Shown: positions 1 through 64,000 of the stretch, one piece after another | Layout: every line of letters starts with the position of its first letter | How positions within the stretch are numbered: the stretch's first letter is position 1 | Source: Klebsiella sp. BIGb0407 | GTDB lineage: Bacteria; Pseudomonadota; Gammaproteobacteria; Enterobacterales; Enterobacteriaceae | Direction: 5' to 3' | DNA: 64,000 bases | Assembly (NCBI RefSeq): GCF_024807845.1 | Contig: NZ_JANUEQ010000008.1 | Location: 186,001 to 250,000 of the forward strand | The notes under the pieces: generated by a model | The model's database searches: none | What the model saw: only the letters and a program-made list of their open reading frames with translations | What the model was told of the DNA's origin: nothing | Translations under genes and position numbers: made by a program

Positions 1-29
1 TGATTAACTGGTATCAGGAGCAAGCCTGA
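1..29 (+). CDS. tmk: 3' end of thymidylate kinase (partial)
   Basis: Only the last eight codons (I-N-W-Y-Q-E-Q-A) and a TGA stop are in the window. The stop overlaps the holB start as TGATG, the tight coupling expected for tmk-holB. Thymidylate kinase phosphorylates dTMP to dTDP. The assignment rests on position, since the residues visible are too few to identify the protein. Confidence 0.55.
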
Positions 30-1036
30 TGAAATGGTATCCGTGGTTACGTGCGCCTTTTGAGCAGCTAATCAGCCAGTATCAGGCAGGCCGCGGACAC
101 CATGCTCTACTGGTTCATGCCTTGCCTGAGATGGGTGATGATGCGCTCATTTATGCTATTTGTCGCTGGCTGATGTGCCAGCACCCTCAAGGTAATAAAA
201 GCTGCGGCGAGTGTCACAGTTGCCAGCTGATGCAAGCTGAAACGCATCCTGATAGCTATAACATCCTGCTGGAGAAAGGCAAATCAACAATAGGTGTTGA
301 TGTTATTCGTGAGATAACGGAAAAGCTTTACAGCCATTCACAGCAGGGTGGCAATAAAGTGATACGTATTGCTCAGGCAGATAAACTGACAGAAGCGGCG
401 GCAAACGCCTTACTGAAAACGCTGGAAGAGCCACCGGTAAAAACTTGGTTCTTTTTGAGCTGCCGGGAGCCCGCACATCTTCCTGCTACATTACGTAGTC
501 GTTGCCTCTCCTGGCATCTTGCTCCGCCTGTTGAGTCTTTTTCTCGCGCATGGCTTGCCCGGGAAACGCAGCAACCAGCGGACTCATTAACCGCTGCATT
601 ACGCCTGAGCGGCGGGTCTCCGCCAGCCGCGCTACATTTGCTGGAACCCACGTTGTGGAAACAGCGTGAAAAAATGAGCGACAGCCTGAGTACTGCGTGC
701 GACTCCGGCGATATGCTGGCGTTACTGTCTGAATTTAACCATGACGATGCTATACGAACCTTGGACTGGCTCTGTTCCCTGTTGCTGGATGCGATAAAGT
801 ATCGGCAAGGTGCGACGGACTGGTTAACGAATAATGATCACCTGCCGCTGGTTATCAAACTGACACAACAAGGATCGCCCGCCTTACTCCACAGTCTGTT
901 ACATACCTGGTTCAAGTGCCGGGAGACATTACTGAATGTAGTGGGCGTAAATCGTGAGCTTATCCTGACAGAAACATTGCTGACATGGGAACGCCTGATG
1001 CAACCCGGTTCGATGATTCCTTCACATCCTATTTAA
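29..1036 (+). CDS. holB: DNA polymerase III clamp-loader subunit delta prime
   Basis: HolB is the non-ATPase delta-prime subunit of the clamp loader, which opens the beta clamp and places it on primed DNA. The 335-residue protein has the expected length (334 in E. coli). It has the four-cysteine zinc module (C50, C59, C62, C65) and the S-R-C motif in the TLRSRC segment near residue 155, and it lacks a real Walker A loop as this subunit should. It overlaps tmk upstream and is 10 bp from tatD, so the three are probably one operon. Identity is secure from sequence and synteny. Confidence 0.96.
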   Translation: MKWYPWLRAPFEQLISQYQAGRGHHALLVHALPEMGDDALIYAICRWLMCQHPQGNKSCGECHSCQLMQAETHPDSYNILLEKGKSTIGVDVIREITEKLYSHSQQGGNKVIRIAQADKLTEAAANALLKTLEEPPVKTWFFLSCREPAHLPATLRSRCLSWHLAPPVESFSRAWLARETQQPADSLTAALRLSGGSPPAALHLLEPTLWKQREKMSDSLSTACDSGDMLALLSEFNHDDAIRTLDWLCSLLLDAIKYRQGATDWLTNNDHLPLVIKLTQQGSPALLHSLLHTWFKCRETLLNVVGVNRELILTETLLTWERLMQPGSMIPSHPI

Positions 1037-1046
1037 GAGTAACACT

Positions 1047-1832
1047 ATGTTTTTGGTCGATTCACATTGCCATCTTGATGGCCTTGATTACCAGTCTTTG
1101 CATAAAAACGTTGATGATGTTCTGGAAAAAGCCGCTGCTCGCGAGGTTAAGTTCTGCCTTGCCGTAGCCACCACTCTCGACGGCTATCAGGCGATGCGCC
1201 AGCTAGTGGGGGAGCGGGAGAATGTTGCATTCTCTTGCGGCGTGCATCCGCTTAATCAGGACAAAGCCTATCCAATAGAAGAGTTACGACGTCTGGCCGC
1301 AGAGCCGGGCGTGGTGGCGATGGGCGAAACCGGGCTGGACTATTTCTATACCCCGGAAACCAAACAACAGCAGCAGACCTCTTTTCGCTATCACATTCAG
1401 GTCGGACGTGAACTGAATAAACCGGTGATTGTTCATACCCGTGATGCGCGTGCTGATACTCTGGCTATCTTAAAAGAAGAACAGGTAACAGATTGTGGCG
1501 GCGTATTGCACTGCTTTACTGAAGATAAAGAAACAGCAGCCACTTTGCTTGATATGGGATTCTATATCTCCTTCTCAGGGATCCTGACCTTCCGTAATGC
1601 CGACGCTTTGCGTGAAGTTGCCCGCTATGTCCCCCTCGACAGGCTTCTGATTGAAACAGACTCCCCTTATCTGGCGCCTGTTCCTCATCGTGGCAAAGAG
1701 AACCAGCCTGCTATGGTGCGTGATGTGGCTGAGTATATGGCTGTACTTAAAGGGGTTTCTCTTGAACAACTGGCAACAGCCACGACGCGTAATTTCAGCA
1801 ACTTGTTTGGTGTTTCTCTGCCTCAGCAATAA
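1047..1832 (+). CDS. tatD: TatD family metal-dependent DNase
   Basis: This protein is a TIM-barrel metal-dependent hydrolase with 3'-5' exonuclease activity in the TatD family; this paralogue is called YcfH in E. coli. Visible signatures are the N-terminal D-S-H-C-H-L-D metal site, G-E-T-G-L-D near residue 93, V-H-T-R-D-A, L-H-C-F-T-E, and the C-terminal E-T-D-S-P-Y-L-A-P motif. Its 261 residues are normal for the family. It follows holB by 10 bp and is followed by a hairpin terminator at 1881. Despite the family name it has no role in Tat export. Confidence 0.93.
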   Translation: MFLVDSHCHLDGLDYQSLHKNVDDVLEKAAAREVKFCLAVATTLDGYQAMRQLVGERENVAFSCGVHPLNQDKAYPIEELRRLAAEPGVVAMGETGLDYFYTPETKQQQQTSFRYHIQVGRELNKPVIVHTRDARADTLAILKEEQVTDCGGVLHCFTEDKETAATLLDMGFYISFSGILTFRNADALREVARYVPLDRLLIETDSPYLAPVPHRGKENQPAMVRDVAEYMAVLKGVSLEQLATATTRNFSNLFGVSLPQQ

Positions 1833-1880
1833 TCTGTTTGATAATTAATTCGACCTTCGTAATAATTAGCGAAGAAATAG

Positions 1881-1917
1881 AGCGCTTGCTTCGTTTTAAC
1901 AGGGCAGGCGCTTTTTA
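1881..1917 (+). terminator. Rho-independent terminator of tmk-holB-tatD
   Basis: A 9-bp stem (AGCGCTTGC at 1881-1889 with GCAGGCGCT at 1904-1912, one G-T pair) is followed by TTTTT. It lies 50 bp after the tatD stop. Confidence 0.8.
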
Positions 1918-1980
1918 TTTCATCAAAAATGACAGTAATTTGTTCATTGATAGCTGTTTTTGCCTAGGGTTAAAGAAAAG

Positions 1981-1996
1981 TGTGACGGCTATCAAA
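1981..1996 (+). promoter_or_regulatory. CRP-cAMP site upstream of ptsG
   Basis: TGTGACGGCTATCAAA matches the CRP consensus TGTGA-N6-TCACA in its left half and three of five bases on the right. It corresponds to the CRP site known upstream of ptsG in E. coli and sits just before the Mlc-like operator. The site is read by eye. Confidence 0.6.
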
Positions 1997-2010
1997 CAAT
2001 ATCACTGCTA

Positions 2011-2033
2011 TTTATTTTACCCTTCGTAATAAA
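2011..2033 (+). promoter_or_regulatory. Probable Mlc operator of ptsG
   Basis: The segment starts TTTATTTTAC and ends CGTAATAAA, an imperfect palindrome that closely resembles the Mlc operator O2 of E. coli ptsG. Mlc represses ptsG when EIICB-Glc is not transporting glucose. The identification is by resemblance and position only. Confidence 0.6.
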
Positions 2034-2109
2034 TGCAGGGACACAAAGATGTCCGGCTTAAAAGAGCAGGTTTTTTCTGTTCTTAGCGGTTTTTATACTA
2101 AAAAAAGTC

Positions 2110-2122
2110 TACTCAGGAGCAC
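2110..2122 (+). promoter_or_regulatory. SgrS small-RNA target in ptsG leader
   Basis: TACTCAGGAGCAC lies directly before the start codon and includes the ribosome-binding site. It is the segment of E. coli ptsG mRNA that pairs with SgrS during glucose-phosphate stress, and it is conserved here although nearby leader sequence differs. SgrS itself is not in the window. Confidence 0.65.
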
Positions 2123-2127
2123 TCTCA

Positions 2128-3564
2128 ATGATTTTCAAAAATGCATTTGCTAACCTGCAAAAGGTTGGTAAATCGCTAATGCTGCCCGTATCCGTGCTAC
2201 CAATAGCCGGGATACTGTTAGGCGTTGGTTCTGCAAACTTTACCTGGTTACCCCTGGTTGTTTCTCACGTAATGGCTGAAGCAGGCGGTTCTGTTTTTGC
2301 CAATATGCCGCTTATCTTTGCTATTGGTGTGGCTTTAGGTTTCACCAATAATGACGGTGTTGCTGCTCTGGCGTCGGTTGTTGCCTACGGAATTATGGTC
2401 AAAACCATGACCGTGGTTGCACCACTGGTGATGCATATGTCGGTGAAGGAGATTGAGTCCAATCACCTGGCTGATACCGGGGTACTGGGCGGGATTATCG
2501 CGGGTTCGATAGCCGCTTATATGTTTAATCGGTTCTATCGTATCAAATTACCGGAATATTTAGGTTTCTTCGCGGGTAAGCGTTTTGTTCCTATTATTTC
2601 CGGTCTGGCCGCGATTTTTATGGGCATCGTGTTGTCCTTTATCTGGCCTCCGATTGGTACGGCGATTCAGAAGTTCTCTGAGTGGGCGGCTTATCAGAAC
2701 CCGGTTCTGGCATTCGGTATCTACGGCTTTGTTGAACGCTGCCTGGTGCCGTTTGGTCTGCATCATATCTGGAACGTACCTTTCCAGATGCAAATTGGTG
2801 AATACACCAATGCTGCAGGTCAGGTGTTCCACGGTGATATTCCTCGTTATATGGCGGGTGACTCAACGGCGGGTATGCTGTCGGGTGGTTTCCTGTTCAA
2901 AATGTACGGTTTGCCTGCAGCAGCGATTGCTATCTGGCATTCAGCGAAACCAGAGAATCGTGCCAAAGTTGGCGGTATCATGATTTCTGCGGCCCTGACT
3001 TCATTCCTCACCGGGATAACAGAGCCGATTGAATTTTCATTTATGTTTGTTGCGCCAATTCTGTATTTCATCCATGCAGTACTGGCAGGTCTGGCGTTCC
3101 CAATTTGTATTCTGCTGGGTATGCGTGACGGAACTTCATTCTCACACGGTTTAATCGACTTCATCATCCTGTCTGGTAACAGCAGCAGATTATGGCTGTT
3201 CCCAATCGTCGGTGCGGGCTATGCCGTGGTTTATTACACCGTATTCCGGGTTCTTATCAGTGCGCTTGATTTGAAAACTCCGGGTCGCGAAGATACTGTT
3301 GAAGAGAGCAAAACGACTGTGAACAGTGAAATGGCACCCAATCTTGTTGCCGCATTTGGCGGTAAAGAAAACATCACCAATCTCGATGCATGTATTACCC
3401 GTCTGCGTGTTAGCGTTGCGGATATAGCTAAAGTTGACCAGGCCGGGCTTAAAAAATTAGGAGCAGCAGGGGTTGTGGTTGCAGGTTCTGGTGTACAGGC
3501 TATTTTTGGTACCAAATCTGATAACTTAAAAACTGAAATGGATGAATGGATCCGTAATAACTAA
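2128..3564 (+). CDS. ptsG: PTS glucose-specific EIICB component
   Basis: EIICB-Glc imports glucose across the inner membrane and phosphorylates it to glucose-6-phosphate, using phosphate from HPr and EIIA-Glc. The first 380 or so residues form the hydrophobic EIIC channel. A linker leads to the EIIB domain, where C422 in the D-A-C-I-T-R-L-R-V motif is the phosphorylated cysteine. The length of 478 residues is close to E. coli (477). CRP, Mlc and SgrS sites precede it. In E. coli fhuE follows; here it is absent and hinT is the next recognised gene. Confidence 0.97.
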
Positions 3565-3611
3565 TTGTTGATCCATTTATATCCGGGAAGGGGAATCCTT
3601 CTTAGGTAAAT

Positions 3612-3644
3612 CGGGTGAGAGGGGAATAATGCTCCTCTCACCCG
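3612..3644 (+). terminator. Strong hairpin downstream of ptsG
   Basis: A perfect 11-bp stem (CGGGTGAGAGG at 3612-3622 with CCTCTCACCCG at 3634-3644) starts 48 bp after the ptsG stop. No U-tract follows on the plus strand, so the hairpin may stabilise the 3' end or act with Rho rather than terminate alone. Confidence 0.5.
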
Positions 3645-3659
3645 GCAAAAAATCAGTAT

Positions 3660-3797
3660 TCACGCTAATCTTTCCCTTTCACGCTTAATCTTTCGCAATT
3701 TCTTCTTTAAATCAGCAATACTCTTCACCGAATACGGCGCTTTTTCGTGCGGAAATAACGCATCTGCTAAAGAAAATGTGACCGAAGGTTGAGTCAA
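3660..3797 (-). CDS. Possible small basic protein or gene remnant
   Basis: A 45-codon minus-strand frame opens with TTG and ends in a charged helix (ADLKKKLRKIKRERERLA). It has no recognised family. An ATG at 3814, next to AGGAG, opens another frame reading M-S-E-A-G-F and stops after six codons; one extra T in the TTTT run would join it to this frame. It could be a small gene, a frameshifted remnant or chance. fhuE lies in this interval in E. coli, but this peptide does not resemble FhuE. Confidence 0.25.
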   Translation of the reverse strand: MTQPSVTFSLADALFPHEKAPYSVKSIADLKKKLRKIKRERERLA

Positions 3798-3849
3798 AAC
3801 CCTGCCTCGCTCATACTCCTGTTATCGCTCTATTAATTAGGAACAACCG

Positions 3850-4206
3850 ATGGCCGAAGAAACTATTTTCAGTAAAATTATCCGCGGTGAAATTCCAGCC
3901 AATATCCTCTACCAGGATGAGCTCGTCACGGCATTTCGTGATATCGCGCCTCAGGCGCCCAGTCATATTCTGATAATACCGAATGTATTGATCCCCACTG
4001 CGAATGACGTGACGTCTGAACATGAAGCAGCCCTGGGGCGTCTGTTTACCGTTGCAGCTAAAATAGCTGAGCAGGAAGGGATTGCTGAAGACGGCTATCG
4101 TCTGATAATGAACTGTAATCGTCATGGCGGACAAGAGGTCTACCATATTCATATGCATCTGCTGGGTGGTCGCCCGCTGGGGCCGATGCTCGCGAATAAA
4201 GCGTAA
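3850..4206 (+). CDS. hinT: Purine nucleoside phosphoramidase, HIT family
   Basis: HinT hydrolyses adenosine 5'-phosphoramidates and acyl-adenylates in the cytoplasm. The histidine triad H99-x-H101-x-H103 followed by L-L-G-G is intact near the C terminus, and the N terminus has the usual I-F[10 protein letters not shown]. The 118 residues match the family (119 in E. coli). It is 7 bp upstream of ycfL in the conserved hinT-ycfL-lpoB-thiK-nagZ-ycfP series. Confidence 0.96.
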
Positions 4207-4213
4207 AACAACC

Positions 4214-4597
4214 ATGCGTAAGACAATCGGTCCTTTAATGCTGGTGTTAGCGATAGCGGGATGCAGCTCGCGTCCGGGTATTCCTGTGAGTGATACTCAG
4301 ACGCTGGTGATGGAAGGCGCTATTCTGGCTGCCGGCATTCGTGCCAGTAGCCCGACGCTGTCGCAACGGGATGGCACCGCGGTCGCACTCTCATCGCTTT
4401 ATAATGAAAAGCAGCATCCAGTCCGACTCTATTATCGTTTTTACTGGTATGACGCCAAAGGGCTTGAAATTCATCCGGCTGACAAAGTTCAGGAGCTCCA
4501 GCTTGACGCTGAGTCCGGAAAACAAATTCAGTCCACGCTGTTTAATCCTGATGCCAGTAAAGTGCGTCTTTTTCTCTCGTTAAGGAGTGAATTGTGA
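4214..4597 (+). CDS. ycfL: YcfL family lipoprotein
   Basis: This small periplasm-facing lipoprotein (127 residues from ATG 4214) belongs to the YcfL/DUF1425 family and its function is unknown. A short signal peptide ends in lipobox L-A-I-A-G-C, with C17 as the lipidated residue. An in-frame ATG exists at 4124 but lies inside hinT and would bury the signal peptide, so 4214 is preferred. The stop overlaps the lpoB GTG start by four bases, suggesting translational coupling with the cell-wall gene lpoB. Confidence 0.9.
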   Translation: MRKTIGPLMLVLAIAGCSSRPGIPVSDTQTLVMEGAILAAGIRASSPTLSQRDGTAVALSSLYNEKQHPVRLYYRFYWYDAKGLEIHPADKVQELQLDAESGKQIQSTLFNPDASKVRLFLSLRSEL

Positions 4598-5223
4598 TAA
4601 CGGGAATTTATCGTTACCTGACAGTAGCCGCCCTGACACTGGTTCTTACCGGTTGTATTACCACGGAACAAACACCCGCTCCGGTTGAACCTGTTAATCC
4701 GGATCAGGGTGCCGTCGTTACCCCTCCGCCAACGGTACCGGCAGTTCCGGATATTGAGGTTATTCCACAACCGGAACCGACTATCCCGGCGGTACCTAAA
4801 GTACGCACCTACGCCTGGAGCAGTGCCATTAGTCCGCTGGTCAATCAAATGTTGAAGGCTGATGGTGTGACGCCTGGTGGAGTATTACTGGTTGATACGG
4901 TCAACAACCAGACCAATGGAAGCCTGCAAACCGGCAGCGCGACGGAAGCCTTAGTAGATGCTCTGGCGAATAACCGTACCTTTACCTTAGTGTCGGCACA
5001 ACAGTTGGCGATGGCCAAGCAACAGCTGGGTTTATCGCCGCAAGATAGCCTCGGTAGTCGTAGCAAAGCGATTGGTATTGCACGTAATGTAGGGGCGCAA
5101 TATGTGGTGTACAGCAATGCCAGTGGTAATGTGAATACCCCGACCTTAAAAATGCAACTGATGCTGGTGCAAACCGGCGAGATAATCTGGTCAGGTAGCA
5201 GTGCTGTTTCGCAAACCGACTAG
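4594..5223 (+). CDS. lpoB: Outer-membrane lipoprotein activator of PBP1B
   Basis: LpoB reaches from the outer membrane through peptidoglycan to activate the bifunctional synthase PBP1B (MrcB). The lipobox is V-L-T-G-C with C21. Residues 25-70 are a proline-rich disordered tether, followed by the globular domain (about 75-209) that docks on the UB2H domain of PBP1B. The start is GTG with AAGGAG upstream, overlapping ycfL by four bases. The length of 209 residues fits the family (213 in E. coli). Confidence 0.95.
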   Translation: MITGIYRYLTVAALTLVLTGCITTEQTPAPVEPVNPDQGAVVTPPPTVPAVPDIEVIPQPEPTIPAVPKVRTYAWSSAISPLVNQMLKADGVTPGGVLLVDTVNNQTNGSLQTGSATEALVDALANNRTFTLVSAQQLAMAKQQLGLSPQDSLGSRSKAIGIARNVGAQYVVYSNASGNVNTPTLKMQLMLVQTGEIIWSGSSAVSQTD

Positions 5224-6046
5224 CATTCCTCTTGCAGACGTGATTGCACGATATCTTCCGGTGGCTGATGCCGCCGGTTGTTTTTCTGCCCTTGAGGGAC
5301 TCAGTGGTACCAGTTTTTGTCTGAAAACTGAACGGGGTCGGTTTAATGCCCGTAAGATACCTGAGCAGCGTTTACCTGGGTTGTCCTTGCATCGTTATCA
5401 CAAGGTATTGAAACAGCTTCCCGCCGGAATGGCCCCCCAGCCTTACAAGCTGGTGGAGGGATGGCTACTGAGCCACTGGCTGGAAGGAGAGCCTTGGTCA
5501 GGGCCACTCCCGACATTTGAGCTTGCCCGTCTTTTGCATCGACTACATCGACAACCTCTTTTCGGCTGGCGAGTCCGAATCGCACCGCTACTGAGCTACT
5601 ACTGGCAGCAAAGCTCACCGACACGACGTACGGCTTACTGGCTCGGACTCTTAAAGCATTTACTGGCGACTAAAGAACCGCGACCACTGAGGCTCGCACC
5701 CTTACATATGGACGTGCATGCCGGCAATATTATCCGGCAAACGCAGGGCTTAGGGCTGATTGACTGGGAATATGCCGGTGATGGTGATATCGGACTAGAG
5801 CTTTCGACCATTCTTGCTTGCAACACTTTCGCTAATGATGATTTTTTGTCTCATTATGCGCATCTTGCTCATCTGGATCCGTATGAATTGCATCGTCAGA
5901 TAACACGCTGGCAGCCCTGGGTAAAACTACTAGTTGCCTCATGGTATGAGTGCCGCTGGCAACAAACCAATCAACCACAGTTTGCTACCCTGGCCGACCA
6001 GGCGTGGCAAGAGATGAGATATCAGGAGAAAATATGGGTCCGGTAA
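5201..6046 (+). CDS. thiK: Thiamine kinase
   Basis: ThiK phosphorylates thiamine to thiamine monophosphate in the salvage pathway. It is an aminoglycoside-phosphotransferase-like kinase with the catalytic loop H169-x-D171-x-x-x-x-N176 (LHMDVHAGN) and the metal-binding D188 in [10 protein letters not shown]. The start is GTG at 5201, giving M-L-F-R-K, which resembles the E. coli M-P-F-R start. It overlaps lpoB by 23 bases and nagZ by 13. The length of 281 residues is slightly over E. coli (274). Confidence 0.92.
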
Positions 6047-7059
6047 TGTTGGACGTAGCGGGTTTTGAACTGACGGCTGAAGAGCGTGAAATTCTCGATT
6101 GTCCGTTGGTCGGTGGGTTAATTTTATTCGCCAGAAACTATCATGATCCGGCACAGCTACGTGAGTTAGTTCGCCAGATCCGTAGCGCATCGCGCAATCA
6201 TCTGGTGGTTGCCGTTGATCAGGAAGGCGGACGGGTACAGCGTTTTCGCGAGGGGTTTACTCGCTTGCCTGCCGCTCAGTCGTTTGCTGCCTTACTGGGC
6301 GTGGAAGCCGGGGCGAAGCTTGCAGAAGATGCAGGCTGGCTGATGGCCAGCGAAATGATAGCGATGGATATCGATATCAGTTTTGCACCGGTACTGGATA
6401 TTGGCCATCTTAGCGCCGCTATTGGTGAGCGTTCTTATCATGATGATCCAAAAAAAGCGCTGCAAGTGGCAACCGGCTTTATCGATGGTATGCATGCCGC
6501 GGGCATGAAAACCACCGGAAAACATTTCCCGGGACATGGTGCTGTCAGCGCTGACTCCCATAAAGAAACCCCCCATGACCCTCGCTCAGAAACTGAAATT
6601 CGCCAGCATGATATGGGGATTTTTGCCTCGCTTATCCGCGACAATAAACTTGATGCCATCATGCCAGCACATGTGATTTATCAGCAGGTTGATGACAAAC
6701 CTGCCAGCGGTTCCGCGCACTGGCTAAAAACCGTTTTACGCGGTGAGTTAGGGTTTAATGGTGTGATTTTCTCTGATGACCTGTCGATGGAAGGCGCGGC
6801 AATCATGGGCGGCTATGCTGAACGTGCTCAGGCATCGCTGGATGCGGGTTGCGATATGGTGCTGGTCTGTAATAATCCTGAAGGTGCAATAAGTGTGTTG
6901 GATAACCTGTCGCCGGTCAAAGCAGAGCATCTGACAAATTTATATCATAGAGGTACATTTACGCGTCAGGAATTACAGTCATCCGCACGCTGGAAACAGG
7001 TAAACCAGCAGCTGGAAGCGCTGTATGAACAATGGCTTGCCGCGAAAGCGAACGCCTGA
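6034..7059 (+). CDS. nagZ: Beta-N-acetylhexosaminidase
   Basis: NagZ, glycoside hydrolase family 3, removes GlcNAc from 1,6-anhydro-muropeptides in the cytoplasm during peptidoglycan recycling and thereby shapes the AmpR inducer pool where ampC is inducible. The K-H-F-P-G-H-G motif and the S-D-D-L-S-M segment with the nucleophile aspartate are intact. The start at ATG 6034 gives M-G-P-V-M-L-D-V as in E. coli, with AGGAG upstream, and 341 residues. An in-frame ATG at 5950 lies inside thiK and is not used. Confidence 0.96.
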
Positions 7060-7100
7060 CTTCCTGACCATTTGGTCTTTCATTATGTGATGGGGATGCA

Positions 7101-7643
7101 ATGATTATCTATTTACACGGTTTTGACTCCAGTAGTCCCGGTAACCATGAAAAAGTACTGCAACTTCAATTTATTGATCCGGATGTACGGCTTATCAGCT
7201 ATAGCACGCTACACCCCAAACATGATATGCAGCATTTACTGAAAGAAGTTCATAAAATGCAGCAGTTTACCGACGATGAGCGGCCTTTAATTTGCGGAGT
7301 AGGGCTGGGCGGGTTCTGGGCCGAGCGCATTGGTTTTCTCTGTGATATGCGCCAAGTGATGTTTAACCCTAATCTTTATCCCCATGACAATATGGAAGGT
7401 AAGATTGACCGCCCGGAAGAGTATGCGGATATTGCTACCAAGTGCGTCAGTAACTTCCGGGAAAAAAATCGCGATCGCAGCCTGGTAATTTTATCCCGCA
7501 AGGATGAGCTGCTGGATAACCAGCGTGCTGCACAAGTTCTGGATCCTTACTATGAAATCATCTGGGACGAAGAGCAAGGCCACAAATTTAAAAATATTTC
7601 TCCGCACTTACAACGTATTAAGGCTTTTAAAACACTGGGTTGA
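7101..7643 (+). CDS. ycfP: YcfP, UPF0227 alpha/beta-hydrolase-like protein
   Basis: The 180-residue protein has an alpha/beta-hydrolase outline: N-terminal Y-L-H-G-F-D-S-S and a strand-turn G-V-G-L-G-G where hydrolases carry G-x-S-x-G. The usual nucleophilic serine is thus replaced by leucine, as is also true of E. coli YcfP. Catalytic activity is therefore uncertain and the function is unknown. It closes the hinT-nagZ series and is followed by a clear terminator at 7682. Confidence 0.9.
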
Positions 7644-7681
7644 TAACTTTAACTCTAGTGTTAATCGTTCTTAAAAACGGA

Positions 7682-7712
7682 AAAAAACCCGCATTTTGAT
7701 GCGGGTTTTTTG
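7682..7712 (+). terminator. Rho-independent terminator after ycfP
   Basis: An A-run leads into ACCCGCAT, a TTTG loop and ATGCGGGT, then six T residues. It is a canonical intrinsic terminator 40 bp after ycfP. Confidence 0.9.
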
Positions 7713-7730
7713 TTTCAGACGCTAAATAAA

Positions 7731-7744
7731 TTGATAAATATCAA
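7731..7744 (+). promoter_or_regulatory. FNR site upstream of ndh
   Basis: TTGATAAATATCAA is a perfect match to the FNR consensus TTGAT-N4-ATCAA. FNR represses ndh anaerobically in E. coli. The site centre is about 140 bp before the TTG start codon. Confidence 0.85.
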
Positions 7745-7876
7745 TTTTGGTGTGAGCATTTTGTCCTTCGTGTTATTCTTCTTATCGCAGTAAATCATAC
7801 AAGCTAAACCATTGTTAAATAAGGGTTATTGCGATAACTTTTAATTAACATTTGGTTAATATTTTCGGGGGTCAAA

Positions 7877-9181
7877 TTGACTACATCGTTGAAAAAAATA
7901 GTGATTGTTGGTGGTGGGGCAGGAGGCCTCGAGTTAGCAACACAATTAGGGAAAAAACTGGGTCGTCGCAATAAAGCAGAAATCACCCTGGTTGACCGTA
8001 ACCACAGCCATCTCTGGAAACCGCTGCTGCATGAAGTGGCAACCGGTTCACTGGATGAAGGTGTCGATGCGATAAGTTATCTGGCTCATGCCCGTAATAA
8101 TCACTTCCATTTTCAGCTGGGGTCAGTAACCGGTCTTGATCGTGAAACCAAAACGCTGACGATTGATAAGCTATGCGATGACAAAGGTGAGCTACTGGTT
8201 GGCGAGCGTCAGATCTCTTACGATACGCTGGTTATGGCACTGGGCAGTACCTCGAACGACTTTAATACCCCTGGCGTTAAAGATAACTGCATCTTCCTCG
8301 ATAACCCGCATCAGGCGCGTCGATTCCACACTGAGATGCTGAATTTGTTCCTGAAATACTCCGCACAGAGTGATGCTAACGAAACGGTTAACATTGCTAT
8401 TGTTGGTGGTGGAGCAACGGGTGTTGAATTATCAGCGGAACTGCATAATGCGGTGAAGCAGCTGCACAGCTACGGTTACAAAGGCCTGACCCGTGATGCG
8501 TTAAATGTGACTCTGGTGGAAGCAGGAGAGCGTATTCTGCCTGCATTACCGCCACGTATTTCAGCGGCAGCGCACAGTGAGTTAACTAAACTCGGCGTTA
8601 AAGTGATGACGCAAACTATGGTTACCAGTGCTCAGGCGGATGGTTTAAACACCAAAGACGGGCAGTTTATTAACGCCGATCTGATGGTATGGGCCGCTGG
8701 GATCAAAGCACCTGATTTTATGAAAGACCTGGCCGGGCTGGAAACTAACCGTATCAACCAGTTAGTGGTTGAGCCAACGCTCCAGACCACGCGTGACCCG
8801 AATATCTATGCGATTGGTGACTGTGCCTCTTGTGCCCGTCCGGAAGGTGGATTTGTGCCACCGAGAGCCCAGGCGGCACACCAGATGGCGTCCCGTGCGT
8901 TAAGCAATATTATTGCCGAAATCAAAGGCCAGCCGCTGAAACCTTACGTGTATAAAGATCATGGCTCTCTGGTATCGCTGTCGCGTTTCTCAACCGTGGG
9001 TAGCCTGATGGGTAACCTGATGCGTGGGTCAATGATGGTGGAAGGGCGCATTGCGCGTATGGTTTATATCTCGCTGTACCGTATGCATCAGATTGCGCTG
9101 CATGGTTATCTGAAAACCGGGCTGATGATGGTGGTGGGCAGTATCAACCGCGTTATTCGTCCGCGACTTAAACTGCACTAA
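7877..9181 (+). CDS. ndh: NADH:quinone oxidoreductase, non-proton-pumping (NDH-2)
   Basis: Ndh oxidises NADH and reduces ubiquinone at the inner membrane without pumping protons. Two dinucleotide-binding motifs are visible: V-G-G-G-A-G-G near residue 12 for FAD and [11 protein letters not shown] near 175 for NADH, with the FAD-contacting G-D-C-A-S near 315. The start codon is TTG, as in E. coli ndh, followed by the same T-T-x-x-K-K-I-V-I-V. The C-terminal segment is amphipathic and membrane-associated. Length 434 residues is normal. An FNR site lies upstream. Confidence 0.97.
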
Positions 9182-9200
9182 TCTCTGACCATTCAATAAA

Positions 9201-9222
9201 TTGCCCGGCTATTGCCGGGCAA
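9201..9222. terminator. Bidirectional terminator between ndh and iutA
   Basis: A perfect 9-bp stem (TTGCCCGGC at 9201-9209, GCCGGGCAA at 9214-9222) with TATT loop lies between two convergent genes and is followed by ACTGTTTT on the plus strand. Confidence 0.75.
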
Positions 9223-9228
9223 ACTGTT

Positions 9229-11427
9229 TTAGAACAGTACCGAGTAGTTTACCCCGAAAGTACGACCCCGACCTTTGTAGTCATACAGGGAGGCCGGACC
9301 ATATCCCGGGCTGTAGTGCAGCGGCGCGCGCTGACCCCAGACCGTGGAATAATCGCGGTCTAACAGGTTCTCAACGCTGAAGCTCAGTTTACCCACTGGC
9401 AGCTGATAACTTCCCAGTAAGTCAAAGGTGCTATACCCGCTAATATTCTGCCCGCTCGCATCGTTTAAACCAAACGAAGTGGTACTTTGCAGACGCAGGA
9501 TCCACACATCCGGAGCCCAGCTAACATAGGCTGTCGCTTTTGACGGACTGGCCGTTTTCACATCGGCTTTTTTCCACTGACCACTGGCTTTCGCTTGTGT
9601 TTTCAGCAGGTTTACATTGGCACCGGTACTCCAGTCAGTGTCGGCAATAAAGTAGTCAACCGCGCCTTCAACGCCATAGACGCGACGTTTATCATCAACC
9701 ACGCTAATAGTGAGATCCTTATTAGAGATGATATTTTTATCAGACAGAGAGTAGTAACCTGCAACCTGGGTACGCAGACTATCACCGGTATAGCGCCAGC
9801 CCAGCTCATAGGAATCAACCTTAATACCTTGCAGCTTGCTGTCACTGACATTGACACTGTTTGTCAGCGGTAAGTGACCATTAATCGCCGCACCATAAGT
9901 ACCACGCCCGTAGTATTTACCCGGGTCGGGTAATTCAACCCCTTGAGAGAAGTTCAGCCAGGTTTGCTGACGCTCTGTCAGGTGCATCAACACACCGGCG
10001 TTAAACAGCAGGTTGTCATAATCCGTTGAGCCACCCGGAATGGCATCAGCGGAAGTTACCCTGCCAGTAGCAATCGCTTGTTGTTCGTTATAAGCAATAA
10101 AATCGTCAACCTTATTCTCGGTATACTGATAACGCAGGCCACCACTGAAGGTAAAGGTGTCGTTAAAGTCATAGTCTGACTGTAAGAAGCCAGCCAGGTT
10201 GGTAATATCGTAGCCTGGGTAGCGGCCAGTTTTATAAATTTGCTGGTTATTCAAACCGCCAGAAGCATTGGCTTTATCCAAATCAAAGAACATTTGGTTA
10301 GAGGTAAAGCGCTCATGGTCGGCATCAACCCCGTAAGTGAGCTGTAAGTTATCCAGTAACTGGCTATTTAAGGTCAGCTTAGCGCCATACTGGGCGGTAT
10401 CTTGCTGTGACGAAGAGAATGACGTGACTTGTTTACTGCCATTCAAAGAGGGGAAGGGATAGAAAGTCTGAGACTCGTCGCGATAATAAATCTGGCTGAC
10501 CAGTTCCTGGCCGAGGAACTGGTTATGAGAGTATTGCAAACTTACCAGGTGACGCTCAGTTCCCGGGATACGATCAGAGTTCAGTCCCTTGCTGACATAA
10601 GGTTTAGTCATGCCAGACATGGCTGAGAAATCTTTGCCGAGATAGAGACCATAATCATCGTCTCCCTTGCTCTTATAATACTGGGTTAACACCTGTAGCT
10701 GCTGGTGTTCATCAATATGTAAAGTACCGGCTCCCATCACATCAAGTCGGTCTGAGTGTTGTAGCCCGGTCTGGGTATTATCCATTAATACCTGTTTGCC
10801 GTTGCCGCCATACCAGGCACCAAATTGCTGGTAAGCAACGGACATTCTTCCGGATATCTTCTCGTTACCCCCTGAGATGGCCGCAGCCACGCGATCATCA
10901 TGATCTTTACCGCTTTTAAAACCTGTTTTCAGGCCGGTTTCAAACTCAAGCTGGTTTTCTGCCTGGCCTTTTTTGGTGACGATATTAATCAAACCGCCAG
11001 TACTGCCGCCGCCGTAGAGCGAGGTGGCCCCCGAGATAACTTCAATATAATTGATATTAAAAGCGTCGATAGAATCTAACTGGCGGCCATCGGTACGCGA
11101 AGAGTTCAGGCGTACACCATCAATCAAAATAACCACTGGACGGCCACGCAGATTCATACTGGTGTTAGTTCGGCTCTGACTACTGACGTCCAGACCCGGG
11201 ATCAGTTGTGCCAGGGCATCTTTAAACTCTTTTCCGCCCTCGATTTGCTGTTGCAGTTCAGCATTTTCAATGACCCAGGTGGTCTGTGCCATTTCTGCCA
11301 CCGTACGGTTATTACGGTTTGCAGAAACAACCATATCCTCTTCATTGGTTTGCTGCGCGATACCAGGCGCAGCCATGGCGAGAAGCAGGGGACTGAGCAC
11401 CCACTTAGTTTTTTTGTTACTCGTCAT
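9229..11427 (-). CDS. iutA: TonB-dependent ferric aerobactin receptor, IutA type
   Basis: This outer-membrane receptor imports ferric aerobactin with energy from TonB-ExbBD. Recalled IutA sequence matches along the whole length, for example N-R-T-V-A-E-M-A-Q-T-T-W-V-I-E-N-A-E-L near the N terminus and the G-R-G-R-T-F-G terminal strand ending in phenylalanine. A signal peptide ends in A-I/V-A-Q-Q, followed by TonB box E-D-M-V-V-S-A, plug and 22-strand barrel. ATG 11427 with AAGGA gives 732 residues; an in-frame start at 11475 would put a long hydrophilic tail before the signal peptide. No iucABCD genes are nearby, so the cell would use aerobactin made by others or encoded elsewhere. Confidence 0.92.
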   Translation of the reverse strand: MTSNKKTKWVLSPLLLAMAAPGIAQQTNEEDMVVSANRNNRTVAEMAQTTWVIENAELQQQIEGGKEFKDALAQLIPGLDVSSQSRTNTSMNLRGRPVVILIDGVRLNSSRTDGRQLDSIDAFNINYIEVISGATSLYGGGSTGGLINIVTKKGQAENQLEFETGLKTGFKSGKDHDDRVAAAISGGNEKISGRMSVAYQQFGAWYGGNGKQVLMDNTQTGLQHSDRLDVMGAGTLHIDEHQQLQVLTQYYKSKGDDDYGLYLGKDFSAMSGMTKPYVSKGLNSDRIPGTERHLVSLQYSHNQFLGQELVSQIYYRDESQTFYPFPSLNGSKQVTSFSSSQQDTAQYGAKLTLNSQLLDNLQLTYGVDADHERFTSNQMFFDLDKANASGGLNNQQIYKTGRYPGYDITNLAGFLQSDYDFNDTFTFSGGLRYQYTENKVDDFIAYNEQQAIATGRVTSADAIPGGSTDYDNLLFNAGVLMHLTERQQTWLNFSQGVELPDPGKYYGRGTYGAAINGHLPLTNSVNVSDSKLQGIKVDSYELGWRYTGDSLRTQVAGYYSLSDKNIISNKDLTISVVDDKRRVYGVEGAVDYFIADTDWSTGANVNLLKTQAKASGQWKKADVKTASPSKATAYVSWAPDVWILRLQSTTSFGLNDASGQNISGYSTFDLLGSYQLPVGKLSFSVENLLDRDYSTVWGQRAPLHYSPGYGPASLYDYKGRGRTFGVNYSVLF

Positions 11428-11800
11428 TATTTTTCCTTCGGAGAGACTGAACAATTTGTCAGCAGCAAAACGCAAAATTCATCAATTCAAGGTGCTACAT
11501 CAATCGCAACGGCACAAAGCATTACATTTTGTAGCTTCGTATCACAAAAAATTCACAATTTGTGATAATGTGAATCTTGACGATAATCTTTATCATTATC
11601 AATAATGTTTGTTAAAATAATTAAGAATAGTTAATAAAAAAGCCATATCGTCTGATGACACTGACAAAGTGTGGTGGTTTCTTTTCAGGGTAATGCTGGC
11701 TTTTCTGACTGATAGTCAGCGCTATTCTGCTGTTAGCTGGTAAGCGCTAGTGTGGTAATGAATAATTATTTTGGTTTAAAAACAAAGGGTAAGAAAAGTT
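11428..11800. promoter_or_regulatory. Divergent control region between iutA and the SIP gene
   Basis: This 373-bp AT-rich interval must hold both promoters. It contains the Fur box at 11582 and a 13-bp palindrome TCACAATTTGTGA at 11553-11565. No open frame in it looks genuine. Confidence 0.6.
11582..11600 (-). promoter_or_regulatory. Fur box
   Basis: GATAATCTTTATCATTATC agrees with the 19-bp Fur consensus GATAATGATAATCATTATC at 16 positions. It lies 155 bp before the iutA start and about 200 bp before the divergent gene, so iron-dependent repression of at least iutA is expected. Confidence 0.8.
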
Positions 11801-12694
11801 ATGGCAGGAGTTCAGGGCTATCGCCTGTTTAATGTCCAACTGGCACGTAAGTCAGCAGTTTCCCCTTCACTGTTAAGCCTGGTGTTCACCGGGTCTGACG
11901 TCAGTTACATGAAATGTGACTCGCCCGATCAGCGGATCAAGCTGCTGTTACCTTCACTGGACGGAACACCCTCAGCGCTGTCAAATGATGACCAGTGGTA
12001 CGATATATTGCAGTCGATGGACAAAGAGAAGCGTCCGATCCTGCGCACCTATACCTTGCGTCATGTGGACCGTGAAAAAGAAGAGTTTACCGTGGAGTTT
12101 GTCAGCCATGGAACTGAAGGGCCTGCTTCGACTTTTGCAATTAATGCCGAGCCCGGTGCAACCTTACAGATTGTGGCGCCGAATGCTGAATATGCGCAAG
12201 ACAGCGGGGGTTATGAGTGGACACCTCCTGCTGGTTTACGTCATGGTCTGATTATTGCCGATGAAACGGCTCTGCCTGCGGCTCGTGGTATTCTGGAACT
12301 GCTGGCAAAACTGCCGGAGCCTCCGCAGATCCAGGCTTTCTTTGAAGTACCAGAGGTAGCTGATTGTGTTGATTTAAGTGCCTTTAACTTTGCGCAAATA
12401 AACTGGTTACCGCGTGCTTCTGTCAATGCCAGTTATGGTGAGTGCCTGGTGAAGGCGGTGAAGGAGCAGGTCTGGCTTCCGGAAGGTTTCCGGCATAATG
12501 TTATTCAGGAAGAAGCTGAAGGTGAACTGCTTTGGGATAAAGCCACCTCAGATAATCGTGACTTTTATGGCTGGGTGGCAGCAGAGTCGACTGCGGTAAA
12601 ATTACTGCGTCGTTATCTTATTGGTGAGCGCGGGGTTAACCAGGAGGCCGTCAACTTTATGGCTTACTGGGCGAAAGCACGTAGCCGGAACTGA
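11801..12694 (+). CDS. Siderophore-interacting FAD-dependent ferric reductase (SIP family)
   Basis: The 297-residue cytoplasmic flavoprotein resembles ViuB and YqjH, which release iron from siderophores by reduction. The FAD site R-T-Y-T-L-R is near residue 86. A Rossmann-like C-terminal domain carries A-D-E-T-A-L-P-A near 150 and the family signature Y-G-W-V-A-A-E-S-T-A-V near 265. It is divergent from iutA across a Fur box, so reduction of imported ferric aerobactin is a reasonable inference. Its exact subfamily (ViuB or YqjH) cannot be decided here. Confidence 0.88.
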   Translation: MAGVQGYRLFNVQLARKSAVSPSLLSLVFTGSDVSYMKCDSPDQRIKLLLPSLDGTPSALSNDDQWYDILQSMDKEKRPILRTYTLRHVDREKEEFTVEFVSHGTEGPASTFAINAEPGATLQIVAPNAEYAQDSGGYEWTPPAGLRHGLIIADETALPAARGILELLAKLPEPPQIQAFFEVPEVADCVDLSAFNFAQINWLPRASVNASYGECLVKAVKEQVWLPEGFRHNVIQEEAEGELLWDKATSDNRDFYGWVAAESTAVKLLRRYLIGERGVNQEAVNFMAYWAKARSRN

Positions 12695-12708
12695 TTGCGA
12701 ATAACGCC

Positions 12709-12735
12709 AAACCTGGCAAATTCATTGCCAGGTTT
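12709..12735. terminator. Bidirectional terminator between SIP gene and comR
   Basis: A perfect 11-bp stem AAACCTGGCAA / TTGCCAGGTTT lies between two convergent genes, with 15 bp from the SIP stop and 15 bp to the comR stop. Confidence 0.75.
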
Positions 12736-12750
12736 CTGACGGCCCAGCAC

Positions 12751-13386
12751 TCATGCTGTTTTAATCAGCCCGGGCAATAAGCTGATTGTGGTTGCCACCA
12801 GACTTAATAACTCTTCACAGCTTGCGCCATCTCGAGCTGAAACTGACATACCGCGAATAATACAGCTTAAGTATTTTGCTATATGGTCAACATCACAGTG
12901 TTCTGGTAGCTCACCCCGCTGCTGACGCTCACGTAAAAAGCGTGCCAGTGACTCATCCTGCAGGGCATGCCGTGCTTTGATGGTGTCAGCGATATCCTGT
13001 GAAGAGGCTCCAAGCCCTGAAGAGGTAGAGACAATAAAACATCCGGATGGCGTTCCTGCGGCAGTAAAACATTTGGCTATTGCTGTCAGAAATACGCCCA
13101 GAACTTCAGACACAGAACCTGTTTCACCAAATAAACAGGTCTCATACTGGTCGGTAAAGCGGGACTTATAGTGCTCGAGTACGGCACGAAAGAGTCCTTC
13201 TTTATTGGTAAACTCAGCATAAAGCGTCGGAGCTTTCGCGCCTGTTGCTGTAACCAGGTCTGACAGCGATGTTCCTTCATATCCATGCTGCCAGAAGAGG
13301 GTCATGGCTTTATCCAGCGCATCTTCGCGGTCAAACACCTTAGGCCGGCCACGGCTTTTTTTATTACAACTGATAGTGGTTACCAT
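12751..13386 (-). CDS. comR: TetR-family repressor of bhsA (copper-responsive ComR)
   Basis: This 211-residue TetR/AcrR-type repressor has the S-R-G-R-P-K-V-F-D-R leader and helix-turn-helix G-T-S-L-S-D-L-V-x-A-T-G-A-K-A-P-T-L-Y found in E. coli ComR (YcfQ). ComR represses bhsA (comC) and is released by copper. The order comR then divergent bhsA is the same as in E. coli. ATG 13386 has GGGGAG upstream and starts at the point where similarity to ComR begins. A longer in-frame start at 13470 is less likely. Confidence 0.9.
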   Translation of the reverse strand: MVTTISCNKKSRGRPKVFDREDALDKAMTLFWQHGYEGTSLSDLVTATGAKAPTLYAEFTNKEGLFRAVLEHYKSRFTDQYETCLFGETGSVSEVLGVFLTAIAKCFTAAGTPSGCFIVSTSSGLGASSQDIADTIKARHALQDESLARFLRERQQRGELPEHCDVDHIAKYLSCIIRGMSVSARDGASCEELLSLVATTISLLPGLIKTA

Positions 13387-13538
13387 CCTGCCGCTCCCCC
13401 CTGTCAAAATTATTAATGAACAATCATTATAAAAATAATAGACCCGAGTATCCAGTGGCTTTTTATGCAAGATAAGAATGAGTTATGACGGAAAAATAGC
13501 ACAGATGAACAAATTGATTAACGATCGATAATAAAATA

Positions 13539-13567
13539 TTGACATGTGATCCGGATCACTATTAGTA
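13539..13567 (+). promoter_or_regulatory. bhsA promoter with embedded palindromic operator
   Basis: TTGACA at 13539-13544 is followed 17 bp later by TTAGTA, a weak -10. The spacer holds a perfect 14-bp palindrome, GTGATCCGGATCAC (13546-13559). A repressor bound between -35 and -10 would block polymerase, so this is a likely ComR operator. That link is an inference from position. Confidence 0.55.
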
Positions 13568-13631
13568 TTATCCTATCAATCGTTAATTAAATCGATTAAA
13601 GACCACTTCTCTTCTATTGAAAGGCATTGTC

Positions 13632-13889
13632 ATGAACAAATTAACAGCACTTATTGCGGCCACACTGCTGGCTTCATTCTCTTTTGCAAGTGTTGCCGCG
13701 GTACAGGTTTCTCAAGTACCACAGAATCAACAACCCATTGGTATTATCGGGGCTACAACGTTGAGCGATCTCGGTTCTTTAGAAGAGAAACTGGGTGAGA
13801 AGGCCGATAGACTGGGTGGAACCTCATACCGGGTTACTTCAGCCGTTGGCAACCATATTCTACACGGCACTGCGGTTGTTTATCAGTAA
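13632..13889 (+). CDS. bhsA: BhsA/YhcN family stress outer-membrane protein
   Basis: BhsA (YcfR, ComC) is a small DUF1471 protein of the envelope induced by stress; in E. coli it lowers copper permeability and affects biofilm formation. The 85-residue product has a signal peptide cleaved after A-S-V-A-A, then the conserved L-G-S-L-E-E-K-L-x-x-K-A-D segment and the end L-H-G-T-A-V-V-Y-Q. ATG 13632 gives the family length; a TTG five codons upstream is ignored. Its promoter contains the candidate ComR operator. Confidence 0.93.
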   Translation: MNKLTALIAATLLASFSFASVAAVQVSQVPQNQQPIGIIGATTLSDLGSLEEKLGEKADRLGGTSYRVTSAVGNHILHGTAVVYQ

Positions 13890-13959
13890 GTATTCGTTTT
13901 CATTATTACCCTCCTCTTTGTAGTTATTTGCTAGATTGTTATCTGCCATGAGCAATTCG

Positions 13960-13999
13960 CCTCCTGCCCGTCGAATACCGACAGGCAGGAGGTTTTTTT
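13960..13999 (+). terminator. Rho-independent terminator after bhsA
   Basis: The stem CCTCCTGCC / GGCAGGAGG (13960-13968 with 13984-13992) continues after a mismatch as GTCG / CGAC and is followed by seven T residues. It separates bhsA from the convergent fimbrial operon. Confidence 0.85.
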
Positions 14000-14009
14000 A
14001 TGTCCTGCG

Positions 14010-14690
14010 TCAGGGAGTGACTCTAATCACGGGCTCATTTTGCATTTTGAAACCATAACGGCTCAGTGGACTGATTTTAATTTCATTCACATTCTGCCTG
14101 GTGGTCACGGATTTGCTTTCTCCGGGGCGCAGATAGAACTGCTCTAAATTATAAATCTCGTTTCCCGGTAGTGCGGTAAAAGTTCGGGAAAGACGAATGA
14201 CCTGCCTTCCTGTGTTGCTTAACGTTAATTGATTACCTTGCTGTTTGAGTCTTAATGCATCCCAGGGAGACTGGCTGACGTTCATATCTGCCGGAACAAT
14301 TAACATTGCGACTTCCTGACGAATTGGCATTCTGGTGGTATTTTTTTTGGCCTCACCAACGCTCTGAAAGGCGACTTTCAACAGCACCTCCTGGGCAATA
14401 GTAACGCCATTTTTTAAGATAAAGTTAATTTGCTGGCTCTGCAGTGGCTCAATACGGGTAATTGGAGGGGAGACAATCACATTCTGTGACATGCGAATTT
14501 CGCTATTAATATCAGCAAGCTCTGTGGCAAGCAGTATCGGTTCTTTACCCAGATTTCTGACGCTAAAGACTTTACGTGATTCACCGGCATCTAAAATAAC
14601 CGTCATGGTTTCCAGCTGGAAACTGGCGTGTGAGAGTTGGCTTATTATAATAAGGCTACCTGCAAAAATGTTTATGATGATGTTATACAT
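14010..14690 (-). CDS. Periplasmic fimbrial chaperone
   Basis: This 226-residue PapD-like chaperone is the last gene of the fimbrial operon. It has a signal peptide ending near A-S-F, an immunoglobulin-like first domain (E-S-R-K-V-F-S-V-R-N-L-G-K-E-P) and the subunit-binding strand region R-M-P-I-R-Q-E-V-A-M-L-I-V. Such chaperones cap subunits in the periplasm and deliver them to the usher. It lies 65 bp downstream of the usher gene. Similarity to named chaperones is only at family level. Confidence 0.8.
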   Translation of the reverse strand: MYNIIINIFAGSLIIISQLSHASFQLETMTVILDAGESRKVFSVRNLGKEPILLATELADINSEIRMSQNVIVSPPITRIEPLQSQQINFILKNGVTIAQEVLLKVAFQSVGEAKKNTTRMPIRQEVAMLIVPADMNVSQSPWDALRLKQQGNQLTLSNTGRQVIRLSRTFTALPGNEIYNLEQFYLRPGESKSVTTRQNVNEIKISPLSRYGFKMQNEPVIRVTP

Positions 14691-14755
14691 AAATATTCAT
14701 TCTCTTTAAGGTGTAATAATTTATACCGGCCTTATGTTAAGGCGATAAGGTAGGT

Positions 14756-17182
14756 TTATTGACAAAGAGCATCGACTTCGTCATAAAGCAGATTCGGGTC
14801 GAAATTTATTGGTGCTGAGTAATTCACCTGACACTCCACTTGATTTGCCATACGTAAACGGATAGAGCGACCTATTTGCTCATTGCTTAGAAGCACATTG
14901 CCATTTCCCATGACTACCCCTATTAACTGGCCGTTATTGTCGATAACACTACTTCCCTGGCGGGCTGGAGTACCGTCGCTGAGGGTGATATTCAATAACA
15001 ACTGGCTCATCACTATTGCCGGAATATCTCGAGAGATAACCGTGCCGCGTGCGACCGTTACATCAAAGGATGTGGTATCTAAACGTACATTGAGCGGTAA
15101 ATTTCGGGTATTCAATTGCACCGTTGTTTTACGGTTGGTGGGGAGCGTCGGTATTACTGCGATACCCAAATGATTGGTGAGGGAAGTTCCACCTCCCATG
15201 GTATTAACCTGTACTCCGTATTGCCCGGGGATACGTAAAACACCAAATGAGTCACCTAATGCAACAGGGGATGTGGCGAATAATCCATCAGCATAAGCCA
15301 AAGCACCGGAGGAAGAAAACATCAGTGAATGGGCATTATCATCACTCCATGAACCACTGCCTGCGAGCTGGCTGTAGGGCGTAGTGGCATTAATACTACC
15401 ATTCACTCTCTGGGTATCATGGCTGTGGGAAGCACCCAGAGTGTAGCCCAACAAATTATTTGGCCGATGATTAAAGGTCGTTGTCAGAGATGTGTCATTC
15501 TGATACTGCTGGACTCGGGTACTCAGAGAGGCATTACGTCCGAATGGAATCGTGAGGTTTACAAACAGGCGATGATCGCGGTTATTGCCTCCCTGATAAC
15601 TCGTATTCAGAGAGGCCGTCTGAATTTTTTTACCATAGCTAACGGTATGTAAAACACTGCCTGACTTATTCCCATAATAATGGGTGTATCCCAATGTATA
15701 ACTTATGCGTCCCCAGTCAGCATCGCCCCAGTTGACAGAGGCAGAATGAGTCATTTTTGTTTCACTGTCACGCCACCATATAAAGGGGTTCTCATCATCG
15801 CCAATAGGGGTGGGATTATTTTTGCGCAGCGTTTCATCTAGTGTTGGGTAATGACGGCTTCGATATAAGCTTGATACGCCAAATGAGGCCGGGCCTAACG
15901 GGGTACTTATACTGGCATCCCACTGTTGTCCCTGGTTATCTGAATTATGCGCATACTGACCACCTAAACTACTGCCAACCTGTATTTCCTCTCCCCATTG
16001 GCGATCCAGTCTGCCTGCAAGGGATTGATAACGTTCCGTGAATTGAAAGCCTGCCAGATGATCCGTTTGCTGAAAGCGGAGACTGCCTTCAATATTGAAA
16101 ACCAGAGGGGTTTCGACATCATCATTTCCAGAACGTTTACGATATTGCCCGATGGCGAGTTGATAGAGTGGTTCACTCATGGCCTCATAATCAGGTCGAT
16201 TTGAGGCAGTCATGCTAAATTGCTGGCGTTGTCCATCTTCCTGCATAACGCTAACTTGCAAGATCTGGCCGTTGACGACGTTGTTGATGCGGTCTAGCTG
16301 AAAGGGACCTGCAGGTACTAATGTACGGTATAATAAACGCCCATTCTGCATCACTTCCACGGTTGCAGCGGTTTGAGCGACCCCGGTTATTGGTACAACT
16401 AACAGTGGCGCATTTTGCAAAGCAGAATCAGAATACAATTGCACGCCATTCAGAGGTGTACCACCAAAGAGACTCCCTTGAGAGTTGATTTGGCCTAATT
16501 GTAATTGTGCGCGTAACGATGAAATGCTACGGCCTAAGGTTGTTTCATTAAACTGATATTGTGAGCTGTTGTTCCCAGCTGAAAAACTACTATTATTGCG
16601 TAATATCCAGTTTTGCCAGTTCCCGCCCGATTCAAACTGTCCCTGGTAAAAATGTTGTGTCCCGGAGCCTGTCATTTGCATACCATAAATACGGTAATTA
16701 CTCAGTAAGGCAAAACCGCCATAGGTTAATTCATCGCCGCGTAATTGTGGGTCAAATGCACTCTCTGCCAGCAAAATGTCAAAGGTGGCATTAGCAGGAT
16801 GCGCTGTAACTTGTGATCCGGGATATAATTGAGTCAGGCTTGGGCAGCTTGCGGTGCTGGATACTGTGCGTAATTTCAATATTTGCTGTAATGCGGGCGT
16901 CATGCAAAGCTGACCTTTTTCTCCTACGGTAATATTTGCCGAATAACGTCCATTGCTATTAATAATTAGTGTGACTTCATATTGACCCGGTAAATATTGA
17001 CTTCCATATTTAAAAAAATCTGCTACTTCGGCACCATATCCCAGAGATTTTAGGGCACTGATATCAAAATTAACCACGGATGCGGGTGGAATTATCTCAT
17101 TATTATTCTGTGCATAGGCTAGAGAAATTCCGCTGATTATTATTCCATAGTACCACCGAAATTTTCTTATTATTGATTTCAT
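14756..17182 (-). CDS. Outer-membrane fimbrial usher
   Basis: The 808-residue usher assembles and secretes the pilus across the outer membrane. The N-terminal domain (V-V-N-F-D-I-S-A-L-K-S-L-G-Y-G, then A-D-F-F and the L-P-G-x-Y-x-V motif near residue 65) binds chaperone-subunit complexes. The 24-strand barrel follows, with plug near the A-A-T-V-E-V-M-Q-N-G-R-L-L-Y segment, and the C terminus carries a G-S-S-V-I-D-N-N-G-Q-L-I-G-V-V plug-like domain. The length is typical of ushers of this size class. It starts 41 bp after the upstream subunit gene. Confidence 0.9.
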   Translation of the reverse strand: MKSIIRKFRWYYGIIISGISLAYAQNNNEIIPPASVVNFDISALKSLGYGAEVADFFKYGSQYLPGQYEVTLIINSNGRYSANITVGEKGQLCMTPALQQILKLRTVSSTASCPSLTQLYPGSQVTAHPANATFDILLAESAFDPQLRGDELTYGGFALLSNYRIYGMQMTGSGTQHFYQGQFESGGNWQNWILRNNSSFSAGNNSSQYQFNETTLGRSISSLRAQLQLGQINSQGSLFGGTPLNGVQLYSDSALQNAPLLVVPITGVAQTAATVEVMQNGRLLYRTLVPAGPFQLDRINNVVNGQILQVSVMQEDGQRQQFSMTASNRPDYEAMSEPLYQLAIGQYRKRSGNDDVETPLVFNIEGSLRFQQTDHLAGFQFTERYQSLAGRLDRQWGEEIQVGSSLGGQYAHNSDNQGQQWDASISTPLGPASFGVSSLYRSRHYPTLDETLRKNNPTPIGDDENPFIWWRDSETKMTHSASVNWGDADWGRISYTLGYTHYYGNKSGSVLHTVSYGKKIQTASLNTSYQGGNNRDHRLFVNLTIPFGRNASLSTRVQQYQNDTSLTTTFNHRPNNLLGYTLGASHSHDTQRVNGSINATTPYSQLAGSGSWSDDNAHSLMFSSSGALAYADGLFATSPVALGDSFGVLRIPGQYGVQVNTMGGGTSLTNHLGIAVIPTLPTNRKTTVQLNTRNLPLNVRLDTTSFDVTVARGTVISRDIPAIVMSQLLLNITLSDGTPARQGSSVIDNNGQLIGVVMGNGNVLLSNEQIGRSIRLRMANQVECQVNYSAPINFDPNLLYDEVDALCQ

Positions 17183-17222
17183 CGCAGTATCTCGAATCAG
17201 AGAAAAGAAATTTAAATTAACC

Positions 17223-17912
17223 TTAATGGTTAAATGGGAAGGCTAAAATTAATTCGCCATTTAATTCGCCACCATTTACTAGTGCGCCCTGGGTTTCTTG
17301 TAAACTATTAAGTGTGGGGGCTATGGTGAGTTGTACAGAATATTGTTGACCTTTTGCAGGCAGGTGCCCGTCACGGGTCCAGCCTTGAAAAGCCCCTGAT
17401 TTGAGCATTATGCTTGACTGTGGAATACCGACCTGAGTTTGACTATTAGTCTGATAGAGCTGCACAGGAAAACCATCGACCCTGGCATCATTAAGGGTAA
17501 CTTGATAATAGCCCAATCGTCCTTGCCCATTAACTGATCCTAATCCAAAGCGTGTTGGGTCAGCACTTGAAAGGCTGTCAGATCTCTGGTCACTATCAAT
17601 TGTCAGAAACAGGGCGGTTACCGGAGCAGAACAGACTACTTGCCAGGTTTGTGAAAGCGATGGCAGAGAGGCTGATGTTGTGCGCTGAAATAAGCTGGCA
17701 GATAATTGGGGATAGCTATATTCAATTTCAGATGCTGTTCCTGTGCATGAGACAACAGCAGGAGCGTCGATAAAGATATCCTCGGATATTAAACCGGAAA
17801 CGGGAATGCTGGCGATAGCATTTGCCGAAAACAAAAAAACACTGATAAACCCGTAGGGCTTAACGCGTAATCTGTATTTTAATACAGGTGAAATATTATC
17901 TGGTATTGTCAT
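17223..17912 (-). CDS. Fimbrial minor subunit or tip adhesin candidate
   Basis: The 229-residue secreted protein sits between the tandem subunits and the usher. A signal peptide ends near A-N-A-I-A. The mature part has paired cysteines (V-V-S-C-T and V-V-C-S-A) and a C-terminal beta-strand end, E-L-I-L-A-F-P-F-N, similar to the others. It is more diverged than the four subunits upstream, so a tip or anchor role is an inference. ATG 17912 places the signal peptide properly, although its Shine-Dalgarno is poor; an alternative start at 18002 adds a hydrophilic leader. Confidence 0.65.
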   Translation of the reverse strand: MTIPDNISPVLKYRLRVKPYGFISVFLFSANAIASIPVSGLISEDIFIDAPAVVSCTGTASEIEYSYPQLSASLFQRTTSASLPSLSQTWQVVCSAPVTALFLTIDSDQRSDSLSSADPTRFGLGSVNGQGRLGYYQVTLNDARVDGFPVQLYQTNSQTQVGIPQSSIMLKSGAFQGWTRDGHLPAKGQQYSVQLTIAPTLNSLQETQGALVNGGELNGELILAFPFNH

Positions 17913-18056
17913 TTTTTGCTTGTCAGCATCTCCTTTTGCCTGACTGTATTTTATTCTGTCTGAAATGTTGATTTGATGATTAATATAAAAACCTCTCCAC
18001 ATTAGGTAAGTTTGTTATGCATTTTAAATAAAAAACAGATCCTGAATAGTATAAAT

Positions 18057-18683
18057 CTAAATGCCGAATACGAATGTCAGTACAGCCAGACCATCGAGTT
18101 CTGCATCTCCGGCATTATTTTTCATCACACTGTTAATGGTGGGCGTGATGGTAAAATCAGCGGCAAAAACCTGGCCCGCAGCCATCTGCGTAGCACTCAC
18201 CGCCCAACTATGCCTCGTGCCTTTATTAAGTAAAAAAGAATTAGAATAACTGCCACTTCTGAGGATCCCAGCTTCCGTTGCACTGGCATCTGGATTTGTT
18301 TTCACCGTGGGATTGTTCATCCTCACCGTGTAGTAGCCAATTTTAGTATTCGTATTGTAGATGCCTAATCCATACAGGCTATCGCCTGTATTAAGCTCAG
18401 TTCCCGCTCGTTCATCGACGGTGCTAAGTGACAGGTAGGTAGCTGCATTACAGACAACTTCGATTGTCCGTACTTGCGGAGACAAGCGTAAGTCACCGCT
18501 TAACGGGAAAATATCGGGTGAAATATTAAAGCGATATGTATAGGTTTCTTCTGTCAGGCCATTAAGTGTACAGGAAGGAGGAATAATTGATCCACTGACC
18601 CTTAGACTGGCAACAGGCGGAGCTGATAACACCGTTTCTGATAAAGTTATTAATATCAGGGCTAAGAGATATTTGTTAAACAT
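18057..18683 (-). CDS. Fimbrial subunit, DUF1120-like (copy 4)
   Basis: The 208-residue pilin-like protein has a signal peptide (cleavage after T-V-L-S-A) and a mature start P-P-V-A-S-L-R-V-S-G-S-I-I-P-P-S-C-T-L-N-G shared with the copies at 18753 and 20252. A second cysteine in V-V-C-N-A likely forms the intrasubunit disulfide. The end, A-V-L-T-F-V-F-G-I, fits the C-terminal beta strand needed for chaperone donation. DUF1120 proteins occur in fimbrial clusters such as E. coli yhc; the family is recognised from memory. Confidence 0.75.
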   Translation of the reverse strand: MFNKYLLALILITLSETVLSAPPVASLRVSGSIIPPSCTLNGLTEETYTYRFNISPDIFPLSGDLRLSPQVRTIEVVCNAATYLSLSTVDERAGTELNTGDSLYGLGIYNTNTKIGYYTVRMNNPTVKTNPDASATEAGILRSGSYSNSFLLNKGTRHSWAVSATQMAAGQVFAADFTITPTINSVMKNNAGDAELDGLAVLTFVFGI

Positions 18684-18752
18684 CAGTTATTCCTTCAATA
18701 AAGAGGTTGTCAATAAATTTAGCCTGAGAGAATATCTCCTGAGCTATTGAGT

Positions 18753-19382
18753 CTAGATACCGAATGCGAACGTTAGTATCGCCAGACCATCCAGCTCTGC
18801 ATCACCCGCGCTGTTTTTCATCACGTTGTTAATAACGGGGTTAACGGTGAAATCAGCCGAAAAAATTTGGCCTGATGCTAACCGATCTTTATTCATTGCC
18901 CAGGAGATTACATTGGTTTTACTCACAGCAGCAGCATCCGCATAGGTACTGCCGTAGCGAATACCGACTTTCTCTGGACTGGCGTCATTACTGGCTTTTA
19001 CTGTGGCATTGTCGATTCTTACCGTATAGTAACCAATTTTGGTATCCGTATTGTAGAGACCTAATCCATAAGCATTTTGCCCTGTTACCCATTCTGTACC
19101 AGCGCGCACATCGGTTGCGGTAAGTGTCAAATAGGTGGTTGCATCACAGACTATTTCAATATTCTGTGTCTGCGGACTTAAGATTAAGTTACCGCTTGGC
19201 GGAAAGATTCCGGGTGAAATATCAAAGACGAAGGTATAGGTATTTTCAGTCAGGCCATTAAGGGTGCAGCTTGGGGGCGTAATTGATCCGTTGATCCTGA
19301 GGCTGGCAACAGGCGGTGCTGATAGCACGGTTCCTGACAAAGCCATTAATACTAGGCCTAAGAGATATCGGTTAAACATCAT
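18753..19382 (-). CDS. Fimbrial subunit, DUF1120-like (copy 3)
   Basis: The 209-residue paralogue is most like copies 1 and 4, with the same signal peptide end (G-T-V-L-S-A) and the P-P-S-C-T-L-N-G segment. Conserved features are Y-T-V-R near residue 120 and the end G-D-A-E-L-D-G-L-A-I-L-T-F-A-F-G-I. The middle third (residues 125-160) is the most variable part among the copies, as expected for surface-exposed pilin regions. It lies 38 bp downstream of copy 2. Confidence 0.75.
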   Translation of the reverse strand: MMFNRYLLGLVLMALSGTVLSAPPVASLRINGSITPPSCTLNGLTENTYTFVFDISPGIFPPSGNLILSPQTQNIEIVCDATTYLTLTATDVRAGTEWVTGQNAYGLGLYNTDTKIGYYTVRIDNATVKASNDASPEKVGIRYGSTYADAAAVSKTNVISWAMNKDRLASGQIFSADFTVNPVINNVMKNSAGDAELDGLAILTFAFGI

Positions 19383-19420
19383 TTACTCCTTAAACAAACG
19401 AATAATTAATAGAGATGCTT

Positions 19421-20149
19421 TTAAATGCCAAATTTAAAGATGACAACGGCTTCGCTAATGAAATCTAATCCGTCAGAAATATCAATTTCTTTGTCTGCTA
19501 ATTCTTGTTGCGAGATCATGAATATTGGGAAAGAAGATACGCCTGAGGTAGTGAGAAATGTCAGGGAAAATAACTTCCCAAGGCTAAGGTCTAACTCATT
19601 GAGTGCCACCTTGAACTGCTGAGTATTTGTCCAGCCATTGGTTGTTCCTGCAACTAACAAATTATTTCCCCCACCTGCATTAGCATTTATATCATTGGCC
19701 CGACTGATAAATGCACTGCGGTCATCAACTTTAACGTTCCCCCAGTGATAGATAATTCCGCCTACTGATTTGGTCGTATCCCGGGCATCTACTAACCGGA
19801 AAATAAGCGGCTGTCTATTTGCAGCAACAATCGGAGGAAAATTTAACGTGGAAGCCGCATAGGTATCTATTGCATTAAACGTCAAGTACGTTAAGGCATC
19901 ACATTCAACGGTTACCTGATTGCGTCTAATATTAGGAGGGTAGATGTATGGTTCTGATAAAGGTATTAATGAGGGTGAAATAGCGCCTAAATCAAAAATA
20001 ATATCAGACTCGGCTGCGCCATTTACAGTACAGGTAGGGGGCATAATATTGCCATTTACCTGAATATTAGCTACTGGCGTTGCAGCCCGGGCTGCAACTA
20101 ACAGGTTAGCTAACAGTAAGAGTACACTCCAGTACCGTTTTTCCATCAA
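19421..20149 (-). CDS. Fimbrial subunit, divergent DUF1120-like (copy 2)
   Basis: The 242-residue protein shares the layout but is longer and clearly more diverged: signal peptide ending A-R-A-A-T, mature start P-V-A-N-I-Q-V-N-G-N-I-M-P-P-T-C-T-V-N-G, cysteine V-E-C-D-A, and end V-I-F-K-F-G-I. It contains an insertion of about 30 residues around the H-W-G-N-V-K-V segment. It may be a minor or specialised subunit. Its upstream gap (102 bp) allows a separate ribosome-binding site. Confidence 0.7.
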   Translation of the reverse strand: MMEKRYWSVLLLLANLLVAARAATPVANIQVNGNIMPPTCTVNGAAESDIIFDLGAISPSLIPLSEPYIYPPNIRRNQVTVECDALTYLTFNAIDTYAASTLNFPPIVAANRQPLIFRLVDARDTTKSVGGIIYHWGNVKVDDRSAFISRANDINANAGGGNNLLVAGTTNGWTNTQQFKVALNELDLSLGKLFSLTFLTTSGVSSFPIFMISQQELADKEIDISDGLDFISEAVVIFKFGI

Positions 20150-20251
20150 AGAAATCCTTTTCTTTATTTCTTGCCAGCAGAAACCCTATAGCCAGTGAGC
20201 TCAAGGATATGTCACCGGGAATCTGGTAAGGCATATCCTGAGCCAGTTAAT

Positions 20252-20878
20252 TTAAATACCAAAAGCAAAGGTCAGTATTGCAAAACCATCCAGCTCAGCA
20301 TCACCCGTACTGTTTTTCATTACGCTGTTAATGGTGGGAGTGACGGCGAAATCAGCGGCAAAAATTTGACCCGCTGCCAGCTGAGAGGCACTTGTTGCCC
20401 AGCCTGAGAGCTGGGTTTTATTCACTAAACCCGTCACCGCATAGGAACTACCAGAGAGAACACCGACATTGGTTGCCGTGGCCTCTGCATTGGCTTTCAC
20501 CGTCGCATTTTCCATTCTCACGGTATAGAAGCCTACGTTAGTATCGGTATCGTAGGTACCTAATCCGAAGTTATTAACTCCCGTGGTCAGTTCGCTTCCC
20601 GCCCGTTCATCTGCTGAAGTAAATGTCAGGTAGGTGGCAGCATCACAGATAACTTCAATATTCTGTGATTGCGGCGTCAGAGTTAAGTTACCGCTTGGTG
20701 GAAAAATACCGGGAGAAATATCAAAATCGTAAGTATAGGTCTCTTCTTCCTGCCCGTTGAGGGTACAGGTTGGTGGAGTTATTGATCCTATTACCCTGAG
20801 ATTGGCAACGGGAGGGGCGGATAATACGGTTCCTGACAAAGCCATTAATGACAGGACTAAGAGGGATTTTTTAAACAT
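20252..20878 (-). CDS. Fimbrial subunit, DUF1120-like (copy 1, first gene of operon)
   Basis: The 208-residue protein is the promoter-proximal subunit and so the likeliest major pilin. It has a signal peptide (G-T-V-L-S-A), the P-P-T-C-T-L-N-G segment, a second cysteine in V-I-C-D-A, and the end L-T-F-A-F-G-I. A strong AAGGAG lies upstream of ATG 20878. The operon reads copy 1, copy 2, copy 3, copy 4, minor subunit, usher, chaperone, all on the minus strand with gaps of 38-144 bp. Confidence 0.75.
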   Translation of the reverse strand: MFKKSLLVLSLMALSGTVLSAPPVANLRVIGSITPPTCTLNGQEEETYTYDFDISPGIFPPSGNLTLTPQSQNIEVICDAATYLTFTSADERAGSELTTGVNNFGLGTYDTDTNVGFYTVRMENATVKANAEATATNVGVLSGSSYAVTGLVNKTQLSGWATSASQLAAGQIFAADFAVTPTINSVMKNSTGDAELDGFAILTFAFGI

Positions 20879-21639
20879 ACAGAGCTCCTTATAAACATAA
20901 ACATCTCCTTAAACAACATGTATTTTTTTAGAGCATAACGATCATTATGTCATTCAATTAAAAATGACTTAATGAACCTGCCATCAAAAAATAGAGTGAT
21001 ATAACACTGTTAGATTTTAGCGATTAGGTATCCTTCTGTTCAGTTTTTGAAAATCACATTGTATGGTTTTATATAAATAACGAGAGGAAATGCCACTGGT
21101 GATATTAATTTTTCCTGTTTAATGGAAATATTAACTATGCTTTAAAGTGATACTTGATGTTCCTGATGAAAATAAAACTTTGTTTTGGTCGTAGTCAGCA
21201 AGCCAATAGTGAATCATTTGTCTAAGGAAATTTTTTCGGAAACAAAATAGATTGCTTGGGTTGTTATTTTATTATATGGCGGATTAAGTTTGACTCATCA
21301 TATGACAATTTTTTCATCCGCGACAGTGAGGGTTTAAATAACCTTTATTTTTTGGTGTCGGAAATGGTAGTAATATTTTATTAAGTAAATCAATATAATG
21401 AAAATTACAAAAAACAGGACGGTTATTTAAAACAAGAAAATTACGGAGGATAAATCTTTAAATGGAAGTAAAAAAACAATAACCATCTGAATTTTTTGCT
21501 GTGAATAGTTAAATATATTTAATGGATGAGGGCTATCCTGATATCAAGATTTATAAAGCCTGAGTCTATGATTGATAAAACTCAGACTTGAAGTTTCTAT
21601 CAGGTGAGTACTGATGATAGTACTCACCGACAGGCTGGA
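20879..21639. promoter_or_regulatory. AT-rich region upstream of the fimbrial operon
   Basis: This 761-bp stretch has no credible gene and is visibly much more AT-rich than the flanking backbone. It must hold the fimbrial promoter and is a plausible H-NS target. No invertible-element repeats were found by eye. A perfect 10-bp hairpin (GGTGAGTACT / AGTACTCACC, 21603-21628) lies next to the end of ldtC and may mark its 3' end, though it lacks a clear U-tract. Confidence 0.5.
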
Positions 21640-22611
21640 TCAGATATTTTCCACTACGGGAGTATGAGTTTTAACATCAACGGGCATACCTGAACGATGC
21701 TCTATAACTTGTTCCATTACTCCATTATCAGTTTGCTGAGCATCACGAAATTGCGTCGTTCTGGCATTTAACTGAATAGGTAGCAGCTTTGGATCATCGT
21801 TAATTGATTCTGACAGCGGCTGGTGAACCTCAACCAGGCGATGACCGTTTGGTTCAACCGAAGTTTTAATGGGTTCGTTAATAATCCGTACTGGCGTACC
21901 GACAGGGACGTTGTCAAATAGCTCTTTAATATCGCCATCACGCAGACGAATACAACCCGAGCTAACACGCATACCAATCCCGAAATCGGCATTGGTGCCA
22001 TGAATCAGATAAACGCCACCATAGGCTGCCAGACGAATAGCATGATGCCCCATGGGGTTATCATTACCCGCAGGAACCACGGCAGGAAGTTTTATTCCCT
22101 GGGCAAGATAACGTGCGCGGATATTCGCGGTCGGAGTCCAGGTTGGATTAGCGCGTTTATCAGAAATTTTCGTGACCATTGTTGGCGTCAGAGTATCTCC
22201 ACCTAGCTGGCCAATACCGATAGGATAAACGGTGACTTTATTTTGCCCGGCAGGGAAGTAATATAATCGCAGTTCTGCCAGATTAAGCACGATACCTTCA
22301 CGCGGGACATCAGGCAGCAACATTTCGGTTGGAATAGTCAGAACGTTTCCTGCACGCGGGACATAAGGGTCAACGCCTGGATTAGCTTGTAATAACGCAA
22401 GAAAACCAACGTTATACTTTTTAGCAATCGCTTCCAGTGAACCACCATCATCTTCAACCACATGATACTGGTTTTTTCCAATCAACTTACTGTTTGCTGC
22501 AGGAAGAGGATAGTCCTGAGCAAAGGCCGGCGCAATTATGCTGGTGGTACCGATAAATACAGCAAGCGCGGCAAGCTTCCTGGTGTAAGGGAGAAATCGT
22601 GATAAAGACAT
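21640..22611 (-). CDS. ldtC: L,D-transpeptidase
   Basis: LdtC (YcfS) attaches Braun lipoprotein to the meso-diaminopimelate of peptidoglycan in the periplasm. It has a signal peptide ending A-P-A-F-A, a LysM domain at about residues 48-95 and a YkuD catalytic domain at about 105-235. The catalytic motif has H204 and C220 (H-G-T-N and S-S-G-C-I-R-L-R). The length of 323 residues is close to E. coli (320). It lies between the fimbrial operon and mfd; in E. coli it directly follows bhsA, which dates the fimbrial cluster as an insertion. Confidence 0.94.
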   Translation of the reverse strand: MSLSRFLPYTRKLAALAVFIGTTSIIAPAFAQDYPLPAANSKLIGKNQYHVVEDDGGSLEAIAKKYNVGFLALLQANPGVDPYVPRAGNVLTIPTEMLLPDVPREGIVLNLAELRLYYFPAGQNKVTVYPIGIGQLGGDTLTPTMVTKISDKRANPTWTPTANIRARYLAQGIKLPAVVPAGNDNPMGHHAIRLAAYGGVYLIHGTNADFGIGMRVSSGCIRLRDGDIKELFDNVPVGTPVRIINEPIKTSVEPNGHRLVEVHQPLSESINDDPKLLPIQLNARTTQFRDAQQTDNGVMEQVIEHRSGMPVDVKTHTPVVENI

Positions 22612-22799
22612 AGTGGCTACCCTGATTTACCTGTCATCGTTCAAATTGTCTGGAAGTAACTCGAATGATTCTGGGTATTATAGTAAACGCTAAAACGTTG
22701 ATTATCAGCGATGCTGGAGTTTTAAAAACCAGGTAAAATGAAAAGAATATGTAAAGATTGACGTTTTGCCCCGTAATCGAGTGGTTACGGGGCGGTAAA

Positions 22800-25700
22800 C
22801 TAGGCTATGGCGTGTTCTTCCAGGTCGCGCATAAAGTTACGCACCCAGTCTATACGGGTTTTACGGTCGGCTAAATCCTGAGTAAATTTCAGGCGAGTCG
22901 GGCCATCGAGACGATAATGTTGTGGCTGTTTTTGTAACAAACCGATCAACCATACCGGATCAACATGGTTCTTCTCGGCAAATTCAATCATGCCGCCTTT
23001 TTCGTGTGCTTCAATTTTACGAATGCCCAGTTTTTGGGCTAACTGCCGCAAGGCGGCAATATCCAGCAGGTGACGTGCCGCGTCAGGTAGCAAACCAAAA
23101 CGGTCAATTAGCTCGACTTTTAGCTCATCCAACTCATGCGTCTGTCGGGCGCTGGCAATGCGTTTATAGAATGAAAGACGGGTATTCACATCCGGAATAA
23201 AATCATCAGGTAATAGCGCAGGCATCCGTAACTCAACATCAGTCTGACTATTGGTCAAATCTTCCAGTGAAGGTTCCCGGCCTTCTTTCAGAGCATCGAC
23301 GGCGTTTTCCAGCAGTTCCATATATAAAGAGAAACCAATGGTTTCCATTTGTCCGCTTTGGTCGTCACCTAAGAGCTCACCCGCCCCACGAATTTCCAGG
23401 TCATGGGTGGCAAGGGCAAAACCTGCGCCTAAATCCTCCAGCGAGGCAATAGCTTCAAGTCGTTTTTGGGCATCGGTCGTCATGGCTTTTGGATGAGGAG
23501 TCAAGAGCCAGGCATAGGCCTGATGGTGTGAACGGCCAACCCGGCCCCGAAGCTGGTGGAGCTGTGCCAGGCCGAAATGATCGGCGCGGTCAATAATAAT
23601 GGTATTGGCGGTCGGAATATCGATCCCGGTTTCGATAATCGTGGTACAGACCAGAACATTAAAGCGTTGATGATGGAAATCATTCATCACCCGCTCCAGC
23701 TCACGTTCACGCATTTGACCATGGCCAATGGCAACACGGGCTTCCGGCACCAGCTCAGCTAACTTGGTGGCCATCTTCTGAATGTTTTCAACATCATTAA
23801 ACAGATAGTAAACCTGCCCTCCACGCAGTACTTCACGTAAAATAGCTTCACGGACCATCAAGCTATCATGTTCACGGACAAAGGTTTTGACTGCCAGACG
23901 ACGAGCGGGTGGGGTAGCGATAATAGATAAATCACGCATTCCACTCATGGCCATATTGAGAGTGCGCGGAATAGGGGTTGCGGTCAGGGTCAGAATATCG
24001 ACATCAGCCCGCATCGCTTTAATCCGTTCTTTGTGACGAACACCAAAGCGGTGCTCTTCATCGACAATCAACAGGCCGAGATCGTGCCAGTGCACATCGC
24101 TTTGCAGTAGCTTATGGGTGCCGATAAGAATATCGATTTTACCTTCACGGGCTTGTTCAAGAATTTGTGTTTGTTCTTTCGCACTACGGAAACGTGAAAG
24201 CATCTCAATACGTACCGGCCAGTTAGCAAAACGGTCTCGGAAGTTATCGAAGTGCTGTTGCGCCAGCAATGTTGTCGGCACCAGGACGGCAACTTGTTTA
24301 AAGTTTTCAACGGCTAAAAACGCCGCGCGCATTGCCACTTCTGTTTTACCGAAACCAACATCACCACAGACCAGACGATCCATCGCCAGAGGGCGACACA
24401 TATCACTGAGTACGGCATTAATCGCTTGTGCCTGATCGGGTGTGGTTTCAAATGGGAAACCATCGCAAAATAGCTGATACTGTTCTTTATCATGCTTAAA
24501 CGCAAAGCCGGTTTTAGCCGCACGCATGGCGTAGATATCGAGTAACTCAGCGGCAACGTCGCGTACTTTTTCGGCCGCTTTTTGTCGGGCGCGAGTCCAG
24601 GCATCACTCCCGAGTTTATGCAGAGGTGCATTATCATCGGCTCCACCGGCATAACGGCTGATAAGGTGTAGAGAAGATACCGGGACATAAAGCTTAGCGT
24701 CACCCGCATAGGCCAGCATCAGATACTCGGCAGTGATACCCCCCGCCTCAAGCGTTGTCAGGCCGATATAACGACCGACTCCGTGCTCAAGGTGTACAAC
24801 TGGCTGGCCTGGATGCAGTTCTGCCAGGTTACGGATTAAGGTATCCGGATTAATAGTTCGGCGACTATCCTGGCGGCGGCGACTGACGCGCTCACCTAAC
24901 AAGTCGCTTTCACATATCAGAACTCGCTGACGCAGGGTGTCAATAAAACCATGCTCGCTGGCACCAATGATCAAATAACAGCCTGGCGCTTCGGCTTCAT
25001 TGAGACGATAAATGCGTTTAGGGGCGACTTTAATACGGCCTAATAATTCCCCTAGTGCTTCGCGCCGACCTTCACTTTCTACCGAGAAAATGACCGGCCC
25101 GATAGCACTTTCCAGAAACTTACGCAGATTATCCAGCGGTGCTTTATTCTGGGCCTGTACCGCCAGCTCAGGCAGTGGCTGGTAACCCAGGTTGACGTTG
25201 GATGCTTTTGCTGGCAGCTCAGTCGTTTTAAGCTGCACGCGCGGCCAGGCTTTTAATTCACCGAGCAGGGCATCCGGGCGTAACCAGAGTATTTGTGGTT
25301 CCAGCAAGGGACGCATCGGGTCGACGCGACGATTTTCAAAACGCGCCTCGGCATCTTGCCAGAAACGTTCAGCGCTGCTTTCTAAATCACCGGTATTGAC
25401 CAGTAAGGTATTGGCTGGCAGATAACTGAATAGCGTGACTAATGGCTCGCTGAAAAACAGCGGCTGCCAGTATTCGATTCCCGCGGGCAGGGTGCCTTTG
25501 CTTACCTGCTGATAGATATGTTCAGGTTCACGCTTAACATCAAACTTATCGCGCCACTGGCTGCGGAACAGTTCAATGGCATTTTTATCTGTCGGAAACT
25601 CGTGTGCAGGTAGCAGATTAATGGCATCGACTTCATCTAATGTCCGCTGTGAGTCGACATCAAAGACACGCAAACTATCAATTTCATCATCGAAAAAGTC

Positions 25701-26246
25701 GATACGATAAGGTTGTTCACTCCCCATAGGATAGAGATCTAACAGTGCCCCTCGTGTGGCAAATTCACCGTGTTCCATCACCTGGTCAACACTGCGGTAT
25801 CCGGCTTGTTCGAGCTGCGAACGCAAGTTATCCCGCGACAGAGGCTGACCCTTTTTCATCACCAGAGCATGACCATGCAGATAGCTATGCGGGCAAACCC
25901 GTTGCATCAGGGTATTCACCGGTAAAATGAGTACTCCGCGTTGCATATTTGGCAGCCGATAGAGTGTTGCCAGTCTGGAGGAGATGATTTCCTGGTGCGG
26001 CGAAAAACTGTCGTAAGGTAAGGTTTCCCAGTCCGCGAGATTCAGTACCAGCGAGTCAGTAAATTGTGAGATTTCGTCATGCAATCGCAATGCATTTTGC
26101 ATATCCGGGGTTATCAGTACCACCGGACCATGATGACGTTCAGTGATTTCTGCTACTTCAGTCGCACAGGCAGAACCAACCAGCTCACCGAGTACGCGTT
26201 GCTCGGCAGCTTTAACGGGTAAGGAATAACGATAATTTTCAGGCAT
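22800..26246 (-). CDS. mfd: Transcription-repair coupling factor
   Basis: Mfd removes RNA polymerase stalled at DNA lesions and recruits UvrA. The 1148-residue protein has the E. coli length. It carries a UvrB-like N-terminal module, the RNA-polymerase interaction domain near residues 480-545 (P-V-V-H-L-E-H-G-V-G-R-Y), and a RecG-like motor with Walker A G-D-V-G-F-G-K-T-E and D-E-E-H box. ATG 26246 gives M-P-E-N-Y-R-Y like E. coli; a start at 26342 would add an unrelated tail. A 9-bp hairpin at 22768-22793 follows the stop but lacks a U-tract. Confidence 0.97.
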   Translation of the reverse strand: MPENYRYSLPVKAAEQRVLGELVGSACATEVAEITERHHGPVVLITPDMQNALRLHDEISQFTDSLVLNLADWETLPYDSFSPHQEIISSRLATLYRLPNMQRGVLILPVNTLMQRVCPHSYLHGHALVMKKGQPLSRDNLRSQLEQAGYRSVDQVMEHGEFATRGALLDLYPMGSEQPYRIDFFDDEIDSLRVFDVDSQRTLDEVDAINLLPAHEFPTDKNAIELFRSQWRDKFDVKREPEHIYQQVSKGTLPAGIEYWQPLFFSEPLVTLFSYLPANTLLVNTGDLESSAERFWQDAEARFENRRVDPMRPLLEPQILWLRPDALLGELKAWPRVQLKTTELPAKASNVNLGYQPLPELAVQAQNKAPLDNLRKFLESAIGPVIFSVESEGRREALGELLGRIKVAPKRIYRLNEAEAPGCYLIIGASEHGFIDTLRQRVLICESDLLGERVSRRRQDSRRTINPDTLIRNLAELHPGQPVVHLEHGVGRYIGLTTLEAGGITAEYLMLAYAGDAKLYVPVSSLHLISRYAGGADDNAPLHKLGSDAWTRARQKAAEKVRDVAAELLDIYAMRAAKTGFAFKHDKEQYQLFCDGFPFETTPDQAQAINAVLSDMCRPLAMDRLVCGDVGFGKTEVAMRAAFLAVENFKQVAVLVPTTLLAQQHFDNFRDRFANWPVRIEMLSRFRSAKEQTQILEQAREGKIDILIGTHKLLQSDVHWHDLGLLIVDEEHRFGVRHKERIKAMRADVDILTLTATPIPRTLNMAMSGMRDLSIIATPPARRLAVKTFVREHDSLMVREAILREVLRGGQVYYLFNDVENIQKMATKLAELVPEARVAIGHGQMRERELERVMNDFHHQRFNVLVCTTIIETGIDIPTANTIIIDRADHFGLAQLHQLRGRVGRSHHQAYAWLLTPHPKAMTTDAQKRLEAIASLEDLGAGFALATHDLEIRGAGELLGDDQSGQMETIGFSLYMELLENAVDALKEGREPSLEDLTNSQTDVELRMPALLPDDFIPDVNTRLSFYKRIASARQTHELDELKVELIDRFGLLPDAARHLLDIAALRQLAQKLGIRKIEAHEKGGMIEFAEKNHVDPVWLIGLLQKQPQHYRLDGPTRLKFTQDLADRKTRIDWVRNFMRDLEEHAIA

Positions 26247-26556
26247 AAAAAGCGTCACAATCTCGTAAGTTGGGTGCCACGCTGAGGGCTGAGAGCCGAG
26301 CGAGGGGTGGTGAGCCAAAGTCGTATTATTATCTCGCATCAATGGGTATTAGCAACCCGCAATGCAGGATCCTTGTTTGTTCTCATTTATCCCCCCTGAT
26401 TCGGGTCGCAAGTTTATCCTGCCTTTTCTTTTTACATTCACAGTGCATGAATATTTACATCCATTGCGTATGTATATATTCTTTATTCATACGCAATGTA
26501 TCTAAAAAGAATGGCGCATTGCCAGCATCGGAATATCACTGGGTGAGGGAATAGAA
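26247..26556. promoter_or_regulatory. mfd-MFS divergent region with 11-bp inverted repeat
   Basis: The interval holds the promoters of mfd and the MFS gene. CATTGCGTATG (26462-26472) and CATACGCAATG (26488-26498) form a perfect inverted repeat with 15 AT-rich bases between. The repeat ends 58 bp before the MFS start, so it could be an operator for that gene or an RNA hairpin. Confidence 0.5.
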
Positions 26557-27744
26557 ATGATCAACGCTTATCGGGCTCTATTTGCAGCCCCGGGCAGTCT
26601 CAGTTTCACTTTTGCAGGCCTGTTAGCACGGTTGCCATTGCCGATGACGGGTATCGGATTGATTACGCTTATCTCACAATTGCAGCAAAGTTATGCCCTT
26701 GCAGGAGCGGTGAGTGCTAGTTTTGTCCTGACTTATGCGCTGGTTTCACCTCAGCTTTCTCGCTGGGTAGATACTCATGGTCAGCGCCGAGTGTTGCCTT
26801 GGGCTTCACTGATAAGTGTGACAGGTATGATACTGATTCTGATCACCAGTAAACTGCAGTACTATTATGGACTACTGTTTATCGGTGCGATCCTGACCGG
26901 TTTTATGCCCAGTATGTCTGCTATGATCCGCGCCCGCTGGGTTGCGCTGTATCGCGACCAGCCTCAGTTACAAACGGCTTATTCCCTCGAAACGGTCTTT
27001 GATGAAGTCACTTTTATTATCGGTCCGCCATTAGCGGTGGGGCTGGCAGTATTATTATTTCCACAAGCCGGGATCCTGACTGCTGCAGTATTATTATTAC
27101 TGGGAGCACTGGCTATGGTCTTACTGAAGGAGACCGAACCTCAGTTAATACCCGCCTCTCACACGGGGCAGGCGGGTAAATCAGTGATACGTCTGGCAGC
27201 AGTGCAGCGTTTAACCTTATTAATGATAGCGCTGGGCACTATTGTGGGTACCGTTGATATTGTCAGTGTCGCCTTCGCCCGAGCGATAGAACAACCCGTC
27301 GCTGCCAGCCTGGTGTTGTCTGCCTACGCCTGTGGTTCTTGTCTGGCTGGGTTACTTTTTGGCTCAAAGCAGTTCAGCCTTTCTTTACCACAGCAACTAT
27401 TACTGGGTGGGAGCACAATCGCCTTAACCACCTTGCCATTGCTCTGGGTCGGTTCTCTTTACTCGCTGATGTTTTGGATTTTCTGGGCGGGAGTCACTTT
27501 TGCCCCGACGATGATTATTGCCATGTCGCTGGTGGAGCGTGCTGTTCCGGAATACAGCATCACGGAAGGCATGACCTGGCTGTTAGCCGGACTCAATATC
27601 GGCGTGGCTCTTGGTGCTGCATTATCGGGGTATTTTATTGACAAAAATGGATTGCAAAGTGGCTTTATCCTCGCCTGTGTGGGGGGCGGCTCTGTGCTGG
27701 TGCTCGCTCTTTGGGACTTTCTTAAACCAGAAAGCAGAGGGTAA
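26557..27744 (+). CDS. MFS transporter of unknown substrate
   Basis: The 395-residue protein is nearly all hydrophobic and reads as about 12 membrane helices with a central loop near residue 195-210, the layout of a major facilitator exporter. The loop between helices 2 and 3 carries D-T-H-G-Q-R-R, a degenerate form of the MFS motif A. The substrate cannot be inferred. It takes the place between mfd and lolC that ycfT occupies in E. coli, and it has an 11-bp inverted repeat in its upstream region suggesting a dedicated regulator encoded elsewhere. Confidence 0.85.
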   Translation: MINAYRALFAAPGSLSFTFAGLLARLPLPMTGIGLITLISQLQQSYALAGAVSASFVLTYALVSPQLSRWVDTHGQRRVLPWASLISVTGMILILITSKLQYYYGLLFIGAILTGFMPSMSAMIRARWVALYRDQPQLQTAYSLETVFDEVTFIIGPPLAVGLAVLLFPQAGILTAAVLLLLGALAMVLLKETEPQLIPASHTGQAGKSVIRLAAVQRLTLLMIALGTIVGTVDIVSVAFARAIEQPVAASLVLSAYACGSCLAGLLFGSKQFSLSLPQQLLLGGSTIALTTLPLLWVGSLYSLMFWIFWAGVTFAPTMIIAMSLVERAVPEYSITEGMTWLLAGLNIGVALGAALSGYFIDKNGLQSGFILACVGGGSVLVLALWDFLKPESRG

Positions 27745-27899
27745 TCGTTCACCCGGGGAGATCAGAGAAAAGGGCTATACGGCGATCCCCCCCTAAACAC
27801 ATCACTCTGATGATTAATTTAAGCGATTGAATTCATTTGACCGGACGGCTGTCGTATACTTGGCTTCTTTGCGTGAGCTACAGCAACCAGACGGATTTT

Positions 27900-29099
27900 A
27901 TGTATCAACCTGTCGCGTTATTTATCGGCCTGCGTTATATGCGCGGGCGAGCAGCGGACCGCTTCGGTCGCTTTGTCTCCTGGCTTTCCACCATAGGTAT
28001 CACACTCGGCGTTATGGCGCTGGTGACGGTACTCTCGGTGATGAATGGCTTTGAGCGAGAACTGCAAAACAACATCTTAGGGCTGATGCCCCAGGCTATG
28101 ATCACCTCACCCACAGGGTCGATTAATCCCCAGCAACTACCCGCTGACGGCCTTAAATTACAGGGCGTGACGCGGGTTGAACCGCTCACGACCGGTGATG
28201 TGGTACTGCAAAGTGCTCATGGCATTGGTGTCGGCGTCATGCTAGGTGTAAAGCCCGACCAGTATGAGCCTCTGACGCCCTTTCTGACGGGCGTACAGCA
28301 ATCCCAACTGGTTGCTGGCGAGTACAACGTGATACTGGGAGAGCAGTTAGCCAATACCTTAGAGGTGAAGCGGGGCGATACGCTGCGGATAATCGTGCCG
28401 TCTGCCAGTCAGTTTACCCCGATGGGCAGACAACCCAGTCAGCGACTGTTTAATGTGATTGGTACCTTTGCCGCGAACAGTGAAGTCGATGGTACCCAGT
28501 TGCTGGTCAATCAGCAGGATGCCTCGCGTCTGATGCGTTATCCGGCAGGCAATATTACCGGCTGGCGACTCTGGCTGGATAGCCCGCTTAAAGTCGATGT
28601 GCTTAGTCAACAGGCCTTGCCAACTGGGACTGAGTGGAAAGACTGGCGGGAGCGTAAAGGCGAGCTATTCCAGGCTGTGAGAATGGAAAAAAACATGATG
28701 GGACTGTTACTGAGCCTCATCATTGCCGTTGCCGCTTTTAATATTATTACCTCGCTGGGATTACTGGTGATGGAAAAACAAGGTGAAGTGGCGATTCTGC
28801 AAACCCAGGGACTGACACGTCGACAGATTATGGCGGTGTTTATGGTTCAGGGGGCAAGCGCCGGGGTACTGGGGGCGCTATTTGGTGCGCTACTCGGTGT
28901 CTTACTGGCCAGCCAGCTTAATAATTTAATGCCGGTAATTGGTATCCTAATCGATGGCGCCACTTTGCCAGTGGCTATCGAACCTTTACAAGTGGTCACT
29001 ATTGCGCTGGTCGCGATGGTGATTGCACTACTCTCTACGCTGTACCCTTCCTGGCGAGCCGCCGCCACTCAACCCGCTGAGGCTTTACGTTATGAGTAA
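27900..29099 (+). CDS. lolC: Lipoprotein-releasing ABC transporter permease LolC
   Basis: LolC forms the LolCDE complex that extracts lipoproteins from the inner membrane and passes them to LolA. The 399-residue protein has one N-terminal membrane helix, a large periplasmic domain and three C-terminal helices. The first 65 residues ([14 protein letters not shown] onward) are nearly identical to E. coli LolC, which fixes ATG 27900; an earlier ATG at 27837 is rejected. It overlaps lolD by eight bases. Confidence 0.97.
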
Positions 29100-29796
29100 T
29101 TCAATCCTGTTGCAGTGCGACAAGTTGTGCAAACGCTACCAGGAAGGCAGCGTGCAAACGGATGTGCTGCATGATGTCAGCTTTAGCATGAAACCGGGCG
29201 AGTTAATGGCGATTGTCGGTAGCTCCGGCTCCGGGAAAAGCACCTTGCTGCATTTACTCGGAGGGCTGGATACGCCTAGCTCTGGCGATGTGGTTTTTAA
29301 TGGCCAGGCGCTGAGTCAACTCTCTTCATCTGCCAAAGCGGAACTGCGTAATCGTGAGCTGGGCTTTATTTACCAGTTTCACCATTTATTGCCCGACTTT
29401 ACGGCGCTGGAAAATGTCGCTATGCCGCTGCTGATTGGTAAGAAAAAACCTGCCGAGGCACAGCAACGTGCAATGGAAATGCTGGCGGCTGTGGGACTGG
29501 AAAAACGCAGCCATCATCGCCCTTCGGAACTCTCGGGGGGGGAACGTCAGCGCGTGGCGATTGCCCGCTCGCTGGTCAATAATCCTCGCTTAGTACTGGC
29601 CGATGAGCCTACCGGTAACCTTGACGCCCGTAATGCCAACAGTATTTTTGAGCTACTGGGTGAGCTCAACGTTCGCCAGGGCACGGCTTTTCTGGTGGTG
29701 ACGCATGACTTACAGCTGGCCAGGCGCATGTCGCGTCAGCTGGAGATGCGTGATGGCCGGCTTACTCAGGACTTGACCTTAATGGGGGCCGAGTAA
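29092..29796 (+). CDS. lolD: Lipoprotein-releasing ABC transporter ATPase LolD
   Basis: LolD powers lipoprotein release by LolCE. Walker [11 protein letters not shown]-loop [10 protein letters not shown], signature L-S-G-G-E-R-Q-R-V, Walker [11 protein letters not shown] and the switch histidine in V-T-H-D are all intact. ATG 29092 overlaps the end of lolC (TATGAGTAA) and gives 234 residues. The LolD motif region [14 protein letters not shown] is characteristic and distinguishes it from other MacB-type ATPases. Confidence 0.97.
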
Positions 29797-31040
29797 TGGC
29801 ATTGCCGTTATCGTTACAGATAGGCTTGCGTTTTAGCCGCGGGCGGCGACGCAGTGGCATGGTATCGCTTATCTCGATTATCTCAACCGTGGGTATTGCG
29901 CTGGGGGTGGCAGTATTAATTATTGGCCTCAGTGCCATGAATGGTTTTGAACGCGAGCTGAAAGACCGCATTCTGGCTGTTGTGCCACACGGGGAAATTT
30001 CAGCGGTTAATCAGCCTTTTGATGACTGGCAAAATAGCCTCAACCGGATTGAAAAAGTACCGGGTATTCTGGCTGCAGCGCCCTATATCAACTTTACCGG
30101 ACTAATTGAGAGCGCAAATAATCTGCGTGCGATCCAGATTAAGGGGGTTGAACCAGACCAGGAAGCCCGTATCAGTGCGTTACCGAATTTTGTACAGAAT
30201 CAGGCCTGGTCTCAGTTTAGTGCGGGCAAGCAGCAAATTATTCTGGGCAAAGGGGTAGCGGATGCGCTGAAAGTTAAGCAGGGCGACTGGGTTTCTTTAT
30301 CTATTCCGAATAATGATGAAGGCAATCGCCTGCTACAGCCAAAGCGGGTGCGTCTGCAGGTGGCCGGTATTCTGGCACTCAGCGGCCAGCTTGATCATAG
30401 CTTTGCCATGGTGCCGCTCAGTGATGCCAGCGAGTATCTGGATATGGGGCACAGTGTCACTGGGATTGCGATTAAAGTCGATGATGTCTTTAATGCCCAG
30501 CAGCGGGTGCGTGCAGCCGGTGAAGCCACTAACGCTTATGTCTTTATTAAAAGCTGGATAGGCACCTACGGCTATATGTACCGTGATATTCAGATGATCC
30601 GCGCCATTATGTATCTGGCGATGGTGCTGGTGATTGGCGTTGCCTGTTTTAATATTGTCTCGACCCTGATTATGGCGGTGAAAGATAAGAGTGGCGATAT
30701 TGCGGTCTTGCGTACCCTGGGTGCGAAAGACGGTTTAATTCGCGCTATTTTTATCTGGTATGGCTTACTGGCCGGTTTAGTGGGCAGCATCAGCGGTGTG
30801 ATTATTGGTGTGCTTGCCTCCTGGCAGCTGACGCCGATAATTAATGTCATTGAAAAGCTGATCGGGCATCAATTTTTATCCGGCGATATCTATTTTATTG
30901 ATTTTCTGCCATCAGAATTACACGGACAAGATGTATTCTATGTACTGATAACCGCGCTGGTATTAAGTTTACTGGCGAGCTGGTATCCGGCACGACGTGC
31001 GAGCAAAATAGATCCGGCCCGCGTATTAAGCGGTCAGTGA
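29796..31040 (+). CDS. lolE: Lipoprotein-releasing ABC transporter permease LolE
   Basis: LolE pairs with LolC and binds the incoming lipoprotein. The 414-residue protein has the same four-helix and periplasmic-domain layout as LolC and the shared [14 protein letters not shown] motif after helix 1. Its ATG overlaps the lolD stop by one base (TAATG). Length equals that of the family (414). Confidence 0.97.
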
Positions 31041-31076
31041 ATATAATGACTGTAAACAGCAGAGGATAGCCTGGCC

Positions 31077-31988
31077 ATGTATTACGGTTTTGATATTGGC
31101 GGCACTAAGATGGCGCTCGGCGTCTATGATGCTGACAGAAAGCTGCAATGGGAAACGCGGGTCGCGACTCCGCACGGCCAGTATTCAGCGTTTTTGCAGG
31201 CGATTATCGACCTGGTCGCGCAGGCTGATGCGCGATTTGGCGGCTACGGGAGTGTCGGTATCGGCATTCCAGGGATGCCTGAAATCGATGAGGGCAAGCT
31301 GTATGCCACTAATCTTCCGGCTGCCAGTGGCCAGCCGCTGCGTGCAGACTTAAGCCGTCTGTTACAGCGTGACGTGCGTATCGATAACGATGCCAACTGT
31401 TTCACCTTATCTGAAGCCTGGGATGATGAGTTCCGTTCCTATCCGGTGGTGATGGGGCTGATTCTCGGCACCGGCGTCGGCGGCGGTATTATCGTTAATG
31501 GTCGTCCGGTGACGGGTCGAAATTTTATCACCGGTGAATTTGGCCATACCCGACTTCCGGTGGATGCGCTGGAGATCCTGGGTCGTGATTTACCGCTTAT
31601 CCCTTGTGGCTGCGGACAAAAAGGCTGTATTGAAAACTACCTTTCTGGCCGGGGTTTTGCCTGGTTATGGCAGCATTTCTACCAGAGCGAACTTGATGCC
31701 CGAGAAATTATTGCCCGCTATCGTGCTGGGGATAAACAGGCGCAAAGCCACGTAACGCGTTTTATCGAGCTGCTGGCAGCCTGTTTAGGCAACTTACTTA
31801 CCGCTATCGATCCTCACCTGGTGGTTATCGGTGGCGGATTATCTAATTTTAGTGAGATGTATGCGCTGGTAACGGCGCGTATATCGCAATATCTATTGCC
31901 ACTCGCACGCGTTCCCCGAATTGAACCCGCGCGTCATGGTGATGCGGGTGGAATGCGCGGTGCGGCATTTCTCCATCTGTCGGAGTAA
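31077..31988 (+). CDS. nagK: N-acetyl-D-glucosamine kinase
   Basis: NagK is a ROK-family kinase that phosphorylates GlcNAc released in peptidoglycan recycling to GlcNAc-6-phosphate. It has the N-terminal phosphate motif D-I-G-G-T-K, the G-T-G-V-G-G-G loop, H-x-x-x near residue 155 and the ROK zinc cluster C-G-C-G-Q-K-G-C. The 303 residues match E. coli. It is only 3 bp from cobB and 36 bp from lolE, so lolCDE-nagK-cobB may be co-transcribed. Confidence 0.96.
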
Positions 31989-31991
31989 ATT

Positions 31992-32816
31992 ATGTTGTCT
32001 CGTCGTCAACAACGGCTTAGTCGCTTTAGGAAGAAAAAACGGTTGTTACGCCATCGACTGCGTCAAAGCAGTTACTTTGGAGAACAGATTATGCTGGAAC
32101 AGACAGAACAACCGAGAGTTGTCGTGTTAACGGGGGCGGGGATTTCTGCTGAATCCGGGATCCGAACGTTCAGGGCGGCGGACGGATTATGGGAAGAGTG
32201 CCGGGTTGAAGATGTCGCGACACCGGAAGGTTTTCAGCGTGACCCGCAGGCCGTACAGCAATTTTATAATGCCCGTCGTCGGCAACTTCAGCAGCCGGAT
32301 ATTCAGCCAAATGCTGCCCACCTGGCGCTGGCAAAACTGGAATCGGTATTAGGCGATAATTTTCTGCTGGTCACGCAAAATATTGATAATTTGCATGAGC
32401 GGGCAGGGAATAAACGCATCATTCATATGCATGGTGAACTGTTAAAAGTGCGCTGCGTAAGAAGTCGTCAGGTCGTGAGCTGGCAGGACGATATTACTCC
32501 AGCCGATCGCTGCCACTGTTGTCAGATTTCAGAGGTACTGCGGCCTCATATCGTGTGGTTTGGTGAGATGCCGCTGGGAATGGATGAGATTTATCATGCC
32601 ATCAGCGAGGCTGACTACTTTATTGCCATTGGCACTTCGGGACATGTCTATCCCGCGGCTGGTTTTGTCCACGAGGCCCGACTGCAAGGGGCGCATACCG
32701 TTGAGTTGAACCTTGAACCCAGCCTGGTAGAAAGTGAGTTTGAGGAAAAATACTACGGCCTTGCCAGCAAGGAAGTCCCCGCCTATATCGAAAAATTATT
32801 AAACGAAATCGGTTGA
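31992..32816 (+). CDS. cobB: NAD-dependent protein deacylase (sirtuin)
   Basis: CobB removes acetyl and succinyl groups from lysines, using NAD. The sirtuin motifs [21 protein letters not shown], catalytic H in I-H-M-H-G-E, the V-R-C ... C-H-C-C zinc cluster, and G-T-S-G are intact. ATG 31992 gives the basic N-terminal extension (M-L-S-R-R-x-x-R-L-S-R-F-R-K) seen in the long CobB form of E. coli; a shorter form from ATG 32091 is also possible. Length 274 residues. Confidence 0.95.
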
Positions 32817-32822
32817 TATATA

Positions 32823-32849
32823 CTCCCTTAACGTAAAGCGTTAAGGGAG
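32823..32849 (+). terminator. Terminator after cobB
   Basis: A perfect 11-bp stem CTCCCTTAACG / CGTTAAGGGAG with a TAAAG loop is followed by ATGTTTT. It ends the lolCDE-nagK-cobB unit. Confidence 0.8.
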
Positions 32850-33207
32850 ATGTTTTAGACTGTCTCCTGTCGGAACAAATAAAAATGACCATGCTAATTA
32901 AGGTGTGTAATTAACTGATAATATTTCTGCGTTTATATGGGAATATATTTCCAGTATTAATGGAACGTCTTATACGTAATGGTTACTGTTATTTTTTTTA
33001 AATAAAACCCTGTCTATTTTTGTTACACAATATCATTTCCACTATCCTGTCTGATATTTCTACACTCTGTCTGAGAGACTGAATTTTATCTTAATAATTA
33101 AAAAATATAATTCACCAAGAAATAAAATGAGGTTTTATTTAATAAAATTTTGAATCGTTATTGAGACGATTACAGGGAAATAAAAAAATCGACAAGGAGC
33201 GTTAACC
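32850..33207. other. AT-rich spacer ahead of the T6SS island
   Basis: This stretch holds no gene. It is very AT-rich, marks the left junction of the type VI island with the cobB-potD backbone, and must contain the vgrG promoter. A good ribosome-binding site, AAGGAG, lies at its end. No terminal repeat was recognised. Confidence 0.5.
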
Positions 33208-35715
33208 ATGAGCCTGAATCGCTATCGGCTTGATATTCCTTCCTGTTCATCACGGCTTGATGTGGAAGACTTCAGTGGCGCTGAAGGTATGAGCCAGATG
33301 TACCACTACGATATTCTGTTCACCAGTAATGACAAGGATATTGATGTCTCTGCGCTGTTAAGCAAACCCGCCACTTTGACGATGGGTACCGGGTTATTAG
33401 GGCAACTGACCGGGCAGAAAGTGGTGTCCGGTGTGATAACCGATTTTCGTCGCCTCTCAGGCAGTATTGATGAGGCTAAATACCTGATCACACTGAGGCC
33501 GTTTCTCGCTTTGCTGGATAATCAGTTTCGCAGTCACCGTTTTTTCGTGAATAAATCGGTGCCGGAGGTGGTGACTCAAGTACTTAACGACCACCGGCTC
33601 AGGGACTGGGAGTTTGAGTTTATTCTGAAACAGGCCTATCCAAAGCGGGAGCAGATAAACCAGTATCAGGAAAGTGACCTGGCGTTTATCGAGCGGCTGC
33701 TGGCTGAAGTGGGGATCTTTTACTTCTTCACTTTGCAACCCGATACCCGAACCGAGGTGATTCATTTTGCCGATAAACAGAGCGCCTGGCAGTTTGGTAA
33801 AACCCTGCCCCTGAGCAGCCCGTCAGGGATGAGTGATAGCGGCGCGGACTCGGTATGGGATATTCATGTGCGTCACAATGTGGTGGCAAGCAGCGTGACG
33901 GCCAGGGACTATAACCACCGTGAGGCACAGAAAATACTGACCTCCGCGCCCGCCGATATGACGCGCGGTGACGGTGAGGGTATGACCTTTGGGGAGGTCT
34001 ATCATTATCGTCCCCGGTATCAGGAATGTGGCGATAAGATTTACCCTACCGCAGAGACCGGCAACTTCTGGGCACGTCTCGAGCATGAACGCCTGCTTTC
34101 CACTCAGACGGTGGTCACGGGCAGCAGCAGTGATGCGCATATCAGCCCTGCACAGGTGCTGACGATTACGGAAAGCGCTATCCCACCAGCACTGCCTGCT
34201 GCCACTGAAAATGGCCTTATCATCATCAGCACGCGCTATACCGCCAGCCGTAAAAATGCCCTGCGTGTGGTATGGACCGCAATGCCCTACAGCGAAACCC
34301 GCTGCTGGCGCCCACCTGCGAAAAAACGCCCGGTTATCGGCGGTACCCTGACGGCCAGAATTACCAGCGCCAAAGCCCATGATACCTATGCCTGGCAGGA
34401 TGTCTCCGGTCTTTACCGGGTACAATTTGATGCCGACCGGGATGCAAAAAATCAGGGGCTGGAAAGCATGCCGGTGCGCCTGGCGAAACCCTATGGCGGG
34501 GATAAGTACGGCTTCCACTTTCCGCTTATTCAGGGCACCGAAGTGGCCATCGCCTTCCATGAAGGTGACCCGGACCGACCCTATATCGCCCATGTCCTGC
34601 ATGACTCCCGCCATGTCGACCACGTTACCGAAAAAAACAGCACCCGCAATGTGATACGCACCGCCGGATTAAACAAACTGCGGATGGAGGATAAACGCGG
34701 TGAAGAGCATATCAAACTCAGCACCGAATACGGCGGCAAGACCCAACTGAGCCTGGGGCACAATGTCGATGCCAGCCGGGCACTGCGTGGTAAAGGGGCG
34801 GAACTGCGCACCGATGACCGGGTGAGTATTCGAGGTGGGAAAGGGGTGTTTATCAGCGCAGACATCCAGCCGTTGGCACAGGGGCAGATGCTCGCGATGG
34901 ATGAAGCTATCCGGCAGTTAGAGCAGGCGTTAACCCTGGCACGCAGTATGGCAAAGGCTGCGGTCTCAGCAAAAGCAATCGACAGTGATATTTGCAGTCA
35001 GAAGCAATTGAATGTCGCCTTAAGTCATCTCGAAGAGCCTGGGATATTACTCCATGCTCCCGAGGGGATAGGCATGGTCAGTGCCGGGGCGATAGGCATT
35101 GCTTCAGGAAGTGAAAGCGTGAGTCTGGTCTCCGGGGCTAACACCGATATCAGCGCCGGTCAGGCGTTCACCGTCGCCGCGAGTGCGGCAGTCAGTCTGC
35201 TGGCGAATAGCCAGGGAATGAAACTCCTGGCGGCAAAGGGCAGGGTGAATATTCAGGCTCAGAGTGATGCTTTGGCGGTTAACGCGCAAAAAGACCTCGA
35301 TATACAGAGTACGGAAGGAAAGGTGACCGTCACGGCTCAGCAGGCATTGCTGCTTGCCTGCGGCGGAAGCTATATCAAACTGAGCGGTGGAAATATCGAG
35401 CTGGGCTGTCCGGGCAATATTCTGCTGAAATGTAACAATCTGCAAAAAATGGGTGCGGCCAGGATTGATATCGACCCGGTTGATATGCCGGTGGGGTTTG
35501 GTGGCGGCTTTATTTTTACCGACGACAGCGGCGTTCCACAGGCATCAATGCCGTATCAAATTACCACCAGAGAAGGCGAAATATTCCAGGGCGTCACCGA
35601 TAATCATGGCAAAACGGCCCCTGTTTATACCGATGCACCTGCATCGGTAAACGTTGAGTTTGGCGGCAGCAACCAGGACAGGACGGCGGAAACAGGGCAG
35701 GGAGCGCCAAAATGA
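33208..35715 (+). CDS. vgrG: Type VI secretion spike protein VgrG with transthyretin-like tail
   Basis: VgrG trimers form the tip of the T6SS needle. In the 835-residue protein the gp27-like part spans about residues 1-370. The gp5 OB-fold follows at about 375-470 (Y-R-V-Q-F-D-A-D-R-D and H-E-G-D-P-D-R-P-Y-I), then a DUF2345-type beta-prism at about 540-760 with A/S/G-rich repeats. A final domain of about 60 residues (Q-I-T-T-R-E-G-E-I-F-Q-G-V-T-D-N-H-G-K-T) resembles the transthyretin-like tail that carries Tle1 in enteroaggregative E. coli VgrG1. Its stop overlaps the effector gene by four bases. No tss core genes are in the window. Confidence 0.94.
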   Translation: MSLNRYRLDIPSCSSRLDVEDFSGAEGMSQMYHYDILFTSNDKDIDVSALLSKPATLTMGTGLLGQLTGQKVVSGVITDFRRLSGSIDEAKYLITLRPFLALLDNQFRSHRFFVNKSVPEVVTQVLNDHRLRDWEFEFILKQAYPKREQINQYQESDLAFIERLLAEVGIFYFFTLQPDTRTEVIHFADKQSAWQFGKTLPLSSPSGMSDSGADSVWDIHVRHNVVASSVTARDYNHREAQKILTSAPADMTRGDGEGMTFGEVYHYRPRYQECGDKIYPTAETGNFWARLEHERLLSTQTVVTGSSSDAHISPAQVLTITESAIPPALPAATENGLIIISTRYTASRKNALRVVWTAMPYSETRCWRPPAKKRPVIGGTLTARITSAKAHDTYAWQDVSGLYRVQFDADRDAKNQGLESMPVRLAKPYGGDKYGFHFPLIQGTEVAIAFHEGDPDRPYIAHVLHDSRHVDHVTEKNSTRNVIRTAGLNKLRMEDKRGEEHIKLSTEYGGKTQLSLGHNVDASRALRGKGAELRTDDRVSIRGGKGVFISADIQPLAQGQMLAMDEAIRQLEQALTLARSMAKAAVSAKAIDSDICSQKQLNVALSHLEEPGILLHAPEGIGMVSAGAIGIASGSESVSLVSGANTDISAGQAFTVAASAAVSLLANSQGMKLLAAKGRVNIQAQSDALAVNAQKDLDIQSTEGKVTVTAQQALLLACGGSYIKLSGGNIELGCPGNILLKCNNLQKMGAARIDIDPVDMPVGFGGGFIFTDDSGVPQASMPYQITTREGEIFQGVTDNHGKTAPVYTDAPASVNVEFGGSNQDRTAETGQGAPK

Positions 35716-37394
35716 CAAACTATTATGGCTATGACAAAACTGAGGGTACCCATAAAACCAGCATTCATAATAGCTGGAAAACGATAGTCGGAAAGAAAAA
35801 ACCGTTACGCGGGTTGACCCTGACCATCGGTCTTTTTTTTGATGGAACCGGCAATAATCGTGAAAATACCGCTTCACGGCTAATGAAATTTAATGAATGC
35901 AGTACTGCGCTACAGGGGCTCAGCCAGCAAGAGGCGAAAAACTGTGAAGACTTTATTGAAGCTATCAATAAAGATAATTTCTCAAATGGCAGCTATCGGG
36001 GGTATTTCACTAATATTCATTGGTTAAATACACTATATGTGGCTGATCAAACTTTGCTGGATGATCAGGTTCAGGCACAAATTCAGACCTACATCTCTGG
36101 GATTGGAACCGCGGCGGATAAATCAGATTCATCTATCGGAATGGGGTTAGGTACCAGTATTCTGGATACATTTGAAGGGGTAGTGACTAAGACGGATGAA
36201 GCAATGCAGGGTATTACCCGCGCAATATTGGAGTTTATGGCATTTAATATCAACCCCGACTTTTGTATTACCAAAATTCAGTTTGATATCTTTGGTTTTA
36301 GCCGTGGGGCTGCCGCCGCACGGCACTTTGCGAATAGGGTGATGCGGCAGGACCCGGTGATAGCAAAAGCGATTTCCGAGGGGCTACGGGGACATTTTTA
36401 TGATGGAAAACGCGCAGGCTCGGTCCGTTTTCTGGGTATTTTTGATACCGTAGCGGCGATCGGCGGGATTAAAAATTTCTTTAATATTAACGGCCGTAGT
36501 AGTCTTGACGTAATGTTGGAGTTACGCCCTTCGGTGGCGGAAAAAGTCTTTCAGATAACCGCTATTAATGAGTATCGCCATAACTTCAGCCTTAACAGTA
36601 TCAAAGGTATGTGGCCCGAACTGGCGTTACCCGGCTCACATTCCGATATCGGGGGCGGTTATAATCCCGTCGGTTCAGCGCTGGAGGAAAATGAACATCT
36701 TCCTCTTAGCCGCCCAAAATTTGAAATTGTCAGTGCCGATACCGGGGAAATGACTACCCGGGTATACCGAAATGCCGAAAAAGACAGAGAAAGGCTACAG
36801 TCTCTCCCTGCCTTAAAATATCTTTTAGCGCATGGGAAAATGACCACTAAAGTGCGTTCCGTGGGGGTCGCTAATCCTGATCGTCGCCTATCAGCCGGGA
36901 TTGAAAAACAGGTAGGCGCTGCTGTATTTTTGGAACGAAAGGCTATTCCGCATGACTGGGCCAAAGTGAGCCTGCGTGTAATGATGGATGCGGCTCAGGA
37001 GGCGGGAGCTTCTTTTATTCCGATTGATCCAGTGAATCCCGATACTAAACTTCCTCCTGAATTGCTCCTCCTTTCTGAGAAAGCCGTCATCCAAGGAAAA
37101 ACTGTGCGACAAGGACAACAACTTCAGCCCTTTACCGAGGAAGAATTATTCCTTATCGGAAAATATATTCACTGCTCCGCCAGGTGGAATATATCTTCCG
37201 ATCATAACTTATGGGTGGCTCCAAAAACGGGAGAGATATTTATTTATCGCTTTGGCCCGAAAGAAGATAAAGCCTTTGTTTTCCCTAATATGCCAGGTGA
37301 TCACTGGATACGTTCGGTATGGTATATGGACGATCAGCAGCGGATGAATGATCGGGCAATAAACAATGATGCCGTCATGGAACCTCATTATTAA
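35712..37394 (+). CDS. tle1: T6SS phospholipase effector, Tle1 type (DUF2235)
   Basis: This 560-residue antibacterial lipase effector would hydrolyse membrane phospholipids in the target periplasm. The nucleophile elbow is G-F-S197-R-G, D245 lies in G-I-F-D-T-V-A and H310 in P-G-S-H-S-D-I-G-G-G-Y, giving the catalytic triad expected of DUF2235 Tle1 enzymes; F-F-D-G-T-G-N-N near residue 45 is the family's N-terminal signature. It starts inside the vgrG stop (ATGA) and has no signal peptide, consistent with loading on the VgrG tail. Two immunity candidates follow. Confidence 0.9.
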   Translation: MTNYYGYDKTEGTHKTSIHNSWKTIVGKKKPLRGLTLTIGLFFDGTGNNRENTASRLMKFNECSTALQGLSQQEAKNCEDFIEAINKDNFSNGSYRGYFTNIHWLNTLYVADQTLLDDQVQAQIQTYISGIGTAADKSDSSIGMGLGTSILDTFEGVVTKTDEAMQGITRAILEFMAFNINPDFCITKIQFDIFGFSRGAAAARHFANRVMRQDPVIAKAISEGLRGHFYDGKRAGSVRFLGIFDTVAAIGGIKNFFNINGRSSLDVMLELRPSVAEKVFQITAINEYRHNFSLNSIKGMWPELALPGSHSDIGGGYNPVGSALEENEHLPLSRPKFEIVSADTGEMTTRVYRNAEKDRERLQSLPALKYLLAHGKMTTKVRSVGVANPDRRLSAGIEKQVGAAVFLERKAIPHDWAKVSLRVMMDAAQEAGASFIPIDPVNPDTKLPPELLLLSEKAVIQGKTVRQGQQLQPFTEEELFLIGKYIHCSARWNISSDHNLWVAPKTGEIFIYRFGPKEDKAFVFPNMPGDHWIRSVWYMDDQQRMNDRAINNDAVMEPHY

Positions 37395-37411
37395 CGTAAC
37401 AGGATAGAGAT

Positions 37412-38089
37412 ATGGCTATAAAAAAAGGACTTTTTATCGTAATTCTGTTGCTATCAGTGACAGGCTGTACAACAGGATATTCCTCGTCAGTAGCCTCAGA
37501 TAAAACAGAATGGGGCTATAAAAAACTTCCCTACAAGGAATGGAAGTTTTTATTTATTTATCCTTGGGCACTGCCTGCCTTGGCTACCCAGGCACTGATG
37601 ATTGATGGGGCAGGGTATAAAACTACGTTCCAGTATATTGATACCACAAGACCGAGCCGTGTTAGTGTTGGACACTGGAATAACCATTTAGGAAGCACAG
37701 AGGCTTATTATAACAAGGGAAAAGCACTCCCGCTGGCGCTACGTTTCTGCTGGGACTCGGTAATAGATAAAAAGAGTTATGAAACGCTGATTTTCTTTAA
37801 ACAAGGGACCTGGGATCAGATGACCATGCCTTATATTGATAAGCGCTGGGATGAAACCTATTACCGTTCAATCATGATAATTGGCCTGGCACCTGGCGGT
37901 AAAGTCAGCGTCTGGTTAGGCGATAGGGCTAATCCGGTCGTAGCCCAGACGGATGCCAAAATTACCACCGTGTCGGGTGAGGAGATGAAAATGTGCAAGG
38001 GTGTGACGAAACATCCTGATGGATATGTTTATTACGGAGATACGCCTGACTTTATCAAGGATAAAACGTATCCCTATGGCAACTGGTAA
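37412..38089 (+). CDS. tli1: Tle1 immunity lipoprotein, DUF2931-like (copy 1)
   Basis: The 225-residue lipoprotein has lipobox S-V-T-G-C with C19 and is expected to sit in the periplasm, where Tle1 acts. It follows the effector by 17 bp, the usual place of a T6SS immunity gene. The mature part (W-G-Y-K-K-L-P-Y-K-E-W-K-F-L-F and Y-N-K-G-K-A-L-P) fits the DUF2931 family of Tli1 proteins. The neighbouring copy is nearly identical in the second half. Confidence 0.85.
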   Translation: MAIKKGLFIVILLLSVTGCTTGYSSSVASDKTEWGYKKLPYKEWKFLFIYPWALPALATQALMIDGAGYKTTFQYIDTTRPSRVSVGHWNNHLGSTEAYYNKGKALPLALRFCWDSVIDKKSYETLIFFKQGTWDQMTMPYIDKRWDETYYRSIMIIGLAPGGKVSVWLGDRANPVVAQTDAKITTVSGEEMKMCKGVTKHPDGYVYYGDTPDFIKDKTYPYGNW

Positions 38090-38123
38090 TCATGACTCTG
38101 ACTGGAAGGTGAAAGATGAGCGC

Positions 38124-38807
38124 TTGAATAATAAGGTCATGGTGGTTTCTATAATGGTTACCCTGGTCGGGTGCTCTACGGATATAACATCCTCTGTAAC
38201 TAAGGGGGCAACGGCCACCCATACCGAATGGGGCTATAAAAAACTGCCCTATAAGGAGTGGAAGTTTCTCTTTATTTACCCTAAGGCGTTACCTGCCCTG
38301 GCTACCCAGTCGCTGATGGTGGATGGTGCGGGATATAAAACCACTTTTCAGTATGTTGATCATACTGAACCAAGTCAGGTTAGTGTAGGCCGCTGGAATG
38401 AACATCTGGGAGCAGTAGAGGCTTATTATAACAAGGGCAAAGCATTACCCCTGGCACTACGGTTCTGCTGGGACTCGGTCATAGATAAAAAGAGTTATGA
38501 AACGCTGATTTTCTTTAAACAAGGGACCTGGGAGCAGATGACCACGCCTTATCTTGATAAGCGCTGGGATGAAACCTATTACCGTTCAATCATGATAATT
38601 GGCCTGGCACCTGGCGGTAAAGTCAGCGTCTGGTTAGGCGATCGGGCTAATCCGGTCGTTGCCCAGACGGATGCCAAAATTACCACCGTATCGGGCGACA
38701 ATATGAAAATGTGCCGGGGGGTAACTGATTTTCCTGGGGGATTCGAATATAGCAAGAGAACAAAAGCCTTTATTGAAGGGAAAATATATCCCTATGGCAA
38801 CTGGTAA
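38124..38807 (+). CDS. tli1: Tle1 immunity lipoprotein, DUF2931-like (copy 2)
   Basis: The second tandem copy has lipobox T-L-V-G-C. TTG 38124 gives M-N-N-K-V-M-V-V-S-I-M-V-T-L-V-G-C and 227 residues, the best match to copy 1 in length and signal peptide. GTG 38109 and ATG 38139 are alternatives, and the frame stays open back to 38019 inside copy 1. It differs from copy 1 mainly before the signal, around residues 60-75 and at the end, so the two may bind different Tle1 variants. The role is inferred from position and family. Confidence 0.8.
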   Translation: MNNKVMVVSIMVTLVGCSTDITSSVTKGATATHTEWGYKKLPYKEWKFLFIYPKALPALATQSLMVDGAGYKTTFQYVDHTEPSQVSVGRWNEHLGAVEAYYNKGKALPLALRFCWDSVIDKKSYETLIFFKQGTWEQMTTPYLDKRWDETYYRSIMIIGLAPGGKVSVWLGDRANPVVAQTDAKITTVSGDNMKMCRGVTDFPGGFEYSKRTKAFIEGKIYPYGNW

Positions 38808-39002
38808 TAATTATGAGTATTTCTAAGTTGTAAATATAAGCGTTCATAGTTCAGTAATATGAGAGATAATTATCTCCAAATAATGCGGTTATTTTAGTTT
38901 TCAATGCATTAACTAATGCAAAGCCGTAGTGATAGATAGCAGTTGTAGTAAATATGGATATCAAAATATTACCAGCGCACAGGATGTGCAACAGGATAAA
39001 TT

Positions 39003-40151
39003 ATGGTCTGGGAACGACGAAAAATTATTATTTCCAAAGCGCCTGCCGAGCCATCGCTGATGTTATGGCTGATAACCGGGGTTATCGCTGTGGTGGCAGG
39101 TGTTCTGCTATTTTTACTCCATGCCGGTCAGCTGCTGGGACCCTTTCAGATTTACGATATCCGGGTATTATCAACCACTCCCTTACTGACCTGGATCTTC
39201 CTGATGAGCCTGCGAGCCGGGCTGTATAATGTGATGTTTAATCGCCATCGTTTTGAATTCAATGAAGCGATAGATACACAGCAGCGCTGGACAGACTGGG
39301 CGGGGCGTTATCTGGCGGTTCTTCACAGCACGGTATTATTGCCGGGAAAATTAACCGCAGCCCAGTTTATACAACCGCCACCCGGACTTGAGCTGTATGG
39401 GGGACAAACACGACGTGTTAGCTGGGATGAAGCTGAAAGTCTGTTAATTTTGCTTGGCGATGTCAGCGATGCTCTGTTACAGCTGCCGCCTGAGTTGCCT
39501 CTTAATATCACCTTGCTGACAGATTCTCCGACAGACCCCCTGGTATTACAAAGGCTATTTGCTCGTAGCTGGAAAGAAACTATTACCGCAAAACATCCGA
39601 TACCGAACCTGAATATCCTGCAATCGTATTCGCTACTTGCTCTTGATGAACGGATTAAATTATCGATTATTTCAGCTGAGCTGATTCTGGTTCAACAGTT
39701 GCACGGTGGGGAAAAATACAGTGATGCGCTGGCCGTCCTGCTACTGGTCTCTGATGATGTCGAAACCCTGTATCGGCTTAACCACGACGTCCGGTTTCTG
39801 CGCCCTATGGGGTTGAATAAAATCCGATTACCCGAAGAGCTGGCACTGTTCTTTTCCACACAAACCCAGGCTAACAGCACCCGGTTTATTGTCGGGGACT
39901 GCTTAAGCTGGGCAGATGATTTTATTGAATTACTGAATGCCCGTGAATCGGGCGGCGAGCCCTGGAAAACAGAGCAGCTCTACTGGCTTGAGAATTATAG
40001 CGGCATGTGTGGGCCATTCTCTCCCTGGATAACGGCAGCCGTAGCCAGCGATATGGTTAGCCTGCAGCAAGCATCGGGTTTGATGCTGGCAAACGATAAC
40101 GAACAATCTTTTATTACTACCGTCACAGCGAATTCCCAGGCAAAAAAATGA
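39003..40151 (+). CDS. T6SS-island membrane protein of unknown function
   Basis: The 382-residue protein has two membrane helices near residues 19-43 and 58-75 with a short loop, then a large soluble part with long predicted helices and no motif I recognise. The start is inferred at ATG 39003 (M-V-W-E-R-R-K). It follows the immunity genes after a 195-bp gap and its stop overlaps a decayed reading frame by four bases. Membership in the VgrG island is by position only. It could be an additional immunity protein or a secretion accessory. Confidence 0.7.
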   Translation: MVWERRKIIISKAPAEPSLMLWLITGVIAVVAGVLLFLLHAGQLLGPFQIYDIRVLSTTPLLTWIFLMSLRAGLYNVMFNRHRFEFNEAIDTQQRWTDWAGRYLAVLHSTVLLPGKLTAAQFIQPPPGLELYGGQTRRVSWDEAESLLILLGDVSDALLQLPPELPLNITLLTDSPTDPLVLQRLFARSWKETITAKHPIPNLNILQSYSLLALDERIKLSIISAELILVQQLHGGEKYSDALAVLLLVSDDVETLYRLNHDVRFLRPMGLNKIRLPEELALFFSTQTQANSTRFIVGDCLSWADDFIELLNARESGGEPWKTEQLYWLENYSGMCGPFSPWITAAVASDMVSLQQASGLMLANDNEQSFITTVTANSQAKK

Positions 40152-40432
40152 TGACAGGCAGGGTCAGCAAAAACCACGTAATGATTGTTATTGAAGACTG
40201 GAAAGTATCAAACATGTTAAAGTTGGCAGAGAAGTTAAAAATGAAATCACTCTTCGCGCTATAAAATAAGATAATCAGCCGCCTGTGGGCCGCTTTATGA
40301 TCCTTTCTGCATCCAGCTATCTGGTCCTTGGCTTTATGGGTATTTATGTCACCCATGATGGCAGACCCTGATGAATCACAGAAAGTATTTCTGCTCATCA
40401 TCAGGATATATTCAATACCAGGGGTAACGTAA
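40148..40432 (+). pseudogene. Decayed membrane-protein frame downstream of T6SS island
   Basis: One plus-strand frame runs 94 codons from ATG 40148 with two internal stops (TAA 40262, TGA 40298). The part after the second stop reads like real hydrophobic protein (H-P-A-I-W-S-L-A-L-W-V-F-M then M-A-D-P-D-E-S-Q-K-V-F-L-L-I-I-R-I-Y). Its start overlaps the preceding gene as ATGA, the arrangement of a coupled second gene. The rest of the 320-bp interval before potD shows nothing else. Confidence 0.45.
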
Positions 40433-40471
40433 TACGAGAGTTTCAGTACTGACCTATTTTAAACGCCAGCA

Positions 40472-41518
40472 TTATCCCCCCGTTTTCAGTTTCTGATAGT
40501 AAGACTCATACAGCATACTGGCATCACCCACGTCGTTCTGCCATTCTCCGGCCTCAATGACTGCGGCATCCGGGTAGAGTGATTTGTCCCCGGAAACTTC
40601 AGGGGGTAATAACTTACGGGCGGCGAGGTTGGGGGTCGGGTAGCCAATGGTTTCGGCGACCTGCTGAGCCACTTCCGGACGCAGCAGGAAGTTGATGAGC
40701 TGCAGGGCGCCATCAGCATTTTTAGCGTTGGCCGGAATAGACAGGTTATCCATCCAGAAAATACCGCCTTCTTTCGGCCAGACGATTTCCAGCGGTGTTC
40801 CTTCTTCGCGGGCAACCCAGGCTGAGCCATTCCATACCATACCGACATTAACCTCGCCTTCCATATACGGGTTAGCCGGGTTATCAGAGTTAAAAGCGGC
40901 AACGTTTGGCATCAGTTTTTGCAGCTCATGGTAGGCGGCTTCAATCTCTTTCGGGTCAGTACTGTTACCGGAATAACCCAGTTTACGTAACGCCATCTGG
41001 AATACTTCACGAGCGTCATCGGTCAGCAGCAGGCTCTGTTTATATTCAGGTTTCCAAAGGTCGGCCCAGCTTGTGATGCTTTTTGGATCCATTTCATCAG
41101 CGTTAATACCAATGGCGGTCGCACCCCAGATATAGGGGATCGAGTAGTCATTGTTCGGGTCAAAAGACTTGTTCAGCATCTCGGGGTCGAGGTTACTAAA
41201 GTTCGTCAGCTTACTTTTATCGATTTTCTGGATCATGCCTTCTTTACGCATTTTATCGACAAAATACGTAGAAGGGACCACCAGGTCATAGGCGCCATCT
41301 TTATAGGTTTTAAGCTTGGCGTACATGGTTTCATTCGACTCATAGGTTGAGTAGATAACCTTGATTCCCGTCTCTTTGGTAAATTGCTCTAACAGGCCGG
41401 GCGGCACATATTCCGTCCAGTTATAGAAATAGAGTGTTTTATTGTCGTTAGCCTGTGCGCTCCCCATAACCAGCGCAAGTGCGCCAGCGGCAAGCAGGTG
41501 GCGTGACCATTTTTTCAT
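40472..41518 (-). CDS. potD: Spermidine/putrescine-binding periplasmic protein
   Basis: PotD captures spermidine (and putrescine less well) for the PotABC importer. The 348-residue protein has a signal peptide ending G-S-A-Q-A and the motifs Y-F-Y-N-W-T-E-Y-V-P-P-G, W-G-A-T-A-I-G and I-W/V-W-N-G-S-A that line the polyamine site in E. coli. The length equals E. coli PotD. Its start overlaps the potC stop by four bases. Confidence 0.97.
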   Translation of the reverse strand: MKKWSRHLLAAGALALVMGSAQANDNKTLYFYNWTEYVPPGLLEQFTKETGIKVIYSTYESNETMYAKLKTYKDGAYDLVVPSTYFVDKMRKEGMIQKIDKSKLTNFSNLDPEMLNKSFDPNNDYSIPYIWGATAIGINADEMDPKSITSWADLWKPEYKQSLLLTDDAREVFQMALRKLGYSGNSTDPKEIEAAYHELQKLMPNVAAFNSDNPANPYMEGEVNVGMVWNGSAWVAREEGTPLEIVWPKEGGIFWMDNLSIPANAKNADGALQLINFLLRPEVAQQVAETIGYPTPNLAARKLLPPEVSGDKSLYPDAAVIEAGEWQNDVGDASMLYESYYQKLKTGG

Positions 41519-42306
41519 TTTTTAGTCCCCTGGGGTTTTGTTTTATCGCGAAGAATGAGTTGACTGGCGATGACCATCACCAGTGACAGCAATAATAGAA
41601 TAGTTGCCAGGGCGTTCACCTCCGGTGATACGCCTACTTTCACCATCGAATAGATTTTTAGTGGCAGAATTTCATAACTAGGCCCCGTGACAAAGGAAGA
41701 GACCACCACGTCATCCATTGATAAGGTAAAACTCAGTAGCCAGCCTGCGGCAACCGCGGGCATTGCCAGTGGCAGAAGAATTTTCCGTAGGATAATCAGT
41801 TCGCTGGCACCTAAATCACGTGCCGCTTCCAGCATTCTGACGTCGAAGCCTTTCAGTCGTGAATAGACGGTTACTACGACAAAAGGCAGGCAGAAGGTAA
41901 TATGAGAAAACAGCAGGGACCAGAAGCCGAGTGAAATGCCGAGTAACATAAACAGGACCAGCAGTGAAATGGCCATCACTATATCGGGTGACATCATCAC
42001 CACAAACAGCATGCCGCCGACAAAAGGCTTGCCACGAAAATGATACCGATACAGTGCAACGGCGGTCAGCGAACCGATAATCGTTGCGGCGGTGGCAGAA
42101 AAGACCGCAATGGTGAGTGAGTGGCGAGCAGACTGGAGCAGGCTGTCATTGTTCATCAGTAAGCGATACCAGTCGGTGGTAAAGCCCTGCCAGTTAATGC
42201 CAAATCTGGAACTGTTAAATGAGTTAACGATCAGCAGGATAATGGGAATGTACAGAAAGGCATAAATAACGGACATAAACCCTGCTTTGAAGAGTCGTCC
42301 TTTCAT
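41515..42306 (-). CDS. potC: Spermidine/putrescine ABC transporter permease PotC
   Basis: PotC is an inner-membrane subunit of the polyamine importer. The 263-residue protein reads as six helices and carries the E-A-A-R-D-L-G-A coupling motif that contacts the ATPase. It overlaps potB by one base and potD by four, so potABCD is one operon. Confidence 0.96.
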   Translation of the reverse strand: MKGRLFKAGFMSVIYAFLYIPIILLIVNSFNSSRFGINWQGFTTDWYRLLMNNDSLLQSARHSLTIAVFSATAATIIGSLTAVALYRYHFRGKPFVGGMLFVVMMSPDIVMAISLLVLFMLLGISLGFWSLLFSHITFCLPFVVVTVYSRLKGFDVRMLEAARDLGASELIILRKILLPLAMPAVAAGWLLSFTLSMDDVVVSSFVTGPSYEILPLKIYSMVKVGVSPEVNALATILLLLSLVMVIASQLILRDKTKPQGTKK

Positions 42307-43160
42307 CAGATACCCTCCTTTTTATTTAGCAGGCGGGACGTATGCCAGTACACCAGTAACATCAGGCCCATCACCAGCGTCAGCATAATGCTGGTGGCTG
42401 CCCCAAAGGGCCAGTCGCGGATCGTCAGAAACTGGCTTTTAATCACATTGCCAATCAGTAAGTTTTTTGCACCGCCCATCAGATCCGAAATATAGAACAT
42501 TCCCATCGCAGGTAACATCACCAGCAGGCCACCGGCAATAATGCCTGGCATAGTCAGCGGGAGAATAATACGCAGAAAGGTTTGTGCCTTACTGGCACCT
42601 AAATCCCGAGCAGCTTCAAGTAACGGCTTATCAAGCTTTTCAATACTGGAATAGAGTGGCATCACCATAAAGGGCAACAGAATATAGACTAAACCAATAA
42701 TCACTGCCCCCGGGGTAAACATAATCTTTATCGGCGTCTCTATCACACCCGTCCACAACAGAAACTCATTGAGATAGCCTTTGGTGCTGAGGAATAGTTT
42801 CAGACCATAGACGCGAATTAATGAGTTTGTCCAGAAAGGGACTATCAGCAAAAATAACAGTAATGGCCGTACCCGGGCGGGCAGACCGGCAAGAAACCAG
42901 GCAAAAGGATAGCCGAGTATCAGGCAGGCGAGCGTGGCAATCAGCGCCATATTCAAAGAATGAATCAGCACTTGGGCATAGAGTGGGTCAGCCAGACGAG
43001 TATAGTTATCAAGCGTGAAGACCATGCTGACGAAGTTTGCATCATCCCGGGTCAGAAAACTGGTGCCGATTATCATTAAGTTTGGCAAAAAAACAAACAC
43101 CAGTAACCAGCCCACCGCCAGGCCGATGACGATATTTTTAAATCTACGAGAGCTCTGCAT
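42306..43160 (-). CDS. potB: Spermidine/putrescine ABC transporter permease PotB
   Basis: PotB is the partner permease. The 284-residue protein has six membrane helices and the same E-A-A-R-D-L-G-A-S ATPase-contact motif. The start at 43160 lies within potA (17-base overlap) and gives nine residues more than the annotated E. coli protein (275), so a downstream start is possible. Confidence 0.95.
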
Positions 43161-44262
43161 CGGTCAGCACAACCTCCCAGCTTTCAACCCAGGTCACGGC
43201 CATTTTCTGATTTAATGAATGGTCGAAGTCAGGATCGTCTTCGTTAAAGAACTCACTCACCATCACCATTTTGCCGTTTTCCAGCTCGACGGTAGACTCA
43301 AGCGTCATACCTTTATAGTTACGTTCGCGGATATAGCCAATCAAACCGTCCGATTCGCTATTGTCGTTGATTTCTTCGACCCGTAAATCCTCAGGGCGTA
43401 ACAGTACCTTGAGCTTCTGACCAGGGCTTACCGGCTGCTGAGCAAAAATATGACATTCGCGGCCTTCCACCTGCGCCAGAACGCGTAGCTCATCAAAGCG
43501 TTCAATCACTACGGCATCAAAAATATTGGTTTCACCGATAAAGCTGGCAACAAAGAGGTTTTTGGGTTCTTCGTAGATTTCGCGAGGCGTGCCGTCTTGC
43601 TCAATTTTTCCATTGCGCATCACCACGATACGATCGGACATGCTGAGGGCTTCTTCCTGGTCATGAGTGACGAAAACAAAGGTAATACCGAGTTTACGTT
43701 GTAATGCTTTGAGTTCATTTTGCATCTGCTTACGTAATTTAAAGTCGAGGGCAGATAACGACTCATCAAGGAGTAACAGGCGCGGTTTATTCACCACGGC
43801 ACGAGCAATCGCTACACGCTGTTGCTGGCCACCAGAGAGTTGATGGGGCTTGCGCTGGGCAAACTCTTCCAGTTGTACCATTTTCAGAGCTTCAGTGACG
43901 CGAGGTTCAATCTCACTGGCGGACGTTTTTTGCATCCGCAAACCAAAAGCGACGTTTTCAAAAACGGTCATATGAGGAAACAGGGCGTAGCTTTGAAACA
44001 CCGTATTGACCGGGCGATGTTCTGCCGGAACGAGGGTAATATCCTTATTATCCAGAGAGATGGCGCCGCTATCGACCTGCTCAAGACCCGCTATGAGTCG
44101 TAATACCGTGGTTTTACCGCAGCCAGAAGGGCCAAGTAGCGTCAGAAACTCACCGTGACCTATCGTGAGTGAGAAGTCAGAAATGACTGTCTTGCCATCA
44201 AAACGCTTGGTTAACGCCGTAAGTTCGACTAACGGCGAGACGTAAGATTGCTGTTTTTCCAA
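43144..44262 (-). CDS. potA: Spermidine/putrescine ABC transporter ATPase PotA
   Basis: PotA hydrolyses ATP for polyamine uptake. Walker [10 protein letters not shown], signature L-S-G-G-Q-Q-Q-R-V, Walker B L-L-L-L-D-E-S and H-loop V-T-H-D are intact. The C-terminal regulatory TOBE-like domain (L-R-P-E-D-L-R-V) follows. The Walker B run ends in D-E-S where most ABC ATPases have D-E-P, as in E. coli PotA. At 372 residues it is close to E. coli (378). It is the first gene of the operon and is divergent from pepT. Confidence 0.97.
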
Positions 44263-44555
44263 TTTTTACACTGTCCCATCAATAACGTATCTCTCAAAAC
44301 AGATACGGGGTTTGTGATTAACCACCTTGAGGTTTAACACATTAAGTAAGGCCTGGCATTCTACGGGAAACAGTGTTCATCTCCAATCTTTGATACTGTA
44401 AAGCTATCTAATGACAATGAGAGTGTTAAATCAGACAAAATAACCAGCATTAAGCTAAATGATTTACAGTCAGCCCACCTAACTATGATGTGACGCAATA
44501 CTTCTGACACCCGCCTTATGAATAATGGAATAACTCTACTCTGAAGGTGAAAGCA
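44263..44555. other. potA-pepT divergent intergenic region
   Basis: The 293-bp interval must hold both promoters. A 7-bp stem (CGTATCT / AGATACG, 44286-44307) lies in the potA leader. I could not find a convincing FNR box for pepT here. Confidence 0.4.
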
Positions 44556-45788
44556 ATGGACGAATTACTTGAACGCTTTCTGGAATACGTCGCTTTTGAT
44601 ACTCAATCACGCCCGGGCGTAAAGCGCACGCCCAGTACTGCCGGACAATGGGATCTGTTATACCTGTTGCAACAGCAGCTTACCGGACTGGGTTTGACTG
44701 ATATCAGTTTAAGCGAACAGGGTATTCTGATGGCAACACTGCCAGCGAATGTGAGCCATACGGCTCCGGTTATTGGTTTTATTGCGCATGTTGATACCTC
44801 GCCGGATTTCAGCGGGAAACATGTTCAGCCACAAATTATAGAAGGCTACCGTGGGGGCGATATTGCTCTCGGCCATGGTGAGGAAATACTGTCCCCGGTG
44901 ATGTTCCCGGTATTGCACCAGTTATTAGGGCAAACGATAATTACCACCAACGGTAAAACGTTATTAGGTGCAGATGATAAAGCGGGAATTGCAGAAATTA
45001 TTACTGCCCTGAGCGTCTTAAAAAATGACAATATTCCGCACGGTGATATTCGGGTTGCCTTTACGCCAGATGAAGAAATTGGCCGTGGCGCAGCATTTTT
45101 TGATGTGGATGCTTTTGGCGCCGACTGGGCCTATACCGTCGATGGCGGTGGGGTGGGTGAACTGGAGTATGAAAACTTCAATGCCGCACAGGTCAAAATT
45201 GAACTGGTCGGTAATGCGGTTCATCCGGGGTCTGCAAAAGGCGTGATGGTTAATGCGATTGCGCTGGCTGCACGTTTGCATGCGGAGCTCCCGCAGGACG
45301 AAACACCCGAATGCACAGAGGGATATCAGGGTTTTTACCACCTGCATAACCTGAAAGGCAATGCGGAACACGCGCAAATGCACTATCTGATCCGTGATTT
45401 TGATACCCAGCAATTCCAGCTACGTAAGAAAAAGATGGTGGAGATAGCAGAGCGGGTGGGAAAAGGTCTGCCGCCTAAGTGCTATATCGAACTGGTGATC
45501 GATGACCATTATTACAACATGCGTGACAAAGTCCTCAGTCATCCTCATGCCCTGAAAATTGCCCGTCAGGCGATGATCGACTGCAACATTGAACCAATAA
45601 TGAAACCTGTACGTGGGGGAACCGACGGTGCACAGCTTTCTTTCAAAGGTTTGCCTTGCCCTAACTTGTTTACCGGTGGCTACAACTATCACGGCAAGCA
45701 TGAGATGGTGACTCTGGAAGGTATGGAGAAAGCCGTCAATGTGATTGTACAGATAGCGAAACTCGCCAGCGACGTTTCCCCTGGCTAG
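44556..45788 (+). CDS. pepT: Peptidase T (tripeptide aminopeptidase)
   Basis: PepT is a zinc M20 aminopeptidase that removes the N-terminal residue of tripeptides. The metal ligands are visible in [23 protein letters not shown] and the late N-Y-H-G-K-H-E. ATG 44556 gives M-D-E-L-L-E-R-F, which matches the E. coli start (M-D-K-L-L-E-R-F); the GTG nine bases upstream is less likely. Length 410 residues. Confidence 0.96.
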
Positions 45789-45796
45789 ACGATATT

Positions 45797-45826
45797 ATGG
45801 CGGTAGCCTTAACAGGTTACCGCCAT
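45797..45826. terminator. Bidirectional hairpin between pepT and roxA
   Basis: A 12-bp stem (ATGGCGGTAGCC / GGTTACCGCCAT, one G-T pair) lies between convergent genes only 43 bp apart. A U-tract is weak on both sides. Confidence 0.6.
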
Positions 45827-45831
45827 GATAA

Positions 45832-46953
45832 TTAGTCTTCGAAGTACCAGTAACCGCTATTCACTAGTGCAGCGAGTAAAACAAGGAAGGCGGGATCGTC
45901 CAGGGCATCAGCAAAGTGCTCTGCGTTTAGCGTCAGATGGCTGGCAAGGGCTTCCAGCGCCTGATGTTGCGGGCTGTCCAGCTTCTCACCATTCACATAC
46001 ACTTCATTCGCCACGCGTAAAACACGCAGACCACCGGCGCGGGTCAGCACATCTCCCTGCTGCAAGGCGTCAACAATTTCATCTGCCTGATAAGGCGGCT
46101 CTGGTGGGGCAAGATCCAGCTCATGGCGCGACTGACTGATAAATTCACCGAACCAGTTATTGAAGGTTTCGGGTTGATTTAGCATACCGAGCATCATATC
46201 GCGAAGCTCATCGACTTCCTGGGGCAGAATATCTGCCGGGTGCTCTCGCTGCGGTACTTTTGGATCGCTATAACGCAAGCCACCCAGTTCACGCTGCAAT
46301 ACAAAGTCAGCGAAACCGCTGATTAGCTCACGGCTGCTGGGTGCCCGGAAACCGACAGAGTAGTTCAGCGAATTTTCCAGCGAGTAGCCTTCATGCGGAA
46401 AACCTGGTGGAATATAGAGCACATCACCGGGTTCCATCTCTTCATCAATAATCGCATCGAAAGGTTCGACTTGCAGCAGGTCAGGATGCGGACAGTGCTG
46501 TTTCAGCGGAGCCTTTTCACCGACCCGCCAGCGACGACGACCCAGACCCTGAATAATAAAGACATCATACTGATCGAAATGCGGACCAACTCCGCCACCC
46601 GGAACCGAAAACGAGATCATCAGGTCATCGATACGCCAGTCCGGTAACGCCCGGAACGGGGCCATCAATGCGCTGGCAGGCTGATGCCAGTGATTAACCG
46701 CTTGAACCAATAAAGACCAGTCATGCTCGCCCAGGTGATCATACTCCTGAAACGGACCATGGCTCACCTGCCATTTGCCTTTGTTCTGGCTGACCAGGCG
46801 ACTATCGACTTCGTTTTCCATCGCCAGCCCGGCAAGTTCATCCGGTGAAATAGGGTCAATGAAATTTTTGAAGGCATGTTTCAGTATTACCGGGCGTTTT
46901 TGCCAGTAACGTTCAATAAAATCTGGCCAGTTTAAATCAAGCTGATAATCCAT
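45832..46953 (-). CDS. roxA: 50S ribosomal protein uL16 arginine hydroxylase
   Basis: RoxA (YcfD) is a Fe(II)/2-oxoglutarate oxygenase with a JmjC fold that hydroxylates an arginine of L16. The iron ligands H125, D127 and H187 are at the same positions as in E. coli (G-P-H-F-D-Q-Y-D and F-P-H-E-G). A C-terminal winged-helix domain follows. Length 373 residues. It is convergent with pepT and 72 bp from the end of phoQ. Confidence 0.95.
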   Translation of the reverse strand: MDYQLDLNWPDFIERYWQKRPVILKHAFKNFIDPISPDELAGLAMENEVDSRLVSQNKGKWQVSHGPFQEYDHLGEHDWSLLVQAVNHWHQPASALMAPFRALPDWRIDDLMISFSVPGGGVGPHFDQYDVFIIQGLGRRRWRVGEKAPLKQHCPHPDLLQVEPFDAIIDEEMEPGDVLYIPPGFPHEGYSLENSLNYSVGFRAPSSRELISGFADFVLQRELGGLRYSDPKVPQREHPADILPQEVDELRDMMLGMLNQPETFNNWFGEFISQSRHELDLAPPEPPYQADEIVDALQQGDVLTRAGGLRVLRVANEVYVNGEKLDSPQHQALEALASHLTLNAEHFADALDDPAFLVLLAALVNSGYWYFED

Positions 46954-47025
46954 AGTGGCTACCTTGAGGGTGAAAATAATGCTGTCCGGGATTGTAACGG
47001 ATGATAGTCTGACTGAGGGTATCTT

Positions 47026-48495
47026 TTATTCTATTTCCTGCGAGAGATGCTGCTGAGAAAAAACAATTTCCATGCGGGCACCTCCCAGTGGACTGACGCC
47101 GATGAGAATTTCCCCTTCATACTGCTCTATCAGCTCTCTTACCACCGAAAGACCAATTCCCTGACCCGGTCGTAAGGTATCGGCACGCTGACCTCGATGG
47201 AAGACCACTTCACGCTTGCTTTCAGGAATACCCGGTCCGTCATCTTCAATGATAATGTGCAGCGTATCATCGTGTTGCTGAGCGGAAAGCTCAACGAACT
47301 CGAGACAATATTTACAGGCGTTATCCAGCACATTACCCATCACTTCCATAAAATCATGTTTTTCACCAACAAATATTATTTCTGGTGAAATATCAAGCGT
47401 AATACTGACGCCCTTGCGCTGGTACACTTTATTCAGAGCAGAACACAGACTGTCCAGTAATGGAGCGACAGGATGGAGTTCCCGACTGAGCAATTCCATA
47501 TCACCGCGCATACTGGCTCGATGCAGATAATAGCCAATTTGCTGAGAAATACGGCTTATTTGTTCCAGCATTTCTGGCTCAGCCTGATCAAGGTCTATCT
47601 TATTACCCCGTAACGATCTCAGGGTCGATTGCAGCACGGCTAGCGGGGTTTTCAGACTATGGGTCAGGTCTGTCAGAGTGGTGCGATATTTATCGTGACG
47701 CTCCCGCTCAGTACGTAACAGTCGGTTGAGATTCTGTACCAGACTGGTCAGTTCTGGTGTGGTTTCCGGGTTCAGGCTGTTACGATCGCGTTTTTCCAGC
47801 TGACGCACTTCCCGGGCCAGAGCTTCGATCGGCCGTAAGCTCCACCACGCTGCCAGCAACAGCAGCGGAACCACAAGCAATAGATTCGCCAGTAACACAT
47901 AAATAAACCAGCTCCACACCATATAAGAGCGTTTAAGCTCTATCGGGATGGTATCAACCATGACTATGGTTACGGCCGGCATACGGGAGGTTGCGGGGTA
48001 CTGGTTAACGGCAATCGAGTGAGTCACTTCATACTCATCATCAGCTTCTGCGTCATACATTATTTTGAGTTCTGTCAGCCGCTCTTTATCATCACCCAGC
48101 AGTGCGCTGCTAGTGGCGTAGTTGGCTTCCAGTTCAAAAAAACCATTATCTTTCAGCCACTCTTTGCGGATTTGGTGCTCGATATAGGGCACATCACGTT
48201 GAGCCCAGAGTAGTTCACCGTCAGAATCGTATATAAGCGCCAGCGCCGGGCTTTGCAGGTTTAAATCACTGGAAAGCGCGACATCCATCTTGCCATTTTC
48301 CCAGTGAGCCAGGGTATAGATCAGGTTACTTTCGCCGCGCAATAAACGGAAAGTGGTTTTATCAAAACTGACGCTGTAACCGACAAGTGCGACTAACCCA
48401 TAGGCCAGCGATAACACCATGACTACTGCTGCGGTTGCCAGTAAAAACCGGATACGCAGTGACAGGGGTAACAGATGGCGAAACAGGCGTTTCAT
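47026..48495 (-). CDS. phoQ: Sensor histidine kinase PhoQ
   Basis: PhoQ senses low magnesium, acidic pH and antimicrobial peptides in the periplasm and phosphorylates PhoP. It has helix 1 at about residues 17-38, a periplasmic sensor with the acidic patch (E-A-D-D-E-Y-E near residue 150), helix 2 near 195-215, HAMP, and the H-box [10 protein letters not shown]. The ATP-binding boxes N-V-L-D-N-A-C-K-Y and D-D-G-P-G-I-P-E are intact. It overlaps phoP by four bases. Length 489 residues (486 in E. coli). Confidence 0.97.
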
Positions 48496-49169
48496 GAGGG
48501 TAAGTCAAACCTATAGCCTTGCCCGCGTACGGTGGCAATGACTTCTGCGGCATATTCCACCTGAATTTTTTTGCGCAGACGACCCATCAGCACATCAATA
48601 GTGTGGCTTTCACGCAATTCTGCATCAGGATAAAGTTGCAGCATCAGCGAGTCTTTACTGACGACTTTACCGGCATTACGGATGATAGTTTCCATAATGG
48701 TGTATTCAAAAGCGGTAAGTTTAATTAACTGGCCATTAATCGACAGCTCGCGGCGCGATAAGTCAACCTGAAAGGGGGGGAGGGAGATAACCTGGGAAGC
48801 AAGACCGCTGTTACGGCGCATAAGCGCCTGCATACGAGCGACCACCTCTTCGAGATGAAAAGGTTTTGTCACATAGTCATCAGCCCCGGCCCCTAGCACT
48901 TCAACTTTATCCTGCCAGCCTTCGCGGGCGGTAAGCACCATAATCGGGATAGTCACGTCGTGACTGCGCCAGCGACGAATTAAACTCATGCCGTCTTCGT
49001 CGGGTAACCCCAAATCGATAATAGCGATATCCGGAGTATGTTCATTCAAAAAGTAGTCTGCTTCTTTAGCATCTTCCGCTGCATCAACTTGATGACCTCC
49101 CTCGCGTAGCTGTACCTGGAGGTGGTGGCGGAGCAAAGCATTATCTTCGACAACCAAAACGCGCATCAC
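48492..49169 (-). CDS. phoP: Response regulator PhoP
   Basis: PhoP is an OmpR-type activator of magnesium and virulence-associated genes. The receiver domain has the phosphorylated aspartate in [11 protein letters not shown] near residue 51 and K in T-K-P-F; the winged helix ends near G-Q-G-Y-R-F. The 225 residues are close to E. coli (223). A PhoP box ahead of the gene was not convincing by eye. Confidence 0.97.
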
Positions 49170-49248
49170 TTTTCCTTAATAAATAAATGCTGGTTATAGT
49201 TTAACGCGAATTGAAGGGAAGCAGGAGGTGGTGACGGATAAATCTTGA

Positions 49249-49274
49249 GAGAAACCCCCAGTTATGGGGGTTTA
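49249..49274 (-). terminator. Terminator after purB
   Basis: On the minus strand AAACCCCC, ATAACT loop and GGGGGTTT are followed by CTCTC, 14 bp after the purB stop. Confidence 0.7.
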
Positions 49275-49287
49275 TTCGTGCAGTTTG

Positions 49288-51304
<2,017 letters not shown>

Positions 51305-51325
51305 GCGGCCCTTGTCCTTGTGTAG

Positions 51326-52435
51326 TTAAATAACGAGCGGCAAGCGCTGTTCGATAATGCCGCCACCTAAACAGATATCAGCGGCATAAAAGACCGCTGA
51401 CTGGCCAGGTGTGACGGCAGAAACCGGCTCGTCAAAACGTACCTCAACACGCCCGTCATCAAGTGGGGTCAGGGTACAGGGAATATCAGTCTGGCGATAA
51501 CGTGTTTTTACGGTACAACGTAAAGTATCGCTCAGGGGTTCGCGATTGACCCAGTCAAGCTGGCCGGCAATTAAGCCTGTCGACATCAAACGCGGATGTT
51601 CATGACCTTGAGCCACCACCAGCAGATTCTGCTCAACATCTTTATCAACGACGTACCATGGGTCTTCAGAACCTTCTTTCGTTCCGCCGATCCCCAGTCC
51701 TTTGCGCTGACCCAGAGTATGATACATCAGCCCCTGGTGTTCACCGATGGTTTCGCCATCGACAGTCACTATTTTACCCGGTTGGGCAGGCAGATAACGG
51801 CCGAGGAACTCGCGGAATTTACGCTCACCAATAAAGCAGATCCCGGTTGAGTCTTTTTTCTTCGCGGTGATTAAGTCCAGCTGCTCGGCAATACGACGCA
51901 CTTCAGGTTTTTCCAGCTCACCTACCGGGAACAGGCTTTGCGCGATTTGGTCAGAACCTAAGGTATACAGAAAGTAACTTTGATCTTTATTACCGTCCAG
52001 ACCACGTAATAACTGACTTTTACCGTCAACATCGGCACGGCGCACATAGTGACCGGTTGCAATGTAATCGGCACCTAAATCTTCGGCGGCAAATTCGAGA
52101 AAGGCTTTAAACTTTATCTCTTTATTACACAAGATATCAGGATTGGGGGTGCGTCCTGCCTTATATTCCTGAAGAAAATGCTCAAAGACATTATCCCAGT
52201 ACTCCGCGGCAAAATTAACGGTGTGTAGCTCAATGCCGAGTTTATCGCATACTGCCTGTGCATCAGCTAAGTCTGCGGCTGCGGTACAGTAGTCTTCACC
52301 ATCATCTTCTTCCCAGTTTTTCATAAACAGGCCTTCCACTTGATAGCCCTGTTGCTGGAGCAAATAAGCGGAAACTGAAGAGTCAACACCGCCGGACATA
52401 CCGACAATGACTTTTTTCTGGCTGTTATCAGACAT
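51326..52435 (-). CDS. mnmA: tRNA-specific 2-thiouridylase MnmA
   Basis: MnmA makes 2-thiouridine at tRNA position 34 of Glu, Gln and Lys tRNAs using sulfur from the Tus relay. The PP-loop S-G-G-V-D-S-S is at residues 14-20 and the catalytic cysteines occur in I-L-C-N-K-E and T-G-I-C-F-I-G. Length 369 residues, as usual. It is 21 bp upstream of hflD. Confidence 0.97.
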
Positions 52436-52486
52436 AGGATACCCACAACATTGAATTTCAAGCGGCGTATTCTACCACGCACTCTT

Positions 52487-52948
52487 TTACATGGCACCCT
52501 CTGTAAACGGCCAGTTAAAGGCAGAAAGCACGGAAAGTGGATATTGAACGTTTTTTTGATAGCAGCGGATACTTTCAGCGACCAGTAATGAGCGTAAATT
52601 TGTTGCTTCGAGGATCTGTTGTGCGCTAACCCAGTGACAACAGTCAATATCACTGTCATGCGGCTGAGTTGGTACAATCTTTTCTAAATTAATCACAAAC
52701 AAAAACCGTAAAAAAGGGGTTTTATCGGGAGCAATCCATTGATGGAGTCCAAGAAATGCCTGGGGTTTTGCCTTAATACCCGTTTCTTCCCATAATTCAC
52801 GACTCGCTGCCTGGATTAGGGTCTCGTCTGCTTCCAGGTGCCCGGCTGGCTGGTTCCACAGGGCTTTACCTTTAATAGTCTCTTCAACCACTAAAAACTT
52901 ACCTTCTGCCTGAACAACACAAGCGACAGTAACATGAGGTTTAAACAT
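52487..52948 (-). CDS. nudJ: Nudix phosphatase NudJ
   Basis: NudJ removes phosphate from thiamine pyrimidine diphosphate (HMP-PP) and nucleoside di- and triphosphates. The Nudix box G-x5[17 protein letters not shown] is complete. Length 153 residues, as in E. coli. It lies 9 bp from rluE and 51 bp from mnmA. Confidence 0.95.
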
Positions 52949-52957
52949 GACGACTCC

Positions 52958-53590
52958 TTATAAGAGGGTGGGGGAAACATCCAGCCATTGACCTGGGGCC
53001 AGTCCGTCGAGCGTAAAAGGCCCCATGGCATAACGAATCAAACGTAGTGTCGGCAACCCGACATGGGCGGTCATTCGACGCACCTGACGATTACGTCCTT
53101 CATACAGGGTGATTTCCAGCCAACTGGTTGGAATCGATTTACGTTCCCTGATGGGGGGATTACGTGGCCATAACCAGCTCGGCTCATCAATCATCCTGAC
53201 TCCGGCAGGCAGGGTCAAGCCATCCTTGAGCTCCACTCCGGCACGTAATGCTTCGAGTGCCGCGTTATCGGGTACCCCCTCCACCTGAACCAGATAAATT
53301 TTACCGGTTCGTTTACCAGGCGCAGTTAGTTTTGCCTGTAATTCACCGTCATTGGTCAGGACTAATAGGCCTTCACTGTCTCTGTCAAGACGCCCAGCGG
53401 CATAGATTCCAGGCACGGAAATATAATCTTTAAGGGTTAAACGCCCTTTTTCATCAGTAAATTGCGTCAATACATCGTAAGGTTTATTAAAAATAACGAC
53501 CCGCTTGGGCCCCTTGTCATGATTAACTTTCGTCGATTTGCTGGAGCTGAATCGTTTAGTTTGGTGATTTCTTTGATAAGTTTTGTTCAT
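52958..53590 (-). CDS. rluE: 23S rRNA pseudouridine 2457 synthase
   Basis: RluE converts U2457 of 23S rRNA to pseudouridine. The catalytic motif [17 protein letters not shown] is intact near residue 77 and the R-N-R-Q-V-R-R-M motif near 165. The basic N terminus precedes the catalytic domain, with no S4 domain. Length 210 residues (217 in E. coli). It is divergent from icd. Confidence 0.95.
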
Positions 53591-53736
53591 AGTATTTTCA
53601 GCTGGTGTGTATTAGCGCATTATAGCTGAAATGAGAAGCGATTGGCGCGAGAGCGATATTGCAGTAGTATGTGCCCGCACATTACAAATGATTAACATAA
53701 ATCAGTAACCACCAGAAGCGCTCGAAGGAGAGGTGA

Positions 53737-54987
53737 ATGGAAAGCAAAGTAGTCGTTCCGACGGAAGGTACAAAGATCACCCTGCAAGATGGCAAACTCA
53801 CTATCCCTAATAACCCAATCATTCCTTTTATTGAAGGTGATGGTATTGGTGTGGATGTCACCCCAGCGATGATCAAAGTCGTTGATGCCGCCGTTGAAAA
53901 AGCCTACAAAGGCGAGCGGAAAATTTCCTGGATGGAAATCTATACCGGCGAAAAATCTACCCAGGTTTATGGGGAAGATGTCTGGTTGCCACAAGAAACG
54001 CTCGACTTGATTCGTGATTACCGTGTTGCTATTAAAGGACCTCTGACGACGCCAGTCGGTGGTGGTATTCGTTCTCTGAACGTTGCTCTGCGTCAGCAGC
54101 TTGACCTGTACGTTTGTCTGCGTCCGGTGCGTTACTATGACGGCACCCCAAGCCCGGTTAAACACCCGGAACTGACCAATATGGTTATCTTCCGTGAAAA
54201 CTCAGAAGATATCTATGCGGGTATCGAGTGGAAAGCCGACAGTGCTGAAGCGCAGAAAGTGATTAAGTTCCTGCGTGACGAAATGAACGTGACCAAAATC
54301 CGCTTCCCTGAACATTGTGGTATCGGCATCAAGCCATGTTCAGAAGAAGGTACCAAACGCCTGGTACGTGCTGCCATTGAATACGCAATCACCAACGATC
54401 GCGACTCACTGACTCTGGTACACAAAGGCAACATCATGAAGTTCACCGAAGGTGCCTTTAAAGACTGGGGTTACCAGCTGGCACGTGAAGAATTCGGCGG
54501 CGAACTGATCGATGGCGGTCCTTGGGTTAAAATCAAAAATCCAAATACCGGTAAAGAAATTATCGTTAAAGACGTTATCGCTGACGCCTTCCTGCAACAG
54601 ATCCTGCTGCGCCCGGCTGAATATGACGTTATCGCTTGTATGAACCTGAATGGTGACTACATTTCTGATGCACTGGCCGCTCAGGTTGGTGGTATCGGTA
54701 TCGCCCCAGGCGCCAACATCGGTGACGAATGCGCACTGTTTGAAGCAACCCACGGCACCGCACCAAAATATGCAGGCCAGGATAAAGTGAACCCAGGTTC
54801 AATCATCCTGTCTGCTGAAATGATGCTCCGTCACATGGGCTGGTTCGAAGCAGCTGACCTTATCGTTAAAGGGACCAGCGGCGCAATCAACGCGAAAACC
54901 GTGACTTATGATTTCGAACGCCTGATGGATGGCGCTAAACTGCTGAAATGTAGCGAGTTTGGTGACGCAATCATCGAAAACATGTAA
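53737..54987 (+). CDS. icd: NADP-dependent isocitrate dehydrogenase
   Basis: Icd oxidises isocitrate to 2-oxoglutarate in the citric acid cycle and is inhibited by AceK phosphorylation of S113, seen here in G-G-G-I-R-S-L-N. The 416 residues and the C terminus [16 protein letters not shown] equal E. coli. The 3' end of icd is the integration site of e14 and phage 21. Since a prophage begins directly after it, the last part of this reading frame may be the phage-carried copy of the target. Confidence 0.97.
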
Positions 54988-55011
54988 TTCCGTTTTCGGT
55001 TGAAAAATAAG

Positions 55012-55038
55012 CGGGAGCCTGATGGTTCCCGTTTTTTT
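55012..55038 (+). terminator. Rho-independent terminator after icd
   Basis: The 8-bp stem CGGGAGCC / GGTTCCCG with TGAT loop is followed by eight T residues, 24 bp after the icd stop. Confidence 0.9.
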
Positions 55039-55054
55039 TACCAGTCTGCGTACG

Positions 55055-55088
55055 GTTAGCAAAAAGTTTGCAAAATAAGTTAGCAAAA
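55055..55088 (+). repeat. Three short direct repeats between icd and phage cargo
   Basis: GTTAGCAAAA (55055), GTTTGCAAAA (55066) and GTTAGCAAAA (55079) recur with 11- and 13-bp steps. They lie at the inferred left end of the prophage and could be integrase or excisionase binding sites. The att core itself could not be located because the right end is outside the window. Confidence 0.4.
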
Positions 55089-55151
55089 CTTTTTTTCCGT
55101 AGTAGCATTTTTCATTACTATTAGAATTTGATGATTAAGGGCGAGGGATAG

Positions 55152-56858
55152 ATGTCCAATCACATTACTAAAATAAAACAGATTAAAATTATCAATTTTC
55201 GTGGTTTGAATAATTGCATTATAAATTTTGGCGAGCGAATAACTGCCATTTGTGGGAAAAATGGAACGTCAAAGTCTACAATTCTTGGTATCGCAGCTCA
55301 GATGTTTAATTTTGAAACAGACTATACAAAAAAACCTACAGTAAATTTGAAAGAATACAAGTCATTAGCTGGAAGGCCATTTGTGTCTCAGTTTAGCGAA
55401 CACTTCAGACTTTCAATCACTCACGATACTCCTAGCTCAATGAGTGTCGATGTTTCTATTTATGATGGTGCTGAAGATAAGGTATTGGATAAACTAAAAC
55501 TTGGATTATACCTACGAAGTAATCACTCATCTCCACGAGCCACTGTTCGAAATAATACGACGACCAATGGTGCAAGTGATAGCCGTAAAGTAACTCATCC
55601 AGTTATTTATTTAAGTATGAAACGTCTTACGCCAGTTCCAGATAGGCAAAAATATGATGTGTCCAGCATAGATAGTTATATGATGGAAAATAAAAATGAA
55701 TTTATTTCTTTAAGTTCATATATATTAGGGGTTAGGGATTCTAATACTCTTACCAAAACTGCAGGCACAATTAATTCTATGGTCGTTAGTGGTGAAAAGT
55801 ATGATCACCAATCTGTTTCCGTAGGCGAAGATAATTTAGGGCAAATACTACAAGCAATATTTTCCTTTAGAAAACTTAAGGATGAATATCCAGATTATCA
55901 TGGTGGTATGTTGCTAATTGACGAACTTGATGCCGGACTGTTTCCTGCGGCTCAGAGACGTCTCTTAGAAAAAATGTGCTCATTATCTAGGGAATTAAAT
56001 ATTCAGATAATTTTCACCACCCATTCACCTGAGCTAATAAATAACATTGCAAATTTAAGCAAGAATGATGCTGAGAAATATAAATTAATATACCTAACAA
56101 ATACTTATGGTGCTCTAGAGGCTAAGGAGGGTTATAGTTGGGCTGATATAAAATTAGATTTGTTTAATGAAACTATTCAGTTGAATGACAAGGAGAAAAT
56201 TAAAAAAACAAATGTTTTCTTTGAAGATAAGGAAAACTTTGATTTCTATTCTGCTTTGGTTACACGTCGAGATTTGAATAGGTTGCTTAATCCGTACAAG
56301 GATATTACTCTTGGATGTGAAAATTATCTTCAGCTTTTATCTAAAAAAGTACCTGGGTTTTATCAATCAGCAATAATAGTCTTGGATGGTGATGTTAAAA
56401 AAACAAAATATGAAAATGTCATTAAGTTACCTACGAATCTACCTCCAGATCAATTAATATTTGAGTTTTTATATAATCTTGATTCGTCTGATGATTTTTG
56501 GAAAAATGAAATAAAATATACAAAATCATATTTTTTTGAAAAAACAATTAGTATTATTGACGCTTTAGGATTGACGGAAAATAAAATTGATTTAACAGTG
56601 AAAATAAATAACATGGATAAATCAAAACTTAAAGGAATAACATTACGTGTTTTATTTAAGAAGTTTACTGAAGAACAATCATTTCAGTATTTAGTCAGCA
56701 ATGGTGGTGTGAATTTTAATCCTTACAGACGATGGGCCAATGACAACCCGTTGTTGGTTGATAAATTCAATACCTCATTAGTCGAATCGTTGCGATTTGT
56801 AATAGGAGCAGAATTAGGAGTAGAGTGTGATAAGCTCAAAAGTATGCTTTCAAAATGA
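55152..56858 (+). CDS. OLD-like ATPase with TOPRIM-type nuclease half
   Basis: The 568-residue protein begins like a SMC/ABC-type ATPase: Walker A G-K-N-G-T-S-K-S at 35-42, a signature-like S-V-G-E-D-N-L-G-Q near 222, Walker B L-L-I-D-E-L-D with D257 and E258, and H291 in T-T-H-S-P-E-L. The second half fits a TOPRIM core: acidic E358 in V-F-F-E-D-K-E, a glycine turn L-G-C-E near 388, and D412-G-D414 in I-V-L-D-G-D-V. This layout is that of OLD-family nucleases, which include phage P2 Old and GajA. It is AT-rich relative to the backbone and sits between icd and the integrase with a methyltransferase next. A defence role is inferred. Confidence 0.8.
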   Translation: MSNHITKIKQIKIINFRGLNNCIINFGERITAICGKNGTSKSTILGIAAQMFNFETDYTKKPTVNLKEYKSLAGRPFVSQFSEHFRLSITHDTPSSMSVDVSIYDGAEDKVLDKLKLGLYLRSNHSSPRATVRNNTTTNGASDSRKVTHPVIYLSMKRLTPVPDRQKYDVSSIDSYMMENKNEFISLSSYILGVRDSNTLTKTAGTINSMVVSGEKYDHQSVSVGEDNLGQILQAIFSFRKLKDEYPDYHGGMLLIDELDAGLFPAAQRRLLEKMCSLSRELNIQIIFTTHSPELINNIANLSKNDAEKYKLIYLTNTYGALEAKEGYSWADIKLDLFNETIQLNDKEKIKKTNVFFEDKENFDFYSALVTRRDLNRLLNPYKDITLGCENYLQLLSKKVPGFYQSAIIVLDGDVKKTKYENVIKLPTNLPPDQLIFEFLYNLDSSDDFWKNEIKYTKSYFFEKTISIIDALGLTENKIDLTVKINNMDKSKLKGITLRVLFKKFTEEQSFQYLVSNGGVNFNPYRRWANDNPLLVDKFNTSLVESLRFVIGAELGVECDKLKSMLSK

Positions 56859-56932
56859 GGTTCTGATTTTGCTGTACTCAGGAATCTATTTACGTGGTAT
56901 TATATACAGTGATGTTAAATGTTGAGTAAAAA

Positions 56933-57793
56933 ATGATGAGATTTAGCACCCCTCTTCGCTATCCCGGCGGTAAAGGTAAACTAACCAATTATCTAGTTAA
57001 ACTTATAGATATTAATGGGTTAGACGGATGTGAGTATGTAGAACCTTATGCTGGAGGGGCTGGGGTAGCTATAAACCTTTTGTTGTCTAATAAAGCATCA
57101 AACATCCATTTGAATGACTTAAATAATGCCATTTATTGCTTTTGGAAATCAGTTTTAGATGATACTGAACATTTGTGTTATTTAATAGAAAACACATCTG
57201 TTAATATGGATGAGTGGTACAAAAATAAAGAAATTATAAATAATCAAGATCAACATTCTTCTATTGAAATTGGGTTTGCAACCTTCTTTTTAAATCGAAC
57301 AAATCGTTCTGGTATTTTACTTGGAGGTGTTATTGGAGGAAAGGAACAATTAGGCAAGTGGAAGTTAGATGCTCGATTTAATAAAGGTGATTTGATTAGT
57401 CGAATCAATAAAATATCAGAGCGTAAGAAAAACATTCATCTATACAATCAGGATGCGAAAGAATTCTTAAGTTCTACAGTATCAACTTTTCCGAAGAATA
57501 CATTGATATATCTTGATCCTCCATATTATGTCAAAGGTAAGGGGTTATACCAAAATCATTATAGACATGATGATCATGTTGATATTGCAAAAAAAATCAT
57601 TACTAATAATGAGCAATACTGGATAGTTTCCTATGATAATACACCTGAGATAAATCAGATGTATTATGGGCTTAGAAAAGTAGAGTATGGTATTAACTAT
57701 AGTGCTCAATCACGTTATCAAGGCGCAGAGGTTATCTTTTTTTGTAAAAGAATGAATATTCCTGAAGTATCTGATCCTACCAAGGTCAAGTAG
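56933..57793 (+). CDS. D12-class N6-adenine DNA methyltransferase
   Basis: The 286-residue enzyme belongs to the Dam-like D12 class. Motif X is F-S-T-P-L-R-Y-P-G-G-K, motif I (AdoMet binding) is E-P-Y-A-G-G-A-G at 37-44, and catalytic motif IV is D-P-P-Y at 195-198. The recognition sequence cannot be read. It lies 74 bp after the ATPase gene in the same direction, with the same AT-rich composition, and its 3' end overlaps the convergent integrase by eight bases. It may protect DNA from its neighbour, signal self, or act alone. Confidence 0.85.
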   Translation: MMRFSTPLRYPGGKGKLTNYLVKLIDINGLDGCEYVEPYAGGAGVAINLLLSNKASNIHLNDLNNAIYCFWKSVLDDTEHLCYLIENTSVNMDEWYKNKEIINNQDQHSSIEIGFATFFLNRTNRSGILLGGVIGGKEQLGKWKLDARFNKGDLISRINKISERKKNIHLYNQDAKEFLSSTVSTFPKNTLIYLDPPYYVKGKGLYQNHYRHDDHVDIAKKIITNNEQYWIVSYDNTPEINQMYYGLRKVEYGINYSAQSRYQGAEVIFFCKRMNIPEVSDPTKVK

Positions 57794-58916
57794 TTTTTAT
57801 TATACTCCAATCTTTTCCCCGATCATCGTTGTATCTATCGGTCTGTTTTTGCGATTTATGTCCAAGCAATTTTCGCGTATCGATTCCTTGTTCTTTATAA
57901 AGTCTCTCCGCTAAAGATCGTTGCTCATGAAATGTAGCTGGCGTTCCATCACCCCAATTTATCTCTGTTTTATTTCTGGCTTTGGTGAAGTTTGTTGTCA
58001 GTGTATTGCCGCTGACCTGAGCACCTCGCTCTGCTTGTGATGTTGCCCGGAAATAGTGAACAAGGAAAGGGCTGACAGCATAATCGCGACAGCGAGATAC
58101 AACTTCTCTTAAACTCCAATTAATTGCGTTTAGTCTGAGAGAAAGCGGAATAGCGAGTTTACTTCCCGTCTTTTCCTGAATGATATGCAGGTGATCATCC
58201 CATATATCGCTAAATTTCATATTGGAAATATCACCAAGCCTTTGGCCTGTTACGATCGCTAATAACATCGCATTGCCCATGTACTGATGATTTGAATCCG
58301 CAATATCAAAAATACTCTGCCATTCTTCCAGGCTTAACCGCTGGCGTGTGATTTTTCGCCGTGGTTGTTTAGTTGCCTGGGCGGGGTTATATCCAGGAGG
58401 AACCTCACCGTAATGCTGGGCTTCTTTAAACACATCAATTAACACCGAGCGAATAACCTGAGCCATCCGGGGTTGTCCGTCTGCAATATAACTATCAAGG
58501 ATCTGAGCTATATCTCTCACATCAACCAGCGGAATGGGTTTCATGCCAACACGTTCGCGTAAAAGGGCTACTGGTTTTGCTTTCTGTTTAAACGTATTCA
58601 GTTTTATATCGTCATTGGCTAATCGCTCTTCCTGAATAACCCAATAGCGATCAAGCCAAGTGGTTGTGGTTATTGCTTTACCTTTGCAGGTGGCAATTTT
58701 ATCGCTGATAGCAATGATCTGGCGCGTTCTCTGTTCTGCTAATCGTGTATTTGCCTCTATGGCAATTGCTATAGCTTCTTTTTCATTATCACCCAACGAG
58801 TGGAATTTTCCGGTTATTGGGTGCTTGTAGCGCCAGTAAACCTTATTAGCCTTCCGGCTGAACATTGGATATAAATTAGGAACACTGACGTTATTTTTAC
58901 GTGGTCGAGCAGCCAT
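57786..58916 (-). CDS. int: Lambda-type phage integrase (tyrosine recombinase)
   Basis: The 376-residue recombinase integrates and excises the prophage. Its catalytic residues are R226 in T-G-Q-R-L-G-D, H330 and R333 in F-H-E-Q-R-S-L, H353 in L-L-G-H-K-S and Y362 in D-R-Y-N-D-D-R-G. The arm-binding and core-binding domains and the C-terminal R-G-K-D-W resemble lambda Int throughout. It overlaps xis by 20 bases. Its 3' end faces icd, with the two cargo genes between, so the attachment site probably lies at or in the 3' end of icd. Confidence 0.95.
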   Translation of the reverse strand: MAARPRKNNVSVPNLYPMFSRKANKVYWRYKHPITGKFHSLGDNEKEAIAIAIEANTRLAEQRTRQIIAISDKIATCKGKAITTTTWLDRYWVIQEERLANDDIKLNTFKQKAKPVALLRERVGMKPIPLVDVRDIAQILDSYIADGQPRMAQVIRSVLIDVFKEAQHYGEVPPGYNPAQATKQPRRKITRQRLSLEEWQSIFDIADSNHQYMGNAMLLAIVTGQRLGDISNMKFSDIWDDHLHIIQEKTGSKLAIPLSLRLNAINWSLREVVSRCRDYAVSPFLVHYFRATSQAERGAQVSGNTLTTNFTKARNKTEINWGDGTPATFHEQRSLAERLYKEQGIDTRKLLGHKSQKQTDRYNDDRGKDWSIIKTT

Positions 58917-59142
58917 CTGCCAAGATCCTTAAAAGTTTGGGAGGGTCTGACTTTTTGGTTTCTGGCTTGGCCAGATCACCAACAATTTCTGCATCTTCCC
59001 GTACTCGCCACGATCTGCCTTGCTTCGTGGCTGGCGGGGAAAATAGATTACTCTTCGCATACTGGCGAAGGGTATTTATTGCTGGTGGATTGCTGCGATA
59101 TTTATCAGCAGCCCACTCCTCAAGTGTTAATAGTTGAATCAT
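58897..59142 (-). CDS. xis: Excisionase
   Basis: The 81-residue protein resembles lambda Xis: L-T-L-E-E-W-A near the N terminus, a winged-helix stretch with N-T-L-R-Q-Y-A-K-S-N-L-F-S-P-P, and a basic tail. It directs Int towards excision. ATG 59142 has GGAGAG upstream and starts just before the conserved region; an in-frame start at 59211 is not favoured. It is directly upstream of and overlaps int, as in lambda. Confidence 0.85.
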   Translation of the reverse strand: MIQLLTLEEWAADKYRSNPPAINTLRQYAKSNLFSPPATKQGRSWRVREDAEIVGDLAKPETKKSDPPKLLRILADGCSTT

Positions 59143-59171
59143 GGCAAGCTCTCCACACCGGCTGCACCCGG

Positions 59172-59582
59172 TTATTTGGTTTCTGTTGCTGGTGGTTTTA
59201 TTGAAGCGCAACGCTGTTGCAGGCTTCTAATGGTCACTAGTAGCAGGTTTATATCAGTCCTACTGCCGTGAGCTATTTCAGCAATCTCCATTACCAAAGA
59301 TTTATAATCAGCGCCATCAGTCAGTGGCGGGACGGTGAAAAGTGGAATTACCCGCCTCATGTCTGCATGTGGAGTTATAGGATTGACGGTAAATAGATAG
59401 CCACAGCCGTCACGTTCAACATCGCGTAACTCTTGCTCATCAGTCCATGCGATCGGCTTCTCCGCAGCCTCTCTTCGCGCCAGTAGCTCGCGAGCCATTG
59501 ACTGGTATTCTTCATCCTGGCAGATGCAAATCATGCCTTTGTTAGCAAGTTCAGCCAGGCGCTTATTGCTCAGGTTATTCAT
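59172..59582 (-). CDS. Prophage protein of unknown function
   Basis: The 136-residue protein has the layout of Ead/Ea22-like early lambdoid products: a helical N terminus with R-E-L-L-A-R-R-E-A followed by K-P-I-A-W-T-D-E-Q-E-L. This link is by pattern only and no function is known. It overlaps the next upstream gene by four bases. Confidence 0.6.
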   Translation of the reverse strand: MNNLSNKRLAELANKGMICICQDEEYQSMARELLARREAAEKPIAWTDEQELRDVERDGCGYLFTVNPITPHADMRRVIPLFTVPPLTDGADYKSLVMEIAEIAHGSRTDINLLLVTIRSLQQRCASIKPPATETK

Positions 59583-60082
59583 ATAGCCTCCTGCTGTTGG
59601 GATGCTGGTATACCGTCGTAAATTTCATTGAAATGCCCACGAACAACCATCCGACGAAGTGCGCTGTACATGAAATCGCACTCAGCCTGTTTGTTTCCTG
59701 TAAATGGCTTCTTGTTATACCAGGCGGTATTCGGAGGCCAGCCGTGGATACGCATAACCCGGTTGCCTTTGACATGAAGTAAACCCCACCCGTTAGGCAA
59801 ATCTTCCACGCTGACTATTCCCGGCTCACACATAAAGAATCGCCAGTCACCCATACCGACAGCAGGGTCGATACGGAAATGTTTTTTCTTATCAGCCAGG
59901 AAGTCGCTGCGAGAGCACTTAACTTCGATAAGACAAGAAGTGCCATTACGGAAACCGATAGCATCCGGCAACTCCCCAGTACCAGAGTAGGCGCGGAAGC
60001 GGTCGTGAAATGCCACACCAAAGCCATTTGACTGTAGAAAGCGAGCTGCGCGAAGGCAAATTGCATCGTGAGTCATGGACAT
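59579..60082 (-). CDS. MmcB-like PD-(D/E)XK prophage protein
   Basis: The 167-residue protein matches the MmcB family: T-H-D-A-I-C-L-R-A-A at the start, E-L-P-D-A-I-G-F and the I-E-V-K-C-S-R-S-D-F motif with the E-x-K pair of PD-(D/E)XK nucleases near residues 50-60. Members have been tied to DNA repair. ATG 60082 follows GGAGGTGAGTAGG; a frame to 60142 is longer but lacks conserved sequence. Phage role unknown. Confidence 0.75.
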   Translation of the reverse strand: MSMTHDAICLRAARFLQSNGFGVAFHDRFRAYSGTGELPDAIGFRNGTSCLIEVKCSRSDFLADKKKHFRIDPAVGMGDWRFFMCEPGIVSVEDLPNGWGLLHVKGNRVMRIHGWPPNTAWYNKKPFTGNKQAECDFMYSALRRMVVRGHFNEIYDGIPASQQQEAI

Positions 60083-60083
60083 C

Positions 60084-60548
60084 CTACTCACCTCCATTAG
60101 CAATACCGCCAGTTGGAGCGAATACTGGAAACATTCGCACAACGTCTACTTTTGAATGTGGAAACATTGCATCATATGGGTAGTTATCAGGTAATTCGTC
60201 CTCATAAATCCATGCAATAACAACCGGAACAGCCTCAAGCTCAGCTACACGCTTCTGTGACTCTGTGTAAAGGTTCTCTACCCGACGAAGCTCTTTAGCG
60301 GCTGCTGCCGCAAGTTCATCAGACAGCAGCTCATCTCGTTTTAAATCTGCGTTCTGCTTCTGCGACTGCTCCAGTGCCGCTATCAGTTTTGCCTCGCGCT
60401 CTGTTGCTATTCTGGTTACACGCTCAGTAAGTTTTTGCTGAGTCTCTTCAATAGTGTTCGGGCCAAATAGCTCTGTGTGGATGTCAACGACTCCAGCAAA
60501 GAAGTCAGCTATTTCGCTGCTAATCAGCCCTTCGAGTTGTTTAGTCAC
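60084..60548 (-). CDS. Prophage coiled-coil protein
   Basis: The 154-residue protein starts at GTG 60548, preceded by GGAGG and overlapping the upstream stop by eight bases. Its centre (residues 40-100) is a charged coiled coil rich in E, K, Q and A; the end has no motif I recognise. An in-frame ATG at 60626 lies within the upstream gene. Confidence 0.6.
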   Translation of the reverse strand: MTKQLEGLISSEIADFFAGVVDIHTELFGPNTIEETQQKLTERVTRIATEREAKLIAALEQSQKQNADLKRDELLSDELAAAAAKELRRVENLYTESQKRVAELEAVPVVIAWIYEDELPDNYPYDAMFPHSKVDVVRMFPVFAPTGGIANGGE

Positions 60549-61176
60549 TGCTGGCCTCCAGTTTGTTAGCGCGGTTAACCAAAATTTCAGCCTTTTGTTC
60601 ATCATCAAGAATGTCATCAGACACAATGGCTACTTGATCAGAACCGCTCCATGATATTGGTGGGCTGGCCTTAATTGCTTTGTTAAGAGCCGCTACAGCC
60701 CCCTGAATATCTTTTGACAAAAGGCTGATATCGCCATCTTCTGGAAATTCATTTTCGCAATGTTGCTCAATATCGAACTCTGCTGGGTAATTCGGACTGC
60801 AAATAACTAACTGCAACTCACTGGGCAGAACTGAGTTATCAAGGCAGTAATCAGCCAGCGATTCCATATCAAAGAAGTAGGTGTCATCATCAAAAATAAC
60901 CAAAGGCTCACCGCCCCACACAACACGTTCAAGCGTTGCAAAGTGCGCCTCTCTTTTTAGTTTGTGACATATCTCGCAATAGCTTCTAATTTCGTGGATA
61001 GGGTGATCGTCAGGATGTTCTTTGCATTTACGATGAGTAGCCCCGCACCAACGAGCCTGGTATTCATCATTGCCCCAGAAACGGCCGTCACGGTCTACCC
61101 AGCCTGTGACTGTCTGAATGCTAGCCGCCGCTGGAGAATCCATCATGATTGTTTTTGCTTCGGTGTTATTACTCAT
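60541..61176 (-). CDS. Prophage protein with zinc-ribbon-like cluster
   Basis: The 211-residue protein has C-x2-T-H-R-K-C-K-E-H and later Y-C-E-I-C-H, possible zinc ligands near residues 44-70, then an acidic middle (D-D-D-T-Y-F-F-D) and an acidic C-terminal half. No family recognised. It overlaps the upstream gene by eight bases. Confidence 0.6.
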   Translation of the reverse strand: MSNNTEAKTIMMDSPAAASIQTVTGWVDRDGRFWGNDEYQARWCGATHRKCKEHPDDHPIHEIRSYCEICHKLKREAHFATLERVVWGGEPLVIFDDDTYFFDMESLADYCLDNSVLPSELQLVICSPNYPAEFDIEQHCENEFPEDGDISLLSKDIQGAVAALNKAIKASPPISWSGSDQVAIVSDDILDDEQKAEILVNRANKLEASSD

Positions 61177-61879
61177 TGGTAACCGCCTTGAATGCGAGGA
61201 AAGTGCTCATTGAGCGATCAACAAGTTTGGTATTGTGGTACTTACTGATAGCCCATGTGATAGCGAACAAAATCCAACGGAAATGGCTGGTATAGGTTTT
61301 GAATGTCAGGCCGTCGCAAAGGTCCCAAGCGCTAAATCTTTCAGGCCAATCAGCGTTATAAACCGCCTGATAGGCTTCCCAGTCATTGCTGAACTCTGCA
61401 CGACACAAATCACGGACTATTTCACGAACTATGGCCTTATCACTGTCTGGCGTGTCGTCGTCATCGTCCCAATCGTCATCCTCTGATTCATCCCCCTCAG
61501 AGTCTTCAAGATATTCGCTTAACGATTCTTTGAGGCTTTTGCAAAAGGCATCATGATCGTAATCCTGCGCTAATAGATTGCGGGCAGAGCAACCCGCGCC
61601 AGCCTCCAGCTTTTCAGACCAGTAGCAGGTATTAATTCCACCTTCCCAGCCACCAAAAAATCTAAACATGTCGGCAATGCGAGAAAACGTCCAAGTACCC
61701 ATATCGCCAGTCACAGTCAGATAACCGGGCCAAGTGACTACATCGTAGTAATAGCAACTGGTGTCGGGTTCCTTCATGCGAAGGTGGCGGTAAAGGCCAT
61801 CATCACGGATTATTTCCAGGCGATGGTTTGCTGTGTCCAAAAGAAAGCGGGTATCTGTATTAAATTGACGACGTTTCAT
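61169..61879 (-). CDS. Prophage protein with acidic tract
   Basis: The 236-residue protein contains an extremely acidic run (D/E-rich at about residues 125-150, including D-D-D-W-D-D-D-D-D). Its N-terminal half is W, Y and F rich with the Y-Y-Y-D-V-V-T-W-P-G-Y-L-T-V-T-G-D-M-G-T-W-type segment. No family recognised. It overlaps the neighbouring genes by 8 and 4 bases, so this is one compact operon. Confidence 0.6.
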   Translation of the reverse strand: MKRRQFNTDTRFLLDTANHRLEIIRDDGLYRHLRMKEPDTSCYYYDVVTWPGYLTVTGDMGTWTFSRIADMFRFFGGWEGGINTCYWSEKLEAGAGCSARNLLAQDYDHDAFCKSLKESLSEYLEDSEGDESEDDDWDDDDDTPDSDKAIVREIVRDLCRAEFSNDWEAYQAVYNADWPERFSAWDLCDGLTFKTYTSHFRWILFAITWAISKYHNTKLVDRSMSTFLAFKAVTNE

Positions 61880-62073
61880 TGGCCTGACTCCTTACGAAAA
61901 ATAAGATTTTCGGCCTCAAGTGCGGAGTTCTTATCCAGTGACTCACCCAATGCGACAAACACAACATCCAAGCGAGCAGCTAAATTTTTCATTAACGTTG
62001 CAGCTGCTGGTGGCAGGTTCTTGGCCTCTTCATGACCAGCCATTACCAGATCAGTAATTTTCATGTGTGCCAT
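61876..62073 (-). CDS. Small prophage protein
   Basis: A 65-residue protein starts at ATG 62073 with GGGGTG upstream; a GTG at 62082, overlapping the HD gene stop as GTGA, is an alternative. It is alanine and leucine rich and helical. No family recognised. Confidence 0.55.
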   Translation of the reverse strand: MAHMKITDLVMAGHEEAKNLPPAAATLMKNLAARLDVVFVALGESLDKNSALEAENLIFRKESGQ

Positions 62074-62078
62074 TATTT

Positions 62079-62600
62079 TCACCCCATCAACTCATTGAAG
62101 CGGTTCATGAAAAATCCATATGCCTGCCCAGGCTTAAGTGGATGGATAGCAAAGCCATCGTAGGGCAGTATTCCTTCGAGAATGGGCCAGATAGAACCGT
62201 CATCTATATCCAGATCACGTCGCTCTGTTGCCAGCATGATTAGGTCGGCGTACTTAACTCGTTTACTCATTTTCTCAGGGAGATTGAATTTTTTACGGAC
62301 GACAGCATCCACCTTGCTTTCCATTGCCTGATAGTCTGGTAATAGTTGTTTCAAGGGTGATGGAATGTCCTGGCAGTACGCTTCTACGCCGTCATGCAGC
62401 AGGGCTTCTAACGCAAAATCAGCAGGAACGATCAGGCTGCAATGAACTGAGTGCTGCGCTACGCTATAAAACTCAGGCAAATGACCACCAAAGCGACAGA
62501 TATTTGATAGGGACACAGCAATATCTTCGATATTAATCTGCTCCAGCTTTAGATTTAAATAATCAACATGCTGCCCGGTGAATGTTCTGATAAATGACAT
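62079..62600 (-). CDS. HD-domain phosphohydrolase of prophage
   Basis: The 173-residue protein has the metal-site set of HD enzymes: V-A-Q-H-S near residue 50, A-L-L-H-D-G near 67 and a later D in K-Y-A-D-L. It resembles YfbR-like 5'-deoxynucleotidases and their phage relatives. It would act on deoxynucleoside monophosphates, altering nucleotide pools during phage growth; that is an inference from family. It is the first recognisable gene after the structured leader. Confidence 0.7.
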   Translation of the reverse strand: MSFIRTFTGQHVDYLNLKLEQINIEDIAVSLSNICRFGGHLPEFYSVAQHSVHCSLIVPADFALEALLHDGVEAYCQDIPSPLKQLLPDYQAMESKVDAVVRKKFNLPEKMSKRVKYADLIMLATERRDLDIDDGSIWPILEGILPYDGFAIHPLKPGQAYGFFMNRFNELMG

Positions 62601-62837
62601 TTAATTCTCCACTAAATAATAAGTACCACTGCACTGGTGCTGAATTTTGGGTGTAAAAACCCACCAATCCATTACGGATTGTTTTTAAGATCCAATATCG
62701 AAGACTTAATTCTTAAATTGTGGTGGTGGTGCCTCCACCTGCCAGCTCGGCTACGACTGGCGACGGTTTAGACTATTCACACACATTCCATTTCATGGTT
62801 TAGGTTTTGCCTCGTCACGTACGCTGGTCGCATTACC

Positions 62838-62916
62838 ACAACAGCAGGCACCTTCCAGTTGCGTTTAACTGCCAACCACATAGTGAAAGGGAGTTCTGAA
62901 CGGTGCCTGCGGTTGT
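62838..62916 (-). repeat. Long inverted repeat in the early leader
   Basis: ACAACAGCAGGCACC and GGTGCCTGCGGTTGT pair over 15 bp with one mismatch, separated by 49 bases. In the leader RNA they could form a large stem. Confidence 0.5.
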
Positions 62917-63061
62917 GTCCTGTTAAAAAGCTGGTGGCTACCTATTGCAAGGGATGGTATGCCACCAGAACAGGGTAAGGAACTTTGCGAGTCATCCGGA
63001 TATTCATACGCCACCGGCGGCTACTTCGTGGGCTTCCTGCCTGCTCGCTGTTGATGAGTTG

Positions 63062-63090
63062 AATGTACCTTTGGTTACGGTTTTCGTCAA
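63062..63090 (-). promoter_or_regulatory. Leftward early promoter (pL-like)
   Basis: On the minus strand TTGACG (63090-63085), a 17-bp spacer and TACATT (63067-63062) form a strong sigma-70 promoter. The -10 lies within operator site 63062-63081. Confidence 0.7.
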
Positions 63091-63115
63091 GATTAAATGT
63101 TCCAAAAGTTACATT
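63062..63115. promoter_or_regulatory. Left operators (two repressor sites)
   Basis: Sites at 63062-63081 (AATGTACCTTTGGTTACGGT) and 63096-63115 (AATGTTCCAAAAGTTACATT) share the palindromic form AATGTNNC-N4-GNNACATT with the right operators. They overlap and flank the leftward promoter. Confidence 0.7.
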
Positions 63116-63122
63116 GAGTGGC

Positions 63123-63150
63123 AAAATAAAAGCCAGCTGTTGAACTGGCT
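63123..63150 (-). terminator. Terminator after the repressor gene
   Basis: On the minus strand AGCCAG, TTCAACAG loop, CTGGCT are followed by TTTATTTT, 10 bp after the repressor stop. Confidence 0.75.
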
Positions 63151-63160
63151 CTTTGAAAAG

Positions 63161-63820
63161 TTATAAGTTTTGCGTTACTTGAACAACTCTTCCGACAATC
63201 CTGCAGTTACCGTTTATTGGTATAGGGTTAAACGCAGGGTTTAATGGCATTAGATAGCATTGAGGGCTATCCCAAACTAATTTTTTTACGGTAGCCTCTG
63301 ATGATCCCTCAAGCATCGCAACTACGATTTTCCCATATAGATTATCAAGTTGCCCGTAGTTAGGTTCGACTATAACAATAGAACCTTCTGGTATAGATGG
63401 TAGCCCGGTGGGGTTAGTCATCGATTCACCACGAACAACTAAACCAAATGCCTGATCTGAAACGTCTGAAGTAGTTTGAATCCAAGACAGTGCATCTGAA
63501 ACCTTCTCTGACATTGGCACCTCTGTCCAAGCTCCCGCTTGTACCGCTGAGATTATAGGAATGGATTTTGGTGGCTTAATGTATGGGATCACCTTTGTGT
63601 CATCAGGCTCATCATCATTCTTCCCATACAACAACCAGTCAGCGGAAGTTGATAAGGAAGCTGCCAGTTGGTAGAGGTTCTCTCCAATAGGCTTAGTTGT
63701 TCCATTTTCCCATTTCGTAACAGATACGCGACTAACCCCAAGCCGTTTTGCTAGGGCTTCTTGGGTTATATCGAGCTGTAGTCTGCGTGAGCGGATGCGA
63801 TCTTTCATTTCTGTTTTCAT
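63161..63820 (-). CDS. cI: CI-type prophage repressor (LexA/S24 family)
   Basis: The 219-residue repressor has an N-terminal helix-turn-helix (Q-E-A-L-A-K-R-L-G-V-S-R-V-S-V) and an S24 autocleavage domain. Cleavage would be at A95-G96 in V-Q-A-G, with catalytic S133 in R-G-E-S-M and lysine in T-V-K-K-L-V near 179. ATG 63820 overlaps operator site 63818 and may be leaderless; ATG 63808 is an alternative. It keeps the prophage silent and responds to RecA. Confidence 0.92.
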   Translation of the reverse strand: MKTEMKDRIRSRRLQLDITQEALAKRLGVSRVSVTKWENGTTKPIGENLYQLAASLSTSADWLLYGKNDDEPDDTKVIPYIKPPKSIPIISAVQAGAWTEVPMSEKVSDALSWIQTTSDVSDQAFGLVVRGESMTNPTGLPSIPEGSIVIVEPNYGQLDNLYGKIVVAMLEGSSEATVKKLVWDSPQCYLMPLNPAFNPIPINGNCRIVGRVVQVTQNL

Positions 63821-63885
63821 GTAACCAATGTTACCTAATATCAATGTAACTGTTGTTTGCTATTTAATGTACCTTTTGTTACCTT
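63818..63885. promoter_or_regulatory. Right operators (three repressor sites)
   Basis: Three sites (63818-63837, 63843-63862, 63866-63885) of the form AATGTNNC-N4-GNNACATT lie between cI and cro with centre spacings of 25 and 23 bp. The left halves are CATGTAAC, AATGTAAC and AATGTACC. The arrangement is that of OR3, OR2 and OR1 in lambdoid phages. Confidence 0.75.
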
Positions 63886-63911
63886 TACGAAATCATCAAC
63901 GGAGAGAAGCC

Positions 63912-64000
63912 ATGTTTAAAACTGATGTTGTAAACCACTTTGGTGGAGTTGCAAAAACTGCTGTTGCGTTAGGAATATCTCACCCAGCAGTTTGTCGTTG
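63912..64000 (+). CDS. cro: Cro-like repressor, 5' part (truncated by window end)
   Basis: Twenty-nine codons are visible from ATG 63912, which follows GGAGAGAAG. F-K-T-D-V-V-N-H-F-G-G-V-A-K-T-A-V-A-L-G-I-S-H-P-A-V matches the P22 Cro pattern with a helix-turn-helix. It is divergent from cI, directly after the right operators. Confidence 0.85.
   Translation, partial: MFKTDVVNHFGGVAKTAVALGISHPAVCR

Follow-up and report, generated by a model that had tools for sequence, protein, structure and literature searches.

What is the task of two adjacent, AT-rich genes that lie between icd and a prophage integrase gene in Klebsiella sp. BIGb0407? The window analysed here is a stretch of 64,000 nucleotides of this genome, and the two genes, called A and B below, are predicted to encode an ATPase with a putative nuclease site and an adenine DNA methyltransferase. 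An earlier note on this DNA interpreted them as a candidate defence module borne by a prophage. Our analysis supports this interpretation, with defence as the presumed role: the pair most likely acts as a little-studied defence against other viruses. Two points had escaped the earlier note. The methylase is of the PD-λ-5_B type, known from a validated defence system, and its partner A stands as an alternative to PD-λ-5_A (the A and B genes of PD-λ-5 are named here as in PADLOC).

The locus and its prophage setting

The coordinates and the co-directional placement given for the pair in the earlier note are exact (Table 1), and its description of them as AT-rich is borne out: the G+C content is 32.2% in A and 32.5% in B, against 43.0% in the integrase gene (int), 49.1% in icd and 47.0% in the window. 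Both reading frames are open and 74 bases separate them. B and int are convergent, and their 3′ (stop) ends overlap by 8 bases (window positions 57786-57793). The hairpin behind icd is weak by itself since its count is no higher than the shuffle expectation. A search for a repeat of the icd 3′ end downstream to the contig end (G000:C8 up to 279330) found none, so the right end of the prophage is not seen on this contig.

Table 1. Features of the locus in window coordinates
Feature	Position	Strand	Remarks
icd (isocitrate dehydrogenase)	53737..54987	+	upstream of A; the prophage is located just downstream, as in E. coli e14-like prophages
terminator-like hairpin 3′ of icd	55009..55034	+	one observed, against 1.2 in shuffled sequence
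gene A, OLD-like ABC-ATPase whose C-terminal part is TOPRIM-like, putative nuclease effector	55152..56858	+	568 aa
TOPRIM-like C-terminal part of A, residues 341-568	56172..56855	+	E358, D359, D412 and D414 invariant in alignment
gene B, D12-class adenine DNA methyltransferase, PD-λ-5_B family	56933..57793	+	286 aa
prophage integrase (int), lambda/e14 type	57786..58916	-	Arm-DNA-bind_1 3.4e-36; Phage_integrase 5e-18; phrog_7244 2.4e-111
excisionase	58897..59211	-	phrog_629 1.3e-27

Two E. coli strains, L65 and EC190486, have the order icd-A-B-int as well. Among 5426 complete E. coli genomes, 7 contain a close copy of the L002 pair; all seven copies lie between icd and an integrase gene, which adjoins B while icd is on the other side. 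Close relatives of the L002 integrase occur in 501 of the same 5426 genomes.

The icd-int interval of e14-like prophages (L004, L292-L298) is a cargo site. Its occupants comprise lit with ymfD/ymfE (L297), PtuA with an HNH protein (L295; PADLOC PtuA 2e-239, PDC-M01B 1e-114), PDC-S06 (L298; E reported as 0), a DUF262/NsnA-like gene (L004; 8.5e-32), an AAA ATPase with a small gene (L294; weak AriA match, 7e-27), a TPR protein (L296; weak matches only) and the same hypothetical genes twice (L292 and L293). With lit counted, a recognised or candidate defence gene is found in four of these eight other loci, a small sample from which 10 of about 18 proteins were run against PADLOC. A database record labels Lit a cell death peptidase. 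Lit excludes T4.

The methylase

Judged by its profile matches and motifs, B is a member of the PD-λ-5_B family, which stems from an experimentally found defence system. The PADLOC model PD-Lambda-5_B (PDLC04018) matches residues 1-283 of 286 at 4.2e-123, and the Pfam D12 profile PF02086 matches at 3.2e-19. The DPPY motif (D195-Y198) and the PGGK motif are invariant in all 13 aligned proteins, that of the window included. The intact D12 methyltransferase seen in the earlier note is confirmed in this way. Methylases of the B type are infrequent: of 398 genomes from the phylum to which the window belongs, only 11 contain one at E 1e-50, the window's own among them.

The ATPase and its C-terminal part

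The N-terminal part of A is a predicted ATPase of the SMC/ABC type in which the Walker A and Walker B motifs and the H-loop are all present, the arrangement of the OLD family. Pfam AAA_15 matches the protein at 5.8e-20 and phrog_3940, a family of unknown function, at 3e-148. The AlphaFold2 model has a pLDDT of 92.4. Walker A (G35/N37/K41), Walker B (D257) and H291 are invariant in two sets of aligned A proteins, 11/11 and 78/78, each including the window's, as are the acidic residues E358, D359, D412 and D414. Residue E258 is invariant in the set of 11 and conserved in at least 90% of the set of 78. A complete ABC/SMC-type ATPase and the TOPRIM acidic residues E358, D412 and D414, both read from the sequence in the earlier note, are thus real.

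A full-length profile alignment of A with 30 OLD proteins gives a probability of 99.2 and an E value of 2e-19, and it brings the E and D.D motifs of OLD into register with E358 and D412/D414 of A. Its score leans mostly on the ATPase. The C-terminal part alone performs no better than a control: in hhalign this part reaches 2.1% against the OLD proteins and 3.8% against the unrelated methylase alignment. In Foldseek, its best match has an E value of 0.28 and an OLD C-terminal region ranks second at 0.36, neither being significant. The Pfam OLD-like_TOPRIM profile (PF20469) does not match A at E values up to 1. The one gene that it does match in the same genome is distinct from A (G000:C1:1456472-1456666, L330). 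The PADLOC model ATPase-Toprim_I-B aligns to residues 239-448 at 1.2e-14. Foldseek matches of the whole model include GajA, TsOLD and retron Eco8. The TOPRIM fold of the C-terminal part is thus only modestly supported.

By sequence comparison, A is an OLD-like ABC-ATPase which carries no name in the profile libraries searched. The PADLOC-DB version used here would probably flag only the methylase at this locus because A has no strong match. The ATPase also resembles the repair and chromosome proteins Rad50/SMC. A housekeeping identity (SMC, Rad50 or RecF) was rejected, as the Pfam and NCBIfam matches are weak and none of the best 25 of 31 NCBIfam rows reached the cut-off. The profile search proposed in the earlier note therefore places A outside the housekeeping families, and the TOPRIM acidic residues are kept in every aligned relative. 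PDC-M38 was also discarded: the match is weak (8e-16) and the name is absent from the literature searched.

Linkage of the two genes

Relatives of A were searched with a profile of 11 proteins, giving 80 loci from species genomes and 79 from viral contigs, 159 in total. The 11 seed proteins (set A1) were picked by their similarity to A, and B is next door in all 11. The scans took the best 80 of 219 and the best 80 of 148 relatives, so the counts which follow describe the nearer relatives of A.

In 129 of the 159 loci, no more than 1.5 kb separates A from a B-type methylase, which is on the same strand downstream in 112, on the same strand upstream in 15 and on the opposite strand in two. After dereplication at 90%, a B-type methylase is found within 2.5 kb of 100 of 112 A relatives; eight are without one and four are cut by contig ends. 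Among the 100 linked loci, 81 hold B only and 19 hold B together with a PD-λ-5_A-type gene. The corresponding counts are 0/30 for other OLD-TOPRIM loci and 0/16 for weak ATPase-only relatives, these controls spanning about 1.5 kb each side of a short match and so offering somewhat less sequence outside the gene. The identities of A and B co-vary over 100 pairs (Spearman 0.62; none of 999 permutations as high). The hosts belong to Pseudomonadota, Bacteroidota, Bacillota, Actinomycetota and other phyla, and the pair is found in unrelated prophages, plasmids and genomes.

The pairing of A and B is genuine. The co-occurrence in other genomes that the earlier note had proposed to count is observed both before and after dereplication. 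With its dedicated methyltransferase beside a putative nuclease, the pair shows a feature of restriction–modification systems.

The eight dereplicated A relatives without a B-type methylase are L083, L089, L091, L092, L096, L107, L111 and L176. Other methylase or type I genes are present in three of them (L089, L096 and L111), and no methylase of any type was seen in the flanks of the other five (L083, L091, L092, L107 and L176). A therefore need not have a methylase beside it. In a lethal restriction enzyme this would be hard to explain, and it is the chief weakness of the restriction-like reading given below.

Some variants deserve mention. Relatives of A with longer N-termini, beside which no B-type methylase was detected, are present at L083:4818-6671 (Aggregatibacter), L176:4641-6662, L180-L184, L186, L187 and L193, and a repressor-like gene lies directly 5′ of the A relative in L182 and L193. 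In L038, L040 and L041, A is shortened or interrupted and the adjoining methylase frame, with its DPPY motif, is kept.

Exchange of partners

Seen from the methylase, A is one of two partners. The strongest 36 of 80 viral B loci (E at most 4e-53) were examined, one of which is at a contig edge. In the remaining 35, with visible flanks, the partner is A in 12, a PD-λ-5_A-type gene in 22 and both in one. Among the 11 genome B loci, A is present in two (one being the window), a PD-λ-5_A-type gene in six and neither within the short flank in three. Nine PD-λ-5_A-type proteins, namely six (four of them from three-gene loci) and three more, matched PADLOC models with best E values from 2e-40 to 6e-255. 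Loci with all three genes (A, PD-λ-5_A and PD-λ-5_B) are found in several phyla (L008/L032, L050, L057, L093 and L200). The scans with A and with B share some contigs (L025/L122, L139/L203, L148/L235, L154/L202, L191/L211 and L200/L214). Likewise, L026, L027 and L200, which contributed to the PD-λ-5_A profile, recur in the viral B partner counts as L283, L282 and L214.

When 137 methylases are placed on a tree, the labels for their partners interleave and 26 label changes are needed. This tree comes from a quick search and has long branches and some weak forks; its well-supported branches force at least 7 to 8 changes per partner label. The labels still cluster, as none of 200 shuffles gave a number as low. 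Of 200 methylases, three without a visible partner had been left out beforehand. From the partner counts, the three-gene loci and the interleaved tree, the methylase looks constant whereas A and PD-λ-5_A appear exchangeable or additive.

The methylase may change as well. Relatives of A occur near C5-cytosine methylases (L089:4034-4876 (-), adjacent; L090:2934-4160 (-), about 1.2 kb off) and inside type I restriction loci (L096:5010-6485, between hsdS and hsdR; L111:4986-6488, between hsdM and hsdS). These four loci, all with distant A relatives, make up the whole evidence for a methylase swap, and they suggest that the nuclease arm is not tied to a single modification chemistry.

Proposed mechanism and alternative explanations

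How could the two proteins work together? B, by homology of its enzyme class, would methylate adenine in host and prophage DNA at some target sequence. A, as an ABC-ATPase, probably dimerises on DNA. Its TOPRIM-like site would then cut DNA in an ATP-gated manner if the invader lacks the mark of B or shows some other non-self signal. B would thus be the self-marking arm and A the effector, and A would fill the place that PD-λ-5_A has in PD-λ-5, or join it. We regard the chances as evenly divided that A and B form a single mobile defence module of this restriction-like kind, carried as prophage cargo. Conserved catalytic-type residues, conserved linkage, co-divergence and partner exchange are observed; from these we infer cleavage by A, protection through methylation by B and anti-phage defence. 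Caution against presuming cooperation comes from P. aeruginosa PAO1161, where an OLD protein and an unlinked methylase are reported to act independently (PMC6945700).

The strongest rival is abortive infection, which we consider unlikely but worth keeping in mind. Here, a dormant A would kill or arrest the cell on sensing a phage product or damaged DNA, the methylation by B would quiet A or be monitored by it, and site-specific restriction would play no part. The fold relatives of A, which include PtuA of retron I-A/Ec78, GajA, retron Eco8 and AriA, work in multi-part systems. Vassallo et al. label PD-λ-5 a compacted ‘RM+Abi’ system (PMC9519451). Moreover, the PD-λ-5_A-type proteins tested likewise have no Pfam match above the cut-off, and one of them has no PDB match. 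On the other hand, self-marking better accounts for the tight and conserved pairing of A with enzymes that modify DNA, whose chemistry is a different one in a few loci.

It is improbable that A is a stand-alone OLD-like effector in the manner of P2 Old, a one-gene system whose annotation credits it with a block to phage lambda, with B an independent methylase which shares the cargo slots by chance. Solitary A genes do occur, as described above, but the linkage relative to the controls, the co-divergence of A and B and the adjacency conserved across phyla all speak against it. The pair could instead benefit the prophage, whose DNA replication, repair or control of superinfection it would support through methylation. 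This would fit the resemblance of the ATPase to Rad50/SMC proteins and the position next to int, but is rendered equally improbable by the absence of the pair from most E. coli genomes with an integrase relative, by its presence in unrelated prophages, plasmids and many phyla, and by the defence genes among the other occupants of the icd-int slot.

The restriction-like reading can be extended. In a modular family, one D12 methylase would be kept while the effector varies: an OLD-like ATPase-TOPRIM nuclease in some members, PD-λ-5_A in others, or the two together. The result would be a widespread and still unnamed class of methylase-paired OLD-like nucleases. We put this forward tentatively, at slightly less than an even chance. 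If it is true, the family would represent a further context class of OLD proteins and a new way of building restriction. An OLD-like nuclease would be tied to DNA modification, offering a handle on how ATPase-TOPRIM nucleases discriminate self from non-self, a process which the abstract of a preprint calls unknown for Gabija (PMC12407980). The role of the PD-λ-5 methylase would be concerned as well, since this reading suggests a constant methylase and an exchangeable effector.

Comparison with known systems

OLD proteins are divided by genomic context into class 1 (P2 Old), class 2 (GajA/Gabija), class 3 (retron Eco8) and class 4 (PARIS), and a methylase-paired class is not among these four in the consulted sections of the review (PMC10568477). 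Like OLD nucleases, A combines an N-terminal ABC-ATPase with a C-terminal TOPRIM-like part whose E and DxD motifs are in register. It differs in its partner: the known classes have either no partner or a helicase, reverse transcriptase or separate TOPRIM gene, whereas A has an adenine methylase. It has also diverged enough to give no match to PF20469. The neighbours of A are icd, the D12 methylase and int; the GajB UvrD-like helicase of Gabija and the reverse transcriptase of class 3 retrons are not next to it. The partner of PtuA (Septu, retron Ec78) is an HNH protein encoded by its own gene, an arrangement also present in L295, whereas A has a TOPRIM-like part of its own.

IbfA/HEC-04 is likewise a single-chain ATPase-TOPRIM anti-phage protein (PMC12111858). 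The PADLOC HEC-04 model matches A weakly (5.3e-21, 72.8 bits) with its best stretch confined to residues 251-299, and the available text on IbfA does not mention a D12 methylase partner (PMC12111858). Work on BREX mentions that OLD ATPases pair with nucleases of several kinds, and it refers to a previous survey of ABC-ATPase systems, said to include restriction–modification-like ones (PMC12839542). No paper describing the A-B pair was recognised in the literature searched. The statement of the earlier note that no named system has this two-gene layout agrees with this result and with the libraries, and the pair may have been described before. The ABC-ATPase survey cited in the BREX work is presumably Krishnan 2020.

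The locus resembles type I and II restriction–modification systems in that a modification methylase and a putative nuclease are encoded in tight linkage, and relatives of A lie inside type I loci. The effector in the window differs in being an ABC-ATPase with a TOPRIM-like part and a putative nuclease.

PD-λ-5 was discovered by functional selection in E. coli; its protection is reported to be broad and was assayed in an mrr-deleted host (PMC9519451). Mrr_cat (PF04471) gives no match in the window's whole genome and does match in the E. coli control. PD-λ-5 proper was ruled out because A is unmatched by PD-λ-5_A, whereas the nine PD-λ-5_A-type proteins match. PD-Lambda-5_A is absent from the best 25 of 115 PADLOC matches of A (the 25th at 7e-12). 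Two PD-λ-5_A models have no match in the window's genome. One of them does match in 7 of 247 other genomes; the blank of the second shows little alone since this model matched in no control genome. PD-λ-5 and the pair described here share the methylase family, the two-gene design and the occurrence in prophages, with some loci holding all three genes. They differ in the partner of the methylase: where PD-λ-5 has PD-λ-5_A, the window has an OLD-like ATPase that carries a TOPRIM-like part.
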